From positions 2,662,501 through 2,726,500 of the forward strand of contig NZ_CP123872.1 of the NCBI RefSeq assembly GCF_031598375.1: a stretch of DNA of 64,000 nt, written 5' to 3'. Source of the stretch: Temperatibacter marinus. Its GTDB lineage: Bacteria > Pseudomonadota > Alphaproteobacteria > Sphingomonadales > Kordiimonadaceae. Below the pieces are notes generated by a model. It had not been told where the DNA came from. It was given only the letters and a program-made list of their open reading frames with translations, and made no database searches. Of the stretch, positions 1-64,000 are shown one piece after another. How positions within the stretch are numbered: position 1 is the first letter of the stretch; every line of letters begins with the position of its first letter. The position numbers were made by a program, and so were the translations under genes.

Positions 1-2190
1 TAGAGTGATTGCGTCTTCACCGAATTGAATAGCTCCATTGATATTTGCAACACGCCCTATCGGCTTATTCCAGGCCAGTAAGGGTAACTTAAGAGTGGCG
101 GGTGTTGCATCTGCAGAAAAATACCCTTCTGTAAAAGCAAAAGCACGGCCAAGAAAAGTTGCTTCAGCAGGCATTTTACCTTCAGCGAAGTCATCAAGGT
201 TATTGATCCCAAAAGCTGACAGTTCGTGTGCTTCGAATTCTCCAGACAGGACTGTACGGGACGTAAGGGCATCAGGGGAGTTTCTCAAAGCCTTAAAATC
301 TTCTAACCACGAAAAATTGACATCGAGGCCGTTTAATCGTCCCGATCCTTCTATGAATAAATCGTCATTGGTCACTGTTAATTCTAGTTCGCCATCCCGA
401 AGGCCCTCTCCCCCAAGGATTTCGTCGACAGAGGCCTTTTGAATGGTTGCGGTGGTTTTAACTTTAATAGCTTCTTTAGGTATTTTAAGCACGAGAGGTA
501 AGGTGATCGTTGTGGTTGAGCTTGTTTCCCCGTTAATTCTTTTTGGATCCATGCCAAATTTCTGAGTTAACGAAAGCGGAGGCAACGAAATAATGTCAAA
601 GACTTCCTGAACTGATCCCTGTGACTGTATGGTAAATTCTGCAAGTGTGTCTGGGGAAGTTTTTCGGGACCAATCTATATAGGCACGACTGCCCTTCACT
701 GGCATCTCATTCACCTGGCCACCTAACAGTGAGATTTCAATGTCTGTTTGCGTTAATACAGACGTGAGCGCGACATCCTTTAGATGGGGCATTGTCTTCA
801 TGAATCTCACTTCAGTGTCTATGGCACCGAACCGAAGCTCAAGAATACTGCCGTCTTTGAATGACCCTATGCCGTTTGGTGAGCGATCTATCAGAAACTC
901 TAAGTTTGATGCCTTAATCTTCTTAATATTATCGGCAACCCAAGTTCTGCCAGCTTGCGGTTTTCCAGTCCTTTTTGAGGTCATAACAGGCCAAAAAGCT
1001 TTTACATGCTCGATTGATGCCTGCTTTGCTGTCGTCCTCAATTTCAAGCCAGGGATAGGGTTGCCATCCTCCCAGTATAATAATCCAGTGGCTTTTGCTC
1101 TGAAGTCCGTACCTTGAAAGAGATGAAAATCTCCTTCTGTTATTTTCATCTGTAATTTTTCTGGGTCAAATTCTACGGAGAGCGTACCTTCAAGAATTTT
1201 ACCGCGTTCGGGAAAATGATAGGGATGATAAATTTCACCCTCATCGAGAGCTAACCGCATGGTCGCTTGCTCCAGCCCCTTATTAAGGGAAGACAAAAGG
1301 ACAGTATCGCTGCTCACTGGAAACTTCATAGCTTTCAGAATTTCAGGAAGATCAAAACTTTCTGCCAGCTCACTAAGCACAATATTAGTTAAGCCGACAT
1401 TGGTGGTTAAGACGCCTTCCTCAGGGTCAAGGTCACCTGTCATCCTAAGCTTTGCAGGCAAATCGCCAAGGTCTGTGCTCCCATCTGCTTTGAAATTTAT
1501 AAGACCGTCTTGGTGGCTGACATTCAAGGTGGTGAAATGCATGTTGACCGGAACACCCGCTTCCCCAGCATTGATCAAGAGATGGAAATTATCAACATTC
1601 AAGGTTTCGAGCTGAGACTGTTGCTGTAATAAACGACGAGAAAATCTTGTCATTCCTTCTGTGAGAGGTTTGAATGAATTAGGTCCGAGAAGCGCCATCT
1701 TCGCATCTTCTCTCGTTGCACCAGCCTCTTGATGGTGTTCCGATAGTTTAGAATCTGGCGAAAGTTTGGACTCAACTGATCTTTGGGAATCATCTGAAAA
1801 TCCATCGAGGTCTGTAATGGTAATGACGACGTTCTTGCTATCAAAGTTAATCAGTTTCACTGAGCCCGTATAAAGTAGAGATCTTGAAATATCCAATTGT
1901 GTAGAAGGAAAATCAGCCCTCAAACGGTCAAGACGGTCAATGAGAAAGAGCTTTTCAACAGAGACCTGCAGTCTCACACGGGACCAATCCCACTTAATAT
2001 TTGCGCTTTCAAAATTCACTTGCCAGCCTGGCAAAATCAATGCTGCCTGTTCTTTCACAAAATCACGAGCGAAAGTCACATCCAGAGGGGCATAAATAAT
2101 GCGAGCAATCAGCAAGAGAAATAGCGCTAGAGCAATGGTTGAAAACCACACCATAGAGCGGGCAAATATTGAGGCTGCTTTTTTGACCAT
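1..2190 (-). CDS. AsmA/YhdP-like envelope protein with DUF3971-type region (3' end outside window)
   Basis: The frame is open from an ATG at 2190 to the left edge without a stop, giving the N-terminal 730 residues; the C-terminus lies outside. Residues about 12-33 form one hydrophobic segment after a basic start, so the protein is probably anchored in the inner membrane with a long periplasmic part. The rest is beta-rich, with many short strand-like repeats and no catalytic motif, as expected of AsmA/YhdP/TamB-type lipid-transport or envelope-integrity proteins. A tryptophan-containing segment near residues 397-425 (ARTWVADNI) resembles the DUF3971 region. It is divergent from glnE with only 80 bp between starts. 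The family assignment is inferred from architecture; the substrate is unknown. Confidence 0.7.
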   Translation of the reverse strand, partial: MVKKAASIFARSMVWFSTIALALFLLLIARIIYAPLDVTFARDFVKEQAALILPGWQVNFESANIKWDWSRVRLQVSVEKLFLIDRLDRLRADFPSTQLDISRSLLYTGSVKLINFDSKNVVITITDLDGFSDDSQRSVESKLSPDSKLSEHHQEAGATREDAKMALLGPNSFKPLTEGMTRFSRRLLQQQSQLETLNVDNFHLLINAGEAGVPVNMHFTTLNVSHQDGLINFKADGSTDLGDLPAKLRMTGDLDPEEGVLTTNVGLTNIVLSELAESFDLPEILKAMKFPVSSDTVLLSSLNKGLEQATMRLALDEGEIYHPYHFPERGKILEGTLSVEFDPEKLQMKITEGDFHLFQGTDFRAKATGLLYWEDGNPIPGLKLRTTAKQASIEHVKAFWPVMTSKRTGKPQAGRTWVADNIKKIKASNLEFLIDRSPNGIGSFKDGSILELRFGAIDTEVRFMKTMPHLKDVALTSVLTQTDIEISLLGGQVNEMPVKGSRAYIDWSRKTSPDTLAEFTIQSQGSVQEVFDIISLPPLSLTQKFGMDPKRINGETSSTTTITLPLVLKIPKEAIKVKTTATIQKASVDEILGGEGLRDGELELTVTNDDLFIEGSGRLNGLDVNFSWLEDFKALRNSPDALTSRTVLSGEFEAHELSAFGINNLDDFAEGKMPAEATFLGRAFAFTEGYFSADATPATLKLPLLAWNKPIGRVANINGAIQFGEDAITL

Positions 2191-2270
2191 AAATATTCTG
2201 CTTTACCGAACCACTGAAAATAATTAGCGTTATAGTTAATCATTTTTCTCACTACCTAAAAGGTAATGTC

Positions 2271-5168
2271 ATGACTAGCGAGCCAAGTCCAGCAACATTT
2301 GTTTACGATCAAAAGTCTGCTGATAATATCTGGGCTTTCCTTAAGAATAGCTCTAATGGTGGCGAACTTAAGGCAGAACAAGATTATGCGGCTATTGCGC
2401 GACTGGCTGGGCACAGCCCTTATCTTACTGCGATCATGAAACGTTTTCCTGACTTTACAATCAAACTTGTAAGGTCTCCTCAGAGTAATTTCTATTCTGA
2501 ATTAGTTGCTCCTCTCGAATCAGCGCGCCCGCCCGAGGAAACGAAAGACCAGCTCAGTCAAATTTTACGCGATTTGAAAAGCCAGGTCTCTCTACTAATT
2601 GCTTTCATGGATATTCATGATCACTGGACACTTGATGAGGTGACTTGGCACCTTACGGATTTTGCTGAGAAGTCTCTGGGGATTGCTGTTTCCCATGCCT
2701 TCAGCGTCTCCTATAAGAAGGGGGATCTTTCTTGGGAAGGTGCCAGTCAGCCTGTGTCACTCACTTACGCTGAGCATTCAGGCTATTTCACCTTAGCAAT
2801 GGGCAAAATGGGGGGCTATGAGCTTAATTATTCATCTGACATTGATTTGATAATCTTTTACGATCCTGAAAAACTCTCTTATAAGGGTAGAAAAAGCCTT
2901 AAAGATTGCCTCATAAAACTTACACAAATGGTTGTAGAAATTATGGATCGCCGCACCATGTACGGTTATGTGTTCCGTACAGATTTAAGGCTACGTCCAG
3001 ACCCTGGTTCCACCCCAATTGCAATGACAGTTGATGCAGCCCTTACGTATTATCAGTCCCATGCTCTTAATTGGGAAAGGTCAGCCATGATCAAAGCCCG
3101 ACCTGTTGCCGGTGATTTAAAGGAAGGTCAGGCATTTCTGGATCAACTCTCCTCATGGATTTGGCGCAAGTCAATGGATTACGAGGCAATGGGTGATATT
3201 ATTGCCATGAAGGATCAGATCAATCGCCATTTCAAGCAACACAGCCTAACCTTAAACGGATATGATGTGAAAGTTGGCCAAGGCGGCATTCGTGAAATCG
3301 AATTTTTTGCCCAAATCAACCAACTGCTTTTTGGAGGTCGTCATCCTGAATTTCGTGTTCGTTCAACTCTACAAGCCCTTGAGTCTCTTGCCAATCAAGG
3401 TCGGGTTAAAGGGTCACTCGTAAGTGATCTGACAAAAGCCTATCAGTTTTTGAGATCGGTAGAACATAGAATACAAATGGTTAATGACGAGCAAACTCAT
3501 ACAATTCCAGAGGAAACAGACGCCCTATCCAATTTAGTTAGTTTTATGGGCTTTTCCACAATCGACCACTTTGAAAAAGAGATCTTACGTCATACGAAAA
3601 TTGTGGCAGAAATCTATGACAGTTTACTTCCAAAGCCTCAGGGGGAAAAGGAAGCATCAAATCTAGATGTTCTCACTTTACTGGAAGAAGCAGAATTTGA
3701 AAACTTTAGTGCAGCCCACGACATCATAAAAAGTTGGGAATTAGGAAAATATAAAGCCTTGCAAACCTCCCGTGCGCGCAAAATTCTGCGCGAATGCACA
3801 CCTTTTCTCATAGAGGAATTTTCAAAAAACAACCACGCATATAGTGCACTCGTACGATTTGATAAATTTATTTCCAAATTACCCGCTGGTGTTCAGATTT
3901 TTTCTCTTTTACAGGCAAACCCAAGTCTCTTCCGTCTCCTTGCTCGGGTGATGAGTTTATCCTCTTCTCTTGCTGATATGCTCGCAAAACAAACAACCCT
4001 TTGGGATGCATTATTGGAACCTGACTTTTTTGCCCCTCTTCCCGATAAAGAAACGCTTAGCTCTCACCTAAATGCTCAGCTTGATCACTGTAAAACCTAC
4101 GAAGATATTCTGAATACCGTAAGGCGTTGGACTAATGAAAAAAAATTCCAAATCGCAGTGCATATTCTAGAGGGCTTATCGGATATTCATGAAAGTGGGC
4201 CTGCACTCACATTGGTCGCCGATGTTGGCATACAAAACCTTATCCCGAGAGTAGAGCAAGACTTCGAGAAAAAATATGGTCGTTTTTCTGATGGTGGAAT
4301 CGGTATGCTTGCCTTGGGAAAATACGGCGGCAAAGAATTAACATTCACAAGTGATATTGATGTTGTATTTCTCTATAAAGTTACAGATATGACCTCCCTC
4401 TCTTCTGGTGCCAGATCTTTAAGTCCCAGTCAGTATTTCTCCAGACTTGGGCAGCATATTATTACTGCTATAGAAGCTTTAACACCAGAAGGACGCCTCT
4501 TTGAGGTGGATACCAGGCTGAGACCAAGTGGCAGTAAAGGTCCTCTTGTGGTTACTCTTAAAACGTTTCAAGATTACTATACTGACGCGGCTTGGACTTG
4601 GGAGCATATGGCTCTGACAAGGGCACGATTAATATATGCTCCTAAAGGCATGAAATCTCCATTATTATCAACTATTTATGGAACATTGAGCACTCATAGA
4701 GATCCAGAAAAACTGCGCAACGCCGTTCAAAAAATGCGTGCAATGCTCTTCAAAGAATTTGGAAGCGAAAACATTTGGAATATAAAACATTCCCGTGGCG
4801 GTCTTGTAGATCTAGAATTTATCGTCCAATATCTTGTTCTAAAAAATGGTCACCAGAATACAGAGATTTTTATACCAGAAATTCACTTGGCCTTAAAAGA
4901 ATTACTTAGAAAAGAGCTTCTCTCTGAAAAGCATTATGAAATTCTAAATCATGCACATTGGCTGCAACAGACACTTCAATCAATTGTAAGACTTTCCATG
5001 GACATACACCCCAAAAGTGGTGAGGAAATACCCCATGCCATGAGAGAAATTCTCTGTAAGCTGTGTCAGGTGGATAGATTTGAGGATGTTGAATCCACCC
5101 TACTCACCACACAAAAATCACTCCACAGTGTTTACATTGATACCATAGGGGACTATTTGTCACTGTAA
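2271..5168 (+). CDS. glnE: Bifunctional glutamine synthetase adenylyltransferase/deadenylase
   Basis: This 965-residue protein adds AMP to, and removes it from, glutamine synthetase in response to PII proteins, setting cytoplasmic ammonium assimilation. Two nucleotidyltransferase modules are visible, each with a glycine-rich segment followed by a metal-binding DxD: SSDIDL with D190/D192 and TSDIDV with D695/D697, separated by helical regulatory sequence. The length matches full-length GlnE (about 950 residues). The ATG follows an AAAGG ribosome site lying in a small TACCT/AGGTA hairpin. It leads a tight same-strand group with bcp and a DUF455 gene, and complements the ntrBC and ntrYX loci later in the window. 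All catalytic signatures look intact. Confidence 0.96.
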   Translation: MTSEPSPATFVYDQKSADNIWAFLKNSSNGGELKAEQDYAAIARLAGHSPYLTAIMKRFPDFTIKLVRSPQSNFYSELVAPLESARPPEETKDQLSQILRDLKSQVSLLIAFMDIHDHWTLDEVTWHLTDFAEKSLGIAVSHAFSVSYKKGDLSWEGASQPVSLTYAEHSGYFTLAMGKMGGYELNYSSDIDLIIFYDPEKLSYKGRKSLKDCLIKLTQMVVEIMDRRTMYGYVFRTDLRLRPDPGSTPIAMTVDAALTYYQSHALNWERSAMIKARPVAGDLKEGQAFLDQLSSWIWRKSMDYEAMGDIIAMKDQINRHFKQHSLTLNGYDVKVGQGGIREIEFFAQINQLLFGGRHPEFRVRSTLQALESLANQGRVKGSLVSDLTKAYQFLRSVEHRIQMVNDEQTHTIPEETDALSNLVSFMGFSTIDHFEKEILRHTKIVAEIYDSLLPKPQGEKEASNLDVLTLLEEAEFENFSAAHDIIKSWELGKYKALQTSRARKILRECTPFLIEEFSKNNHAYSALVRFDKFISKLPAGVQIFSLLQANPSLFRLLARVMSLSSSLADMLAKQTTLWDALLEPDFFAPLPDKETLSSHLNAQLDHCKTYEDILNTVRRWTNEKKFQIAVHILEGLSDIHESGPALTLVADVGIQNLIPRVEQDFEKKYGRFSDGGIGMLALGKYGGKELTFTSDIDVVFLYKVTDMTSLSSGARSLSPSQYFSRLGQHIITAIEALTPEGRLFEVDTRLRPSGSKGPLVVTLKTFQDYYTDAAWTWEHMALTRARLIYAPKGMKSPLLSTIYGTLSTHRDPEKLRNAVQKMRAMLFKEFGSENIWNIKHSRGGLVDLEFIVQYLVLKNGHQNTEIFIPEIHLALKELLRKELLSEKHYEILNHAHWLQQTLQSIVRLSMDIHPKSGEEIPHAMREILCKLCQVDRFEDVESTLLTTQKSLHSVYIDTIGDYLSL

Positions 5169-5197
5169 CAGATTTAAGAAGATAAAGGACTTAATAG

Positions 5198-5662
5198 ATG
5201 ACACTTTCCATAGGTGATAAAGCACCAGATTTTTCCCTTCCAGGAAACGGCGGGAAACCAATTAATCTATCGGATTATGCTGGTAAAAAGCTCGTTATAT
5301 TCTTTTACCCTAAAGCCAGCACCCCTGGCTGCACCACAGAAGCCATTGATTTTACTGCAAATCTTGCAACTTTCGAAGCGACAGGTTGTTCAGTCATTGG
5401 GGCTTCAAAGGATAGTGTGAAGCGTCAAGACAATTTTATTACAAAGAATGACCTAGGAGTTAGGCTTGTATCTGACGAAGACGGCGCCATGCTTGAAGCC
5501 TACGGTGTATGGCAAGAAAAGAAAAACTACGGAAAGACCTATATGGGTATCGTGCGCTCTACCTTTCTTATTGATGAAAAGGGGTGTATCAGTCAAATCT
5601 GGGATAAAGTTCGAGTAAAAGGTCACGTTGACGCTGTTTTAGCAGCCGCTCAAGGCATCTAA
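5198..5662 (+). CDS. bcp: Bcp/PrxQ-type peroxiredoxin (thiol peroxidase)
   Basis: A 154-residue cytoplasmic thiol peroxidase that reduces hydrogen peroxide and organic hydroperoxides using thioredoxin. The AhpC/TSA fold is clear from the N-terminal GDKAPDFSLP and the peroxidatic motif PKASTPGCT with C45. The resolving cysteine five residues later in E. coli Bcp is absent (isoleucine at position 50), so resolution must use another cysteine, such as C64, or an external thiol. An AAAGGA site precedes the ATG. The stop lies 2 bp before the next start, indicating co-transcription with the ferritin-like gene; the pairing with a probable metal-binding protein hints at oxidative-stress handling, though this is inference. 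Confidence 0.93.
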   Translation: MTLSIGDKAPDFSLPGNGGKPINLSDYAGKKLVIFFYPKASTPGCTTEAIDFTANLATFEATGCSVIGASKDSVKRQDNFITKNDLGVRLVSDEDGAMLEAYGVWQEKKNYGKTYMGIVRSTFLIDEKGCISQIWDKVRVKGHVDAVLAAAQGI

Positions 5663-5664
5663 AG

Positions 5665-6468
5665 ATGACAAGACAAAGCCTCTCTTTTGCACTATGTGAC
5701 GCCCTAGCAGAGAGCATACCAGACAAAAAGGTAGAAAAGGCGCGGCAAGTCTATTCTGATTGGATGAAGGACAGGCTGAGCTTCGATTTTTCCACATCCC
5801 CGCCAAAGCGCCCTGGAAGGCCCGATCAGCCTACCCTATTGTCCCCCTCGCAAATGCCTAAACGTCGCAAGGCTGGCTCTTTAGGTAATAGAATAGCCCT
5901 CTTGCATGCGGTTGCGCATATAGAATTTAACGCAATAGATCTCGCATTAGATATTGTTGGAAGGTTTGGCCATCTAATGCCGAAAGCCTTCACTGATGAT
6001 TGGCTAAAAGTAGCCGATGATGAAGCGCGTCACTTTACAATGATCAATGACCGCCTTTGTTATTTTAATAGTTTTTACGGAGCCCTACCGGCTCATGATG
6101 GTCTATGGGAATCTAGTATGGCCACTGCCCATGATTTGGCAGCACGGCTGGCAATCGTTCCCATGGTTCTTGAAGCAAGAGGTTTAGATGTAACACCGTC
6201 TATGGTTGAAAGATTTCGTCATTTTCAAGACCCACTTTCAGCAGATATTCTTGAGCAGATCTATACGGATGAAGTGTCTCATGTAGAAGCGGGGACAGTC
6301 TGGTTTCGTTATTTATGTGAAAAAGAAAATAAAGATCATAAGGCATGGTATCAGGATTTAGTAAAAACCTATTTTAAAGGATTATTGAAGCGCCCTTTCA
6401 ATGTCGATGCGCGAACAAGAGCCAACCTTCCTCACGATTGGTACGACCCTCTCGCCGACTTAATATAA
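5665..6468 (+). CDS. Ferritin-like DUF455 family protein
   Basis: A 267-residue helical protein of the DUF455/ferritin-like superfamily. Putative diiron ligands are placed as in four-helix-bundle oxidases: H85/E87 in helix 1, E120-x-x-H123, the glutamate in the LEARG segment, and E203-x-x-H206. No signal peptide or membrane segment is present, so it is probably cytoplasmic. It begins 2 bp after the bcp stop and is likely translated by reinitiation. The family's biochemical role is not established as far as I know; metal-dependent oxidation or redox chemistry is only suggested by the ligand pattern. It closes the glnE-bcp group; a hairpin about 40 bp downstream may end the transcript. Confidence 0.85.
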   Translation: MTRQSLSFALCDALAESIPDKKVEKARQVYSDWMKDRLSFDFSTSPPKRPGRPDQPTLLSPSQMPKRRKAGSLGNRIALLHAVAHIEFNAIDLALDIVGRFGHLMPKAFTDDWLKVADDEARHFTMINDRLCYFNSFYGALPAHDGLWESSMATAHDLAARLAIVPMVLEARGLDVTPSMVERFRHFQDPLSADILEQIYTDEVSHVEAGTVWFRYLCEKENKDHKAWYQDLVKTYFKGLLKRPFNVDARTRANLPHDWYDPLADLI

Positions 6469-6508
6469 AGCTCACGACCCACGATATTGTCTCTTTCATG
6501 CAACATAG

Positions 6509-6535
6509 AATCGGGAAACCCTGATTCTTCTTTGT
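6509..6535 (+). terminator. Possible intrinsic terminator after the glnE-bcp-DUF455 group
   Basis: AATC-GGG, loop AAA, then CCC-T-GATT gives a 7-bp stem with one bulged T, followed by a T-rich but interrupted tail. It lies 41 bp after the DUF455 stop and before the next promoter-like element. The broken T tract keeps confidence low. Confidence 0.35.
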
Positions 6536-6562
6536 CTTTCGTAGATTATTTATAGGTTTCCC

Positions 6563-6591
6563 TTGACCGATTTTTTCTTTTTTGGGATACA
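6563..6591 (+). promoter_or_regulatory. Candidate sigma70-type promoter for the M23 peptidase-bactofilin pair
   Basis: TTGACC (6563-6568) is separated by 17 bp from GATACA (6586-6591). A start near 6598 would leave a leader of about 45 nt before the TTG at 6645. The -35 is good and the -10 only fair. Confidence 0.35.
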
Positions 6592-6644
6592 AACAGACAG
6601 ATAGATTAACTCGAAATTAAGTAAAATCTTATAGAGTTAGTGAG

Positions 6645-7955
6645 TTGCGACATAAAAGTGGGTATGGTTTGACAGATAAAATAACCATAATAAGCCGTTT
6701 TAAAGGCTTTAAACGTAAGTACTTTCCTGAGCGGCAATTGTTTCTGCGCAGTGAAGGGCGTGTTCGTTTTGTTACTTTTGGATCCTATACTCAGATGTTT
6801 ATGGCATCCGTTGCCCTAGGGACAGTCCTTTGGGGCGTTGGTTTCACCCTTGCCTATCTTACCAGTGAAGATAAATTATTTGAAAAAGAACAAGAGATGG
6901 CGGCTATTTCTGGCCGGTATCAAGAATTATCGGGTGACTTTTCAATTCTTGAAAAAGAAATAGAAAAACGGGCTAAAAACCTTGAAGAAAGACAAAAGTT
7001 ACTGGAAAATGTTATCGGCCTTGAGAACCCTACTCTTACAGAAGCCAATTTACCTATAGATGCTAAACAAGACAAAGACGCCTCTCCTAAAGAAGAGAAA
7101 TCAAAGCAAGCAGAGGATGGACCTTCTAGCTTCTTGAATGGCATTCTAAAAACAGACCCAGTTCACGCTGCCGAAATTCGACCCGTGACACCGCTTGAAG
7201 CAAATAAATCGCGCCGGAAAAAATTACTCTTCCGCCTAGCGCTGCTAGAAGAGCGTCAGAAAGCCTCTGTTACACAAATGATTGAAAACTATAAACAAGA
7301 ATTTAATCAAGTGGACACAGTGTTTGCGAAAACAAAGGTTACATCAGACCATTTGATCAAAGCTGCCACCAAAACCACAGGCATGGGCGGTCCCTCTATC
7401 CCTGTTAATGCTAATGAATTATTCAATAAGGCTGACCGGGAAAACTTTGAGAGCTTAATGGCAATTTCTCATCAGTATGACTTAATGCAGCATGCTCTGG
7501 ACAGTGTTCCCACCCACGACCCTGCAGAAAAATATTATATTTCTAGTAAATATGGGAAACGGTTTCATCCGATCAAAAAAGTTTGGGAAGGCCACAAGGC
7601 GTTGGATCTTGCAGGATGGCCAGGAACCAAGATTTTTTCAGGGGCTCAGGGCAAAATTCTCAAAGCAGGATATTACGGCGTTTATGGACGTATGATCGAA
7701 ATCGATCATGGAAATGGTTTTAGGACACGATATGGCCACATGCGTAAGTTAAGAGTAAAAGTAGGTGACACAGTTGAGGCTGGTCATCATATAGGCGATA
7801 TGGGAAGCACTGGAAGATCAACATCATCACACCTTCACTACGAGGTTTGGTTTAACAATAAGATACAAAACCCGCTTCCTTATATAAGGGCAGAAAAAAA
7901 TGTTCAAAAAATCAAACAAAGAAAACAAAAACCAACCGAGTTCAGTGGACGCTAA
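6645..7955 (+). CDS. Membrane-anchored M23 (LytM-domain) peptidase, LmdC-like
   Basis: A peptidoglycan endopeptidase candidate of 436 residues. A short basic cytoplasmic N-terminus is followed by one transmembrane helix (about 50-72), coiled-coil-prone stretches (about 78-120 and 195-240) and a C-terminal LytM domain (about 290-415). Zinc ligands are complete: H317-x-x-x-D321 and the HLH at 396-398, with a YGH motif between, so it looks catalytically active. No ATG occurs before residue 50; the start is probably TTG at 6645, and a second TTG at 6669 is an alternative. The last 56 bp overlap the bactofilin gene. This architecture and pairing match the BacA-LmdC morphogenesis systems described in stalked budding alphaproteobacteria. 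Confidence 0.88.
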   Translation: MRHKSGYGLTDKITIISRFKGFKRKYFPERQLFLRSEGRVRFVTFGSYTQMFMASVALGTVLWGVGFTLAYLTSEDKLFEKEQEMAAISGRYQELSGDFSILEKEIEKRAKNLEERQKLLENVIGLENPTLTEANLPIDAKQDKDASPKEEKSKQAEDGPSSFLNGILKTDPVHAAEIRPVTPLEANKSRRKKLLFRLALLEERQKASVTQMIENYKQEFNQVDTVFAKTKVTSDHLIKAATKTTGMGGPSIPVNANELFNKADRENFESLMAISHQYDLMQHALDSVPTHDPAEKYYISSKYGKRFHPIKKVWEGHKALDLAGWPGTKIFSGAQGKILKAGYYGVYGRMIEIDHGNGFRTRYGHMRKLRVKVGDTVEAGHHIGDMGSTGRSTSSHLHYEVWFNNKIQNPLPYIRAEKNVQKIKQRKQKPTEFSGR

Positions 7956-8388
7956 AACCACGGCACGTGTTAAAAAATCACAAGGTAAATCAATGACTAC
8001 TTCTACACCCTCTATTATAGCAGCCGATGTTGTCATTGAAGGCAACATCTCAACCAAAGGCGAGATCCAACTTGAAGGCAATATCAAAGGCGATCTAACA
8101 TGTGGCAGTGTTGTTATGGGCGAAACAGGCTCTATTAAAGGCATTATCGAAGCGGATAGTGTCACGATACGTGGCTCTGTTAAAGGCGAAATTCGCGCTC
8201 GTAAAGTAAGGCTAGAAAAATCTGCATTGGTAGAAGGCGACGTCTTTCACGAAAATTTATCTGTTGAATCGGGAGCCCAAATTACTGGACATTTTTCCCA
8301 TTCAGATAATCCGATCAAAAAGGCTGGGGACGAAACCTCCGCAGTGCCTGCTTTTGTTAAGAAAAAAGAGTCTGAAGCGGCTGAATAA
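7900..8388 (+). CDS. bacA: Bactofilin
   Basis: A 162-residue polymer-forming cytoskeletal protein. The central region (about 38-135) has the short repeated beta-helix rungs of bactofilins (VIEGNISTKGEIQLEGNI and similar), flanked by charged disordered tails. The start at 7900 is preferred because it gives MFKKSNKE, resembling the N-terminal membrane-targeting peptide of bactofilins; an internal ATG at 7993 has a good AAGG site and could yield a shorter soluble form lacking it. The gene begins inside the M23 peptidase reading frame, a strong sign of translational coupling. Bactofilins recruit cell-wall enzymes to curved or growing zones, so the partner is probably the overlapping peptidase. 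An intrinsic terminator follows. Confidence 0.93.
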   Translation: MFKKSNKENKNQPSSVDAKTTARVKKSQGKSMTTSTPSIIAADVVIEGNISTKGEIQLEGNIKGDLTCGSVVMGETGSIKGIIEADSVTIRGSVKGEIRARKVRLEKSALVEGDVFHENLSVESGAQITGHFSHSDNPIKKAGDETSAVPAFVKKKESEAAE

Positions 8389-8410
8389 AAAGCGGACTAT
8401 AGCTGTTAAA

Positions 8411-8437
8411 AAGCCCGCTGTGAGCGGGCTTTTTTTT
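8411..8437. terminator. Bidirectional intrinsic terminator between bacA and prfB
   Basis: AAGCCCGC, loop TGTGA, GCGGGCTT is an 8-bp perfect stem followed by a run of T on the + strand. On the other strand the A-rich flank also becomes a U tract, and the prfB stop codon lies right at its edge, so it can serve both convergent transcripts. Confidence 0.9.
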
Positions 8438-9564
8438 ATTCTACATCTTCGACACTTTTTGTCTCGCCGGTAATCCGAGCAGCCAACGCAGCCATCATAA
8501 AATTATCAAGTGCGCCGTCTAGAACAGCACCAGAATTGGTACTTTCTTCTCCTGTACGAAGATCTTTTACCATCTGATAGGGTTGCAACACATAAGATCT
8601 AATTTGATGCCCCCACCCAATATCAGTTTTATTCGCATTGCTCACATTTGCTTCTTCTTCACGCCGACGTAATTCAGCTTCATAAAGCCGGGCCTTCAAC
8701 ATCTTCATGGCTGTTGCTTTATTCTTATGTTGAGACCGATCATTCTGACATTGTACAACGATACCGCTAGGTTGGTGCGTGATACGGACCGCAGAATCTG
8801 TTGTATTCACGTGCTGCCCCCCTGCGCCAGAAGCCCGATATGTATCAATTCTAAGCTCAGATTCATTCACTTCAATATCGATACTATCGTCGATCACAGG
8901 ATACACCCATACAGAAGAGAAACTTGTATGACGGCGGGCATTACTATCAAACGGACTAATCCGCACAAGCCGATGAACCCCTGATTCAGTTTTCATCCAG
9001 CCGTAGGCATCCTCTCCTTTGATCAGAAGTGTGGCTGATTTAATGCCTGCTTCATCTCCTGCAGTTACCTGTACAGTTTCAACTTTATATCCCTTTTTCT
9101 CAGCCCAACGACTATACATACGAAGCAACATACTGGCCCAGTCACAACTTTCTGTGCCCCCGGCGCCCGCATTAATCTCTATATAGGTATGATTAGCATC
9201 AGCATCTCCGCTCATCATCGCCTTCATTTCAGCTTCTTTAGTACTCGCTGCAAGCGAAGATAACCCTTCTTCTGCTTCTAGGGCCATTTCCTCATCGCCG
9301 TCTATTTCCGCAAGTTCTAATATTTCCAAAGTATCATCTAATTCCTGCTCGATATCTTTTACGGCAGTAATACTATCGTCGAGACGAGTTCTTTCTCGCA
9401 TTAATTTTTGAGCATTACTGGGGTCATTCCAAAGATCTGGGTCTTCGGCAAGAGCATTTAATTCTTCTAATTTTAAGAGAGCCTGATCCCAGTCAAAGAT
9501 ACCTCCTCAGCAGAGCAAGGGACTGCTGAAGGTTATCAACGGTTGCTTGAGCTTCCGCACGCAT
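8436..9564 (-). CDS. prfB: Peptide chain release factor 2 with programmed +1 frameshift
   Basis: RF2 releases peptides at UGA and UAA. Translation starts at the ATG at 9564 (AAAGGA site) and reads 23 codons to an in-frame TGA at 9495-9493. The slip region is canonical: an internal Shine-Dalgarno AGGAGG (9507-9502), TAT, then CTT TGA C. A +1 slip on CTT continues with aspartate in the long downstream frame, giving about 375 residues. The SPF recognition motif and the catalytic GGQ (residues about 248-250) are present. Taking only the downstream ATG at 9401 would lose 54 residues. The gene follows mrcA at 68 bp and ends at a shared terminator. Confidence 0.96.
9492..9507 (-). promoter_or_regulatory. 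prfB programmed frameshift signal
   Basis: Read on the minus strand: AGGAGGTATCTTTGAC. The Shine-Dalgarno-like AGGAGG is spaced as in bacterial prfB genes from the CTT slip codon and the UGA stop. When RF2 is scarce the ribosome pauses at UGA and shifts +1, which is the known autoregulatory circuit. Confidence 0.96.
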
Positions 9565-9632
9565 AAACATTTCCTTTTATGGATAAATAAAGTCAAAACC
9601 AGTCATAAGCAGCACAAAGTAAAAAGTCCAGA

Positions 9633-12182
9633 CTAGTATATGCCGCCTGTGCCTTTTTTCACTTTTTTCTCTTTAGAAGCTGTTACAGCACCATCAAGAA
9701 CTACGGTTTTCCCTAGGCGAGGTTCTGTGCCAGGTTTAAAAGCTTCCCAGATAACATTCTTGTCGTTAAAACCTGCTGGTTGTCCTGTCTTAGAATCAAC
9801 TCGCACTAAATGAATGCCGGACGGAATTCTAAGTGGCACAGCTGGTTTGCCCTCAAGCGCTTTTTTCATAAAATCAGCAAAAATAGGAACTGGCACTGTC
9901 GACCCTTCTTCAATCTCCCCTAATGAGCGAGGGCGATCAAATCCAACGAAAACACCCACAACCAAATCTGCAGAAAACCCAACGAACCAGAGGTCTGCTG
10001 CCCTATTGGTAGTCCCTGTCTTCCCCCCTATGGATTGGTTAGGAACCCGCCATTTCAAGCTTCTGGCAGTTCCTCGTGTGGCAACCCCTTCCATCATTGA
10101 AACAAGCTGATAGGACGTCAATCCGTCAATAACGCGCTCTCTTTTTTCTGGCAAATTAGGTTCTCTTTGACTGAGTTCCCATCCGAAATTACATCCAGGA
10201 CATTGGTTTAATTTTTCATCCTCATTCAAATAAGGATAAATTGTACGGCCGCGCCTGTCTTGTATTCGATCAATCATGATTGGCGAAATCTTATGCCCTC
10301 CGTTTACAAGAGTGCCGTAGGCGGCTGTAAGATCAATTAAAGTCACCTCGCCTGCTCCTAAAGATCCTGCCAGAGTTGGTTCGAGATTATCTGCTAAATC
10401 AAATTTCTGAGCATAATTAATGACATTTCTCATGCCTAAATGCTGTGCTAAGCGAACAGTCATTAAATTCCGAGATTTTTCTATACCAAGTCGAAGCGTG
10501 CTCGGGCCATAGAATTTATTTGAACTATTCCGTGGTTTCCATTTACCACGGCCTTCTCCCTGATCAATGACAAAAGGGGCATCTAAAACTAGGCTTGAAG
10601 GCGTAAAATCTTGCTCTAATGCAGCGCCATATACAAAGGGTTTAAAAGCAGAGCCTGGTTGTCTTTTAGCCTGAGTAGCTCGATTATATTGGCTGGATTT
10701 GTAATCATACCCTCCAACGAGTGCTAAAACACGACCCGTATGAGGATCCATAGCCACTAAGGCCCCTTCCACATCGGGAACTTGCTGCAGACTATATTGT
10801 GGGAATAGCTCAATGAGGCCCCCGTCAGGCGCAATGAAGCTTTCTTTTCGGAGTGCGGGTGACGCTAATTTATGAACAGCAATCACATTCCCTATGGCCA
10901 CAACTTGGCCAGGATGAGTTGGTTTTCGGCCTACTCGCTCCCGGGGTAACCAGGGCCGTGCCCATTCAATTTCCTTCATCGGGATAAAACCATACCGCCC
11001 ATCGATGAGACCAATAATTACGCCATCTTCTCTCACTTCATGGACCAGAGCATTTTCCCAACTTGGCATACCGAGAGGCTTACTATAATTTTTTAATCGT
11101 TGAGGCCAATCCCCTTCAACGCTAATTGTCAAGAGAGGTCCTCTCCAGCCATGTCTTCTGTCATAATTTACAAGCCCACTCCTCAAAGATTGTTCTGCAA
11201 TTGCCTGTAATTTTGGCTCTAATGCTGTACGTACTGAGAGGCCTCCTTGATAAAGCTTCTTATCGCCGTAGAACCCTTTGATTTGGCGCCGAACTTCTTC
11301 CTCGTAATAGTCAGCTTTAAAGGTTGTAGCACCACTAGGCCTGGTCATAATAAGGGGCTCTTTTGCCGCCATTCTATATTCATCTTCGGAAATATAATTC
11401 AGGACACGCATTCTGCTCAAGACCCAATTTCGGCGAGCAATCCCTCGTTCATTATTCCGTAAAGGATGATAATTACTTGGGCCTTTAATAACGGCGGCAA
11501 GATAGGCTCGCTCTGCTAAAGTGAGTTGATTCAATGCCTTATCAAAGTAATTCAAGGCCGCAGAAGCTACACCGTAAGATCCATTACCAAAATAAATCTC
11601 ATTGAGATAAAGCTCTAAAATACGATCCTTAGTATAAGCTTTCTCGATTCTGAGGGTAAGAATAATTTCCTTCATTTTACGATCTAGGCGCTGATCAAGG
11701 GTTAGAAGAAAGTTTTTAGCGACCTGTTGAGAGATCGTGGAGCCTCCGGCAAGGGCTCTGCCCTTCATGAGGTTATAGACATTACGGATATTCGCACGCA
11801 CCATGCCCATATAATCTAAGCCAGAATGCGTATAAAAATTCTTATCCTCTGCCGCAAGGAATGCTTGGATAAGAGGTTCTGGAATGGCGTTAATCGGTAC
11901 GAACAGGCGTTTCTCTGTGGCAAATTCTGCAATCATACTGCCATCACCTGCATGAACTCGTGTCGCAACAGAAGGTTCATAGTCGGCAAGCTGTCGATAA
12001 TCTGGAAGATCATTTCTATAGTATAATAGCAGGCTGATGATACCAACCACAGCGACCGTCGTTCCGGTAAGACCAAGCCAAAATGACCATAATATCATAC
12101 GAAACCAGAGGGCTCTTTTCGCCGGTTTAGGCGTCCCTTTCTGTGTTTCCATTGAAGTCTCTAATTTTTCGGTTTCCGTCAT
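9633..12182 (-). CDS. mrcA: Penicillin-binding protein 1A (bifunctional transglycosylase/transpeptidase)
   Basis: An 849-residue class A PBP that polymerises glycan strands and cross-links them in the periplasm. A cytoplasmic tail and a transmembrane helix (about 28-52) precede the GT51 domain, with catalytic E112 in the EDKNF motif and GGSTISQQ further on. An OB-like insertion follows, then the transpeptidase domain: S511-x-x-K514 (SAFK), an SRN motif and KTGTT. All catalytic motifs are intact and the length is typical of PBP1a. The ATG at 12182 lacks a strong ribosome site. It sits between amiC and prfB, a frequent alphaproteobacterial order. A perfect 12-bp palindrome (ACAATTAATTGT, 12218-12229) lies just upstream of the start. 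Confidence 0.95.
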   Translation of the reverse strand: MTETEKLETSMETQKGTPKPAKRALWFRMILWSFWLGLTGTTVAVVGIISLLLYYRNDLPDYRQLADYEPSVATRVHAGDGSMIAEFATEKRLFVPINAIPEPLIQAFLAAEDKNFYTHSGLDYMGMVRANIRNVYNLMKGRALAGGSTISQQVAKNFLLTLDQRLDRKMKEIILTLRIEKAYTKDRILELYLNEIYFGNGSYGVASAALNYFDKALNQLTLAERAYLAAVIKGPSNYHPLRNNERGIARRNWVLSRMRVLNYISEDEYRMAAKEPLIMTRPSGATTFKADYYEEEVRRQIKGFYGDKKLYQGGLSVRTALEPKLQAIAEQSLRSGLVNYDRRHGWRGPLLTISVEGDWPQRLKNYSKPLGMPSWENALVHEVREDGVIIGLIDGRYGFIPMKEIEWARPWLPRERVGRKPTHPGQVVAIGNVIAVHKLASPALRKESFIAPDGGLIELFPQYSLQQVPDVEGALVAMDPHTGRVLALVGGYDYKSSQYNRATQAKRQPGSAFKPFVYGAALEQDFTPSSLVLDAPFVIDQGEGRGKWKPRNSSNKFYGPSTLRLGIEKSRNLMTVRLAQHLGMRNVINYAQKFDLADNLEPTLAGSLGAGEVTLIDLTAAYGTLVNGGHKISPIMIDRIQDRRGRTIYPYLNEDEKLNQCPGCNFGWELSQREPNLPEKRERVIDGLTSYQLVSMMEGVATRGTARSLKWRVPNQSIGGKTGTTNRAADLWFVGFSADLVVGVFVGFDRPRSLGEIEEGSTVPVPIFADFMKKALEGKPAVPLRIPSGIHLVRVDSKTGQPAGFNDKNVIWEAFKPGTEPRLGKTVVLDGAVTASKEKKVKKGTGGIY

Positions 12183-12343
12183 CGCTCATTCACTATGTAA
12201 CTTACTAGAGAGTAGTGACAATTAATTGTGTCGCTGATATGGCATTCCTAGAGAAAAGCAAGTGTTTATTGTTCTCTCGCCCTCTCACTCAGGTACTTTT
12301 TGGGACAGTGCAACAGTTAGGCAACATTCGAACAGGATCATCT

Positions 12344-13540
12344 TTAATTCGCCATCGCTGTTTTATTGGTGCGGAAATACATCTCAATACCGCTCTTAAT
12401 ACCTGACGCCAATTGTCGTTGTCCCCATTTGCTGTTTAATAACTTTGCATCTTGCCGATTAGTTTGATAGCCCGTTTCTATCAGAACGGATGGGATATCG
12501 GGTGCTTTCAAAACCATTAGAGGGCCGTATCGATGACCGGTTTTGAGCATCTTAACCTTTTTGCGCATTTCACGCACAAGAACCTCTGCAAACTGTGCTG
12601 AATTGTTCAGAGTTTCTCTTTGAGCAAGCTCAATTAGAATATTAGAGACTTGCTTGTCATGCCCCTCCAAATCAACACCTGTTAGAATATCTTCCCTATT
12701 CTCTTTTGCAACCAATCGTGCTGCTTCTTTATCTGAGGCCCGTTCAGACAAGCTATAGACAGACCCCCCACGAGTTTTAGTATTATCAACGGCATCAACG
12801 TGGATAGAGATAAAAAGATCAGCATCTCGCTTTTTAGCGACTTCATAGCGCATTCTAAGATCACGGGATTTATTCCGATGTAACTGAACGTTAGAATAAC
12901 GTGTTAAGTACACTTTGTAGCGGCCTGTTTTTTCTAGTTGAGTTTTAAGTTCGTTGGCAATTTTTAAAGTCAACACAGCTTCGTGAGAACCATATCGCCC
13001 CAGAGTACCTGGATCTCTTCCCCCGTGACCTGGGTCTAATACAATGATCTTCTTCCCCGTTCGTTTTCGCTTAACCTTCTTAGGTTTTGGAGGGGCTTTT
13101 GTAGCGACCGCTGTTTGCATTTTTTTTGAAGTTGCTAAGAAATTTGACCGAGACGTGGGCCGAACATCAATGACATATCGATGGCCATAACCATTTATAG
13201 GAGCTAAATAGAAATGATTGGCTACAATGCCTGCTTTATTCAGATCAAGTACAATTCTATAGACACTGGGCCTATAGACGTTATGTCGAAGCCTCGAGAT
13301 GATCCCACTTGCTTTGGGAACGGGCCGAGAGCCCCACTTGCTATCAGGAATATCAACAACAACGCGATAAGGATCGGAGAGCAACGTGAGCGTTGGAGTG
13401 ATTTTGCCAGACAAATCTAACACAATTCTACTTTGACCATTTGAAAGAGATCCAAAACGGACACCATTAATGGTCGTGTCTGCAATACTCTCAAAACTCA
13501 TCCAACAGAGGGCAAAACAGAAAATCATTAGTCTGTGCAT
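12344..13540 (-). CDS. amiC: N-acetylmuramoyl-L-alanine amidase, AmiC type
   Basis: A periplasmic zinc amidase of about 398 residues that cuts stem peptides from glycan strands during cell separation. An N-terminal signal peptide (about 1-20, ending SIA) is followed by an AMIN domain (about 21-120), a basic linker rich in K and P, and an Amidase_3 domain with DPGHGG (H172), the downstream glutamate in SHEAV, a second zinc histidine in SIHVDA and the catalytic glutamate in LIETGY. I chose the ATG at 13540 over an upstream TTG at 13558 because it begins directly with the signal peptide. It is the first gene of the amiC-mrcA-prfB group. Confidence 0.93.
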   Translation of the reverse strand: MHRLMIFCFALCWMSFESIADTTINGVRFGSLSNGQSRIVLDLSGKITPTLTLLSDPYRVVVDIPDSKWGSRPVPKASGIISRLRHNVYRPSVYRIVLDLNKAGIVANHFYLAPINGYGHRYVIDVRPTSRSNFLATSKKMQTAVATKAPPKPKKVKRKRTGKKIIVLDPGHGGRDPGTLGRYGSHEAVLTLKIANELKTQLEKTGRYKVYLTRYSNVQLHRNKSRDLRMRYEVAKKRDADLFISIHVDAVDNTKTRGGSVYSLSERASDKEAARLVAKENREDILTGVDLEGHDKQVSNILIELAQRETLNNSAQFAEVLVREMRKKVKMLKTGHRYGPLMVLKAPDIPSVLIETGYQTNRQDAKLLNSKWGQRQLASGIKSGIEMYFRTNKTAMAN

Positions 13541-14222
13541 AGTAAGTCCAAGTCCCAACCCTAATTAACCAGTATCATCTTGTATAAAACATTGCGCCTT
13601 CATGCAAGGCAGCAATGAAGACCTTTCTATCTAAAGTTCATATTTATGACTAAAATATGCCCAAATCCTAAAATCACAATTATTTTATAGGTTTGGATAA
13701 TATTTCATTTGTTTTTAATTTCTAATGGCTCTATGGTGCGATCAATGAATTTTTGATTTGATGAGTAAATTTTCTACATCGGATCATCTGATATTATAGA
13801 ATTAATTCTGTCCCTGGAGGCCTACTTAGCCCCCACCCTTGAAAAAAAACAATCAAGAATGGGTGTAAAGAAACAGAATTCCTATGATGTCAGCATAAGG
13901 ATAATACAATGAAGAATAATATTTTAGAGGCACTTGCCAATCTAAATGCGTCCATAGTCGAGATTTTCACCTCGCTAGGTGCGACAATTCTTGTATTTTC
14001 TAAATTCATTTCATCCAACAAAATTCTATCCACCATCATTAAAGCTAGTAATGCTCCTATGGATTTGAGCACCATTGCTTTTTCTGATGACTGGTTTTCT
14101 ATCCACCGATTTTCTAAAATCACAAACAAAATGTTTCAGCGCTCCTGCCCTAAGCTCACCGTCAATCAAACGATTAGCAGCTGCAGTGATCAAGCGCGAA
14201 ACAATCATTGGAGTAAATTTTT
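13541..14222 (+). promoter_or_regulatory. Long structured leader region upstream of rne
   Basis: This gap of about 680 bp holds no recognised gene. A TATTAT (13792-13797) next to a perfect 12-bp palindrome AGAATTAATTCT (13798-13809) could be a promoter core. Downstream, AATTCTGT (13804-13811) pairs with ACAGAATT (13873-13880), enclosing a second stem CACCC-TTGA (13834-13842) with TCAA-gaat-GGGTG (13853-13865). If transcription starts near 13804 the rne leader is about 420 nt. Long autoregulatory rne leaders are established in E. coli; whether this one acts likewise is inference. The segment between the amiC start and about 13790 shows only A+T-rich sequence. Confidence 0.4.
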
Positions 14223-14298
14223 ATGTCAACAAGAATGCTTATCGACACACGTCACTCGGAAGAGACACGTGTTGCCGTTGTTAAGGGAAGCCGTGTAG
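13909..14298 (+). other. Possible upstream ORF in the rne leader (129 codons), function unknown
   Basis: An ATG at 13909 has a well-placed AAGGA ribosome site 7 nt upstream, and the frame runs 129 codons, overlapping the rne start by 76 bp in another frame. The product resembles no family I know; its first third is hydrophobic (about residues 10-45) and the rest is serine-, lysine- and cysteine-containing without a clear pattern. Two overlapping minus-strand frames also exist here, so coding potential is ambiguous. It may be a regulatory uORF whose translation affects rne initiation, or chance. Confidence 0.2.
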
Positions 14299-17200
14299 AG
14301 GACTTTGATTACGAATCAGTCGCTAAAAAACAGCTTAAAGGTAATATTTACCTTGCCCGCGTCACACGTGTAGAACCGTCGCTTCAAGCATGTTTCGTCG
14401 AATACGGCGGAAACAGGCATGGTTTTCTAGCCTTTAGCGAGATACACCCAGATTATTATCAAATTCCAGCAGAAGACAGAGAAGCGCTCTTAGCTGAAGG
14501 CGAAGAATATGCCGACACAGCCTCTGATTTTGATGAGGATGAGGATGAGGATTTTGATGATGCGCCAAAAGAGAAAACAAGGCCCAAGAAACAAAGGCCT
14601 CGCAGATCTTCACGTAATTCAAGAAAACGTCAAGAGCCTACAGATGATAACCCTATTGTAGAAGAAGGTGCAGATGTAATAGAGGCGTCCTCTGCATCCG
14701 ACGACATGGATCTTATTGAAGAATCTGCTAAAACTGCTGAGGCCGTTGAAACAGGTGATGGTGACACGCCTGCTGAACAGACTGAAAAGAAGGCAAGAAA
14801 ACCAAGACGCCCAAGAAAACCTCGGAAAAAGGCAGCTCCAGAAAAAACTGAAGAAAGCACAGAGGAACAAACAGAAGCAAAAAATTCTGAAGAGTCCTCT
14901 GAAGCGTTACCTGAGACGCCAAACACTGCTGAGAGCGAAACTTCAGCAGAGGAAAATGATGACAACAAAACCATTGGCGAAGACACCAGTGATGATGCAG
15001 TCCTTGAATCAGAGGTGATTACTGAGGATGTGGTCAACGAAGAAACAAATGATAGTGATTCACCTGATGATGAAAAAGAAGACCTCTCCTCCTCCATTCG
15101 TGAAGTCGAAGATGATGACCAATCAATTGAAGAAATTGAACATGAAGGCGCCTCTCTAGAAGAAGTTGAGACGGACACTGAAACTGAAAGTATCAATGAA
15201 AATGAGGATACTCCTGAGCAAGCAGCTCTTGATGAAGATGAAGCACGTGAACTTCGCAAACGCCGCTATTTCCTGAGAACTGTTAAGCGTCGATATAAAA
15301 TTCAAGAAGTTATAAAACGTCGCCAAGTCCTCTTAATTCAAGTCGTTAAAGAAGAGCGTGGCAACAAAGGGGCTGCGCTAACAACCTACTTGTCTCTTGC
15401 AGGCCGTTTCTGCGTTTTGATGCCAAATAGCACTCATTCTGGCGGCATTAGCCGTAAAATTTCTTCTCATGCAGACCGTCGCCGCCTTAAAGGTATTATT
15501 AGCAGTCTGAACATGCCCCACGATATGGGCTTAATTGTTCGAACAGCTGGTATGAAGAGAACCAAAGTTGAGATTAAACGTGACTATGATTATATGCTGA
15601 GAATGTGGAATGCTATACGCGATCTCACACTCAAAAGCACGGCTCCTGCACTCATTTACGAAGAAGGCAATTTGATTAAACGTGCCATTCGCGACCTATA
15701 CAACAAAGAAATTGATGAAATCTTAGTCGAAGGTCGCGGCTATCGTCAGGCAAAAGACTTTATGAAGATGCTCATGCCTAGCCATGCATCAAAAATTAAG
15801 CATTATAACAATCGCATCCCCCTCTTCCACCGCTATCAGGTAGAAGGCCAGCTTGCGAGCATGTATGATCCCGTTGTTCAGCTTAAATCTGGTGGATATG
15901 TTGTTATTAATCCAACTGAAGCCTTAATTTCTATTGATGTAAACTCTGGTCGAGCAACCAAAGAAAGTAGTATTGAACAAACTGCAATCAATACAAACTT
16001 GGAAGCCGCTGAAGAAGTTGCGCGTCAATTAAGACTGAGAGACATGGCCGGTCTTGTGGTGATTGATTTTATTGATATGGAAGACAGAAATAATATCAGA
16101 TCAGTCGAACGTAGAATGAAAGAAGTCCTTAAAAATGACCGTGCGCGTATCCAAGTCGGTAAGATTTCTAGCTTTGGCTTAATGGAAATGTCTCGTCAAC
16201 GGCTGCGCCCTAATCTTCTTGAAGCTGCTATGCACGAATGCGCACACTGTAAAGGAAGCGGTGTTGTACCTACTGTGGAATCCGCAGCTTTAACGGTCTT
16301 GAGAGAACTAGAAGAAGAAGGCATTAGAAGTCGATCTTCTATTATTAGAGCTTCTCTCCATCATGAGGTAGCCGCTTATATTCTAAACAATAAGCGTCGC
16401 CAACTTCTTGATTTGGAGTTCTTGTATAAATTTAGAATTGAGTTGTTATCTCGTACAGATTTTGGCCCGAGCCAAATTGAAATTGAACGGGAAGCCATTA
16501 AAACTGGTGAAAAACCAACTGTGACTGCTGATGAAATGGTTTCGCCAGTATCGTTTGATAGCCCGGATGACACCACTGAGACAGCAGAAGTAAAAGCATC
16601 TGATGCGGGTGAAACTGAGAATGCATCTGATGCCTCAGATAAGTCCGATTCTTCGGATGATAAACCAAAGAGACGTCGTCGCCGCCGTCGTCGCAAGTCT
16701 AGAGATCAAGAGGACGATAATGATTCTTCAGAAACAAAAGAGTCCGTGCCGACAGATGTCGAAAGTGGTGATAAAGCTGACTCATCGGACGATCCCGATC
16801 TAGAGGATGAAAATTCTGATGAAAAGTCATCTCGCCGCAGACGTGGGCGCCGTGGTGGAAGACGTCGTCGCCGTTCTGAAAAACCAGAAGACCAAGACTC
16901 TCAAGAGCAATCTGAATCGTCTGAAGACACTTCCGGTTCTGAAGAACCTAAATCAGGTGAAAAAGTGACTGAGGCAAGCGCTGAAGAAACAGAGAAAAAG
17001 CCTCGCCGTCGCGGCCGTCCAAGAAAAGAGAAAGACTCTTCAGAAACTTCTGATAATAAAGAGACATCTCAAGAGGATACAAAAGCAGAGAAGCCAAAAA
17101 GACGAGGCCGTAAACCTGCTGCGAAGAAAGAGGCCTCTTCAGACGAAGGGTCTTCAACGCCTGAGACAACAGAAAAATCAGAGAACTCTGAAAAATCTGA

Positions 17201-17366
17201 AAAATCTGAAAGAAAACCTTCTAGACGAGCTTCAAAAAAGCAAGAAGGGTCTGAAAAAAAGACAAGCTCTGATCCACAGAAACCTCAGGATACACAAGCT
17301 CCTCAGGAACCTGCAGATCCTAACCAGCCAAAACGTAAAGGGTGGTGGCAGAGAACATTCGGCTAG
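14223..17366 (+). CDS. rne: Ribonuclease E
   Basis: A 1047-residue endoribonuclease and degradosome scaffold. The S1 domain starts near residue 35 and is interrupted by a very long acidic, lysine-containing low-complexity insertion (about 95-345). The catalytic core follows with metal-binding D572 (SIDVNSG) and D618 (IDFIDM) and the zinc link C673-x-x-C676. The C-terminal third is disordered, alternating acidic serine-rich stretches with arginine blocks (runs of eight or more R near residue 820, and around 880 and 925) that probably bind RNA. The final residues RKGWWQRTFG contain the GWW peptide that binds PNPase in Caulobacter. GGAG precedes the ATG. The long leader suggests autoregulation. 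Confidence 0.96.
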   Translation: MSTRMLIDTRHSEETRVAVVKGSRVEDFDYESVAKKQLKGNIYLARVTRVEPSLQACFVEYGGNRHGFLAFSEIHPDYYQIPAEDREALLAEGEEYADTASDFDEDEDEDFDDAPKEKTRPKKQRPRRSSRNSRKRQEPTDDNPIVEEGADVIEASSASDDMDLIEESAKTAEAVETGDGDTPAEQTEKKARKPRRPRKPRKKAAPEKTEESTEEQTEAKNSEESSEALPETPNTAESETSAEENDDNKTIGEDTSDDAVLESEVITEDVVNEETNDSDSPDDEKEDLSSSIREVEDDDQSIEEIEHEGASLEEVETDTETESINENEDTPEQAALDEDEARELRKRRYFLRTVKRRYKIQEVIKRRQVLLIQVVKEERGNKGAALTTYLSLAGRFCVLMPNSTHSGGISRKISSHADRRRLKGIISSLNMPHDMGLIVRTAGMKRTKVEIKRDYDYMLRMWNAIRDLTLKSTAPALIYEEGNLIKRAIRDLYNKEIDEILVEGRGYRQAKDFMKMLMPSHASKIKHYNNRIPLFHRYQVEGQLASMYDPVVQLKSGGYVVINPTEALISIDVNSGRATKESSIEQTAINTNLEAAEEVARQLRLRDMAGLVVIDFIDMEDRNNIRSVERRMKEVLKNDRARIQVGKISSFGLMEMSRQRLRPNLLEAAMHECAHCKGSGVVPTVESAALTVLRELEEEGIRSRSSIIRASLHHEVAAYILNNKRRQLLDLEFLYKFRIELLSRTDFGPSQIEIEREAIKTGEKPTVTADEMVSPVSFDSPDDTTETAEVKASDAGETENASDASDKSDSSDDKPKRRRRRRRRKSRDQEDDNDSSETKESVPTDVESGDKADSSDDPDLEDENSDEKSSRRRRGRRGGRRRRRSEKPEDQDSQEQSESSEDTSGSEEPKSGEKVTEASAEETEKKPRRRGRPRKEKDSSETSDNKETSQEDTKAEKPKRRGRKPAAKKEASSDEGSSTPETTEKSENSEKSEKSERKPSRRASKKQEGSEKKTSSDPQKPQDTQAPQEPADPNQPKRKGWWQRTFG

Positions 17367-17390
17367 GCCTAACTCAGAATAATCTTTATA

Positions 17391-17418
17391 AAAGAGGCGA
17401 ATTTTCGCCTCTTTTTTT
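17391..17418 (+). terminator. Intrinsic terminator of rne
   Basis: AAAGAGGCGA, loop ATTT, TCGCCTCTTT forms a 10-bp perfect stem ending in a T run, 24 bp after the rne stop. Confidence 0.92.
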
Positions 17419-17498
17419 ATAAACTAAAGGATAGTTAATGTTCATTGACCGTTCATCAAAGAGGGGTTAGCCTCAGGGTATATAGAATAGGATTGAGA

Positions 17499-18917
17499 AT
17501 GAAATTATATCTAACCAAAGCTATTGCCATTTTATTTGTGATTGCTCTAGCCACTACATCAATGTCATTGTCTGTAAAGGCGCAAGGCCTATCGATCCTA
17601 AGAGATGCCGAAACCGAAGCTTTCCTTAGACGGATTGGCACACCAATTTTTCAGGCCGCGAGACTCACTCCAGAAAACATCAATATTTATTTGGTTAATG
17701 ATAAGTCCATTAACGCATTTGTTACAGGAGGCCAGAACATATTCTTTCATTCCGGCCTGCTAATGCGCATGGATAATGTGGATGAGCTTTTTGGCGTGAT
17801 GGCCCACGAGACAGGTCATATTTCGGGCGGGCATTCTGTTAGAACGCGCGAAGCCTTTGGTAAAGCTTCTGGCTATTCAATTGCCTCTATGGTTTTAGGC
17901 GTCGCGGCCATTCTTGCAGGCAGTGCTGATGCTGGAATCGCAGCAATGATGGCGGGTCAGCAAATGACAATGGGATCCATGCTAACCTACAGCCGTAATC
18001 AAGAAGCTACAACGGACCAAGCAGGAGCCTCCTATCTTGAAAAAAATAATATCAGCGGAAAAGGCCTCATTACTTTCTTTAAAAAACTACAAGAACAAGA
18101 GTTTATTTATAGCGCTAATAGAAACCCATATATGAGAACTCACCCTTTAACCCAAGATCGTATTTCTCGCTTAGAATATGTGGTCACGACCTCTGAGAAT
18201 TATAACAAACCGCCTAATCAAGACTTGAATAATCAATTTCTTCGAATTCGTGCTAAGCTTGAAGGCTATATAAACGGTCCTTTTTATACCCTAAAAAAAT
18301 ACCCCCTCAGTGATCAATCCATACCCGCAAAATATGCACGAATCTACGCATATCATCGTGCTCTTGAATGGGACAAGGCGCTTGCTGAGGTAGAAGATCT
18401 CATTAAAATTGAACCAGAAAATCCTTATTTTTATGAGATTAAAGGCCAAGTTCTTTTTGAGAGTGGTAAATTAGAAGAAGCTGCTGCACCCCTCAAGAAA
18501 GCGACAAAGTTAGCACCGAATGAGGCTCTAATCCTAACAGCCTATGCCCAAGCCCTCCTATCAGTCGAAGGAAAAGACGGTCTTATTAAAAAGAATAACT
18601 TACAGCTTGCCCTGCCTTTGTTGAAAGATGCTACGCGTCTTGATAATGAAAATACTTTTGCATGGTATAATTTAGCAAAAGTCTATAGTGCGCTTGATGA
18701 TAAGCCCAAAGCAAGCCTTGCAACTGCGGAACGCTTTTTCAGCATGGGAGCTCTACAACAAGCAGATTATCATGCGAATATGGCAAAAAAAGAATTTCGC
18801 GAAGGAACAATCGACTGGCTAAGAGCAGAAGATATTATCCTTATTTCACAGCCCTATTTAGAAAAGATGCGAAACAGTAAGCGCCGATCATCACGAAGAC
18901 GTGTGCTTCAGGAATAA
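17499..18917 (+). CDS. Exported M48 metalloprotease with TPR repeats (BepA/YfgC-like)
   Basis: A 472-residue protein with a signal peptide (about 1-28, ending VKA) and an M48 domain carrying H103-E104-x-x-H107 (AHETGH) and a downstream NQEATTDQAG segment supplying the third zinc ligand. The C-terminal half (about 250-450) consists of tetratricopeptide-type helices. This is the layout of BepA/YfgC, a periplasmic protease and chaperone for outer-membrane protein assembly. The ATG at 17499 has AGGA six bases upstream; an in-frame TTG 54 bp earlier would only place extra residues before the signal peptide. It is followed at 62 bp by a DsbA-like gene, consistent with a periplasmic folding and quality-control pair. 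Confidence 0.9.
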   Translation: MKLYLTKAIAILFVIALATTSMSLSVKAQGLSILRDAETEAFLRRIGTPIFQAARLTPENINIYLVNDKSINAFVTGGQNIFFHSGLLMRMDNVDELFGVMAHETGHISGGHSVRTREAFGKASGYSIASMVLGVAAILAGSADAGIAAMMAGQQMTMGSMLTYSRNQEATTDQAGASYLEKNNISGKGLITFFKKLQEQEFIYSANRNPYMRTHPLTQDRISRLEYVVTTSENYNKPPNQDLNNQFLRIRAKLEGYINGPFYTLKKYPLSDQSIPAKYARIYAYHRALEWDKALAEVEDLIKIEPENPYFYEIKGQVLFESGKLEEAAAPLKKATKLAPNEALILTAYAQALLSVEGKDGLIKKNNLQLALPLLKDATRLDNENTFAWYNLAKVYSALDDKPKASLATAERFFSMGALQQADYHANMAKKEFREGTIDWLRAEDIILISQPYLEKMRNSKRRSSRRRVLQE

Positions 18918-18979
18918 CTATTTACAAATCCCTTCCTGTTGATTAACAAGCTTGCATTGATCAAGCAAAGGAATAGAAC

Positions 18980-19717
18980 GTGTTTAAAAATACCCTATCT
19001 GCCCTTTTACTTCTCGCCCTTCTGAGTCTGTCTGTACAAGCACAAGATAGAAGTAAAGAAGACATTGAAAAAATTGTTCGGGAATATATCCTAGAAAACC
19101 CTGAGGTTATTATCGAATCTATTCAGCTTATGCAAGAAAGAGAACGCCTGGCGCGTCTCGCCCCCATTCTTGAGACCTATAAAGAATTTCTATACAATGA
19201 GAGAGAGAGCAACGAAGCTGGTAATCCTAAAGGGGATGTAACCATTGTTGAGTTTTTTGATTATCGCTGCGGTTATTGTAAACGCCATTATTCTGAAGTG
19301 ATGCGTCTTGTTAAAGAAGATAAAAACATACGGTTGATTTTTAAACACTACCCGATCTTAGATTATAATGACAAAAGTGGTCGGTCAAAATCTGCTGCTC
19401 TAGGGGCAATGGCTGCAGGCAAGCAAGGGAAATTTCAAGAATTCCATCATATGATGATGACCACAGACGGCGATGTTACCAAACAAAAGATTGATGCGGT
19501 TGCTCAAAAAATTGGCCTAGATATGGCCCAATTTGCCCTTGATATGAAATCCTCAGTTCTCGATAAAAAGATTATGAACGCCCTTGTTGTTGGTAATGAT
19601 CTAGATTTAACAGGGACTCCTGCTTATATCATCGGAACCAATATAGTGAGCGGTGCACGTGGTTTTGAACATATGAAAAAGACAGTCGCACGAGCAAGAG
19701 CGGCACAATCTCGGTAG
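18980..19717 (+). CDS. DsbA-family thiol:disulfide oxidoreductase
   Basis: A 245-residue exported protein starting at GTG with AAGGA eight bases upstream. A signal peptide (about 1-21, ending VQA) leads into a short helical N-terminal region (about 25-75) like that seen in ScsC/Com1-type DsbA proteins, then a thioredoxin fold with redox motif C97-G-Y-C100 and the cis-proline segment GTPAY near residue 213. It should form or shuffle disulfides in periplasmic proteins. The upstream M48 protease gene suggests a shared role in envelope protein quality control. An intrinsic terminator lies 34 bp downstream. Confidence 0.92.
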   Translation: MFKNTLSALLLLALLSLSVQAQDRSKEDIEKIVREYILENPEVIIESIQLMQERERLARLAPILETYKEFLYNERESNEAGNPKGDVTIVEFFDYRCGYCKRHYSEVMRLVKEDKNIRLIFKHYPILDYNDKSGRSKSAALGAMAAGKQGKFQEFHHMMMTTDGDVTKQKIDAVAQKIGLDMAQFALDMKSSVLDKKIMNALVVGNDLDLTGTPAYIIGTNIVSGARGFEHMKKTVARARAAQSR

Positions 19718-19750
19718 CCTACACACGCTTACTCAATCATACAATAAACG

Positions 19751-19785
19751 AAAGCCTGCCCCAAGTTATTTGAGGCAGGCTTTTC
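19751..19785. terminator. Bidirectional terminator between the DsbA-like gene and thiG
   Basis: AAAGCCTGCC (19751-19760) pairs with GGCAGGCTTT (19774-19783), a 10-bp stem with a 13-nt loop that may pair further. T-rich flanks occur on the + strand and a weaker run on the minus strand, fitting two convergent genes. Confidence 0.85.
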
Positions 19786-19803
19786 TCATATCTATAAATG
19801 GTT

Positions 19804-20580
19804 TTAAATAAGACCTGATAGCGGGCTTGAAGGATCTGCATAAAGTTTCTTTGGCATTCTGCCTGCTAGATATGCTTGACGACCAGCCCAAACTGCATGC
19901 TTCATCGCCGATGCCATCAAGATTGGGTCTTTAGCTTCTGCAATCGCTGTATTCATTAGAATTCCTTCACATCCCAGTTCCATGCCTGCGGCAGCATCTG
20001 ACGCAGTACCAACACCTGCATCAACAAGAACAGGGACAGAGGTTTGCTCGACGATCAACCGAATATGAACAGGGTTTTGAATACCCAAGCCAGAGCCAAT
20101 TGGTGCACCGAGAGGCATAATAGCTACGCACCCCATATCTTCTAACTGTTTAGCTGCGATAGGATCATCGTTACAGTAAACCATAACCTTAAACCCGTCT
20201 TTAATAAGAGATTCAGCAGCCTCAAAAGTAGCGGGCATATTCGGGTAGAGAGTTTTCTGGTCGCCTAAAACTTCCAATTTTACAAGGTCCCAGCCCCCGG
20301 CCTCTCTTGCAAGGCGCAAAGTTCTCACTGCACTATCGGCATCAAAGCAGCCGGCAGTGTTTGGTAGATAAGTAATTTTCTTTGGGTCCAAATAATCAAC
20401 GAGCATCGGTTGGTTTGGGTCTGATACATTCACACGACGAACAGCTACAGTGACGATTTCTGCACCAGAAGCTTCAACCGCTGCAGCTGTTTCTTCAAAA
20501 TCTTTATATTTACCGGTCCCAACGATCAAACGCGAACCATAGTCTTTTCCCGCCAAAGTCCATGTGTCTTTTATACTCAT
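19804..20580 (-). CDS. thiG: Thiazole synthase
   Basis: ThiG (258 residues) builds the thiazole phosphate of thiamine from deoxyxylulose 5-phosphate, dehydroglycine and the ThiS thiocarboxylate in the cytoplasm. The TIM-barrel protein has Schiff-base lysine K101 in VKLEV, a phosphate-binding GIQNP segment and the conserved [10 protein letters not shown] strand. Its ATG lies just 4 bp after thiS; the GGAGGA ribosome site is formed by the last thiS codons, so translation is coupled. No riboswitch precedes thiSG here, whereas thiC elsewhere in the window has one. Confidence 0.96.
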
Positions 20581-20584
20581 TACT

Positions 20585-20785
20585 TTATCCTCCGCCTATG
20601 AAATGTACGATCTCCAATTGGTCTCCGTCTTGAAGATCAACTTGGCCAAATGTAGATTTAGGAACAATCTCTCTGTTACGCTCAACAGCTACTTTTTTAG
20701 GGTCTAAAGACAAAGAAAGGAGTAAGTCGTTTAAAGACTGAGGGCCTTCCACTTCCTTTGGATCTCCGTTTAAAGTAATATTCAT
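20585..20785 (-). CDS. thiS: Sulfur carrier protein ThiS
   Basis: A 66-residue ubiquitin-like carrier ending in IGGG, with the di-glycine tail that is adenylated and thiocarboxylated for thiazole formation. The N-terminal [12 protein letters not shown] is typical. AGGA is spaced eight bases from the ATG. The gene is immediately upstream of thiG, its partner. Only 89 bp separate it from the divergent aroQ start, too little for a full TPP riboswitch plus promoter, so this pair is probably controlled differently from thiC. Confidence 0.93.
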
Positions 20786-20874
20786 AGAAATTTCCTAATT
20801 AATTATGCTTTTCACATCTTAGATATGGCATTATACATAAACCTTCAAGACTGATTTAAGGGATAGAGTCACTT

Positions 20875-21327
20875 ATGTCTAATAATACGAATAATATTCT
20901 TGTGTTGAACGGACCAAATTTGAATTTGCTGGGCACAAGAAAGCCAGAAATATATGGATCACTTACATTATCTGATATTCACGATACCTTAACCGAAGCC
21001 GCGCAAGAGTATGGCGTTACTCTCGATTTCAAACAAAGCAATAGTGAAAGCGAGATGGTAGACTGGATTCAAGCCGCAAGAGGCAAAGCAGATGGCATTA
21101 TTATTAATCCTGCAGCCTATAGCCACACATCGGTTGCTATCAGGGATGCCTTAGAGGCTGTTGAAATTCCTGTTGCTGAAGTCCATCTTTCCAATATTCA
21201 TGCCCGTGAAGAATTCCGCCACAATTCATATGTTTCAGCCGTTGCAAAAATGGTAATTTGTGGGGCTGGAGATGCGGGATACGAATATGCGTTAGATTTT
21301 CTTGTATCTCAGATCGGATCAGAGTAA
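20875..21327 (+). CDS. aroQ: 3-dehydroquinate dehydratase, type II
   Basis: This 150-residue shikimate-pathway enzyme dehydrates 3-dehydroquinate; type II enzymes form dodecamers. Diagnostic features are [12 protein letters not shown] at 11-22, catalytic Y27, the INPAAYSHT strand and H104 in [14 protein letters not shown]. The length is normal. It leads the aroQ-accB-accC-aat run common in alphaproteobacteria and is divergent from thiS. Confidence 0.96.
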
Positions 21328-21409
21328 GAAGATGCAATTCTTCATCTAGAAGATTGTTTTAATCGTTAGTAACTGCGCGCTTGAAAAAGCAGTAACAGGG
21401 GTAGGACAC

Positions 21410-21889
21410 ATGTCAAAACTTGAAAAAAGTAAAGATCTTATACGCGAGCTGGCTGAACTCTTAGATGCTAGCACACTCTCTGAAATCGAAGTGGAAGACG
21501 AAGGATTTCGCATCAGAGTAGCACGCGAAGTACCACAGAGTGTTAATTATGGCGTTGCCCCTGCTGCAGCGCCTCTTGCGGCACCTGCGGCACCGATTGC
21601 TGCGCCATCAGAAGCACCAGCTGCTGTTGATACAGCAGCCTCAGCAGCAAACCACCCAGGAGCCGTCACGTCCCCTATGGTTGGTACCATCTATACATCT
21701 CCTAGCCCTGATAGCGACGTGTTCGTCACTGTTGGCGATCAAGTAAAAGAAGGCGATACGTTGGTGATCATTGAAGCTATGAAGGTGATGAACCAAATTC
21801 CGGCTCCTAAATCAGGTACAGTAAAAGAGATTTTATTCTTCAATGAACAGCCAATTGAATTTGGCGAAGTTCTTTGCATCATTGAATAA
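21410..21889 (+). CDS. accB: Biotin carboxyl carrier protein of acetyl-CoA carboxylase
   Basis: A 159-residue carrier subunit. The N-terminal helical region (1-45) is followed by a mobile alanine/proline-rich linker (about 48-80) and a biotinyl domain with the acceptor lysine K125 in EAMKVMN. It carries the biotin that AccC carboxylates for malonyl-CoA synthesis. A GGGGTAGGA ribosome site precedes the ATG. accC starts 52 bp downstream, the usual accBC operon. Confidence 0.97.
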
Positions 21890-21940
21890 CACTCTCTGCG
21901 ATGCAGTGGTTCTCTACTGCCTAAAGATAAAGGATGACAA

Positions 21941-23296
21941 ATGTTTAAAAAAGTCCTGATTGCGAATCGCGGCGAAATTGCTCTTCGTATCCACCGTGCT
22001 TGTAAAGAGATGGGGATCCAGACTGTTGCCGTTCACTCGACCGCTGATTCAGATGCGATGCATGTAAGAGTTGCGGATGAAGCCGTCTGTATTGGACCAA
22101 ATGCCAGTGCTGACAGTTATTTAAATGTAGCCAACATCATTGCTGCCTGTGAAGTGACTGGAGCAGATGCGGTACACCCTGGATATGGGTTCCTTTCTGA
22201 AAATGCTAATTTCGCTGAAATTTGTGGGGAGCACGGCATAAAATTTATTGGCCCCCTTCCCGAACATATCCGGATGATGGGCGATAAAATCACAGCTAAA
22301 GAGACCGTAAAGAAACTTGGCATTCCTGTAGTTCCTGGTTCTGAAGGCGGTGTTGATACAGATGAAGATGCTGTTAGAATTGGTGCAGAGATTGGCTATC
22401 CTGTCATCGTTAAAGCTACTGCTGGCGGCGGTGGTCGCGGTATGCAAATTGTACGTAACGAAAGTGACATTGTTACTGCAGTTAACACCTGTAAGACAGA
22501 GGCGAAGGCTGCTTTTGGAAATGAAGAAGTCTATATTGAAAAATTCTTAGAAAAGCCTCGCCATATCGAATTCCAAATCATTGGCGATCAATTTAAAAAT
22601 TGTATCCACCTCGGCGAAAGAGACTGTTCTCTTCAACGCCGTCACCAAAAAGTCTTAGAAGAAGCCCCTTCTCCTGTGATTGATATGGAAACACGCATGC
22701 GCGTAGGCGGTATCGTTGCTGATGCTATGGCGAACTTTGGCTATGAAGGCGCTGGTACAATTGAGTTCCTTTATGAAGACGGAGAGTTTTTCTTTATCGA
22801 GATGAACACTCGCATTCAAGTCGAGCATCCCGTTACAGAAATGATTACAGGGATCGACCTTGTAAGAGAGCAAATCCGTGTTGCTGCTGGTAAAAAGCTT
22901 CACTATAGTCAAGACATGGTAGAATTCCACGGTCATGCTATGGAATGTCGTGTGAATGCTGAAGATCCTTTCACCTTCATGCCGAGCCCTGGACAGGTCA
23001 CGCAGTATCATGCTCCAGGTGGGTTGAATGTAAGGGCAGACAGTGCTGTTTACTCAGGCTATAAAATCCCCCCATACTATGACAGTATGGTCGCAAAGCT
23101 CATTGTAAAGGGCTATACAAGAGATGGCTGTATGATGCGTCTTCTCAGGTCCCTCGAAGAATATGTTATTGATGGTATTAAAACAACAATTCCTCTGCAT
23201 ATTGAACTGTTACATAATAAAGATTTTCAATCTGGTGATTATGATATTCACTGGTTGGAAAAATTCTTGGATGCTCACAATAACCCAGATGACTAA
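21941..23296 (+). CDS. accC: Biotin carboxylase subunit of acetyl-CoA carboxylase
   Basis: A 451-residue ATP-grasp enzyme that carboxylates AccB-bound biotin using bicarbonate and ATP in the first step of fatty acid synthesis. Visible signatures are the N-terminal FKKVLIANRGEIA, the glycine-rich ATP loop ATAGGGGRGM near residue 165, the metal-binding EMNTRIQVEH near residue 290 and a biotin carboxylase C-terminal domain. AAAGGA precedes the ATG. The stop lies only 26 bp before aat, and most of that gap belongs to a long inverted repeat around the aat start. Confidence 0.97.
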   Translation: MFKKVLIANRGEIALRIHRACKEMGIQTVAVHSTADSDAMHVRVADEAVCIGPNASADSYLNVANIIAACEVTGADAVHPGYGFLSENANFAEICGEHGIKFIGPLPEHIRMMGDKITAKETVKKLGIPVVPGSEGGVDTDEDAVRIGAEIGYPVIVKATAGGGGRGMQIVRNESDIVTAVNTCKTEAKAAFGNEEVYIEKFLEKPRHIEFQIIGDQFKNCIHLGERDCSLQRRHQKVLEEAPSPVIDMETRMRVGGIVADAMANFGYEGAGTIEFLYEDGEFFFIEMNTRIQVEHPVTEMITGIDLVREQIRVAAGKKLHYSQDMVEFHGHAMECRVNAEDPFTFMPSPGQVTQYHAPGGLNVRADSAVYSGYKIPPYYDSMVAKLIVKGYTRDGCMMRLLRSLEEYVIDGIKTTIPLHIELLHNKDFQSGDYDIHWLEKFLDAHNNPDD

Positions 23297-23307
23297 ACAA
23301 ATAGAAC

Positions 23308-23356
23308 GCAAAAGGTCAAGCGATGTTAGCATCAGAAATCACGCTTGACCTTTTGC
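23308..23356 (+). repeat. 15-bp perfect inverted repeat enclosing the aat start codon
   Basis: GCAAAAGGTCAAGCG (23308-23322) is the exact reverse complement of CGCTTGACCTTTTGC (23342-23356). The 19-nt loop begins with the aat ATG. The ribosome site AAGG is inside the left arm, and the right arm encodes codons 7-12 of aat. As RNA this would be a strong hairpin across the translation start. There is no T run after it, so it is not a terminator. Confidence 0.9.
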
Positions 23357-23982
23357 TTAATGCCTATGCCTCTGGATTCTTTCCCATGTCTGATGACAGA
23401 GAAGATGAAGCGGTCTTTTGGGTAGATCCAGAAGAGCGCGGTATTTTTCCGTTGGAGCAATTTCATCTTTCTAAAAGCTTAAAAAAATTCATTCGTAAAT
23501 CTCTCTACAAAATAACCTATAATCAATGTTTTCAAACGATTTTACAGCAGTGTGCAATGCCTGCGGCTGACAGAGAAAATACTTGGATCAGCCATGACAT
23601 TGAGGCCCTCTATTGCGAACTTCACGCTGCTGGATTTGCCCATTCAATAGAATGCTGGCATGGCGAAACTCTTGTGGGTGGACTGTATGGTGTCTGCTTG
23701 AATGGCTGTTTTTTTGGGGAGAGTATGTTTTCAAGAAAAACAAATGCAAGCAAGGTAGCCCTTGCCTATCTGGTTGCGCGTCTCAAAGTCGGGGGTTTTT
23801 CACTCTTGGATAGTCAGTTTCAAACAGAGCATTTAAAATCTATGGGGTGTATTGAAGTGGCCCGTGCCGACTATAAGATGATCTTAAACAATGCCCTGCA
23901 AAATACCCAAGCTGACTTTTACTTGTTAGACGATGACACGCCTGCAGAAACTATTTTGCAGTTGATTACCCAGATATCATAA
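23323..23982 (+). CDS. aat: Leucyl/phenylalanyl-tRNA--protein transferase
   Basis: This 219-residue cytoplasmic enzyme transfers Leu or Phe from tRNA to proteins with N-terminal Arg or Lys, marking them for ClpAP via ClpS. Family signatures are LLLNAYASGFFPM near the start, NTWISHDIEALY, HSIECW, the long motif around GGLYGVCLNGCFFGESMFS, and SLLDSQFQTEHL. The ATG at 23323 fits the normal family N-terminus, so it is probably correct despite its position in a hairpin. It follows accC at 26 bp and overlaps the convergent DUF2155 gene by 64 bp. Confidence 0.95.
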   Translation: MLASEITLDLLLNAYASGFFPMSDDREDEAVFWVDPEERGIFPLEQFHLSKSLKKFIRKSLYKITYNQCFQTILQQCAMPAADRENTWISHDIEALYCELHAAGFAHSIECWHGETLVGGLYGVCLNGCFFGESMFSRKTNASKVALAYLVARLKVGGFSLLDSQFQTEHLKSMGCIEVARADYKMILNNALQNTQADFYLLDDDTPAETILQLITQIS

Positions 23983-24347
23983 ACCGGATGCTCCAGTGCA
24001 TTTATTGCAGGATTTGATGCCATCATCCAACCAGAGAAAATACGTCGCTGTGATTTATCCGTGTTGATATCATAGATATCAAGATAGGAGAAAGTTTCTG
24101 GTTGTTCTTCAGGAGGCCGTGTTCTGCAATAAAGCGGCTTGATGTTTAAAGTTCCGAATTTAAATTCTGTTCCAACTCTCACTTCAATTTCAACAGTTCG
24201 CGCTGTGATCTTGTCCAAGGCTCTAAGGACAACGGCTTTATGCTCGATCGTCGCAGTCGATACAGCCTGTTGTAACTCTTGAACTTGAGCCGACATCCCC
24301 CAAAAAGAAGCTGTTGTAAAAAAGATAGCTAATGACTTGAACACCAC
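23919..24347 (-). CDS. DUF2155 family exported protein
   Basis: A 142-residue protein with an N-terminal signal-like stretch (about 1-20) and the DUF2155 core: LDKITARTVEIEV, FGTLNI, a YCRTRPPEEQPE segment and FSGWMMASNPAINALEHPVYDIWV with two conserved cysteines. The function is unknown; conserved alphaproteobacterial neighbours are mlaD and NDUFA12. Two GTG codons lie in tandem right after the mlaD stop; the second (24344) is better spaced from AAGGA. The 3' end overlaps aat on the opposite strand by 64 bp. Confidence 0.85.
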   Translation of the reverse strand: MVFKSLAIFFTTASFWGMSAQVQELQQAVSTATIEHKAVVLRALDKITARTVEIEVRVGTEFKFGTLNIKPLYCRTRPPEEQPETFSYLDIYDINTDKSQRRIFSGWMMASNPAINALEHPVYDIWVINCKIVSAGVSSSNK

Positions 24348-24803
24348 TTAATCCTTGCTCTCGGATGAATCAGAATTAATAAATTTTCCAATAAGTCCAA
24401 GAAGATCAACAGAGTCCTGTGTTTCAGTAATCACATCCCCTGTCTCAAGGACATCTTCTTCTATACCTGGTTTTAGGCTGAGGTAACTGCCGCCAAGAAT
24501 GCCTTCTGAAGATATAGCTGCTGCCGTATCTAAAGGAAGTTGAATTTTCGAGTCGATTGAAAATGTCACCAGTGCTTGAAAGGTTACAGGATCTAACTCT
24601 TGAGAAACAACAGAACCTACTTTGATCCCCGACAAACGAACATCGCTACCAATGGACAAGCCATCAATCCGAGAAAATTGTGCGGAAAGGACATATCCAT
24701 CCCCTGTTTGCATATCAGTGCGCTCATAAGCAAAGAGAATAAACCACCCTGCTACAAGTAAAACCAAAGCCCCAATAATGCTCTCAACTAAATTTCCAGA
24801 CAT
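24348..24803 (-). CDS. mlaD: Outer-membrane lipid asymmetry protein MlaD (MCE domain)
   Basis: A 151-residue single-domain MCE protein: one N-terminal transmembrane helix (about 6-27) and an MCE fold with DGLSIGSDVRLSGIKVGSV and GILGGSYLSL. It forms the periplasmic ring of the MlaFEDB phospholipid transporter between outer and inner membrane. The other mla genes are not in the window. The stop is immediately followed by the DUF2155 start, so the two are co-translated. A hairpin upstream separates it from NDUFA12. Confidence 0.93.
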   Translation of the reverse strand: MSGNLVESIIGALVLLVAGWFILFAYERTDMQTGDGYVLSAQFSRIDGLSIGSDVRLSGIKVGSVVSQELDPVTFQALVTFSIDSKIQLPLDTAAAISSEGILGGSYLSLKPGIEEDVLETGDVITETQDSVDLLGLIGKFINSDSSESKD

Positions 24804-24832
24804 ATTGAATTCGTCCTATCCTTTAAAAATAA

Positions 24833-24856
24833 ACCCGCCTTAAAAATATGGCGGGT
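24833..24856 (-). terminator. Terminator between the NDUFA12 gene and mlaD
   Basis: ACCCGCC (24833-24839) and GGCGGGT (24850-24856) form a 7-bp perfect stem. Read on the minus strand it is followed by TTATTTTTAA, a U-rich tail, 40 bp after the NDUFA12 gene. Confidence 0.65.
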
Positions 24857-24895
24857 GATATATTTTGCAAGTAACTATGTCAAAACTATGGAAAA

Positions 24896-25285
24896 TTATT
24901 CAGGCTTCCATGCTTCATAATCGCTTGTGGTCGCCGCTCTGGCCCCCTTAACAATCGGGCTGTATGCCTCTTCAGTCCCAGTGAGGGTCGGCTTGTGTTC
25001 TTTTTCCCACTCTTTCGTAGGAAGCGGTTGTTCAGTTGGCGGTGTATCCATTGTATAGTGCAGCCATCCATGCCAGTCAGCAGGGACACGGCTAGCTTCT
25101 ACGGGACCATTTTTATAAATGACCCAACGACGCTTTCCTTTTTTCTCTTGATAATAAATATTTCCCTGATCATCAGAGCCAACTTTGGTTCCCTTTGTCG
25201 CAGTGAACAACCGTGTGCCAAATGTAGCACTGTTCCACCATGTAAAGATCGGAGACCCAAAAATTTTACCAAGAATTCCAGTCAT
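24896..25285 (-). CDS. NADH:ubiquinone oxidoreductase accessory subunit NDUFA12 family
   Basis: A 129-residue relative of mitochondrial Complex I subunit NDUFA12/B17.2, a supernumerary subunit typical of alphaproteobacteria. Key features are FTWWNSATFGTRLFT near the N-terminus, the YYQEKKGKRRWVIYKNG strand, ASRVPADWHGWLHYTMD and a C-terminal YEAWKPE. I chose the ATG at 25285 because it matches the usual start a few residues before the GxxF(T)WW segment; upstream TTG and ATG codons would add 3-7 residues. The main nuo operon is not here. A small hairpin-forming repeat (AGGACA-GTAG-TGTCCT, 25314-25329) lies in the leader. Confidence 0.92.
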   Translation of the reverse strand: MTGILGKIFGSPIFTWWNSATFGTRLFTATKGTKVGSDDQGNIYYQEKKGKRRWVIYKNGPVEASRVPADWHGWLHYTMDTPPTEQPLPTKEWEKEHKPTLTGTEEAYSPIVKGARAATTSDYEAWKPE

Positions 25286-25549
25286 CGAAAGCATCCATTC
25301 AAACAATTAACTCAGGACAGTAGTGTCCTACCGCTTACTCTAGGCATCCTATAGCATAGCTGATGAATTGTGCAAAGAGTTTGATTCATATCCAGAATAT
25401 TCTTAATTGAAGTAATTCTAAGTCTCTCAATCTATCTTTGATTTTTTTTATCTTTCATTGATTTAGTGCGACTCTCAGGGTTCCCCGCGATTCGAGATTT
25501 CGTCACTCTCAGTCAACAATATTTATCATCATAATCTAAAAAAAAATAC
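25286..25549. other. Gene-free, A+T-rich upstream region
   Basis: No open frame or RNA family recognised. The NDUFA12 promoter must lie here, together with the AGGACA/TGTCCT repeat at 25314-25329. Two short similar stretches (GACTCTCAG and CACTCTCAG) occur near 25470 and 25506, without known meaning. Confidence 0.4.
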
Positions 25550-25578
25550 TTGTCTTAAAACTCGTCTCTTCATAGACT
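25550..25578 (+). promoter_or_regulatory. Candidate promoter of the unexplained transcript
   Basis: TTGTCT (25550-25555), a 17-bp spacer and TAGACT (25573-25578): four of six matches to each sigma70 hexamer with ideal spacing. Initiation near 25585 would give a transcript of about 400 nt ending at the strong terminator at 25952-25982. Confidence 0.35.
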
Positions 25579-25584
25579 TAGTGT

Positions 25585-25982
25585 GTCAGAGGCTGGTATG
25601 TACTATATATTGTACATTTATTCTGTACCCATCACTTCTCAAGAGGTGTGCGGCACAACTAAATCTGACATGAAGGTAAGGTTTCGCAAACGGATACAAA
25701 CCAAGGGGGTTGTCACTAGCTGCGTAAAGAGCGTGTATATTTGTGTTGAGGATGGCTTTTAGCCTCTTTATTACAACACTGGTATTTTCGAAATGGGCAC
25801 ATTGTTTAATACAATTTAGTAGAAACACGCACGCTCCCTTACTTTTATCTTTCCAGCCTCGCAAAGAATTAAGTCACTACTGTCTATGAACTGCATGAGT
25901 GACATTACAGTTCTTCTATCTACCAAACCCGTCCCGGTGGATAGAATACCTAGAGGAAGGTTTTCCCTTCCTCTCTTTTTTT
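25585..25982 (+). ncRNA. Putative structured non-coding RNA or regulatory leader
   Basis: No convincing protein gene lies here, yet the + strand ends in a strong terminator with no upstream + strand gene to terminate. Several hairpins precede it: CACTTC-TCAA-GAGGTG (25633-25648), GTCACT/AGTGAC (25873-25903) and a 10-bp stem TCTATCTACC/GGTGGATAGA with an 11-nt loop (25915-25945). The sequence does not show RNase P, tmRNA tRNA-like, SRP or known riboswitch signatures to my eye. It could be a free small RNA or an attenuated leader for the GGDEF-EAL gene 100 bp downstream. The 5' end is a guess from the candidate promoter. Confidence 0.4.
25952..25982 (+). terminator. Strong intrinsic terminator with no assigned gene upstream
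   Basis: AGAGGAAGG (25952-25960), loop TTTTC, CCTTCCTCT (25966-25974), then C and a run of T. A 9-bp perfect stem with a U tail. The nearest upstream annotated gene is on the opposite strand. Confidence 0.85.
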
Positions 25983-26083
25983 GCTTTCCTTATCCGTAAT
26001 TTTTTAAAGAGAAGCCCTTTTTCTTCTTTTCATAACCCTATTAGATGGTATGGTTAACCGATCGAGTTTTATATGAGAGAGAT

Positions 26084-27853
26084 ATGACAGATACAGGACC
26101 GTCAAAAATATCATCAATGTCCCTTGCTAACAAAGGCATGGTATATCCGTCGCGTATCGTAAATACCAGTGCTGTCATTGAAAAATTACCGATAGGTGTC
26201 CTTGTCTGCAGCCAAAAAGACGATCGAACTCTTGACGCACTATTTATGAATGATTTTGCAAGAGACCTCTTTCATACTCCTGAGAATGCTAAATTGCCCT
26301 GCCCTTTAGAGTTAACATGGCAAGACCAAGATCATCAATTACTTCAAGATCAAATAAAAGATGTATTCCATACTAAATTAGAACACAGCATTGACTGGAG
26401 TATTTCGCAAGGTTCCATCGAGAGACATTTATCTTCTAATCTTTTTCCTCTGATTGATCATAATGGCAGTGTCTATCAAGTGGTTTGCACTCTAGAAGAT
26501 CAAACGGCCGAAAAACTAGCAGAACGAAACCTTCTACATCATGCTTTCCATGATAGTTTAACCGGTTTGCCAAACAGAGTTTTGTTCAGATCAAAGCTTG
26601 AAGAAGCTGTATCTGATTGTATCCGCAGCAGCAATACATTGGCTTGCGCTGTGTTGATCGTTAATATTGATCGATTTCAACAAATTAATGAAACTTTTGG
26701 CCACTCAGCAGGAGATCGATTTTTAGTCTCTATGGCAGCAACTCTTAGACGCTGTATACGAGCCTCTGACATTTTGGCAAGACTTTCCGGAGACGAATTT
26801 GCGATTCTAGTACCAAATTGCGTTGATATACAAGAAGTTAACATGATTGCTTCACGTATTCATACAGCGATGAAATTGCCTTATGACTTAGACGGAAATG
26901 AAGTATTTACCTCTGTTTCCATTGGTATCGCCACCACTTTCGATAGTCCTATTCATCCAGAGGATCTTATCAGAGATGCTGACTATGCAATGCATGCTGC
27001 CAAAGAAAGTGGAAAAGCTTGCAGTAAACATCATGTCAGGACAACATTCGATAATTCCCGCTCTCGCTTCCATTTGGAAACAGAGCTCCGTAGAGCCGTG
27101 GAGCGTGATGAATTAGAGCTTCACTATCAACCGATTATAAATATGAAGGATAATAGCCTGAAAGGCTTTGAGGCCCTTGCTCGCTGGAATCACAAAGAAA
27201 GAGGCTTTGTCTCTCCTGCAGAATTTATTCCGATTGCTGAAGAAACAAGCATTATTGTCGATCTTGGAAGGTGGGCGCTTGATAAAGTTTGCTCTCAGAT
27301 TAAAGAATGGGATGACCTTAGGGGAAATAAGGATTCACTGAGTGTCAATGTGAATGTGTCAGGCATTCAGTTTGCCCGCGACAATATATACGAAGCTGTC
27401 ACTGTTGCACTTGATCGTTATAAGACAAATCCTGAATTGTTAACAGTCGAACTGACAGAGAGCGCTATTATTAACAATCCAGCACAAATCGCCCACACTC
27501 TTGATAACTTGAGGCAAAAAGGTGTTAAAGTAGCTCTCGATGACTTTGGGACAGGCTATTCTTCTTTAAACTATCTTCATCAGTTTCCAATTGACTGCAT
27601 CAAGATTGATCGGAGTTTCATTGATGATCTAGAGCATGGATCTCAAAAATATGAAATTCTAAATTTGATCGCTAAGTTTGGCCATAAAATGGGATTATAT
27701 CTGGTTGCAGAAGGCTTGGAAACACAAGTCCATGTTGATCTAGTCCATGAGTTAAATGTCACGAATGCACAAGGCTACTTTTATTCCAAGCCTTTAAACA
27801 TTGAGGCTGCAACCCAGTTGGTTAAAGGCGATATCCCCTGGACAAAAAGCTGA
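26084..27853 (+). CDS. PAS-GGDEF-EAL cyclic di-GMP turnover protein
   Basis: About 589 residues with no membrane segment. An N-terminal PAS-like region (about 20-140) is followed by a GGDEF domain with S235-G-D-E-F239 and an EAL domain with E363-A-L365, ELTES, D486-D487-FGTGYSS and AEGLET. Both active sites look intact, so it may make or degrade c-di-GMP, the GGDEF often acting as a GTP-sensing module for the EAL. The ATG at 26084 has GAGAG nearby; an in-frame ATG at 26045 has no ribosome site. It lies just downstream of the unexplained hairpin and terminator region, which might control it by attenuation. Confidence 0.92.
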   Translation: MTDTGPSKISSMSLANKGMVYPSRIVNTSAVIEKLPIGVLVCSQKDDRTLDALFMNDFARDLFHTPENAKLPCPLELTWQDQDHQLLQDQIKDVFHTKLEHSIDWSISQGSIERHLSSNLFPLIDHNGSVYQVVCTLEDQTAEKLAERNLLHHAFHDSLTGLPNRVLFRSKLEEAVSDCIRSSNTLACAVLIVNIDRFQQINETFGHSAGDRFLVSMAATLRRCIRASDILARLSGDEFAILVPNCVDIQEVNMIASRIHTAMKLPYDLDGNEVFTSVSIGIATTFDSPIHPEDLIRDADYAMHAAKESGKACSKHHVRTTFDNSRSRFHLETELRRAVERDELELHYQPIINMKDNSLKGFEALARWNHKERGFVSPAEFIPIAEETSIIVDLGRWALDKVCSQIKEWDDLRGNKDSLSVNVNVSGIQFARDNIYEAVTVALDRYKTNPELLTVELTESAIINNPAQIAHTLDNLRQKGVKVALDDFGTGYSSLNYLHQFPIDCIKIDRSFIDDLEHGSQKYEILNLIAKFGHKMGLYLVAEGLETQVHVDLVHELNVTNAQGYFYSKPLNIEAATQLVKGDIPWTKS

Positions 27854-27905
27854 TTTTATCCTCTAATTCTTCCTCAAAACGTTAATATCTAACACTTTTA
27901 GGGTC

Positions 27906-27972
27906 TTTCTTAAGCCCGAACCCTTGTATTTTTCTTAAGACTTCCCAATTATAAAGAATAAGAATTAAGAAA
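27906..27972 (+). repeat. Repeated TTTCTTAAG motif in an intergenic gap
   Basis: TTTCTTAAG occurs at 27906-27914 and 27931-27939, and its inverted form TTAAGAAA at 27965-27972, upstream of the DUF4389-like gene. An AGGGT/ACCCT pair brackets the first copy. Possibly operator copies; no known consensus matched. Confidence 0.3.
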
Positions 27973-27992
27973 AACTGACAAAGGATACGACA

Positions 27993-28574
27993 ATGAGTGA
28001 GGAAAAGAAGGAAGATAAGCCTAAGCCAAAGACGAAAGCTGCCCCTAAAAAGAGGGCAAAAAAGTCTCCGCCAAAGTCTGAAAAAATTATCGACGTTGAA
28101 GCAAAAACTGTTGAAACGCCTACAGAAACAAAGCCTGAAGAAGAGATCAGTCAAGCGGCAAAAGAGTCGACTAAACAAGATACAGGCTCCTCTTCAGCCT
28201 ATACATCATCAAAGAACACCCATGATTTTTCGGCAAAAGACCATGCGTCACAAGCTAAAGAGAAAGTGAATGAGGCATTTGATAAAGTTAAAGGACATAT
28301 TCCTGAAAGAGATTGGGGTAAACATCTCTATGATTTAGCAATGCTTGCCATCTTTGGGTTTTTGGGGATGTTCGCAGCCCACATCTTTATCATTGTTGCT
28401 GTTGTCAATTGGGTCTATGAGCTCGGTTTCCAACAGAAGAATGAAACTCTTTCAACCATTACCAGCATTCTAGGCAATTATATTAAGGATGTTGTGGATT
28501 TATTCACCGGTAATGCAGACGATTTACCTTTTCCTCTTGGAAAAGAAATTCCAAAAGCATCGCACACTGAGTAA
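27993..28574 (+). CDS. DUF4389-like membrane protein with charged N-terminal tail
   Basis: A 193-residue protein. Residues 1-95 are low-complexity, rich in K, E, P, S and T, presumably cytoplasmic and disordered. Residues about 107-140 contain a long hydrophobic stretch (LAMLAIFGFLGMF and following), and the C-terminal part, LGNYIKDVVDLFTGNADDLPFP, resembles DUF4389 proteins, which end with a tyrosine helix and a PFP motif. The function is unknown. AAAGGA precedes the ATG and a strong terminator follows. The family match is by eye and moderate. Confidence 0.65.
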   Translation: MSEEKKEDKPKPKTKAAPKKRAKKSPPKSEKIIDVEAKTVETPTETKPEEEISQAAKESTKQDTGSSSAYTSSKNTHDFSAKDHASQAKEKVNEAFDKVKGHIPERDWGKHLYDLAMLAIFGFLGMFAAHIFIIVAVVNWVYELGFQQKNETLSTITSILGNYIKDVVDLFTGNADDLPFPLGKEIPKASHTE

Positions 28575-28593
28575 CGGCATAAATATGCAGATG

Positions 28594-28626
28594 AAAAGCG
28601 CTTCATAGTCTGAGGCGCTTTTTTTT
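28594..28626. terminator. Bidirectional terminator after the DUF4389-like gene
   Basis: AAAAGCGCTTCA (28594-28605), loop TAGTC, TGAGGCGCTTTT (28611-28622) form a 12-bp stem with one G-U pair and T runs on both sides. It serves the + strand gene and the opposing GDPD-like/small-protein transcript. Confidence 0.9.
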
Positions 28627-28723
28627 AATAAAACCCAGCCATATCAAAGACCACTTCTGCAGCAAGTCTTATAACAAGAAGGGCTATGGCAGCCACGATC
28701 ATGCCTTTAAACAAATCCATCAT
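28625..28723 (-). CDS. Small membrane protein of 32 residues
   Basis: An ATG-ATG start at 28723 has AAGGA eight to nine bases upstream, formed at the stop codon of the GDPD-like gene, and the frame ends at TAA at the shared terminator. The peptide begins MMDLFKGMIVAAIALLV and is one transmembrane helix (about 8-26) with a short tail. The ribosome site, coupling to the upstream gene (11 bp gap) and placement before a terminator all favour a real gene. The function is unknown; an accessory role for the GDPD-like protein or an unrelated membrane role are both possible. Confidence 0.6.
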   Translation of the reverse strand: MMDLFKGMIVAAIALLVIRLAAEVVFDMAGFY

Positions 28724-28734
28724 GGAAAATATCC

Positions 28735-29676
28735 TTATCTAAAATATTGTATAGCAGTATTTGGATTGTCTGCAAAGACACCATCGACACCGAGCATCTT
28801 AAGGTGAACCAACTCATGACCGACTGAGTTAAATGCTGTTTCAAATTGGGTATTTTTCACTGTCCATATATGTACTTTTAGATTCATAAGGTTCACTTTT
28901 CTTATGAAACCCAGGCCTTTGTCAGTGTTTGTGTATAGCAAATTTTTCTCAAGAGATATTCCTGTTATATACGAAGGCAGAGTAGAAATATCTTGCGAAG
29001 GACTGCCATTATTCCTCATATAAATCGATTGGATAAGGGGTATTTCTTCATTGTGATCAACCACATAAGAGTGGTGCAGTCGCTTTAAAAAATCTGCACG
29101 GGCAGAATGAATAAAGTAAGGTATATTTGCAGCCTGCATTATGCGCACAACAGATACAAGCTTTTGAACATCCATCCCCGCATCTGCCTTTACCTTCTGA
29201 AAGAGGATTTTAGGATAAAGACCGGCCTTCCCCCCACGCACGTTATTTAAACGCACTAAAATCATAATTTCATCTAGAGTGGGGATACTATAGTCTCCCT
29301 TAAGGATCTGACCTTTAGAGGAAACGGGGTTTACTGCGCGAAGCTTTTTTAACTCAATGAGAGTAAAATCCTCTATAAACCAATCAGAGCGTCCATGCCT
29401 TACTTTTCTGAGGCGCTGGAATTCTGGGCGCGATGCAACATCGGTTGTCGTAGAGAGGTAAATATGCCTGCGTGCGACAAAGATATTATCTTTAGTCAGT
29501 GCAAGTTCAGGTTCAATGAAATCTGCCCCCTGCTCTATGGCCTCTTTATAGGCAGAAAGAGTATGCTCAGGAAAAAGCTCGCTCGCTCCTCTACGGGCAA
29601 TTACAATCCGATCCTCTGCAAAACAATAGTCACTCAATACAGCAATAAAGAGCAGAAAAGGGACTAAAACCTTCAT
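28735..29676 (-). CDS. Exported GDPD-family protein lacking catalytic histidines
   Basis: A 313-residue protein with a signal peptide (1-20, ending CFA) and the fold signatures of periplasmic glycerophosphodiester phosphodiesterases: RRGASELFPEHT (28-39), IEQGADFIEPEL (48-58), ARRH (68-71) and a C-terminal DGVFADNP. In active relatives these read HRGA, EPDL and ARHE; here the first catalytic histidine is R28 and the second is R70, the EPD aspartate is E57, and the YPExKHP segment is YPKILFQ. It is therefore predicted to be inactive as a canonical phosphodiesterase, perhaps a binding protein or repurposed enzyme. A 32-residue membrane protein follows 11 bp downstream. Confidence 0.8.
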   Translation of the reverse strand: MKVLVPFLLFIAVLSDYCFAEDRIVIARRGASELFPEHTLSAYKEAIEQGADFIEPELALTKDNIFVARRHIYLSTTTDVASRPEFQRLRKVRHGRSDWFIEDFTLIELKKLRAVNPVSSKGQILKGDYSIPTLDEIMILVRLNNVRGGKAGLYPKILFQKVKADAGMDVQKLVSVVRIMQAANIPYFIHSARADFLKRLHHSYVVDHNEEIPLIQSIYMRNNGSPSQDISTLPSYITGISLEKNLLYTNTDKGLGFIRKVNLMNLKVHIWTVKNTQFETAFNSVGHELVHLKMLGVDGVFADNPNTAIQYFR

Positions 29677-29721
29677 AAGATCCTCCTAAATAGACAGCAA
29701 CGCTCAAACGACACTTGACGA

Positions 29722-29741
29722 TTTTGATATATATGTCAAAA
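29722..29741. promoter_or_regulatory. Near-perfect 20-bp palindrome in a divergent promoter region
   Basis: TTTTGATATATATGTCAAAA matches its own reverse complement at 18 of 20 positions. It sits in the 86-bp gap between the GDPD-like gene (minus) and the unknown gene at 29763 (plus), where both promoters must lie, so it is a plausible operator for both. Confidence 0.45.
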
Positions 29742-29762
29742 CAGTCTTGGGAGAAATAGAAA

Positions 29763-30212
29763 ATGGTATGGGAACAAATTTTTGGATCACTGATTGCAAT
29801 CGGCCTGCTTTCTTGGCTAGCAAGAGCACTATATAAACCAAAAAGTATCACATCAGAGGCCCTCTTAGCACACATTGATATCCATCCAGAGCTGAACCAA
29901 AAGGAGTATGACTTTTTTATTGACGAAAACGGTCATTACGCTTTGCTCTTTAACAAAGAGTCTGAAGCCCTCATCATTCTTAAAATGCTTGGAGATCACT
30001 TTGCGATGCATTCTCTAGATCAAGTAAAGGAGAGCCAAGTTATCATTGAAGGACAGGTAATTACGCTTATGACAGAGAGTTATACTTTTCCCACAATGAA
30101 AGCCCCCTTCAGCGATCATGACATAGGAAAAATACGCTCTTTACTTATCAACCGTTTGGATCATCCGCACGTTTTGAGCGCTGATGGTTCAATTCATTCT
30201 GAGGAAAGTTAA
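29763..30212 (+). CDS. Hypothetical membrane-anchored protein
   Basis: A 149-residue protein I do not recognise. An N-terminal hydrophobic segment (about 5-24) without a clear cleavage site suggests a membrane anchor. The remainder is a soluble alpha/beta domain with YDFFIDENGHYALLF and a region ending in an acidic tail. The stop is 4 bp before the sterol-desaturase start, and the SDR gene overlaps that one, so the three genes form one operon. By context it may act with the lipid-modifying enzymes; nothing in the sequence proves that. Confidence 0.6.
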   Translation: MVWEQIFGSLIAIGLLSWLARALYKPKSITSEALLAHIDIHPELNQKEYDFFIDENGHYALLFNKESEALIILKMLGDHFAMHSLDQVKESQVIIEGQVITLMTESYTFPTMKAPFSDHDIGKIRSLLINRLDHPHVLSADGSIHSEES

Positions 30213-30216
30213 AATT

Positions 30217-31146
30217 ATGGCGCTTGATAAGTTACCTGACCCTACAGTCTTAGCCGTTCCTGCCTTTGTTCTCTTTGTCCTTGCTGAAATGCTCTATGGC
30301 TGGAAAACAGGCAAAGTAAAATTTGAAGGCAGAGACACACTGACTAGCCTTTTAATGGGGTTAGGCAACACAAGTTTATGGCTTGGTACACTTGCCTTTT
30401 CGATGTTTTACGTCTGGGATAATTACCGCCTTTTTGATCTGGGAACAAACCTATGGGTATTCGCCTTTGCTTTTGTGGTCGATGATTATAAATATTATTG
30501 GCTTCACAGATTTGGCCATCGGATACGCTGGATGTGGGCGGCTCATGTTATACATCATTCAAGCCAACATTATAACCTTTCTACGGCCCTAAGACAAACA
30601 TGGACAGGACGATGGACACCCGGATTTTTACTTGCCATACCATTAGTTATTTTAGGCATTCATCCTGAAATTATACTCTTTGTGGGCGGGCTAAATTTAA
30701 TATATCAATTCTGGATTCACACCGAAGCCATTGATAAAATGCCTAAATGGTTCGAAGCAATTATGAATACGCCCAGCCATCACCGTGTGCATCACGGCAA
30801 AAATCCACGCTATCTGGATGCTAATTATGCCGGTGTCTTCATTCTGTGGGACAAAATACATGGCTCGTTCGTCCCTGAAATTGAGTCTGAGCCAGTAGAA
30901 TATGGCCTAGTACAAGACCTTGGCACCTTTAATCCCCTTCGGGTCGCATTCCATGAATGGATCGGCATTATTCAAGACATGTGGTCAGCAAAAGGGCTAA
31001 AAAATAAACTCATGTTTTTAGTGGGGCCGCCGGGCTGGACCCCAGATGGCAGTAGAAAAACAAGTGAGATGATTAAGGCTGAATGGGCGGACGCGCATGA
31101 GGCTTCCTACGATCAAAACCCTCCGATGAAAGATCCGGCAGAATGA
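30217..31146 (+). CDS. Sterol desaturase/fatty acid hydroxylase family protein
   Basis: A 309-residue integral membrane protein with several hydrophobic segments and the histidine boxes of membrane diiron hydroxylases: H97-RFG-H101, H110-x-x-H113-H114-SSQ-H118 and a later HHRVHHG. It should hydroxylate or desaturate a lipid, possibly a fatty acid, hopanoid, carotenoid or ether lipid. AGGAAAG precedes the ATG at 30217; the longer in-frame start at 30184 would lie inside the previous gene. The SDR gene overlaps its stop by 4 bp, and a hydroxylase followed by a dehydrogenase suggests sequential oxidation of one substrate. Confidence 0.88.
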   Translation: MALDKLPDPTVLAVPAFVLFVLAEMLYGWKTGKVKFEGRDTLTSLLMGLGNTSLWLGTLAFSMFYVWDNYRLFDLGTNLWVFAFAFVVDDYKYYWLHRFGHRIRWMWAAHVIHHSSQHYNLSTALRQTWTGRWTPGFLLAIPLVILGIHPEIILFVGGLNLIYQFWIHTEAIDKMPKWFEAIMNTPSHHRVHHGKNPRYLDANYAGVFILWDKIHGSFVPEIESEPVEYGLVQDLGTFNPLRVAFHEWIGIIQDMWSAKGLKNKLMFLVGPPGWTPDGSRKTSEMIKAEWADAHEASYDQNPPMKDPAE

Positions 31147-31904
31147 CTGTGCTCCATTCAGGAAAAACATTTCTTGTAACTGGTGCGTCTAGAGGAATCG
31201 GTGCAGCCACAGCTTCCTGCCTTCTAAATCAAGGTGCCACTGTTATTGGCAGTTATTCTACAAAACCAGGAGCATTAGAAAGCTTTTCTCAAGAGTATGG
31301 CAGAGATAGAATACTAGCAGTTCAGGCTGATTTAACGTCTCCCTGTTCTGCTTTTACACTGTTTCAAAGTGCCCTTGCCTTCTCACCCTACTTAGATGGT
31401 ATTGTTAACAATGCCGGAATCATGTCTGAAACGCCCCTCACGGCAGAGACCAGCCAATGGCACAGTGACTGGCAACAAACCATGCAAGTTAATGTGCAAG
31501 CTGTCGCTGATCTTTGCAAACAGACCGTACAATATCTTCAAGAAAGGCAGACGCCTGGCCATATTATCAATATTGCTAGTCGTGCAGCCTTCAGAGGAGA
31601 CGGTCCTGATTATTGGCATTATGCAGCCAGTAAAGGCGCTGTCATAGCCCTTACACGCACAATAGCTCGTGCTTATGCTGCGGAGGACATTTATGCTTTC
31701 TCTATCTCTCCTGGGTGGGTTAAAACAGATATGGCCGCTGTGGCCTATGAGCCTGGAAACGAGCATATGCTTGAGGAAATCCCCTTAGGTCGGGCTGCAG
31801 AGCCTATAGAGATCGCTGAGATGATCAGTTTCTTACTTTCAGGAAAATGTAACAGCTCTACTGGCAGCAATTTTGATATTAACGGTGCCAGTTATGTTAG
31901 GTAA
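31143..31904 (+). CDS. Short-chain dehydrogenase/reductase
   Basis: A 253-residue classical SDR with the NAD(P)-binding TGASRGIG (13-20), NNAG, catalytic serine in NIASRAA and Y160-AAS-K164. The ATGA overlap with the sterol-desaturase stop shows translational coupling. The C-terminal end SSTGSNFDINGASY is typical of the family. The substrate is unknown; an alcohol produced by the upstream hydroxylase is one possibility. It converges on the acylase gene with an 11-bp gap and no clear terminator. Confidence 0.9.
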   Translation: MTVLHSGKTFLVTGASRGIGAATASCLLNQGATVIGSYSTKPGALESFSQEYGRDRILAVQADLTSPCSAFTLFQSALAFSPYLDGIVNNAGIMSETPLTAETSQWHSDWQQTMQVNVQAVADLCKQTVQYLQERQTPGHIINIASRAAFRGDGPDYWHYAASKGAVIALTRTIARAYAAEDIYAFSISPGWVKTDMAAVAYEPGNEHMLEEIPLGRAAEPIEIAEMISFLLSGKCNSSTGSNFDINGASYVR

Positions 31905-31915
31905 CTCTCTGTAAG

Positions 31916-34126
31916 TTAAGTCCCTGGTTTATAGTCTTTTGTTTTTTCACTTTCCACAGCATCTAAACTAAAAGGAAACACTCTCTCCCTTTTCTTAGCA
32001 AACAAAGGCATTTGATCAGCATAATGGGGACTATTTGGCCGTGTTGAGGCGCTGCCGAAATTATGTATAGTGCGCAGAGCAACTTTGCCCTGGGCATCCC
32101 ATTGAACAAACATAATATACGTATCTCCAGCTTTGATGCTCGCATGGTTTTCTTGGTCTAATGGCCAGCCATAGGCAGCGCGAAGAACATCTGGTCCTCC
32201 ATCAAGAGGTAAAGAATGCTCACCTCGCTTTATACGGCTCAAAAGCCCATATTCAATGGCATAGCTTTTGTAACTCTTCATGAGAAGACTGAAGGCTTTT
32301 TTAAAAGCCTGCGTTGGATCCGGACGGTAAACGCCGTCCATATCAGCTTTCACCATTTGGGAGATATAGAGAACCCCCAGTGCCGCATGAATATTTTCAA
32401 CATTCGTGCTCAAATTCCATTGCTTCAGATGCGTTAGGCCTTTTTGTTCTGACACAGTTAGGTCTGCTTCCTTTATCAGCCATATAGATTGCACTACATC
32501 CCACTGAGGATCATAATTGAGATCATATTTTATATCTCTCAGGTCTTCCATGATAAAAGTTGGCCGTTTTAATAACTGTTGTAGCCGAAGGGCACGGTTG
32601 GTCATCTTAGTCTCAATTCCAAAATGGATCGGAAAATTGACTAATTTCGGATTATCTTGTCCAAAACTAGAAATATAGGGCGTATTATTCGCATTAAAGA
32701 CAACACCACTATCTGGATTTACGACTCTAGGTAAGGCATTAGCCTCCACATAACTGTCCCAAAGCAATGCCGACCTTTGCCCATTTAAAATATCTTTCCA
32801 TTGCACCCCAGAAACATTCGGCCTGTTAGGCATTTTCGCATTATAATAATAAGCAATTTCTCCTGCAGAATCAGCATATATATAATTGATACTGGGCATG
32901 GCTTTCATGGCAAGGGCATTTTCAAAATCTCGGCGGTTTTTGGCGGTATTCACCCGCAAGAAAAACTCAAGGCCTCTGATTTCTCTATAGCCTGCATAAG
33001 CAACTGCATAAGTTCCATGATCAAATTCTAAAACAGGGCCAAAAATAGTTTCCTTTACTGATTTCGTTACCGTCCAATAATAGGGTCCAACAAGAGCTAC
33101 TTTAAGCCGCACTTGTCTATTCTTCATAGTCATCCATGCCCCGTCCACTTCATATTCTAGCGGATTATCTGGATTCAATTTCAAACGATATATATCCACA
33201 AGATCAGGTTTGTTCACTGTACTTGCCCAGCCCATGTGAGTTCCAGCCCCGTGGAGGATCAGAGGGCTTCCAGGGAATGTTCCCCCCACCAAATCAAGAC
33301 CTTCTTCAGACTTGAGGCGCGCTTCATACCAAGCAACAGCACCTGTTAAAGGCTGGTGGCTGTTTACAAGCAGATACGTAGAACCGTCCTCTGTCTTTTT
33401 TGGGGCTATAGCAATGCCTTGGCTACCACGATCAAGTCGCGGAGACTTGGTTGCCTTTAACACCGAGGAAGAGAGTTTTAAGCCTGACATACGTTCAGAA
33501 TTACTTTGTTTTACCACCTCTTTATCAAAGAGCAACTTTCCAGCAGCCAAATCTGCAATAGTTTTATCAAAGCCATAAAAGAGTGGTGTTTTAAAAGCAA
33601 AGCCCGCAACAATATCTTGCCCCGTCACAGGGTATAAAGCAGCATAAACTCTCTCTGGCTCCTGAGCTGCAATCTCAGTTGCATATAAGTTAAAGCCATC
33701 TGCATAAGCCTCTGCTATCAACCGAACATCGGTAGGTAGCTCATCATAGCCAGCCCTGACAGAAGGCCAAATATCCATAAAGTGTACAAGATAATCGGTT
33801 ATTGCAGCATCAGGGCCATATTTTGAGCCAAGCAGCCCTCTCCCCGCAAATAAGACGTCTTGTATAGTTTTAAAATCATCTTCTGCATGGGCATAAGCTA
33901 GCCCAAAAACAACATCAATATTCCGTTTTCCATATATATGCGGTACACCGAATTTGTCCCGCAGTATTCTAGGGGCATAGTTAGTCTCATGTTGATGAAT
34001 TTTTAGAAAAGTAAGAGATTTTTTTCTCTCTACTTCAAGTGAGACACCCAACCCAAGCAGAAAAAGAAGAAGAATAGGCATAAAAGATGAGAGGTATTGA
34101 CTGACAGTCTTTAGAATTCTCTTCAT
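31916..34126 (-). CDS. Penicillin acylase family N-terminal nucleophile hydrolase
   Basis: A 736-residue exported or membrane-anchored protein (hydrophobic residues about 10-30). The alpha-chain region has RDKFGVPHIYG and AYAHAEDDF; self-cleavage is expected between G234 and S235 (RG-SQGIAIAP), making Ser235 the nucleophile of the beta chain. The following VNSHQPLTGAVAWYEA and GTFPGSPLILHGAG segments are typical of acylases. Family members hydrolyse amide bonds in N-acyl homoserine lactones, cyclic lipopeptides or beta-lactams. The role here is unknown; quorum-signal turnover is possible. GGGGAG lies nine bases from the ATG, and a good promoter precedes it. Confidence 0.9.
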   Translation of the reverse strand: MKRILKTVSQYLSSFMPILLLFLLGLGVSLEVERKKSLTFLKIHQHETNYAPRILRDKFGVPHIYGKRNIDVVFGLAYAHAEDDFKTIQDVLFAGRGLLGSKYGPDAAITDYLVHFMDIWPSVRAGYDELPTDVRLIAEAYADGFNLYATEIAAQEPERVYAALYPVTGQDIVAGFAFKTPLFYGFDKTIADLAAGKLLFDKEVVKQSNSERMSGLKLSSSVLKATKSPRLDRGSQGIAIAPKKTEDGSTYLLVNSHQPLTGAVAWYEARLKSEEGLDLVGGTFPGSPLILHGAGTHMGWASTVNKPDLVDIYRLKLNPDNPLEYEVDGAWMTMKNRQVRLKVALVGPYYWTVTKSVKETIFGPVLEFDHGTYAVAYAGYREIRGLEFFLRVNTAKNRRDFENALAMKAMPSINYIYADSAGEIAYYYNAKMPNRPNVSGVQWKDILNGQRSALLWDSYVEANALPRVVNPDSGVVFNANNTPYISSFGQDNPKLVNFPIHFGIETKMTNRALRLQQLLKRPTFIMEDLRDIKYDLNYDPQWDVVQSIWLIKEADLTVSEQKGLTHLKQWNLSTNVENIHAALGVLYISQMVKADMDGVYRPDPTQAFKKAFSLLMKSYKSYAIEYGLLSRIKRGEHSLPLDGGPDVLRAAYGWPLDQENHASIKAGDTYIMFVQWDAQGKVALRTIHNFGSASTRPNSPHYADQMPLFAKKRERVFPFSLDAVESEKTKDYKPGT

Positions 34127-34149
34127 ATAAGATCGCTCCCCTAACGATG

Positions 34150-34178
34150 ATCATATACTATATAGCGCTTAAATCCAA
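34150..34178 (-). promoter_or_regulatory. Candidate promoter of the acylase gene
   Basis: On the minus strand TTGGAT (34178-34173), a 17-bp spacer, and TATGAT (34155-34150). The spacer contains AAGCGCTATATA, which recurs in the opposite orientation before the divergent gene, suggesting a shared regulator. Confidence 0.45.
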
Positions 34179-34270
34179 TCTGGAGTATATCTTTTTTTGT
34201 TTGATTTCATTTGGTTAGTTCTTAGATCTTCAATAAACTATTTGAGGGTTTGATGAAGAAGCGCTATATA
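34159..34270. repeat. Inverted 12-bp motif pair in the acylase/YkgJ divergent promoter
   Basis: TATATAGCGCTT (34159-34170) and its reverse complement AAGCGCTATATA (34259-34270) lie 88 bp apart, each oriented towards its own gene. On the + side TATATAAT reaches to 3 bp before the ATG. The core AGCGCT is itself a palindrome. Confidence 0.5.
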
Positions 34271-34276
34271 TAATCT

Positions 34277-34927
34277 ATGACTATTAACAATGAATCACTT
34301 CTCTCTCAAGACGCTAATCAACTTTGTCAGTCCTGTGGTCTGTGCTGTAATGGAACAACCTTCTCCCATGTGGATATAAGTAAAAATGAAAATAAAACTC
34401 TAAAAAGCTTAGGAATACCTACAGAGCTTAGGAAAAACGGGACACAAGCAATCTTTGCACTGCCTTGTCCTAAATTATTAGACACCCAATGTTCTATATA
34501 TAATGACCGTCCTAAGATATGTCGGGACTATCACTGCCGCCTTCATAAGGCTGTTAAAGATGGCTCGCTGGATAAAGATCAAGCCCTAAGCTATGTGAAG
34601 GAAATAAAAAGATTAAAATCTGAAATGGCTGACTATATTCAAAAATATGATTTAAAAATTGAAACGACTTGCAAAGACCCCTTAGCACTCCTTTCACTCT
34701 GGTCAGAAGAAAGCCCTAAGAGAGCCGTGAATTTTTATGATGCACTTGTAAGATTGGCGAAAAATTTACAAGCAAAAAGAACAACAGAATTCCTCTCAGA
34801 GGAAGATTTAACTTTCATAGATAATTCATTGAAAATAAATGATATTATACATAAACATATGTCAAAATCGAATACATTAAAAGCCTATCAGACGTTATCC
34901 AACAAGGAGAATACCCAGGAGAATTAG
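34277..34927 (+). CDS. YkgJ-type cysteine cluster protein
   Basis: A 216-residue cytoplasmic protein with the CxxCxxCC cluster (C17, C20, C23, C24) and further cysteines in LPCPKL, TQCSIY, KICRDYHC; this is the zinc- or iron-chelating YkgJ/UPF0153 pattern. Its biochemical role is not established. No ribosome site is visible and a TATATA/TATAAT element lies directly before the ATG, so the mRNA may be leaderless or the annotated start wrong. A CCAGGAGA/TCTCCTGG stem (34915-34944) spans the stop codon. Confidence 0.82.
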   Translation: MTINNESLLSQDANQLCQSCGLCCNGTTFSHVDISKNENKTLKSLGIPTELRKNGTQAIFALPCPKLLDTQCSIYNDRPKICRDYHCRLHKAVKDGSLDKDQALSYVKEIKRLKSEMADYIQKYDLKIETTCKDPLALLSLWSEESPKRAVNFYDALVRLAKNLQAKRTTEFLSEEDLTFIDNSLKINDIIHKHMSKSNTLKAYQTLSNKENTQEN

Positions 34928-34970
34928 ACACTCAAATCTCCTGGAAACCCCTTACAAATTCGAGATGTTT

Positions 34971-35351
34971 TTATTTGTGAACCTTCATCGCACAGATTTT
35001 ATTGCCTGAAGGATCTCTTAGATAAGCAAGGTATAATGCACGCCCACTGCCCTCTCTCATACCAGGAGGGTCTTCAATCGCTGTTCCACCATGGGCAAGT
35101 CCTGCGGCGTGCCACTGATTGATCAATTCATCAGTTTCCCCTTGAAATCCAACAGTGCTTCCATTGCCTCCTGTGGCTTCTCCACCATCAATTGGCTTGC
35201 TAAGACTAAAAACGCCTTTCGGACCAAAGTAAAACACCCTTCCTTTCGGATCAATCACGCCTGGCTCATAGCCAAACACTCCAAGAATAGCATCATAAAA
35301 ATTTTTAGACTCTTCAATATCATTTGCACCAAGCATAATATGACTAAACAT
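34971..35351 (-). CDS. VOC (glyoxalase/dioxygenase superfamily) protein
   Basis: A 126-residue single-domain protein with paired beta-alpha-beta-beta-beta modules: MFSHIMLGANDIEESKNFYDAILG at the N-terminus and YLRDPSGNKICA at the C-terminus, the usual metal-site regions. Such proteins include glyoxalases, fosfomycin-resistance enzymes and dioxygenases; the substrate cannot be told from sequence. It is a lone gene convergent with the YkgJ-type gene. Confidence 0.85.
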   Translation of the reverse strand: MFSHIMLGANDIEESKNFYDAILGVFGYEPGVIDPKGRVFYFGPKGVFSLSKPIDGGEATGGNGSTVGFQGETDELINQWHAAGLAHGGTAIEDPPGMREGSGRALYLAYLRDPSGNKICAMKVHK

Positions 35352-35517
35352 AAACTCTGACCTTTCTTGTCATCAATTGTGATAGGTATAAAGTAGGATT
35401 CATGTATAAAAATCAAGAGATTCTACCTATAAAATACTATAATTTGAGAATTTCGACTGAATTATAAACTCAGACAAACTCAGCAATAAGAGGAATTGTT
35501 ACAGGAAGGTTTACAAG

Positions 35518-36555
35518 ATGACAAAATCACTATCGCTTATCCTATTGTTACTATTAACCTTTTTAAGTCAGGTTGTTTTTTCCGATACAAAAAAATCACC
35601 TCCCTCTAGCAAGGTAAAAATTATTTACGATACAGACTTTGGGGGAGATGCAGACGATTTAGGGGCTCTGGCCATGCTCCATTATTATCATGATAAAGAA
35701 ATGATTGATCTTTTGGCTGTCATGAGTTGGTCTCATGAAACCTATGCCCTGCCTGCGATTGACGCTGTTAATAGCTTTTACGGAAAGCCTCATTTGCCAC
35801 TTGCTGTCAGAAATTCGGGACAATGGCTTACAGAGTGGAATTACTCAAAAGCGATCTCAGACTCATTCCCCTATGATTTAAGCGAGCCGCATTCAGTGAA
35901 AGATGCTGTTGCTCTCTACCGAAAAATCCTTGCCTCAGCAGAGGCACATTCCATAACAATTGTCACTGTTGGTCCGCTGGCAAACATCAACAACCTTCTC
36001 TTATCTGAAGCAGATTCTGTTTCAGATTTATCAGGTAAAGACCTTGTTAATCAAAAAGTTAGAGAATTTGTCATCATGGGGGGGCGTTTCCCTAAAGATC
36101 CCAAATCCCAAGGTCCGGAGTGGAATTTTGATGGGAATATGAAAGGCGTAACAAAATCTGTTCTTTCACACATAAAAAGGCCAATCATTTTTAGCGGTTA
36201 TGAAATAGGACTGGCCATAAAATCAGGCCCAGAACTCAATAAGCACCCGAAGAATACACCTCTTTATGTTGGCTATAAATATTTTAGCGAACATGCTCCG
36301 TGGATCAAACATTTGTACAAAGGAGAGATTGTTTCAAATCCTTCTTATGACCAAACAGCTGTGGTATATGCAGCTATCGGGGCGGTTGATCAATTCTGGA
36401 CATTAAGCCCTGCAGGGACAGTGTTCGCTGATGAGCGGGGGTATACAACATGGACTGCTCACCCTGAAGGCCGGCATAAATATCTCATCCTCAAGCAGCC
36501 CACCGCGGCAACCGCGCGATATATATCGAAAGTTATGCGGCACAAAGACCCCTAA
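35518..36555 (+). CDS. Exported nucleoside hydrolase family protein
   Basis: A 345-residue protein with a signal peptide (about 1-22) and the N-terminal aspartate cluster of nucleoside hydrolases, YDTDFGGDADD (D38, D40, D44, D46, D47), which binds calcium and ribose. VTVGPLANI and the EFVIMGG strand support the family. These enzymes split N-glycosidic bonds of ribonucleosides; export points to scavenging outside the cytoplasm. The segment SNPSYDQTAVVYA supplies the expected later aspartate. It converges with the cytochrome gene only 6 bp away. Confidence 0.88.
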   Translation: MTKSLSLILLLLLTFLSQVVFSDTKKSPPSSKVKIIYDTDFGGDADDLGALAMLHYYHDKEMIDLLAVMSWSHETYALPAIDAVNSFYGKPHLPLAVRNSGQWLTEWNYSKAISDSFPYDLSEPHSVKDAVALYRKILASAEAHSITIVTVGPLANINNLLLSEADSVSDLSGKDLVNQKVREFVIMGGRFPKDPKSQGPEWNFDGNMKGVTKSVLSHIKRPIIFSGYEIGLAIKSGPELNKHPKNTPLYVGYKYFSEHAPWIKHLYKGEIVSNPSYDQTAVVYAAIGAVDQFWTLSPAGTVFADERGYTTWTAHPEGRHKYLILKQPTAATARYISKVMRHKDP

Positions 36556-36561
36556 ACCAAA

Positions 36562-37371
36562 CTATTCATGGGTTTCTAAGAAGAGTTCCATGTTTAAATA
36601 TTCAAATAAGTTTGTCATTTCCTGCTGTTTGAAGGCTGGATAATGAACGGCTCCCATGTATTTCATTAAGTCGGTGGGGCGCCCTTCAGGGGCTTCACCT
36701 AAAGTCAGGAGTTTGGTTAAGTCCGTCAGCTGATATGTTGTGACAATCCTAAGCGACGGCGCAAAGCCATCTTCCAGAGTTTGGCCGTGACACTCAGCAC
36801 ATATTGAATGCGCAATATAATGACCCGTCATATTCCCCTGTTCATCGTATGCTGGTCGATTATATCTCTTCTGGTTCGTTGCACCCACGACAACAGGCTG
36901 AATATCGCCGATGCTAATTTGCATCATTTTTGTAAGGCTTATCTTGCGATATGTTACCGCGTCTTTGAGGCGTGGGATAGATCTATAATATGCAATTAAA
37001 TCTGATAGATCTTGATCTGTAATATACTGGAATGTTGAACTTGGCATTTTATAAAGCGCCGTTCCGTCCGCACGAATACCTTGCCTTAACACACTTTCTA
37101 TGGCCTCAGCAGAATAGTCTTTAAATAGTCCTGTTAAATTTGGTGCCGCAAAACCATCATAAGGGGCGCCTTCTGAGTTCTTACCGTGACACCCTAGACT
37201 GCATCCACGCAATTGGGCCTGCCTCTTACCATTCTCCTTATCCCCACCCCTATAGGCAAATGTACGACCTTGTTTCTCATAAGTTTGAGTTGTTTTTATA
37301 AAATAACTACCAACTAGAATGCCGCCCCCTGAGAATATCAGGAAAAGACACGCAATCGATATTTTCTTCAA
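36562..37371 (-). CDS. Membrane-anchored or exported diheme c-type cytochrome
   Basis: About 269 residues, starting at a TTG (37371) with GAGG eight bases upstream; an earlier TTG at 37389 is less well placed. An uncleaved or cleavable hydrophobic segment spans about 4-23. The second heme site is standard, C191-AE-C194-H195. The first reads C57-SLG-C61-H62, three residues between the cysteines instead of two, followed by a typical first-domain sequence with a candidate axial methionine in YKMPSSTF (M109). It is likely a periplasmic electron carrier. A 53-residue membrane protein gene lies 22 bp upstream in the same direction. Confidence 0.82.
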   Translation of the reverse strand: MKKISIACLFLIFSGGGILVGSYFIKTTQTYEKQGRTFAYRGGDKENGKRQAQLRGCSLGCHGKNSEGAPYDGFAAPNLTGLFKDYSAEAIESVLRQGIRADGTALYKMPSSTFQYITDQDLSDLIAYYRSIPRLKDAVTYRKISLTKMMQISIGDIQPVVVGATNQKRYNRPAYDEQGNMTGHYIAHSICAECHGQTLEDGFAPSLRIVTTYQLTDLTKLLTLGEAPEGRPTDLMKYMGAVHYPAFKQQEMTNLFEYLNMELFLETHE

Positions 37372-37393
37372 AATTACCACCTCAACCAAATAC

Positions 37394-37555
37394 CTAAGAC
37401 GTTGGCTGGTCTTTTTTATCTAGAATCACTGCAAGTCCAATAGCAATAATCATCCCAGCAACGGCTTCTAGGGCAGGCATGAACGGTAACCAATTTCCTA
37501 TTATCGCTCCTAATATCAACCCTAAGAATGCAAAAAATCCAAGACGTGTACCCAT
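37394..37555 (-). CDS. Small membrane protein of 53 residues
   Basis: Starts at ATG 37555 with GAGG eight bases upstream and ends at TAG 37394. The product begins MGTRLGFFAFLGLILGAIIG and has two hydrophobic stretches (about 5-20 and 30-46) separated by NWLPFMPALE, ending in a charged KKDQPTS tail: a likely two-helix membrane protein with a glycine-zipper-like face. It is directly upstream of the cytochrome gene, so an assembly or anchoring role is possible. No family recognised. Confidence 0.7.
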   Translation of the reverse strand: MGTRLGFFAFLGLILGAIIGNWLPFMPALEAVAGMIIAIGLAVILDKKDQPTS

Positions 37556-37793
37556 TTATCCTACCTCTAAATATTGAATGATTTCTAGTCACTGCTGCTC
37601 GTCAGTTATTCATGCCGAGTCAGTCCCTTTGTCCCATTTCTAGTACTTTTCCGCAAGTCATCATCCCCTCTTCTTTAAAGATAAAACATCACTATGGTAT
37701 AATATCCTTGCTTTTCTATGAAATATTTGCAGATTACATAGTATATGTTGCACTGCCGCAAAAAAAGTTTCAGTGCCCAAAGGAGAGAGTAAA

Positions 37794-38972
37794 ATGACAC
37801 AAGATAATATTGTAATTGTAGGAATGGCAAGAACTCCAATGGGAGGTCTTCTCGGGGATTTCTCAAGCGTTGCAGCCAGTGAATTGGGTGCGACTGCTAT
37901 TAAAGCAGCCGTTGAACAATCCGGCATTGATAGCAGCCTTATAGATGAAACGATCATGGGAAACTGCCTCCCTGCTGGACAGGGTCAGGCCCCAGCCCGT
38001 CAAGCAATGCGCAGTGCAGGTATCCCTGACTCTACAGGGGCAGTGACAATTAACAAAATGTGCGGCTCTGGTATGAAAGCCATGATGCAAGCCTCTGACA
38101 GTCTTAAGGCCGGTAGCAATGATGTTGTGGTCGCTGGTGGCATGGAAAGTATGACACGCGCCCCACATATGATGGAAGTACGCCAAGGTCTTAAATATGG
38201 GTCTGGTGAAATGGTCGATCATATGGCCCTTGATGGCCTTACCGATGCTTATGTTCGTAAACCAATGGGCGGATTTGCTGAACTTGTCGCAGAAAAATAT
38301 CAATTCACTCGCGAAGCTCAGGATGCCTATGCCATTGAATCTCTTAAACGGGCTCAAAAAGCCATTGCAGAAGGCTCATTCGAAGGAGAAATTAGTCCCG
38401 TAACAATCTCTTCGAGACGCGGTGATGTTGTCGTCAACGTTGACGAGCAACCCGGTAAAGCACGTCTGGACAAAATCCCAACTCTTAGACCTGCCTTTAA
38501 AAAAGATGGTACTGTAACGGCTGCCAATGCAAGTTCAATTTCTGATGGCGCCGCTGCCCTTGTTATGATGCGTGAAAGTGATGCTTCGAACAAAGGCTTA
38601 ACACCTCTTGCTCGTATTGTTTCCCATGCAACGCACTCAAACGAACCAGAATGGTTTGCTACTGCGCCCATTCCTGCCATAGAGAAAGCGCTTTCCAAAG
38701 CAAACTGGTCTATCGACGATGTTGACCTTTTTGAAATTAACGAAGCATTTGCTGTTGTAACCATGGCCGCCATGAAAGAATTAGCCCTTGACCACGACAA
38801 AGTTAATGTCAATGGTGGGGCTTGTGCTCTCGGCCATCCCATTGGTGCCTCAGGTGCTCGTATCATGGTTACTCTGATCAATGCCCTCGAGAAACGCGGC
38901 AAAAAACGCGGCCTTGGTGCTCTCTGCATTGGTGGTGGTGAAGCTACGGCCATGTGTATTGAATTGGTATAA
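37794..38972 (+). CDS. Acetyl-CoA C-acetyltransferase (thiolase)
   Basis: A 392-residue thiolase with nucleophile C90 in INKMCGSGMKA, the NEAFA strand, catalytic histidine in GGACALGHPIGASG and the C-terminal cysteine region GGGEATAMCIE. It condenses or cleaves acetyl-CoA units, feeding short-chain acid metabolism, polyhydroxybutyrate synthesis or beta-oxidation. AAAGGAGAG is well placed for the ATG at 37794; the upstream GTG at 37773 is not. A TATAAT at 37698-37703 may be the promoter. The acyl-CoA dehydrogenase gene follows at 23 bp. Confidence 0.95.
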   Translation: MTQDNIVIVGMARTPMGGLLGDFSSVAASELGATAIKAAVEQSGIDSSLIDETIMGNCLPAGQGQAPARQAMRSAGIPDSTGAVTINKMCGSGMKAMMQASDSLKAGSNDVVVAGGMESMTRAPHMMEVRQGLKYGSGEMVDHMALDGLTDAYVRKPMGGFAELVAEKYQFTREAQDAYAIESLKRAQKAIAEGSFEGEISPVTISSRRGDVVVNVDEQPGKARLDKIPTLRPAFKKDGTVTAANASSISDGAAALVMMRESDASNKGLTPLARIVSHATHSNEPEWFATAPIPAIEKALSKANWSIDDVDLFEINEAFAVVTMAAMKELALDHDKVNVNGGACALGHPIGASGARIMVTLINALEKRGKKRGLGALCIGGGEATAMCIELV

Positions 38973-38995
38973 GTATTTCATAAAGGTCCCAAGAA

Positions 38996-40123
38996 ATGAT
39001 TTTATCTGAAGAACAGAGCATGATTCGTGATATGGCGCGCTCTTTTGCTCAAGAAAAAGTTGCCCCAATGGCTGCTCATTGGGAAAAAGACGGTATTCCG
39101 TCAGACATTCTCGCTGAGATGGCCCAACTCGGTTTATTTGGTATGACTGTCCCTGAAGAATGGGATGGGGCAGCCACTGATTATGTCTCGTATGCCCTAG
39201 CAATCATGGAAATTGCTGCAGGAGATGGGGGATTATCAACTTTGATGAGCGTGACTAATTCACCCTCTGCAGCCTGTATTTTAAACTGCGGCAATGACTG
39301 GCAAAAAGAAACCTATTTAAAGCCTCTAGCCCGTGGGGAGTGGATTGGGATGTTTGCCCTAACTGAGCCTCAAGCAGGCTCAGATGCTTCTATGCTTAAA
39401 ACACGAGCCGTAAAAGTGGCCGAAGGCTGGAAACTAAACGGTAGTAAACAGTTTATTACCTCAGGACGGGTTGGCAAAGTAGCCATTGTTTTTGCTGTGA
39501 CAAACCCTGACGCTGGCAAAAAAGGCATCTCTGCATTCATTGTGCCTGCCGATACACCTGGGTTCACCGTTGCTTCTGTCGAAGAAAAAATGGGTCAAAA
39601 ATCTTCTGATACTTGCTCGTTGGTCTTTGAAGACATGATCGTCGCTGAAGAAAATATGCTTGGCAATGAAGGAGACGGATACAAAATCGCTCTCATGAAC
39701 TTAGAAAGCGGTCGAATTGGGATTGCAGCACAATCCGTTGGCATGGCGAAAGCAGCTTATGACTATGCCCTGTCTTATGCCAAAGAACGTGTCGCCTTTG
39801 GGAAGCCTATTTTTGACCAGCAAGCTGTTGCCTTTCGTCTAGCCGATATGGCCACTCAAATTGAAGCCGCTGAACAGCTTGTCTTAAACGCAGCCGCTCG
39901 TAAAGATGCAGGACTCACGTGTTTGAAAGAAGCCTGTATGGCTAAACTATTTGCTAGTGAAATGGCCGAGAAGGTTTGTTCTGATGCCTTGCAAACTCTT
40001 GGCGGCTATGGCTATCTGAGCGAATATCCCATAGAAAAAATTGCAAGGGATGTGAGGGTTTGCCAAATATATGAGGGCACCAGTGATATTCAGAAAATTG
40101 TCATCTCAAGACAATTGACATAA
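38996..40123 (+). CDS. Acyl-CoA dehydrogenase
   Basis: A 375-residue FAD enzyme that oxidises acyl-CoA to the trans-2-enoyl-CoA, passing electrons to ETF. Signatures are FALTEPQAGSDAS, the flavin-contacting GSKQFITSG, and the catalytic base E360 in YEGTSDIQ. N-terminal helical, central beta and C-terminal helical domains are complete. It shares an operon with the thiolase, so the pair probably serves fatty or branched-chain acyl-CoA breakdown. A terminator follows directly. Confidence 0.94.
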   Translation: MILSEEQSMIRDMARSFAQEKVAPMAAHWEKDGIPSDILAEMAQLGLFGMTVPEEWDGAATDYVSYALAIMEIAAGDGGLSTLMSVTNSPSAACILNCGNDWQKETYLKPLARGEWIGMFALTEPQAGSDASMLKTRAVKVAEGWKLNGSKQFITSGRVGKVAIVFAVTNPDAGKKGISAFIVPADTPGFTVASVEEKMGQKSSDTCSLVFEDMIVAEENMLGNEGDGYKIALMNLESGRIGIAAQSVGMAKAAYDYALSYAKERVAFGKPIFDQQAVAFRLADMATQIEAAEQLVLNAAARKDAGLTCLKEACMAKLFASEMAEKVCSDALQTLGGYGYLSEYPIEKIARDVRVCQIYEGTSDIQKIVISRQLT

Positions 40124-40130
40124 AAGAGTT

Positions 40131-40162
40131 ATAGCTGCTGATCTCATTCAGCAGCTATTTTT
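40131..40162 (+). terminator. Intrinsic terminator after the acyl-CoA dehydrogenase gene
   Basis: ATAGCTGCTGA (40131-40141) pairs with TCAGCAGCTAT (40148-40158), an 11-bp perfect stem followed by TTTTT. The stop codon of the convergent patatin gene lies in the loop. Confidence 0.88.
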
Positions 40163-40956
40163 ATAAGACTAAAAATTTGTTTCTCAGTCTCTTCATATCC
40201 CAATTGAATCAATTCCTCTGCTTTGGTGAAATCTGCCATCTCAACATGCCCAACTTTTGGAGTTATCACAAGATCTGCTGGAAAGCGCTGAAGGCGTTCC
40301 TGTCCTATTTGCTTCATCATAATGAAAAGAGAAGCCCGTGCAGTTTTCATAGCCTTTGCTCTTACAGGTGTTTCCTTCGTGAGACCAAGTTTGGATAAGC
40401 GCCCTGTATAATCCCCTTGTAGATCTACTGCGATGATATATTCCGCCCCCATCCTATGCAGAGATTCACAGGGTAAGGGGTCGACAACGCCGCCATCAAT
40501 GAGTGTATTTTCACCGAGTTTAACTGGCGGAAACACCCCTGGGACTGCGGCCGAAGCAAGAACGGCGGAAACAACATCGCCCTCAGTCAGTTCTACACGC
40601 TCGCTGGTATATAAGTCCGCAGCAATCGCAGAGAATGAGGTCTCTAGAGAATCAAAATTCATCTCACCAAGATGGCCTCTCAACTCCCTTTCTATTTTTT
40701 CTGTTCCAAGGAAAGCCCCTTTCCGGAAACCAAATTGACCAAGAGCTAAAAGCTCTTTCACGGTCATCTTGCGGGCTACTAACTCGACTTCTTTCATTTT
40801 CCCTGCTGCTAGGCAAGCTCCCACGATAGCGCCGATTGAAGTACCTGCAATATAATCAGGATGAATATTATGATCGCTTAAACAGTTAATAACACCGATA
40901 TGAGCCCAGCCAAGGCCTGCCCCCCCGCCTAAAGCAAGGCCAATTTTCTTTGTCAT
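40144..40956 (-). CDS. Patatin-like phospholipase (RssA family)
   Basis: A 270-residue serine hydrolase with the oxyanion GGGAGLG at 10-16, the nucleophile elbow GTSIG (S40) and the catalytic aspartate in LIDGGVVDP: a complete Ser-Asp dyad. No signal peptide is present, so it is cytoplasmic or peripheral. It probably hydrolyses phospholipids or other acyl esters. It ends inside the hairpin that terminates the opposing operon and is divergent from dnaB, separated by a 200-bp region with DnaA-box-like sites. Confidence 0.9.
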   Translation of the reverse strand: MTKKIGLALGGGAGLGWAHIGVINCLSDHNIHPDYIAGTSIGAIVGACLAAGKMKEVELVARKMTVKELLALGQFGFRKGAFLGTEKIERELRGHLGEMNFDSLETSFSAIAADLYTSERVELTEGDVVSAVLASAAVPGVFPPVKLGENTLIDGGVVDPLPCESLHRMGAEYIIAVDLQGDYTGRLSKLGLTKETPVRAKAMKTARASLFIMMKQIGQERLQRFPADLVITPKVGHVEMADFTKAEELIQLGYEETEKQIFSLIKIAAE

Positions 40957-41023
40957 ACACTTATCCTCACAGTTTTCTTTTTTATATCGTGATTAAAGGA
41001 TGCTTTTTCAAGGGCCTATGGAT

Positions 41024-41067
41024 TTATCCCCGTTGTTCACAGCCTGTGGATAAAAATAAGTGGATAA
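41024..41067. promoter_or_regulatory. Cluster of DnaA-box-like sites upstream of dnaB
   Basis: TTATCCCCG (41024-41032) and TTGTTCACA (41033-41041) are two-mismatch + strand forms of TTATCCACA. TGTGGATAA (41045-41053) is a perfect minus-strand box and AGTGGATAA (41059-41067) a one-mismatch minus-strand box. The four sites fill 44 bp about 55-130 bp before dnaB, in the gap shared with the patatin gene. Confidence 0.6.
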
Positions 41068-41153
41068 CTCAAAAATTTTCCTTTTTTGTGTTAGAATAGG
41101 CTTTATAAGACCCTTCTCGGGTGGAAACTCAGATCACAACAGGGCAAGCGACC

Positions 41154-42695
41154 GTGGATGACATAAAAATTGAAAATGACGCTATTGCAGATGGTAACAT
41201 TTCGCAACCAGCATACAGGCAACAACCTCATAACCTTGAGGCAGAACAAGCTCTTTTAGGGGCTATTCTCGTGAATAACGAGGCCGCTCAAAAGGTGCAG
41301 GACTTTCTGACGCCGGACCATTTTTATGAACCTGTTCACGGTCGCATCTTTGATAGTGTCTTAAAATTAATGGATAAAAATCAGATTGCTGATCCAGTTA
41401 AGTTGAAACCCTATTTTGACCATGATGAAGCCCTTGCAGATGTTGGTGGTGCATCCTACCTTGTTCGATTAGCTGCGTCAGCTGCAACCATCATAAATGC
41501 GGAAGATTACGGGCGCACCATCTATGATTTAGCCATCAGACGACATCTCATCAATATTGGGGAAGAAATGGTTCTGGATGCATATGATGCCCCTATTGAT
41601 GAAGAAGCCAGTGAACAAATCTCGTCAGCAGAAAAAAGATTATTCGATCTAGCCGAGATGGGCCAAGCAGAATCAGGGGTTGTTTCCTTTTCTAAAGCAT
41701 TGCGCATGGCTGTAGACAATGTTGAAACCGCCTTTAAAGATCCTGATAGTCTCTCGGGTGTTGATACTGGTTTAAAAAGTTTAAATGAAAAAATTGGCGG
41801 CATGCATGGCTCTGACCTTGTGATTTTAGCGGGACGGCCTGCCATGGGAAAAACATCATTAGCGACAAATATAGGATTTAACGCTGCAAAAAAACATGCG
41901 GATGATATTGCCGCAGGTGTAAATCCTGAAGATAGCAAAGGAGCTGTCGTTTGTTTCTTCTCTCTAGAGATGTCCTCAGATCAGCTCGCCGCGCGTATTC
42001 TGTCAGATCGTGCTAATCTTCACTATGAGAAAAAACACTCTGATGATTATATTCAATCACACAAAATGAGACAGGGTAAACTTACGCAAGATCAATTCAT
42101 TGCAATTTCCAGAGCTGCAATTGAATTAGAAGAAGTCCCCCTTTTTATTGATGACACCCCAGGTCTTTCTATCGCGGCACTTAGAACGCGGTGTCGACGT
42201 CTAAAAAGACAACATGGTTTAGGTATGATCATTGTTGATTATCTCCAACTTCTAAGAGGTTCAGCAAAAGCTGGAGGGAGCGAAAATCGCGTTCAGGAAA
42301 TTTCGGAAATCACAAGGGGGCTCAAAGGCTTAGCGAAAGAACTTCATGTTCCTGTTATTGCCCTCTCTCAGCTTTCTCGACAAGTTGAATCTCGAGAAAA
42401 CAAACGACCAATGCTTTCTGATCTTCGTGAATCTGGCTCAATTGAGCAGGATGCGGATATGGTTATGTTTGTCTACAGAGAAGAATATTATAAAGAGAAA
42501 GATCAACCGTCTGAAGGCTCACCCGAGCATGATACCTGGCGCGCTGAGATGGAATCTTTATACGGAAAAGCGGAAATTGTTATTGGCAAACAGAGGCACG
42601 GCCCTGTCGGGAATATTCAAGTTGCCTTCGATAAATCTGTTACACGCTTTAGCGATTTGGCACCGGAAGATCATCTTCCTGAAATGATGGAATAG
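41154..42695 (+). CDS. dnaB: Replicative DNA helicase
   Basis: The hexameric helicase of the replication fork. The N-terminal domain begins QPHNLEAEQALLGAIL; the RecA-like C-terminal domain has Walker A GRPAMGKTS, the IIVDYLQLL Walker B strand and the VIALSQLSRQVE segment. A moderate insertion follows Walker A, as in many alphaproteobacteria. There is no in-frame ATG at the start; I prefer GTG 41154 (AGGG nine bases upstream) giving about 513 residues, with GTG 41121 as alternative. It is preceded by a DnaA-box-like cluster. Confidence 0.95.
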   Translation: MDDIKIENDAIADGNISQPAYRQQPHNLEAEQALLGAILVNNEAAQKVQDFLTPDHFYEPVHGRIFDSVLKLMDKNQIADPVKLKPYFDHDEALADVGGASYLVRLAASAATIINAEDYGRTIYDLAIRRHLINIGEEMVLDAYDAPIDEEASEQISSAEKRLFDLAEMGQAESGVVSFSKALRMAVDNVETAFKDPDSLSGVDTGLKSLNEKIGGMHGSDLVILAGRPAMGKTSLATNIGFNAAKKHADDIAAGVNPEDSKGAVVCFFSLEMSSDQLAARILSDRANLHYEKKHSDDYIQSHKMRQGKLTQDQFIAISRAAIELEEVPLFIDDTPGLSIAALRTRCRRLKRQHGLGMIIVDYLQLLRGSAKAGGSENRVQEISEITRGLKGLAKELHVPVIALSQLSRQVESRENKRPMLSDLRESGSIEQDADMVMFVYREEYYKEKDQPSEGSPEHDTWRAEMESLYGKAEIVIGKQRHGPVGNIQVAFDKSVTRFSDLAPEDHLPEMME

Positions 42696-42742
42696 TCCCA
42701 TTGGCTAGGGGCCAAACTTAAAGGCAGTACGTCAGCTTCTGA

Positions 42743-44212
42743 TCAGTGTTTATTTATCACTTTAGACAGAATTTCTGTTTCTGCCCCCTCAGGTTTGCCA
42801 CTTAAAATCCATAAGACAAAGAGAGTAGCCCCGTAAACGGTACTGCCAATCGCTATCTTGCTTAGGGCGAGAAAGGTTATATGCATTGGAACGTCATCAA
42901 ATGGGACTATATGCAGAACATAAGCCATAGCAATAGCAGCAACGACAGGCCTAAATATGAAGCTCAATCGCCCTAAACTAATCTTAAGAGACGTGAATAG
43001 ATAGATATATTCACCGAGGACAAAAGCGATCATAAACCACATATAGAGTTGGGCAATAATAAGTGCACCTTCGCCCATTAGCAAGGCAACAAGGCATGCC
43101 ACCACCACGAGCCCTGCCCTGAATAATTTCAAAAAGGCATTTGTTTTCTGTTTGTCTAAGGCGAGGAAAATACCATTTAATGAATTTGAGAAAACCAAGG
43201 CCAATTTGGCGAAGGCTAAGTAAGGCAAAAATTGAATGGCAACATCCCATTGGCTACCCAGTAAAATATGAATGATTTCTTTTGATGTCATAACAATGCC
43301 TGTTGCAACAGGGAGCCCTATTAGTACTAAGACAGCAAGAAAACGAACCACAACATCCCGAAGACGATCAAGGTCATTCTTAACCCGTTGTACTGCTGAA
43401 GCAAAAGCTTCGCCGATGGGGAAAATAGTTTCCATAACAAGAAGGCGTGCGAGATCATGAGCCACATGATAGGCACCAAAAGTCTCTGAATTTGTTGACC
43501 TTTTAGCTGCCCACTCATCGAAGGCCCCACTGCCATAAGATGAAAAATTTCGGACAAGCGTCCAGAAGGAAAAACTCAATTGCTCTTTAAAATTAGTGAA
43601 TGATATTTTAGGAATGTAGGCATAAAATAAAAAACTGGTGACAACCCCCAGCGATGCGACTGTTAAATTACTATAAACCAGTCCCATATAACTACGTTCA
43701 ACATAGAGAACGAACAAGATTATAGATCCAACACTTAAGATTTTTTCGAGAAATCGGACCATCATCTCTTTGCCAAAAGCCATTCTTTTTCTGAAAACCT
43801 GTATCGCAGGGGAGTGGAATGCATGAAGGACAACCATCAAGCACATAATTTGCAGCACATCCTCAATCCGATCCTCTTGTAGCAAGTCTGCCATAACTGG
43901 AGCCGCAAGATACAAGGCTAAAGAAACGGCAGCGGAGAAGATAAACCTTATGGTCCAAAGGGTATGAAACTTATCATGGTCTTCCGTATCCATTCTCAGA
44001 ATTGCATCATCAAAACCAATATTTTTAAAAAGAGCAAAGAGACCGATCACGAGGGCTGCAGCGCCCATAATTCCAAAATCCTCTGGCGTAAGTAAGCGGG
44101 CTGTTACCGATACAGATACGATACCGAGCAGACGAATAAGCCATCGACCAAGAACCATGATCCCTGCTCCCTTCATCACTTGTTTACCAAGAGATGGTGT
44201 CTTATCAGTCAT
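42743..44212 (-). CDS. Oligosaccharide flippase (Wzx/MVF-like)
   Basis: A 489-residue polytopic membrane protein with about 12-14 predicted helices. The N-terminal GAGIMVLGRWLIRLLGIVS and ARLLTPEDFGIMG are typical of polysaccharide biosynthesis flippases that move lipid-linked oligosaccharides across the inner membrane for O-antigen, capsule or exopolysaccharide. No other glycan genes lie nearby, so the substrate is unknown. It converges on dnaB and is divergent from bolA. Confidence 0.88.
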   Translation of the reverse strand: MTDKTPSLGKQVMKGAGIMVLGRWLIRLLGIVSVSVTARLLTPEDFGIMGAAALVIGLFALFKNIGFDDAILRMDTEDHDKFHTLWTIRFIFSAAVSLALYLAAPVMADLLQEDRIEDVLQIMCLMVVLHAFHSPAIQVFRKRMAFGKEMMVRFLEKILSVGSIILFVLYVERSYMGLVYSNLTVASLGVVTSFLFYAYIPKISFTNFKEQLSFSFWTLVRNFSSYGSGAFDEWAAKRSTNSETFGAYHVAHDLARLLVMETIFPIGEAFASAVQRVKNDLDRLRDVVVRFLAVLVLIGLPVATGIVMTSKEIIHILLGSQWDVAIQFLPYLAFAKLALVFSNSLNGIFLALDKQKTNAFLKLFRAGLVVVACLVALLMGEGALIIAQLYMWFMIAFVLGEYIYLFTSLKISLGRLSFIFRPVVAAIAMAYVLHIVPFDDVPMHITFLALSKIAIGSTVYGATLFVLWILSGKPEGAETEILSKVINKH

Positions 44213-44405
44213 AGAGTTTCCTTAATTAACCTTCCTTTAGCTAGACTATCTATATAAAACAAATGTGTCTAGTTCTTACCCGAGAAGACAAGAACTATTC
44301 CTGTAACTCGATAAAAACACTTAAATACTGAAAAACATTTGCCTCTAAAGCGTGGAAGACGTATTTACTATCTTTGATCAGAGAAAAATAGAAAGAGATC
44401 CCATC

Positions 44406-44636
44406 ATGGCCATGGCAATTGATACCCTAGAAGAAATGATAAAAGAAGGTCTACCGGGTTGTTCAGTAAAAATTGAAGACCTAGCCGGTGACGGTGACCA
44501 TTACGCAGCTCATATTATCTATGAAGGGTTTGCAGGAAAATCTCGTGTGCAACAACATCAGATGGTCTATAAAGCACTTAAAGGAAAAATGGGCGGAGAA
44601 TTACACGCTTTAGCCTTGACAACAGCTGCTGCCTAA
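44406..44636 (+). CDS. bolA: BolA family protein (IbaG/BolA-like)
   Basis: A 76-residue cytoplasmic protein with the BolA fold: EEMIKEGLPGCSVKIEDL, GDGDHYAAHIIYEGFAGKSRVQQHQMVY and the C-terminal HALALTT. The conserved histidine near SRVQQHQ can coordinate an iron-sulfur cluster with glutaredoxin. I chose the ATG at 44406 because it fits the family N-terminus; a GTG at 44352 would add 18 unusual residues. The next gene encodes CGFS glutaredoxin, its usual partner in cluster trafficking. Confidence 0.93.
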   Translation: MAMAIDTLEEMIKEGLPGCSVKIEDLAGDGDHYAAHIIYEGFAGKSRVQQHQMVYKALKGKMGGELHALALTTAAA

Positions 44637-44680
44637 CCCATCTCATAGGCAAATGACTTTAGTATTAGGATATAAAGATT

Positions 44681-45001
44681 ATGACTGACATTAACGCACG
44701 TATTCAAGACTATATTACAAAAGATGATATTGTTCTGTTTATGAAAGGAACACCCATCTTCCCACAGTGTGGATTTTCATCAGTTGTTTCCCAAGTGCTT
44801 CAGCACCTAGGGGTCAACTATGAAAGCTATAATGTTCTTGAGGACATGGAACTCCGTGAAGGCATCAAAGATTTCTCTGATTGGCCAACTATTCCCCAAG
44901 TTTATATTAAGGGTGAATTCATCGGCGGATGCGACATCATTAAGGAAATGTTCGAAAGCGGTGAATTACAGCAATTGGTTACAGAAAAAGGTCTGAACTA
45001 A
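44681..45001 (+). CDS. grxD: Monothiol glutaredoxin, Grx4 type
   Basis: A 106-residue monothiol glutaredoxin with active site C30-G-F-S and the [19 protein letters not shown] glutathione-binding region. Grx4 proteins bind a [2Fe-2S] cluster with glutathione and pass it on, often in complex with BolA; the bolA gene is 45 bp upstream. A strong terminator lies 25 bp after the stop. Confidence 0.96.
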
Positions 45002-45026
45002 AGCTCAGACCCTTGTTTCCGAAGAT

Positions 45027-45053
45027 AAAGGCAGGATTTCCCTGCCTTTTTTT
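45027..45053. terminator. Bidirectional terminator after grxD
   Basis: AAAGGCAGG (45027-45035), loop ATTTC, CCTGCCTTT (45041-45049) then more T: a 9-bp perfect stem with U tails on both strands, between convergent grxD and the methyltransferase-like gene. Confidence 0.92.
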
Positions 45054-45810
45054 ATTTTTTAAACTTATAGATAAATCGGTCGGTGCTATACCGAACTTTT
45101 GCACCAAACCATGATTTATCCGCTGGATTGTCAGGATTGGCGAGCAGCTTACTCTCTTCAACGAATGTAAAACCAGCGGCTACCAGTTCGTTTTTTACTC
45201 GTGCTGGATCAATGCGATGGAGCTTACTCACGACCTCATTAGGCGCATCCTTTGGCCCCACGTGATCAATGACAACATATACTCCCCCAGGTTTAAGCGC
45301 ATCATAGACAGATTTGTTAATCTTCATCACGTCTTCAGCTGTATATTTTAGATGATCCATATAATAATCATGATAAGCAAGCGCACTCAGTGCCACGTCA
45401 ACACTATTCTCTTCTGCAGTCACTGCTTCATTGCCGTCATGCAGTTCAACAACATTAGGCATGGATTTAAAGCTTTCAGGAGATTGCTTTTTAATGAATC
45501 CCCAATAAGCAGGCCCATTATGGGCAATTACTTTACCATTTTTCCCAACCACGCCGGATAAAATCTCAGAGTAATAGCCTCGGCTGGCATTAATATCGAG
45601 AACGGTCATGCCGTTTTTAACGCCTGCAAATTTAAGTATTTCAGCTGGCTTCCTATTCGGATCAAAGGCCAGATGTGTTGGTGTTCTATCATTGTTTGCT
45701 AAAGCCTCAGCGATTGAATCTGCATATGTACTAGCATGACTGATCGCTATAGGACTAAGCAGTATAGTTCCTAGCACTGATGCTTTTAGGATATTTTTCA
45801 TTATAGGCAT
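45052..45810 (-). CDS. Exported methyltransferase-like protein (COG4798 type)
   Basis: A 252-residue Rossmann-fold methyltransferase relative. GAGGAG is seven bases before the ATG at 45810, which opens a signal peptide (about 1-26, ending SHA). The SAM-binding motif I reads VLDINASRGYYSEIL in place of a glycine-rich DxGxGxG loop. The later GGVYVVIDHV strand fits the fold. A secreted SAM-dependent enzyme would be odd, as SAM is cytoplasmic, so it may bind another ligand or act without export. It is a single gene convergent with grxD. Confidence 0.75.
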   Translation of the reverse strand: MPIMKNILKASVLGTILLSPIAISHASTYADSIAEALANNDRTPTHLAFDPNRKPAEILKFAGVKNGMTVLDINASRGYYSEILSGVVGKNGKVIAHNGPAYWGFIKKQSPESFKSMPNVVELHDGNEAVTAEENSVDVALSALAYHDYYMDHLKYTAEDVMKINKSVYDALKPGGVYVVIDHVGPKDAPNEVVSKLHRIDPARVKNELVAAGFTFVEESKLLANPDNPADKSWFGAKVRYSTDRFIYKFKK

Positions 45811-45902
45811 CAATTTTCTCCTCTCGAAATGACACAGGATTACAGTATGCATAAAAACCTATCAGAGACTGTTCACAAGACTGTGATCTAAACTAAATAC
45901 GT

Positions 45903-45931
45903 AAAAAGCCCCGCAAATTGCGGAGCTTTTT
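45903..45931 (-). terminator. Intrinsic terminator of thiC
   Basis: On the minus strand AAAAAGC-T-CCGC, loop AATTT, GCGG-G-GCTTTTT: an 11-bp stem with one mismatch ending in U residues, 23 bp after the thiC stop. Confidence 0.85.
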
Positions 45932-45953
45932 GTCAGTTCAAGAGTAAGATGAA

Positions 45954-47899
<1,946 letters not shown>

Positions 47900-48053
47900 T
47901 TTGTGTTGTGAATTTAGCTTGCCGGCATCTGAGGAACAAGTAAAATCGAAAGAAAAACACCAAAAGTGTATAATTCTTCAATAACTCACTATTTTCAAAT
48001 TTATCTATCACGGACCTTTGGATATCGACGAAGGGCATCGCACAGAGCAAAGC

Positions 48054-48548
48054 TTATAATTGCTTTCTAAATTCGAACTCTGTCGTATGTGATAAGTCGT
48101 TAAGGTCTCGCGTTTTAGGTTGTTTCTGATAGCCTTTTTTTGTGTAAAAGCCATGGGCTCGTGTAAAACGTGTATCAGACCACATAGTCATTTCAGCGGC
48201 CCCATGATCCCGTGCCCACTCTTCTATTAACTGCAATAATTTGTCAGCGATACCTTGACCACGATACCTTGAGAGCATGTAAAGGCGTTTCAGCTCACAA
48301 AGCTGAGTGCTAAGAGGCGCAACACCGACTGTCGCAATAGGTGTATGATTATCCCATAAAACCCAGAATTCACCCTTTTCTTGATCAATCTTAGTGCGCA
48401 TGGCATGAAGGTCGGCATCAAGATCCTCGAGATCAATAAACACACCCTCCTCTTCATACTCTTTGAAGCAACTGTCGATGACTTGAATGAGTGCTATACT
48501 GTCTTCATCTTTGACAAGGGTTAGTTTATAGGGAGAAAAATCGACCAT
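48054..48548 (-). CDS. GNAT family N-acetyltransferase
   Basis: A 164-residue acetyltransferase with the acetyl-CoA-binding LKRLYMLSRYRGQGIADKLLQ (motif A) and the C-terminal ARAHGFYTKKGY strand. The substrate is unknown. The ATG at 48548 has GGGAG ten bases upstream and begins 5 bp after the hflX stop; a longer frame would overlap hflX. Its place at the end of the hfq-hflX run suggests co-transcription. Confidence 0.85.
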   Translation of the reverse strand: MVDFSPYKLTLVKDEDSIALIQVIDSCFKEYEEEGVFIDLEDLDADLHAMRTKIDQEKGEFWVLWDNHTPIATVGVAPLSTQLCELKRLYMLSRYRGQGIADKLLQLIEEWARDHGAAEMTMWSDTRFTRAHGFYTKKGYQKQPKTRDLNDLSHTTEFEFRKQL

Positions 48549-48553
48549 CGCGC

Positions 48554-49954
48554 TTATACTCCCGATTCCACTTTTACAAAACGACCCCACGCGATAGGAT
48601 CAACAGTCACTGTAAATTTATAGCCATGCTCGTCGCATTCTTCTTCATTGATCTCAGAATTGGCTCTCAGCCATGCTTGTGTCTTACCGTCAGCCCAAGG
48701 AACCACTACACAAATGTGGATGCTATTGGCAGAAAGAGCCTCTTCTATTTTCTCAATAAGCCATTCAGAATTTTCTCCTGTCACGCCAGAAATCGGTACA
48801 ATTTCAGGATGAATCTCAGCTTGATTATATAAATTCTCGAGCGCAGATTCTTCCATAAGATCAATTTTGTTGAGCGCTTCTATATACGGTACAGATTTAT
48901 CACTTTCGGTTAGGTCTAATCCCAATTCTTTAATCACATCAAAGACATCTTCCCTCTGTATAGCTGAGTCAGGATGGCTCGCATCTCTCACATGTAGCAC
49001 AACATCAGCAGAGATAACTTCTTCTAAAGTAGCCCTAAAGGCAGCAACAAGCATCGTCGGCAGTTCAGAAATAAACCCAACAGTATCAGATAAAATAATT
49101 TTCTTACCCGACGGCAAAGTGATGGAACGCATAGTTGGATCAAGTGTTGCAAAGAGGAGATCTTCTGCAAAAACATCTGACTGCGTTAAGAAATTAAACA
49201 GAGTGGATTTTCCTGCGTTTGTATATCCAACAAGAGCGACAACAGGATACGGTGCTTTTTGTCTCTGAGTCCTATGGAGATGCCGCGTTCTTGTTACTTG
49301 TTCAAGCAATTGCTTAATTTTGACAATGCGATCAGAAATTATACGCCGATCAAGCTCAATTTGACTTTCCCCTGGTCCTCCCAAAAACCCTGCACCCCCT
49401 CTTTGACGTTCAAGGTGTGTCCAAGACCTTACAAGCCTTGACTTCTGGTAGGTCAAATGCGCCAGTTCAACCTGCAATTCCCCTTCTTTGGTGGACGCAC
49501 GGGCCCCGAAGATTTCGAGAATGAGTGCCGTTCTATCAATAACTTTACAGCCAATTTCATTTTCAAGGTTTCGTTGTTGGATAGGACTAAGCTCACAGTC
49601 AAAGACAATTAAGTCAATATCATCATCGTCAACCTTTTGATGGAGGGTTTCTAACCAACCTTTACCAACAAAGGTAGAAGGCCGAATTGTTCTTAGGGGA
49701 ATAAGGTCAGAACCTACAATTTCCACGTCGATAGCTTCCGCCAGGCCAACAGCTTCATTTAAACGAGCTTCAGGACTGCGAACAACACCGTATGACCGGG
49801 CTCTCTTCTCGAACGGATAGGCAACGTAGACACGGCTTTGTACCGCATCATCCGTTAAGACGCCTTTATTTTGAATTGACCAACCAGTATTATCCTGATC
49901 ATCCACATAGTCGGGCGTATCAGGGCCTTGCTGTTCATCGTCAGTGATTGACAA
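48554..49954 (-). CDS. hflX: Ribosome-associated GTPase HflX
   Basis: A 466-residue GTPase that rescues or splits stalled ribosomes during stress. The N-terminal glycine-rich domain contains VGKGWLETLHQ-type sequence, with a helical linker around RQRGGAGFLGGPGESQIELDRR and the G domain with GYTNAGKSTLFN (G1), DTVGFISELP (G3) and NKIDL (G4). No ATG is available; a TTG at 49954, 4 bp after the hfq stop, is the likely start. hfq-hflX order is widely conserved. Confidence 0.94.
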   Translation of the reverse strand: MSITDDEQQGPDTPDYVDDQDNTGWSIQNKGVLTDDAVQSRVYVAYPFEKRARSYGVVRSPEARLNEAVGLAEAIDVEIVGSDLIPLRTIRPSTFVGKGWLETLHQKVDDDDIDLIVFDCELSPIQQRNLENEIGCKVIDRTALILEIFGARASTKEGELQVELAHLTYQKSRLVRSWTHLERQRGGAGFLGGPGESQIELDRRIISDRIVKIKQLLEQVTRTRHLHRTQRQKAPYPVVALVGYTNAGKSTLFNFLTQSDVFAEDLLFATLDPTMRSITLPSGKKIILSDTVGFISELPTMLVAAFRATLEEVISADVVLHVRDASHPDSAIQREDVFDVIKELGLDLTESDKSVPYIEALNKIDLMEESALENLYNQAEIHPEIVPISGVTGENSEWLIEKIEEALSANSIHICVVVPWADGKTQAWLRANSEINEEECDEHGYKFTVTVDPIAWGRFVKVESGV

Positions 49955-49958
49955 AGGA

Positions 49959-50204
49959 TTATTCCATTACATCTTTTTCAGGTTCAAATAACTGAACAGG
50001 GCCACCTGGCATAATGGTAGAAATTGCATGCTTATAGACAAGTTGGGAATGTCCATCACGGCGAAGTAAAACACAGAAATTATCAAACCATGTGATCATG
50101 CCTTGTAATTTTACACCGTTAACAAGGAAAACAGTTACAGAAGTTTTGCTTTTTCTTACGCTATTCAGAAAGACATCTTGTAGATTTTGATTTTTTTCAG
50201 ACAT
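49959..50204 (-). CDS. hfq: RNA chaperone Hfq
   Basis: An 81-residue Sm-like protein forming hexamers that pair small RNAs with mRNAs. The Sm1 segment [25 protein letters not shown] and Sm2 YKHAISTI are intact, with only a short C-terminal tail. A TTGACA (50329-50324, minus strand) followed after 16 bp by TATTTG is a possible promoter, and AACGG/CCGTT gives a small leader hairpin. It leads hfq-hflX-GNAT. Confidence 0.97.
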
Positions 50205-50351
50205 GGGATCTTCTTATTCTCTAGTTTATATGTTGTTATTATCAGACCAACTTAGTTGGCTCGGATCCTTTAACGGCAATGTACCGTTATGGCTATAATG
50301 ACAAATAATTCCCTTTCTGGCTATGTCAAATTTAATTTATTTTTCTGCTGT

Positions 50352-51809
50352 TTATCGGCGCCAAAATATTCCTGCGAATAGAATAAATATTAATGTTGTA
50401 TCTAATCGCCCAATTAACATGATCAAAGAAAGTATATAATACTCTGCAGCCTCAAGGCCGTAATATCCTGGAAAATAAGGAGAAACTATCGTTACTAAAT
50501 CGCCCGATGTGGTGAGCGCAGCAATCGTCATGGCCACTGAATCCTCTACAGGGTTACCAAAAATCGACAGCAATACACTGCCTAATACAAAGGTAATTAA
50601 AAAGCCTGCTACCAAGAGCCATACTGCATGTAAATCATGGTTCTCTATTGTTCTTCGTCCAAATTTCAACGCATGAACGCCATTTGGATGGGCTAATCGA
50701 GAGAGCTCTGATCGACCCTGGGCCACCAAAATTAGAAATCGCATTTGACGCATACCGCCAGAAGTGGTCAACACGCCTCCCCCAATAAGAGCAAAGGCCA
50801 TAAAAATGATTGAGCTGGACATACTGGCCGCACTCATAGGATCCCATGAAGCCAGAGAGATTCCCATCGTTGACATGCTTGAGACAAACATAAAGTAGAG
50901 ATCTAAAAGAGATATCCTACTGTCGGTCAGGTAATGAATTAAGATCAAGGCACCAAGTCCCCAAAAAATAAACTGGGGTAGAACCTTAAACTCTATACTT
51001 TTATATCCTTTTCGTTTTTCCTTGGCCTGAAAAAGACCGTACAAGACATCTACATTGATAACAACGGCAGTCATGACGAGGCAATAAACAATTTGCAACC
51101 CTAATCCAGACACCGCCGTAGAGGTTTGATCTGGCATCGCGATCCCTGCTGAGGCGATCACGGATAAACCACGGATAACTGCCAGTTTAAAGGGGTCCCC
51201 TGCAAGTAAAAACATAAAGACAATAATCAGAGTGAACAATAGATAGGGCTTTAAGAGAAGCTTTCCAACAGAAGAGATACTGCCAAGAGCAGCCCCTTTA
51301 TTCCCTTTCGCAAAAAAAGAGGGATACATCTGCATCGCACCAACATTAACGCGCATTAAAAAGGTGAGTGCGATCACCAAAACACCTAATCCACCACACC
51401 AACTCGCCAAGGCCCGCCACAAAACCAGCGCATAACTTTCTGTCACACCTTCTCTTAAGGCTGAAGACCCCATAGTTGTGATGAGTGATATGCCCTCAAA
51501 GACCATCAACGAAAAGGGAGTCTCTGCATAGATAAAGACAAAGGGTAATGCTGTCCCCATACCCGTCAAAGCAACGGTAAGAATGGGTAGTAAAATCATA
51601 GCTCTTAAGGATTTACTCCGCTTAGACCCTTTGAAACCGAGATAAAGAGTAGATCCCACGAATCCATTGATAAAAATCGAGAGAAGGAAGCCGCTAAAAA
51701 TTGTCGTCTGCCCCATAACCAGAGCATAAAAGGCAGGTATGACTTGCAAAAGAGTAAAGAGGAGAAGCCAGCAGCCTATTAAATATAATGTCCTTGGAAG
51801 CCAGGTCAC
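50352..51809 (-). CDS. trkH: Potassium uptake channel subunit TrkH
   Basis: A 485-residue polytopic protein with four pore-loop repeats; the selectivity segments TMGSSALREGV, GIAMPDQ, STMGISLASWD and TTSGDLVT are visible. It works with the TrkA gating ring to import K+. Start is GTG at 51809 with AAGGA six bases upstream, 12 bp after trkA. Its location after ntrYX and trkA is conserved in alphaproteobacteria. Confidence 0.94.
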   Translation of the reverse strand: MTWLPRTLYLIGCWLLLFTLLQVIPAFYALVMGQTTIFSGFLLSIFINGFVGSTLYLGFKGSKRSKSLRAMILLPILTVALTGMGTALPFVFIYAETPFSLMVFEGISLITTMGSSALREGVTESYALVLWRALASWCGGLGVLVIALTFLMRVNVGAMQMYPSFFAKGNKGAALGSISSVGKLLLKPYLLFTLIIVFMFLLAGDPFKLAVIRGLSVIASAGIAMPDQTSTAVSGLGLQIVYCLVMTAVVINVDVLYGLFQAKEKRKGYKSIEFKVLPQFIFWGLGALILIHYLTDSRISLLDLYFMFVSSMSTMGISLASWDPMSAASMSSSIIFMAFALIGGGVLTTSGGMRQMRFLILVAQGRSELSRLAHPNGVHALKFGRRTIENHDLHAVWLLVAGFLITFVLGSVLLSIFGNPVEDSVAMTIAALTTSGDLVTIVSPYFPGYYGLEAAEYYILSLIMLIGRLDTTLIFILFAGIFWRR

Positions 51810-51821
51810 TGATGATCCTTA

Positions 51822-53198
51822 CTAAAAATAAGTGGATCGAGCAGAGAATAATTTTTCTACTTTTGACACAGCGCCAAAGAGAGAGAGCAAAACAACCCTG
51901 TCTCCAGGTTCAAATCTTGTATCGCCGGTGGGAATTAAACAGTCATCTCCCCGGATAACAATACCAATTCGAATCTCGCCTTTTAACTTCATTTGACTAA
52001 TTTTTTGACCGACCACTTCAGATCCTTCAATAACTTCAGCTTCAATGATTTCTGCTTGGCCTTCTCGGACACTATATAAATCTCGAATGCGCCCGCGACG
52101 AATATGACGCAAAATACTAGACACGGTGGTTTCGCGAGGGTCCAGAGCCACATCAACCCCTAAAGATCCCGTCAAGGTGCCATACACAGGATTATTAATA
52201 AGTGCAATCGCGCGCTCGCAGCCTTCTCTCTTAGCTAGGAGACTCGTCAGAATATTCACTTCATCATCATCCGCTACAGCCACAAGAGTTTCCGCTTCAG
52301 AAACATTCACTTCAGTTAGGATTTCACGAGAGAGAGCATCTCCGTTAATTACAAGAGAACGATCTAGATTGAGCGCAATTTTTTCTGCACGATTTGGATC
52401 CATCTCAACAATCTTGAGATTAACCTTACTGTCATTCTCTTCAAGCGAACGAGCCAGGTAAAAACCGACATTCCCGCCCCCAATAATGACAACCCGGCGG
52501 GCTTCTTTTTCCTCATGTCCGAAAACAGACATCGTGCGTTCGGTTCTTGAACTATCTACAGCCACATAAACTTCATCGCCCACTTCCATTTGATCCGCAC
52601 TAGAGGGCAAAAACATCCTGCCTTTTCGGTATATGGCCAAAACACTTGTTTGTAACTTTGGGAAAAGCTCTGTTAGCTGACGCAGCGGTGTATTGACAAC
52701 AGGACAATTTTCATCCAACTCCATACCAATCACGCGCACACGATCGTCAACAAATGGCATCATATTGAAAGCACCTGGAAGCTGCATGCGTCGAGCAAGC
52801 GCCTCAGCCACTTCTTTTTCAGGAGAGATGATAACGTCAATGGGCATATTGTCACGATTAAAGAGGTCAGCCCATTTATTTTTAAGATAAGACTGGTTAC
52901 GAATACGGGCAATTTTAGTCGGCACCTGAAACAAAGAATGAGCCACTTGACATGCGACCATATTCACCTCATCAGAAATTGTAACTGCAACGATCAAATC
53001 TGCGTCCGTCGCATTTGCTTTTTCAAGCATATATGGATCGGACGCATGCCCTACAAGGCCTTGGACGTCAAGTGAGTCACTGATTTTTCTGACAAGTTCA
53101 GCTGACTGGTCAATTACAGTAACATCACTGCCCTGCTCTGATAATTGTTTGGCAATATTAAAGCCGACCTGGCCTGCACCGCATACAATAATCTTCAT
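51822..53198 (-). CDS. trkA: Potassium uptake regulatory protein TrkA
   Basis: A 458-residue peripheral membrane protein with two RCK modules: NAD-binding KIIVCGAGQVGFNIA at the N-terminus and a second Rossmann domain VVIIGGGNVGFYLARSL near 235, each followed by a TrkA-C domain. It gates TrkH in response to nucleotides. AAGG lies nine bases upstream of the ATG. Co-transcribed with trkH 12 bp downstream. Confidence 0.96.
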   Translation of the reverse strand: MKIIVCGAGQVGFNIAKQLSEQGSDVTVIDQSAELVRKISDSLDVQGLVGHASDPYMLEKANATDADLIVAVTISDEVNMVACQVAHSLFQVPTKIARIRNQSYLKNKWADLFNRDNMPIDVIISPEKEVAEALARRMQLPGAFNMMPFVDDRVRVIGMELDENCPVVNTPLRQLTELFPKLQTSVLAIYRKGRMFLPSSADQMEVGDEVYVAVDSSRTERTMSVFGHEEKEARRVVIIGGGNVGFYLARSLEENDSKVNLKIVEMDPNRAEKIALNLDRSLVINGDALSREILTEVNVSEAETLVAVADDDEVNILTSLLAKREGCERAIALINNPVYGTLTGSLGVDVALDPRETTVSSILRHIRRGRIRDLYSVREGQAEIIEAEVIEGSEVVGQKISQMKLKGEIRIGIVIRGDDCLIPTGDTRFEPGDRVVLLSLFGAVSKVEKLFSARSTYF

Positions 53199-53241
53199 AA
53201 TATCTTGCCTTCAATACTATTAGCTTAACAAGAAATAAACC

Positions 53242-54636
53242 TTATACAGCTTCGTCATCTGTTGTGCGACTATTATTTGAAATCCCAAGAGCCTTCAGTT
53301 TTCGATGCAAAGCAGATCGCTCCATCCCGATAAAGCTGGCTGTCTTGGAAATATTACCACTAAAGCGATTAACTTGCGTTCTGAGATATTCCCGCTCAAA
53401 GGCTTCGCGAGCATCTCGCAGTGAAGCAGACATCATAATGGTAGAGCTTGAGCTTGAAGATGCATTGCCGCCTCCTAAGATCTCAGACGGTAGCTCTGTG
53501 GCTGTAATTTGACCATCGGAGCTCTCGTCATTCATAATCACTAAACGTTCCATGACATTTTTGAGCTGTCTTAAATTACCTGGCCAATGATACGCCTGAA
53601 GCGCAGCTATTGCGTCGTCCATTATTTTAAGCCGCTGTCTCCCTGTAGCATTACAAATCATTTCAAGAAAATAATCCGCCAGTTCAGGAATGTCTTCTCG
53701 TCGGTCTTCAAGTGCAGGAATCGCTAGAGGAATAACATTTAAACGATGAAACAAGTCTTCTCTGAATCGCCCTTCAGCGATTTCCAAGGCCAAGTCTCTT
53801 GAAGTGGCCGAAATTACTCTCACATCAACTTCAACCCTAGTCATCCCGCCGACACGCTCAAAAGATTGATCCGTCAAAACTCGTAGAATTTTGGCCTGTG
53901 TCGGTAAAGGCATATCTGCGACTTCATCAATGAATAAGGTACCGCCGTGTGCGCGCTCAAATAGCCCTGTTTTCACAACACCGCCGTTTTGTTCAATTCC
54001 AAACAGTTCTTGTTCCATGCGCTGCGGCTCCATAGACGCTGCACCAATAATATGAAAGGCCCCTGTGGCACGTGTAGATTTATCGTGAATCAGTCGCGCG
54101 GCAATTTCTTTTCCTGTACCAGAAGCGCCGTTAATCATGACACGACTGTTTGTGCTCGCTACTTTTTCTATGCTTTGTCGCACTGTATTTATGGCTGAAG
54201 ACTTACCTTTCAGCTGATATACAATTTGATTCTTCTTTTTTAATTCCTCATTTTCACGTCGAAGACGATCCGCTTCAGTGGCACGTTCAATGGTCAGAAT
54301 AAGGTTATCTGCTTCAAAAGGCTTTTCAATAAAGTCATATGCGCCTTTTTTGATAGCGGCAACAGCTGTCTCAACATTACCATGACCTGAGATAATAATT
54401 ACCGGTAAATCGCGGTGACGGCTTTTGACGAGTTCTAAAAGCTCTAGGCCATCCAGCTTGCTTCCCTGTAGCCAGACATCAAGAACAAGAAGGGATGGCA
54501 ACCGTGCCTCAATTTCTGCGAGGGCTGAATCACTGTCCGATGCACTGCGGGTTGCATATCCCTCATCTTCAAGAATACCACAGACTAATTCTCTGATATC
54601 TTCTTCATCATCTACGACAAGTATTTCTAAGGCCAT
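53242..54636 (-). CDS. ntrX: Response regulator NtrX
   Basis: A 464-residue AAA+ response regulator. The receiver domain begins ALEILVVDDEEDIREL; the AAA+ domain has Walker A GASGTGKE and the GGTLFIDEVADMP strand; a C-terminal Fis-type helix-turn-helix contains NISKTASFIGMERSALHRKLKALGI. The GAFTGA loop needed to contact sigma54 is missing: after ELFGIE comes QNGGVVKTGLFE. This matches alphaproteobacterial NtrX, which controls nitrogen, envelope and redox genes largely independently of sigma54. AGGAG supports the ATG at 54636. Partner ntrY is 28 bp upstream. Confidence 0.95.
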   Translation of the reverse strand: MALEILVVDDEEDIRELVCGILEDEGYATRSASDSDSALAEIEARLPSLLVLDVWLQGSKLDGLELLELVKSRHRDLPVIIISGHGNVETAVAAIKKGAYDFIEKPFEADNLILTIERATEADRLRRENEELKKKNQIVYQLKGKSSAINTVRQSIEKVASTNSRVMINGASGTGKEIAARLIHDKSTRATGAFHIIGAASMEPQRMEQELFGIEQNGGVVKTGLFERAHGGTLFIDEVADMPLPTQAKILRVLTDQSFERVGGMTRVEVDVRVISATSRDLALEIAEGRFREDLFHRLNVIPLAIPALEDRREDIPELADYFLEMICNATGRQRLKIMDDAIAALQAYHWPGNLRQLKNVMERLVIMNDESSDGQITATELPSEILGGGNASSSSSSTIMMSASLRDAREAFEREYLRTQVNRFSGNISKTASFIGMERSALHRKLKALGISNNSRTTDDEAV

Positions 54637-54664
54637 ACAGTTTACTCCTGCTTTATTGTTTTTG

Positions 54665-57034
54665 TTATGATTTATTGATTTGTTCAGGTTGAATATCTTG
54701 CTCTTGGCGTTCAGCGCGCTTGACAAGAGCCGAGTGTAACAAAGTAAATTCCGCGCGCGCCCCTATATTTTGTCGATCCATAATTCGAATACGCGCTCCG
54801 TGCTCTTCAGCAATCTTCCTTACAATCGCCAACCCAAGTCCAGTCCCTGATTTTCTGGTTGTGACGTAGGGTTCCATCAGACGATCTTTTTGTTCTTGTG
54901 GCAAACCCATACCATTATCTTCAATGGTTAAAATGGTTCTATTGTCGTCTTGCTCGATAAAAACATCCACTTTACCGGGCTCAAATGTATCACTGCCATT
55001 TCGCTTATCATCATCAATACGCTGGGAAACAGATTCAGCAGCATTCTTAATCAGATTGGTTATCGCTTGCCCTAGCAAGCGTCCATCACAGGCAATATAT
55101 TGAACAGGTGACTTAGACTGGAATGAAATAGCGATATCCTGCCAGCCGACATCTTGTAAGAATACTGCTTGTTTTATAACATCCACTAGGTCCGTTTCTC
55201 GGATCACTGGGCTTGGCATCCGCGCAAAAGAAGAAAATTCATCCACCATGCGTCTCAAATCGCCAACTTGACGAACGATCGTGTCTGTACATTGGACAAA
55301 AACGCCAGGATCTTCAATTGTCTTGGCGTATTTTCTTTTTATCCGTTCAGCAGATAATTGGATCGGTGTTAGGGGGTTTTTAATTTCATGGGCAATACGA
55401 CGGGCCACATCGGCCCAGGCAGCAGTCCTTTGATCTGCCAATTGTTCCGTCAAATCATCAAAGGTCACCACGATCCCTACATTCTGACTGCCTTCTCTTT
55501 CGATGGCAATTCGAGCAAGTAAGGTAAGGGTTTCACCGTGTTTCTCTAAGTTTATCTGCCCTTTAGCAATCTTATCTCGATTTGAATCAGCCTGATCGAG
55601 TAATTCTTTAATTTCAGGGATTGCATCCAAAATGCTTTTACCGATCAAATCCTCTACCGTTTGACCTAAAAGGTCACATGCGGCTTTATTGGGAACAAAA
55701 ATTGTCCCATCCCCGTGAACACCAATCACGCCAGTAGACACACCTGATAAAACTTCCTCAAGAAAGCGCCGACGCATATCCATCTCATCATTGGCTTTCA
55801 ACAGAGCCTTTTGGTTATGCTCCAACTGATCCGTCATTCTGTTAAAGGCACGGGAAAGTGTCCCAACTTCGTCACTGGTTGCCATAGAGGGAACCCGTGC
55901 CTGCAAATCCCCTTGAGCGACCCGTTCTGACGCATCAAGAAGATTAGACAGAGGCGTCACAAGGCGACTTGAGAACCAGAGACCAACCCAAATTGCTGAC
56001 ATTAAAATTAACAAGGAAACCAAGATAAATACAAGGTTGAACTGAAGTAAAATATCAGACCGTTCCCCTTCTAAACTTTCATAATCAGCCACGGCATTAC
56101 GTGTGGCTTCTAGGTAAGCAAGGACGCGTGGATCTAAATCTCTACTGATATAAATAAAAGTGGGTGTAATAAAACTGCTGAGCCGGATCATACCAACGAC
56201 CATGCGATCAGCGACAATTGTCTCAATGACCATCTCACCGCGCTGCGCTTTTCTAATGAACTCTGGCGGAAAACGGGCAACATTCAAGCCCAAGGTTTGC
56301 TCTGCTTTAGCAATTGGAATAGCATCTGTGCCGACAACACTAAAAGCGACAATTTCTGAAAGAGATCGTCTCTGAAATTCGCTGTTTATCTTATCTCTCA
56401 AGACAGCGCTATCCCCTTGGTCCACAGGAGAGAGTTGATTAAATTCATAGGCAATTGAAATGAGGTTATTCTGTATTTCAGTCCGTCTCTCCACAACATA
56501 AGTTTCAGAAATCTGCAATGAATTATAAACTGTCGATCTGACTTTTTCACTAAACCATGTTTGCACACCAAACTCTAGAAACAAAAAGGAAAAGACAGCC
56601 ATAATAATAGGCGGCACAATGGCTATAACTGAAAATACACCAATCACCCGAGAGTGAAGCCTCGATCCAGGAGCACTGTTACGTCGTGCTAGCCATACTT
56701 TAGAAATCCAACGAACAATGGACATTGACATCGCCATAATCAGGACAAGATTTACAAAAAGCAATGTCTGCATGGTCCGCCCTGAAGTCACATCAAAGGG
56801 AGTATCTTTTCGAGACATGGCTATATAAGTCGCTACAGCAGATACAATCGCAAGGATGGCAAGAAAAACTTCAATTTTGCGAGAAAGATTCACACGCCGT
56901 GCCCAGAGTAAAAACTTTGCACGGGATCGGCCGGGCAACTTTGGGCCCCCATCAATCTCTATTAAAGACGCATTTGCCTTTGATGATAGTGTTGTTGGCT
57001 TCGAATCTGTCGATAAATCTGACACGCTAATCAC
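54665..57034 (-). CDS. ntrY: Sensor histidine kinase NtrY
   Basis: A 789-residue membrane kinase. The N-terminal region has three hydrophobic segments (about 48-130), a periplasmic sensor and another transmembrane segment near 330, then HAMP, PAS (VLSGVSTGVIGVHGDG), a HisKA domain with H549 in RIAHEIKNPLTP, and an ATPase domain with TGLGLAIVRKI. It phosphorylates NtrX. Start is probably GTG 57034, near AAAGGA. The upstream gap holds a perfect 12-bp palindrome. Confidence 0.95.
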   Translation of the reverse strand: MISVSDLSTDSKPTTLSSKANASLIEIDGGPKLPGRSRAKFLLWARRVNLSRKIEVFLAILAIVSAVATYIAMSRKDTPFDVTSGRTMQTLLFVNLVLIMAMSMSIVRWISKVWLARRNSAPGSRLHSRVIGVFSVIAIVPPIIMAVFSFLFLEFGVQTWFSEKVRSTVYNSLQISETYVVERRTEIQNNLISIAYEFNQLSPVDQGDSAVLRDKINSEFQRRSLSEIVAFSVVGTDAIPIAKAEQTLGLNVARFPPEFIRKAQRGEMVIETIVADRMVVGMIRLSSFITPTFIYISRDLDPRVLAYLEATRNAVADYESLEGERSDILLQFNLVFILVSLLILMSAIWVGLWFSSRLVTPLSNLLDASERVAQGDLQARVPSMATSDEVGTLSRAFNRMTDQLEHNQKALLKANDEMDMRRRFLEEVLSGVSTGVIGVHGDGTIFVPNKAACDLLGQTVEDLIGKSILDAIPEIKELLDQADSNRDKIAKGQINLEKHGETLTLLARIAIEREGSQNVGIVVTFDDLTEQLADQRTAAWADVARRIAHEIKNPLTPIQLSAERIKRKYAKTIEDPGVFVQCTDTIVRQVGDLRRMVDEFSSFARMPSPVIRETDLVDVIKQAVFLQDVGWQDIAISFQSKSPVQYIACDGRLLGQAITNLIKNAAESVSQRIDDDKRNGSDTFEPGKVDVFIEQDDNRTILTIEDNGMGLPQEQKDRLMEPYVTTRKSGTGLGLAIVRKIAEEHGARIRIMDRQNIGARAEFTLLHSALVKRAERQEQDIQPEQINKS

Positions 57035-57070
57035 TCATCCTTTAGTTTCCATGCCACCCTATAATAGTGG

Positions 57071-57082
57071 TGCATTAATGCA
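57071..57082. promoter_or_regulatory. Perfect palindrome upstream of ntrYX
   Basis: TGCATTAATGCA lies in the 121-bp gap before ntrY, 4 bp from a TATTAT -10-like element on the minus strand. Its TGCA half-sites resemble those of NtrC sites, but the spacing is shorter than the classical TGCACC-N5-GGTGCA. Confidence 0.4.
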
Positions 57083-57155
57083 ACAAAAAAGCAGGGACTG
57101 TCTATGAAATACCACAAAAAAGGTGGCAAACTTATGACATTCAACAGATTAAAGT

Positions 57156-58622
57156 CTATTTTTTGATCTGAATTTGAAGTTCTTTAATTTTTTTACGAAG
57201 AGTATTTCTATTTAATCCTAAGATATCAGCCGCTTTAATCTGATTACCTCCCGTCAAGGTAAGTACTTTTTCGATGAGTGGAATTTCAACTTCATTAATA
57301 ATATATTGATAAGCCCCTTTAATGGGCACTGTCGCTTCTTGTTGAAGCGCGAAATATCGATCAAGGTGACGTTTAATTGAAACACGGATATTTTCATCCG
57401 CAGATGCGTTTAGAAAAGCACCAGCTTGCGATTGCGAGTCACTCTGATGATGCGCCCCATCGCCTTGAATATTCAATTGCTCGATAATCATAGTGCCACT
57501 TATTTCATCTTCAGGATAAAGAACAGCCATACGCCTGATTAGATTTTCTAGCTCTCGCACATTCCCAGGCCAATTATGGACACTAAGAGCCTCAAAGGCT
57601 GAATCTAGATAGACTTTCTTCTCTAAGCCAAGATGAAAATTTTTGACATTAAAATATTCAACAAGGTCTGGGATATCGTCTTTTCTATTAGCCAAAGATG
57701 GAATTTGAAGTGGAACAACGTTGAGGCGGAAATAAAGGTCCTCCCTAAACTTCCCCTCCTCTACTGTAACTTTCAGATCCTTGTTGGTGGCTGCAATAAT
57801 TCTAACATCCGTTTTTTCAAGTTTAGTCCCACCTACAGAGTGATATTCCCCTTCTTGCAACACCCTCAATAACCGTGTCTGTGCTTCAAAAGGCATATCT
57901 CCAATCTCATCTAAGAAAAGAGTCCCGCCCTTGGCTTGTCCAAAACGACCGATTGATTTTTGAGCTGCCCCCGTAAAAGCACCCTTCTCATGACCGAAAA
58001 GTTCACTTTCAATTAATTCTCTAGGTACAGCAGCCATATTGATAGCGATGAAAGGCCCCTTTCTTCTTTTGCTGTGATCATGCATCGCTCGTGCAACAAG
58101 TTCTTTCCCTGTTCCACTTTGTCCTTCGATTAAAACCGTTAAATCTGTCTCAACAACACGCGCCATAACACGGTAAACGCTCTGCATGGCAGCCGATCGA
58201 CCAATAAGAGTTGTCCCATCCACAGACTCAGTGACTTCACGGGCTTGTTTATGCTTAGAAGCATTTTCAAGTGCCGCCTTAACAGATGCAATTAGTTCGT
58301 TGATATCAAAAGGTTTTGGTATGTAATCAAAAGCCCCTCTTTTGGAAGATTCCATGGCAGTAGATAAAGTATTTTGTGCACTCATAACAATGAAAGGCAG
58401 TGTCGGATATTCCTCTACGAGCTCTGCAAGTGCATCTAGACCATTGCCGCCAGGCATAAGAACATCCGTGATTGCCACATCCCCAACACCTGACCGAACA
58501 AGTGCTTTTAGTTCTTTAGCATTGGTCGCTTCATGCACCGCCCATCCCTCGTCAGTGAAGGCTTGCTCGAGTACCATTCGAATGGCACTATCATCATCAG
58601 CTATAATAATTTCTGATCGCAT
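57156..58622 (-). CDS. ntrC: Nitrogen regulation response regulator NtrC
   Basis: A 488-residue sigma54 activator: receiver domain (IIIADDDSAIRMVLEQA), AAA+ domain with Walker A GQSGTGKE, the intact GAFTGA loop in FGHEKGAFTGAAQ and GGTLFLDEIGDMP, and a Fis-type helix-turn-helix at the C-terminus (GGNQIKAADILGLNRNTLRKK). It activates nitrogen-scavenging genes when phosphorylated by NtrB. Starts 18 bp after ntrB and clearly belongs to dusB-ntrB-ntrC. Confidence 0.97.
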   Translation of the reverse strand: MRSEIIIADDDSAIRMVLEQAFTDEGWAVHEATNAKELKALVRSGVGDVAITDVLMPGGNGLDALAELVEEYPTLPFIVMSAQNTLSTAMESSKRGAFDYIPKPFDINELIASVKAALENASKHKQAREVTESVDGTTLIGRSAAMQSVYRVMARVVETDLTVLIEGQSGTGKELVARAMHDHSKRRKGPFIAINMAAVPRELIESELFGHEKGAFTGAAQKSIGRFGQAKGGTLFLDEIGDMPFEAQTRLLRVLQEGEYHSVGGTKLEKTDVRIIAATNKDLKVTVEEGKFREDLYFRLNVVPLQIPSLANRKDDIPDLVEYFNVKNFHLGLEKKVYLDSAFEALSVHNWPGNVRELENLIRRMAVLYPEDEISGTMIIEQLNIQGDGAHHQSDSQSQAGAFLNASADENIRVSIKRHLDRYFALQQEATVPIKGAYQYIINEVEIPLIEKVLTLTGGNQIKAADILGLNRNTLRKKIKELQIQIKK

Positions 58623-58639
58623 AAGAATTCCCTGTCCTG

Positions 58640-59716
58640 TTAAGCCGCCTGAAAATATAAATGCATGTTCGTTCCACTTGGATCATTGTCTTCGCATTTA
58701 ATAATAGCGCCCATTGCCATCATATTTTGAGCCACAACCGCCAGTCCAAGGCCACTGCCTCCTTCTTTATTGGTTATGAATGGATCAAAGAGATGTGATT
58801 TTATCTCTGGCGATATCCCTGGGCCTTCATCTTCTATGACGACTTCAATGGGAAGCTTTTTTCTCTCCCCCTGTTCATCCCTGAGCCAAAGGCTATGTTG
58901 GTAGTTTGTCTTGATCTTGATGGTGCTGCCCTGTTCAGAGGCTTCTACAGAATTTTTGATGATATTCAGAAAAATCTGCACTAAGGCGTCATAGCTCCCC
59001 ATGACAGGAGGAAGAGAAGGGTCATACAAGCGATCAAACCGGATTGACTGACCTAACCCTGCTGAAAGGTTATCAATAGCTTGATCAAGAACCACATGAA
59101 CATTCACAGGTTCTAAGAGACTGACTTCTGGATTGGTAAATGTCTCTAAATCATTCACAAGCCTTGAAATGCGGTCCACTTCGTTGACCATCATAGTAGT
59201 TAATTTTTTGCTTTTCTCATCAATTTTTCTTTCAAGCAGTTGTGCTGCCCCTTTTATGCCTGACAGAGGGTTTTTGATCTCATGGGCCAACATGGCCGAA
59301 AGGCCCTTAATCGTCATTACTGCGCCGGAGAGGTCACTGGTAATATCTGTAACCTGGCCTGACATTTTGCGCGGTGAAAAGGTCAATAAATAATGACCTG
59401 TGTCACTGAGCGGCACACCGCCGACATCCATTGTCTCAAAATTTGGTAGATCTTCACCCACGTTGATATCGCGGATCATCACGCTGCTCTGCCCTTTTTC
59501 AAGACGCTGCATAATCTCATTAATCTGGCCTTCAAAGATGAGTGTTCTGACATCAGCGCCTATGAATCGATCTGCTGAGAGATGAAATATAGGTTGAAAA
59601 GCTCCGTCTATACGGATGATCTCATAGGAAGCATTAGTCACGATAAGGGCTTGCTGTATATGGGCTAAAACAGTCGCTTCTTGTATAGGGACTGACAACC
59701 TAGGTACCTCTTCCAT
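58640..59716 (-). CDS. ntrB: Nitrogen regulation sensor kinase NtrB
   Basis: A 358-residue cytoplasmic kinase/phosphatase controlled by PII. A PAS domain (about 20-120) precedes the HisKA domain with H145 in MLAHEIKNPLSG and an ATPase domain with NSVEAS, DEGPGI and GGSGLGLAV. The ATG at 59716 lies 2 bp after the dusB stop, so the genes are translationally linked; a slightly longer frame would overlap dusB. Confidence 0.96.
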   Translation of the reverse strand: MEEVPRLSVPIQEATVLAHIQQALIVTNASYEIIRIDGAFQPIFHLSADRFIGADVRTLIFEGQINEIMQRLEKGQSSVMIRDINVGEDLPNFETMDVGGVPLSDTGHYLLTFSPRKMSGQVTDITSDLSGAVMTIKGLSAMLAHEIKNPLSGIKGAAQLLERKIDEKSKKLTTMMVNEVDRISRLVNDLETFTNPEVSLLEPVNVHVVLDQAIDNLSAGLGQSIRFDRLYDPSLPPVMGSYDALVQIFLNIIKNSVEASEQGSTIKIKTNYQHSLWLRDEQGERKKLPIEVVIEDEGPGISPEIKSHLFDPFITNKEGGSGLGLAVVAQNMMAMGAIIKCEDNDPSGTNMHLYFQAA

Positions 59717-59718
59717 AA

Positions 59719-60705
59719 TTAGGCTGCTTCTTCTTCGCAAAGAGGTAAGTAGAAAGATTTAATCGCTTCAAGCACCTCAGCAGGCTTTTCAATATGATTT
59801 GCAAAATGACGGAACTCGGCTGAGCCTTGCAACCCTTTAGTATACCAACCAATATGTTTGCGAGCCATACGCACGGCAATGATTTCATCATAGTGATCAA
59901 GCATCATATTATAATGTTTAACGATGGTCTGATATTGCTCGTAAAGACTCGGCGCGGCAATCCGCTCACCTGTTCTTAAATATTGCATAACCTGATTAAC
60001 AAGCCATGGTTTGCCATATGATCCACGCCCTATCATGACCCCATCTGCACCGCTATCAGCCAAGGCCTGATCTGCATCATCAAAGCAATTAATATCCCCA
60101 TTCACGATCACTGGTAAATCTACAGCTTGCTTAACTGTGCCTACCTTTTTCCAGTCCGCATGCCCTTTGTACATCTGACAGCGCGTACGGCCATGAACAA
60201 CAATCATCTTAATCCCAAGATCTTCAGCGATTTTTGCAAGCTCAGCAGCATTTAAACTGTTATCATCCCAACCCAATCGCATTTTCAGCGTAACGGGTAA
60301 GCTAACGGCTTTAACAGTTGCCTCGATTAATTTTCCTGCATGGTCAAGGTCTCTCATCAAGGCAGACCCTGCTTGGCCGTTTACAACTTTTTTAACAGGG
60401 CACCCCATATTGATATCTATAATCGCAGCTCCGCGATCTTCATTCAATCGGGCTGCCTCATACATCTTGTCTGGATCACATCCAGCAAGCTGAACAGACA
60501 TCGGCCACTCTTCTTCACAGTTTGATGCCATTTTTTGACTACGTTTTGTCGCATTAATCATCGCATCAGATGCAATCATTTCGGACACTACTAATCCAGC
60601 GCCAAAGCCCTTGACGAGACGACGGAAGGGCATATCTGTAACACCTGACATGGGTGCAAGAATTACGGGATCTTTAATTTCTACTGGACCAATGTTAATA
60701 GCCAT
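59719..60705 (-). CDS. dusB: tRNA-dihydrouridine synthase B (NifR3)
   Basis: A 328-residue FMN enzyme reducing uridines in tRNA. Signatures are [15 protein letters not shown], the catalytic cysteine in [18 protein letters not shown] and [11 protein letters not shown]. It is the first gene of dusB-ntrB-ntrC, the operon in which it was first known as nifR3. Upstream, the 101-bp divergent gap to ispDF contains two adjacent palindromes. Confidence 0.96.
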
Positions 60706-60738
60706 GCGAAAACCTGTTCACTAATTACCAAAGACATA

Positions 60739-60766
60739 CAGGACTTGTCCTGCCTAAAATTTAGGC
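60739..60766. promoter_or_regulatory. Two adjacent palindromes between dusB-ntrBC and ispDF
   Basis: CAGGACTTGTCCTG (60739-60752) and GCCTAAAATTTAGGC (60752-60766) are perfect inverted repeats sharing one base. They lie mid-way in a 101-bp divergent promoter gap and are candidate operators or a cruciform/hairpin pair. Confidence 0.5.
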
Positions 60767-60806
60767 ACTTATGCCAGATCTTTAAAAAAAAAGCGAGTAA
60801 AAAAAG

Positions 60807-61970
60807 ATGTCTCCTGTGCAAGAAAAATCAGTTTCGATGATTGTCGTCGCCGCAGGAAAAGGTGCACGTGCAGGAGGAAGAATTCCTAAGCAATATCAAA
60901 CGATTGCAGGAAAAACTATACTGCGGCACACACTTGACGCGCTTATTCGTTCCTATCCTTTTACTGAAATTGTCTGTGTCATCAACCCTGAAGATAATCA
61001 TCTTTATGAAAAATCAGTTGAAGGGCTATCCCTTTCCCCTGCTGTTAAGGGGGGGAACACACGCCAAGAATCATCCTTCAATGGGTTAAAGGCACTGACT
61101 GCAAAATGCGACCTTGTGATGATTCACGATGCGGCACGTCCTTTTGTTTCTGACAACTTGATCAAGGAATTGATCGATTCCAAGGCCTCGGCAACCATTC
61201 CTGGGATCTCAGTAACAGATACAGTGAAACGTGCTGATCCGCAGATGAATATTATAGAAACAGTGAACCGAGAGGGTTTGTATTCTGTTCAAACACCTCA
61301 GGCTTTTGACTATCACATGCTTCTAAAGGCACATCAGTCTTTGACGACGGCCTCTTTCACTGATGATTCAATGATTATGGAGACTATCGGAGAAGGTGTG
61401 ACTATAATTGAAGGTGATGAAGCTAACTTCAAGGTTACACACCCAGAGGATTTTAAAAAGGCAGAAATGACAATCATGAATAGACTTGCTGATATCAGAA
61501 CAGGGCACGGCTATGATGTACATCGATTTGAGGAAGGATCCTCAGTAATCCTTTGCGGTGTTGAAATTCCTCATACCCATAGGTTGAAGGGCCATTCTGA
61601 TGCTGACGTTGCACTGCATGCCCTGACGGATGCCATCTTTTCCTCAATAGCCGCAGGAGACATTGGGTGTCATTTTCCCCCTACAGACCCTCAATGGCAA
61701 GGTGCGGCCTCCTCTATTTTTTTAGAAAAGGCCTGTGAAATGGTCAAAGACAAAGGGGGAATCATCTCTAATATTGTTGTTACGCTCATCTGCGAAAGAC
61801 CAAAAATATCACTTCACCAGGAAGCAATGCGAATGAAGCTTTCTGAGATCACTGGCCTTTGTAAAGAGCGCATCAGTGTTCAAGCAACGACCACTGAAAA
61901 GCTCGGCTTCACAGGAAGAAATGAAGGCATTGCCGCTGAAGCTCTTGCAACAGTGCGCTTACCTCTGTAG
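60807..61970 (+). CDS. ispDF: Bifunctional 2-C-methyl-D-erythritol 4-phosphate cytidylyltransferase / 2,4-cyclodiphosphate synthase
   Basis: A 387-residue fusion of two MEP-pathway enzymes. IspD spans about 1-225 with AAGKGARAGGRIPKQY and HDAARPFVS; IspF spans about 228-387 with GYDVHRF, the zinc ligands in HSDADVALHALTDA and the ATTTEKLGFTGR C-terminus. The intermediate IspE is encoded elsewhere. Fusion of the two is common in alphaproteobacteria. pgpA starts 8 bp downstream. Confidence 0.97.
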   Translation: MSPVQEKSVSMIVVAAGKGARAGGRIPKQYQTIAGKTILRHTLDALIRSYPFTEIVCVINPEDNHLYEKSVEGLSLSPAVKGGNTRQESSFNGLKALTAKCDLVMIHDAARPFVSDNLIKELIDSKASATIPGISVTDTVKRADPQMNIIETVNREGLYSVQTPQAFDYHMLLKAHQSLTTASFTDDSMIMETIGEGVTIIEGDEANFKVTHPEDFKKAEMTIMNRLADIRTGHGYDVHRFEEGSSVILCGVEIPHTHRLKGHSDADVALHALTDAIFSSIAAGDIGCHFPPTDPQWQGAASSIFLEKACEMVKDKGGIISNIVVTLICERPKISLHQEAMRMKLSEITGLCKERISVQATTTEKLGFTGRNEGIAAEALATVRLPL

Positions 61971-61978
61971 GAAAACTC

Positions 61979-62476
61979 ATGGCCAAACACTCTCTAAAAA
62001 ACTGGAATAACCGACTTAAGAGTCCTGCCTATTGGTGGTCGACTTTCTTTGGTATTGGGATGATCAAATGGGCCCCGGGAACTTGGGGGTCTTTATTTGG
62101 CGCTATGGCAGGATATGGATTGATTCTTCTAGGATTTGATTGGGTAATGTTACTGGCAGCATCTCTCGTCGTAACCCTACTTTCAGTGAGGGCCATTGAT
62201 CATATAGAAAAAGAGACTGGGATCCATGATAGCGGCGAAATAGTCATTGACGAAGTCGCTGGTCAGTGGATTGCAATGATACCTTTGACCTTTGCAGGGT
62301 CTGAACTTACACTTGAAACAATTGCTTATAGTTTTGCTCTTTTCCGTCTCTTTGATATTCTTAAACCCTGGCCTATTGGCTGGCTTGACAAAAAAGTCTC
62401 TGGCGGATTTGGTGTTATGGTTGATGATATTGTGGCAGGTTTAATGGCAGCCTTCTGCCTCTATTATATTCTTTAA
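61979..62476 (+). CDS. pgpA: Phosphatidylglycerophosphatase A
   Basis: A 165-residue inner-membrane enzyme that dephosphorylates phosphatidylglycerophosphate to phosphatidylglycerol. WAPGTWGSLFG, the DSGEIVIDEVAGQWIA metal site and the C-terminal GFGVMVDDIVAG are diagnostic, with about three membrane segments. It is in a tight cluster between ispDF (8 bp) and the YeiH-type gene (9 bp). Confidence 0.95.
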   Translation: MAKHSLKNWNNRLKSPAYWWSTFFGIGMIKWAPGTWGSLFGAMAGYGLILLGFDWVMLLAASLVVTLLSVRAIDHIEKETGIHDSGEIVIDEVAGQWIAMIPLTFAGSELTLETIAYSFALFRLFDILKPWPIGWLDKKVSGGFGVMVDDIVAGLMAAFCLYYIL

Positions 62477-62485
62477 GGAAATGCA

Positions 62486-63478
62486 GTGATACATTCTATT
62501 AGACAGACAATGCCAGGATTTACAATTGCTTTGATCGTTGCTCTGGCTGCAATGTTTTTAAATGGTCATTACGGTGCCCCGACGATGCTCTTTGCTCTAC
62601 TTCTTGGCCTCGCAATTGGTTTTCTTAATGACAGCCCTAAAATTCAGCCCGGTATCGCCTTCACTGCCAAAAAACTCTTAAGAATTGGCGTTGCACTCCT
62701 TGGTTTGCGCATTGCCCTAAGCGATGTGACAGCCCTCGGGCTTAAACCTGTTCTCTTAATCATTGTTGGCGTTTTTTCAACAATCGCTGTTGGGCTTGTC
62801 CTTGCAAAACTTCTTGGCTTTAGGAAAAGATTTGGGGTCTTAACGGGGGGTGCTGTTGCCATTTGCGGCGCTTCTGCGGCTATGGCCATTTCCAGTGTTA
62901 TGCCCAAAGAAAAAGGATTAGAGCGCGATACAATATTTGCCGTCGTTGGTGTTACAACACTTTCGACCCTTGCTATGATTGTTTATCCGATTATCACCAA
63001 TTATCTTGGATATTCAGACAGCCAAGCTGGACTATTTATGGGCGGAACAATTCATGATGTGGCCCAAGTTATTGGGGCTGGTTTTTCAGTCTCTCAAGAA
63101 ACTGGTGAGCTTTCAACCTTAACAAAAATGATGCGGGTCGCAATGCTGGTTCCTGTTGTCATGATGATTGCCTTTGCCTTTCAAGCCAGGGCGAAGGCTT
63201 CAGGGTCAGCCCATTCAGGCACAGCGCCGACATTTCCTTTCTTTTTATTGGCCTTCATCGGTCTTGTCCTTTTAAACAGTTTCGTAGATATTCCTACGAC
63301 GGTTAAAGACCCATTGATCAATCTTTCTAAGTTTTGTCTGGTCATTTCCATTGTTGCAATTGGGATAAAAACACGTCTCCAAGAAATTTTTGAACTGGGC
63401 ATTAAACCAATCATTCTAATTGTCTTAGAAACTCTTTGGATAGCCATTCTTTTCTTGGTTGCTATTCCTTATCTTTAG
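62486..63478 (+). CDS. YeiH/UPF0324 family putative sulfate exporter
   Basis: A 330-residue polytopic membrane protein (about 9-10 helices) with the family motifs FTAKKLLRIGVALLGLRI, GGAVAICGASAAMA and GGTIHDVAQVIGAG. Members are annotated as putative sulfate exporters; the true substrate is poorly established. GTG start with AAGGA six bases upstream. The next gene begins 13 bp after its stop. Confidence 0.9.
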   Translation: MIHSIRQTMPGFTIALIVALAAMFLNGHYGAPTMLFALLLGLAIGFLNDSPKIQPGIAFTAKKLLRIGVALLGLRIALSDVTALGLKPVLLIIVGVFSTIAVGLVLAKLLGFRKRFGVLTGGAVAICGASAAMAISSVMPKEKGLERDTIFAVVGVTTLSTLAMIVYPIITNYLGYSDSQAGLFMGGTIHDVAQVIGAGFSVSQETGELSTLTKMMRVAMLVPVVMMIAFAFQARAKASGSAHSGTAPTFPFFLLAFIGLVLLNSFVDIPTTVKDPLINLSKFCLVISIVAIGIKTRLQEIFELGIKPIILIVLETLWIAILFLVAIPYL

Positions 63479-63491
63479 GAGAAAAGTGTCG

Positions 63492-63968
63492 ATGAAAACC
63501 CTGGCTGAACAAGTCATTGAAAAAGCATCTGAAAAATCTGTCATGATTGCAACAGTCGAAAGCTGTACAGGAGGCCTAATCATCGGAGCTCTCACCAATG
63601 TAGCTGGGTCCTCTGCTGTCGTGGACCGTGGTTTTATTACTTATAGTAACGAGTCTAAGCAAGACATGGTCAATGTGTCGATTAAGAGTTTAGAAAAATT
63701 CGGGGCAGTCAGTGAGGCTGTTGCCGGAGAAATGGCCTTTGGAGGACTAACCCATTCTAAAGCTGACCTTTCTATCTCTGTGACAGGCATTGCTGGACCA
63801 GGAGGTGGAACCGATGAAAAACCAGTCGGCATGGTATGTTTCGGTAGAGCAGAACTCGGACAACCACCCCATACAGAAACAATGATTTTTGAAGATAATG
63901 GACGAGAAAGTATACGGAAAGCTACGATAGAACATGCTCTTAAGCTCTTACTAGAGGCTTTATCTTAA
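63492..63968 (+). CDS. pncC: CinA C-terminal domain protein (nicotinamide-nucleotide amidase)
   Basis: A 158-residue stand-alone CinA C-terminal domain: SVMIATVESCTGGLI, GSSAVVDRGFITYSNESK and TGIAGPGGGTDEKPVG. Such enzymes deamidate nicotinamide mononucleotide in pyridine-nucleotide salvage. The ATG at 63492 has GGAG about eleven bases upstream; a GTG two codons earlier is an alternative. It overlaps the tail of a convergent gene by 9 bp. Confidence 0.9.
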   Translation: MKTLAEQVIEKASEKSVMIATVESCTGGLIIGALTNVAGSSAVVDRGFITYSNESKQDMVNVSIKSLEKFGAVSEAVAGEMAFGGLTHSKADLSISVTGIAGPGGGTDEKPVGMVCFGRAELGQPPHTETMIFEDNGRESIRKATIEHALKLLLEALS

Positions 63969-64000
63969 GCCATACAATTCTTCGGCGCGAGATTCAAAAG
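63960..64000 (-). CDS. C-terminal end of a probable RatA/Coq10-type (START-like) protein
   Basis: Thirteen codons of a minus-strand frame ending at TAA 63962-63960 read FESRAEELYGLR, which resembles the C-terminus of RatA/Coq10-type ubiquinone-binding proteins that often lie next to the cinA-like gene in alphaproteobacteria. The rest is outside the window, so the call rests on a short match and synteny. Confidence 0.35.
   Translation of the reverse strand, partial: FESRAEELYGLR

Follow-up and report, generated by a model that had tools for sequence, protein, structure and literature searches.

A predicted mRNA hairpin over the aat start, kept by paired changes across one alphaproteobacterial family

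Results

Gene context of aat in Temperatibacter marinus

The window analysed here is a 64,000-nucleotide stretch of the Temperatibacter marinus chromosome (NZ_CP123872.1, positions 2,662,501 to 2,726,500), and all coordinates below are positions within it. The gene aat is preceded by a type II dehydroquinase gene, accB and accC. The gap between accC and aat ranges from 5 to 63 nt in the family and is 26 nt here. Given that ClpS was also found in this genome, an N-degron pathway is plausible. The Aat protein itself occupies a long branch (1.25), and Leu replaces the Pro that is otherwise almost invariant in its ITP motif. At its other end, aat (+ strand) is convergent with a DUF2155 gene (- strand), and the two 3' ends overlap by 64 nt (23919-23982). 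The features considered are:

21410..21889, + strand: accB, biotin carboxyl carrier protein, upstream of aat in the same presumed operon
21941..23296, + strand: accC, biotin carboxylase, directly upstream of aat and co-oriented with it in 30 of the 30 family genomes
23297..23307, + strand: 11-nt spacer separating the stem from the accC stop codon
23308..23322, + strand: 5' (left) arm of the hairpin, GCAAAAGGTCAAGCG, directly 5' of the aat ATG; half of an inverted repeat with family-wide pairing
23313..23316, + strand: best Shine-Dalgarno (SD)-like match, AGGU (-10 to -7), within the 5' arm
23323..23982, + strand: aat, leucyl/phenylalanyl-tRNA--protein transferase, 219 aa; PF03588 (Leu_Phe_trans), E = 8e-67
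23323..23341, + strand: 19-nt loop region, its first letters being the aat start codon
23342..23356, + strand: 3' (right) arm of the hairpin, CGCTTGACCTTTTGC, in aat codons 7-12, overlapping the ITP-motif codons (I-T-L here)

A perfect stem encloses the aat start

The aat start is enclosed by a perfect 15-bp stem (23308-23322 paired with 23342-23356) whose arms are exact reverse complements. A first-pass annotation of this DNA had described such a hairpin, with a 19-nt spacer beginning at the aat ATG and a 3' arm made of codons 7-12, and both descriptions proved correct, the 3' arm being nucleotides 20-34 of the aat reading frame. It had also proposed that the ribosome site is buried and that the stem straddles the true initiation site. 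In agreement with this, the start region lies inside the stem with the SD-like match in the 5' arm, and the ATG at 23323 is the sole upstream or early in-frame start candidate. Only the spacing between accC stop and stem had to be amended, from 12 to 11 nt.

When the junction RNA was folded in context, as had been proposed, the hairpin was the dominant local structure; its folding energy in isolation is -24.6 kcal/mol. Opening the region from -15 to +15 of aat would cost 25.4 kcal/mol, compared with 14.2 for the next highest and a median of 7.5 among 46 open reading frames of the window. We also ranked start-straddling helices in 464 kb of the genome (the window plus twenty 20-kb stretches). 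Among the 405 genes sampled, whose starts were picked by a simple script so that single starts may be wrong, aat came first; the longest perfect helices were 15 bp at aat, then 10 and then 9.

Among inverted repeats of the window, searched with at most 60 nt between copies, the one at the aat start heads the list. A dispersed repeat or mobile element was rejected, given that the arm sequence occurs without mismatch nowhere in the genome besides its own two arms. An intrinsic terminator was rejected as well: there is no U-run, the sequence after the stem being TTAATGCC, and no terminator-like match at the site. No local promoter was found in the stem region, and Rfam covariance models gave 0 matches in the window at gathering score. 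A riboswitch-like exchange with the end of accC or with downstream aat sequence found no significant conserved partner (accC end against left arm, z = -1.6).

The pairing is maintained across the family and absent from the other groups tested

The comparison set was the GTDB family of the window genome, represented by 30 genomes with 27 non-redundant aat starts, and its Aat proteins are about 51-61% identical to that of the window. Of the 27 non-redundant members, 21 have a helix between the leader and the ITP-motif codons that is at least as strong as -14 kcal/mol, and the other six have no strong helix. The hairpins of relatives are built from largely different letters, for example ATTAGGGGTTATG/CATAACCCCTAAT, TTCAGGCGTA/TACGCCTGAA and TCCGGAGTGA/TCACTCCGGA, with further arm pairs TGGCGTTATG/CATAACGCCA, GGGGAGACA/TGTCTCCCC and TTTCAGGGGTAA/TTACCCCTGAAA. 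Outside the window genome the perfect stems are 8-13 bp long, and length and stability differ widely among relatives.

A search of related genomes for compensatory changes in the arms had been suggested, and we carried it out by scoring the strongest uninterrupted helix, with Watson-Crick and G-U pairs allowed, that the leader can form with 33 nt surrounding the ITP codons. As a control, arms were swapped between species, with the best register taken for real and swapped arms alike. Real arms paired far better than swapped ones, with a family mean of -19.46 versus -12.24 kcal/mol over the 27 genomes (z = -11.0, 0 of 5000 permutations). Because partners were exchanged among relatives, this control is conservative. 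With a looser duplex score the family z was -8.3, versus -2.1 for the outside set. Opening costs at the start region point the same way, with family medians of 19.7 kcal/mol for aat versus 9.8 for accC.

No pairing signal was seen at the accC starts of the same family loci (z = -0.6), and seven shifted windows in these loci gave z values of -2.2 to +1.5, nothing of similar size. Other groups of the order also lacked a signal (f2, z = -0.4; f4, -1.2; f5, +0.8; f6, +1.3; f8, -0.8), with f2, f4 and f6 being small (4-6 genomes) and f3 and f7 too small for testing. The same holds for a class-level sample (z = +0.5) and a GTDB-named sample (z = +0.7). A class-wide aat element was thus rejected, the signal being absent from the groups tested outside the family; among those groups, the element predicted here is restricted to one GTDB family. 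Two of the 23 genomes of f8 (L184 and L185) have a strong SD, AAGGAGG, that pairs with CTCCTCC Leu codons of aat, a coding sequence resembling the anti-SD.

Paired changes at coding positions

Within the stem, the protein constrains codon positions 1 and 2, but third positions differ between species, with matching changes in the left arm. Third-base pairs at the Pro codon include all four Watson-Crick types (AT 8, CG 3, TA 2, GC 2, GU 1, UG 1), and those at the Thr codon (GC 14, CG 3, AT 2) and the Ile/Val codon (TA 9, GC 5, AT 4) are also diverse. In total, 58 of 60 wobble cells pair, versus 26.9 with swapped arms; this count is biased towards pairing, given that the helix was chosen for pairing, and the swapped-arm helix test is the unbiased one. 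Parsimony on an Aat tree built without the stem columns gave 32 pair-state changes at six columns (4, 4, 5, 9, 6 and 4), which are rough counts on a weakly resolved tree.

Amino acid replacements are matched too. In the window genome, the change from Pro to Leu (CTT) in the ITP motif is accompanied by an A in the left arm, so that a G-C pair is now A-T; in L017, a change from Thr to Ser (TCC) is likewise accompanied by a left-arm A, and a T-A pair is now A-T. For the subset of ten sequences in the same register, covariation was 0.254 versus 0.121 after shuffling (0 of 500), all slid registers were worse, and RNAalifold recovered the same stem. Codon use is also skewed, with ATA at the Ile codon facing the start region in 11 of 20 cases versus 53 of 264 other Ile codons in family aat genes (p = 0.001).

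The hairpin is anchored to the aat start

The right arm keeps to the aat codons in nearly all species. The end of the left arm falls anywhere from about 15 nt upstream of the ATG to 4 nt inside aat across the family (for L029 the upstream ATG was taken by hand for this position), and in many relatives this arm covers the start codon itself. Among 24 strong hairpins, 16 have their best SD match inside the left arm. For the ten sequences in the same register an SD role is doubtful, given that only about 2 nt separate their G-run from the ATG.

The stem begins -4 to 48 nt after the accC stop (median 11 nt), with 13 of 24 cases at 12 nt or less. Since this distance varies and the right arm is fixed on aat codons, the element belongs to the aat start rather than to the accC stop. 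Where the hairpin is present in the family the accC-aat gap is 15-63 nt, and the two family loci with a 5-nt gap are both without it. Gaps of -4 or -1 nt, the classic arrangement for tight coupling, occur in 7 of 23 genomes of f8 (e.g., L213 and L214).

Discussion

Judging from sequence comparison, the accC-aat hairpin is very probably a selected mRNA structure that sequesters the aat start. It belongs to a known general class, the start-sequestering intercistronic hairpins, as judged by a predicted stable stem over the aat ribosome site or start together with compensatory change. Neither a prior description of an accC-aat hairpin nor a paper on the control of aat expression was found in the literature searched, the coverage of which was incomplete.

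Coupled gene pairs in which a structure sequesters the ribosome site include phage f1 VII/IX, MS2 coat-lysis and E. coli rpmI-rplT, and RNA structure over the ribosome site often silences coupled downstream genes (review PMC12548453). Like these pairs, accC-aat has an intercistronic structure over the downstream start and a close, co-oriented upstream gene. Unlike them, it has its pairing arm in the early codons of the downstream gene itself, and the structure is kept family-wide by synonymous and non-synonymous paired changes. Given that the pairing arm consists of aat's own codons, elongation through accC would by itself leave the left arm uncovered in most species. The hairpin also resembles RNA thermometers and SD-sequestering leader hairpins in concealing the start region in a stem. 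However, it is too stable to melt at growth temperature, is intercistronic and has no common thermometer sequence.

A stem this strong over a start should block free 30S binding. The 5' arm covers the sequence immediately before the aat start (the ribosome site and, in many relatives, the start codon), the 3' arm is made of the first conserved aat codons (I/V-T-P-x-L), and the folded hairpin would keep free 30S subunits from initiating on aat. In the scenario that we suspect, aat would be translated at a low level, chiefly by ribosomes that have just left accC and that melt the stem or scan through it, and Aat output would track accC translation. We lean, by a little, towards this reading, in which the hairpin represses free initiation and aat is translated mainly by accC-derived ribosomes. 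Ribosomes arriving from accC, one of several openers suggested in the first-pass annotation, are our best guess for what opens the stem, although whether accC coupling is indeed the opener is an even call.

The geometry constrains how such opening could occur. In the window genome, the stem starts 11 nt past the accC stop, approximately where the leading edge of a terminating ribosome would lie. Across the family, the spread of -4 to 48 nt makes it unlikely that direct melting by accC ribosomes is general; a terminating ribosome would fall short of the stem in about half of the species and would only marginally reach it here. In the window genome, opening the stem would thus have to fall to ribosomes that scan or re-initiate, not to elongating ones. 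The few short-gap loci at hand suggest that the hairpin stands in for tight spacing, keeping aat from independent initiation.

The main rival to opening by accC ribosomes is that the hairpin sets a low, constant dose of Aat relative to AccB and AccC from one mRNA, through slow spontaneous opening and with no dedicated opener. The high opening cost of the aat start region, the varying distance from the accC stop and the lack of a significant conserved alternative partner for a switch all fit such an arrangement. However, a start that costs about 20-25 kcal/mol to open seems too tightly closed to initiate usefully on its own, and the absence of the stem from accC-aat loci with 5-nt gaps (n = 2) also speaks against it, so we assign it a modest probability. 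It is unlikely that the stem instead acts behind the accC stop to shield aat from re-initiating accC ribosomes, as a ribosome termination structure (Chemla et al. 2020, PMC7518266). Such structures share with the aat hairpin a stable fold shortly past an operon stop codon, consistent with the median distance of 11 nt, and are reported to be enriched at intergenic gaps of at least 25 nt (PMC7518266). The aat hairpin differs in being anchored to the aat start codons across the whole range of stop distances, and loci with gaps of 15-19 nt, a range in which termination structures are reportedly depleted (PMC7518266), carry strong stems too.

A strong, conserved lock hints at a key, and the 8-35 nt loop between the arms could offer a site to an sRNA, protein or helicase that opens the hairpin under some condition. 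We consider this distinctly unlikely, given that arms and loops share little sequence beyond codon constraint, with no obvious binding motif and no Rfam match. Opening by temperature or by RNase III, both put forward in the first-pass annotation, is very improbable. The covered ribosome site and the 15 perfect pairs of the window genome would fit such readings, but in silico the stem remains closed up to 65 C, where the 5' arm still has an unpaired probability of 0.02, and relatives' stems vary widely in length and stability. Many of those stems, at 8-13 perfect bp in most relatives, are too short for RNase III. Scarcely credible is that the repeat is a DNA palindrome (an operator), or that an SD-like leader pairs by chance with C-rich ITP codons resembling the 16S anti-SD. 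The ATCACC codons do look like the anti-SD tail, yet permuted arms retain both the SD-like leader and the C-rich codons and pair much worse, and starts of aat that have ITP/LTP codons in groups beyond the family give no signal. As for an operator, G-U versus A-C mismatches at the stem edges do not tell which strand is selected, but arm sequence and spacing are too variable for one DNA-binding protein.

Returning to control by accC ribosomes, a link of N-degron tagging to growth or lipid synthesis through the hairpin, as the first-pass annotation envisaged, is possible. A stronger version, which we regard as rather doubtful, is that the hairpin is a dedicated cis-RNA gate of one alphaproteobacterial family, with Aat as a translational read-out of biotin carboxylase (fatty-acid) synthesis and aat's conserved first codons as the lock. 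The hairpin provides a clean case of what appears to be a family-selected mRNA structure whose 3' arm lies within codons conserved for the protein. The variation in stem length and stop distance among relatives forms a natural series for studying how ribosomes open start-blocking structures. It also suggests a connection, open to testing, between translation of accC and how much of the N-degron enzyme Aat is supplied.
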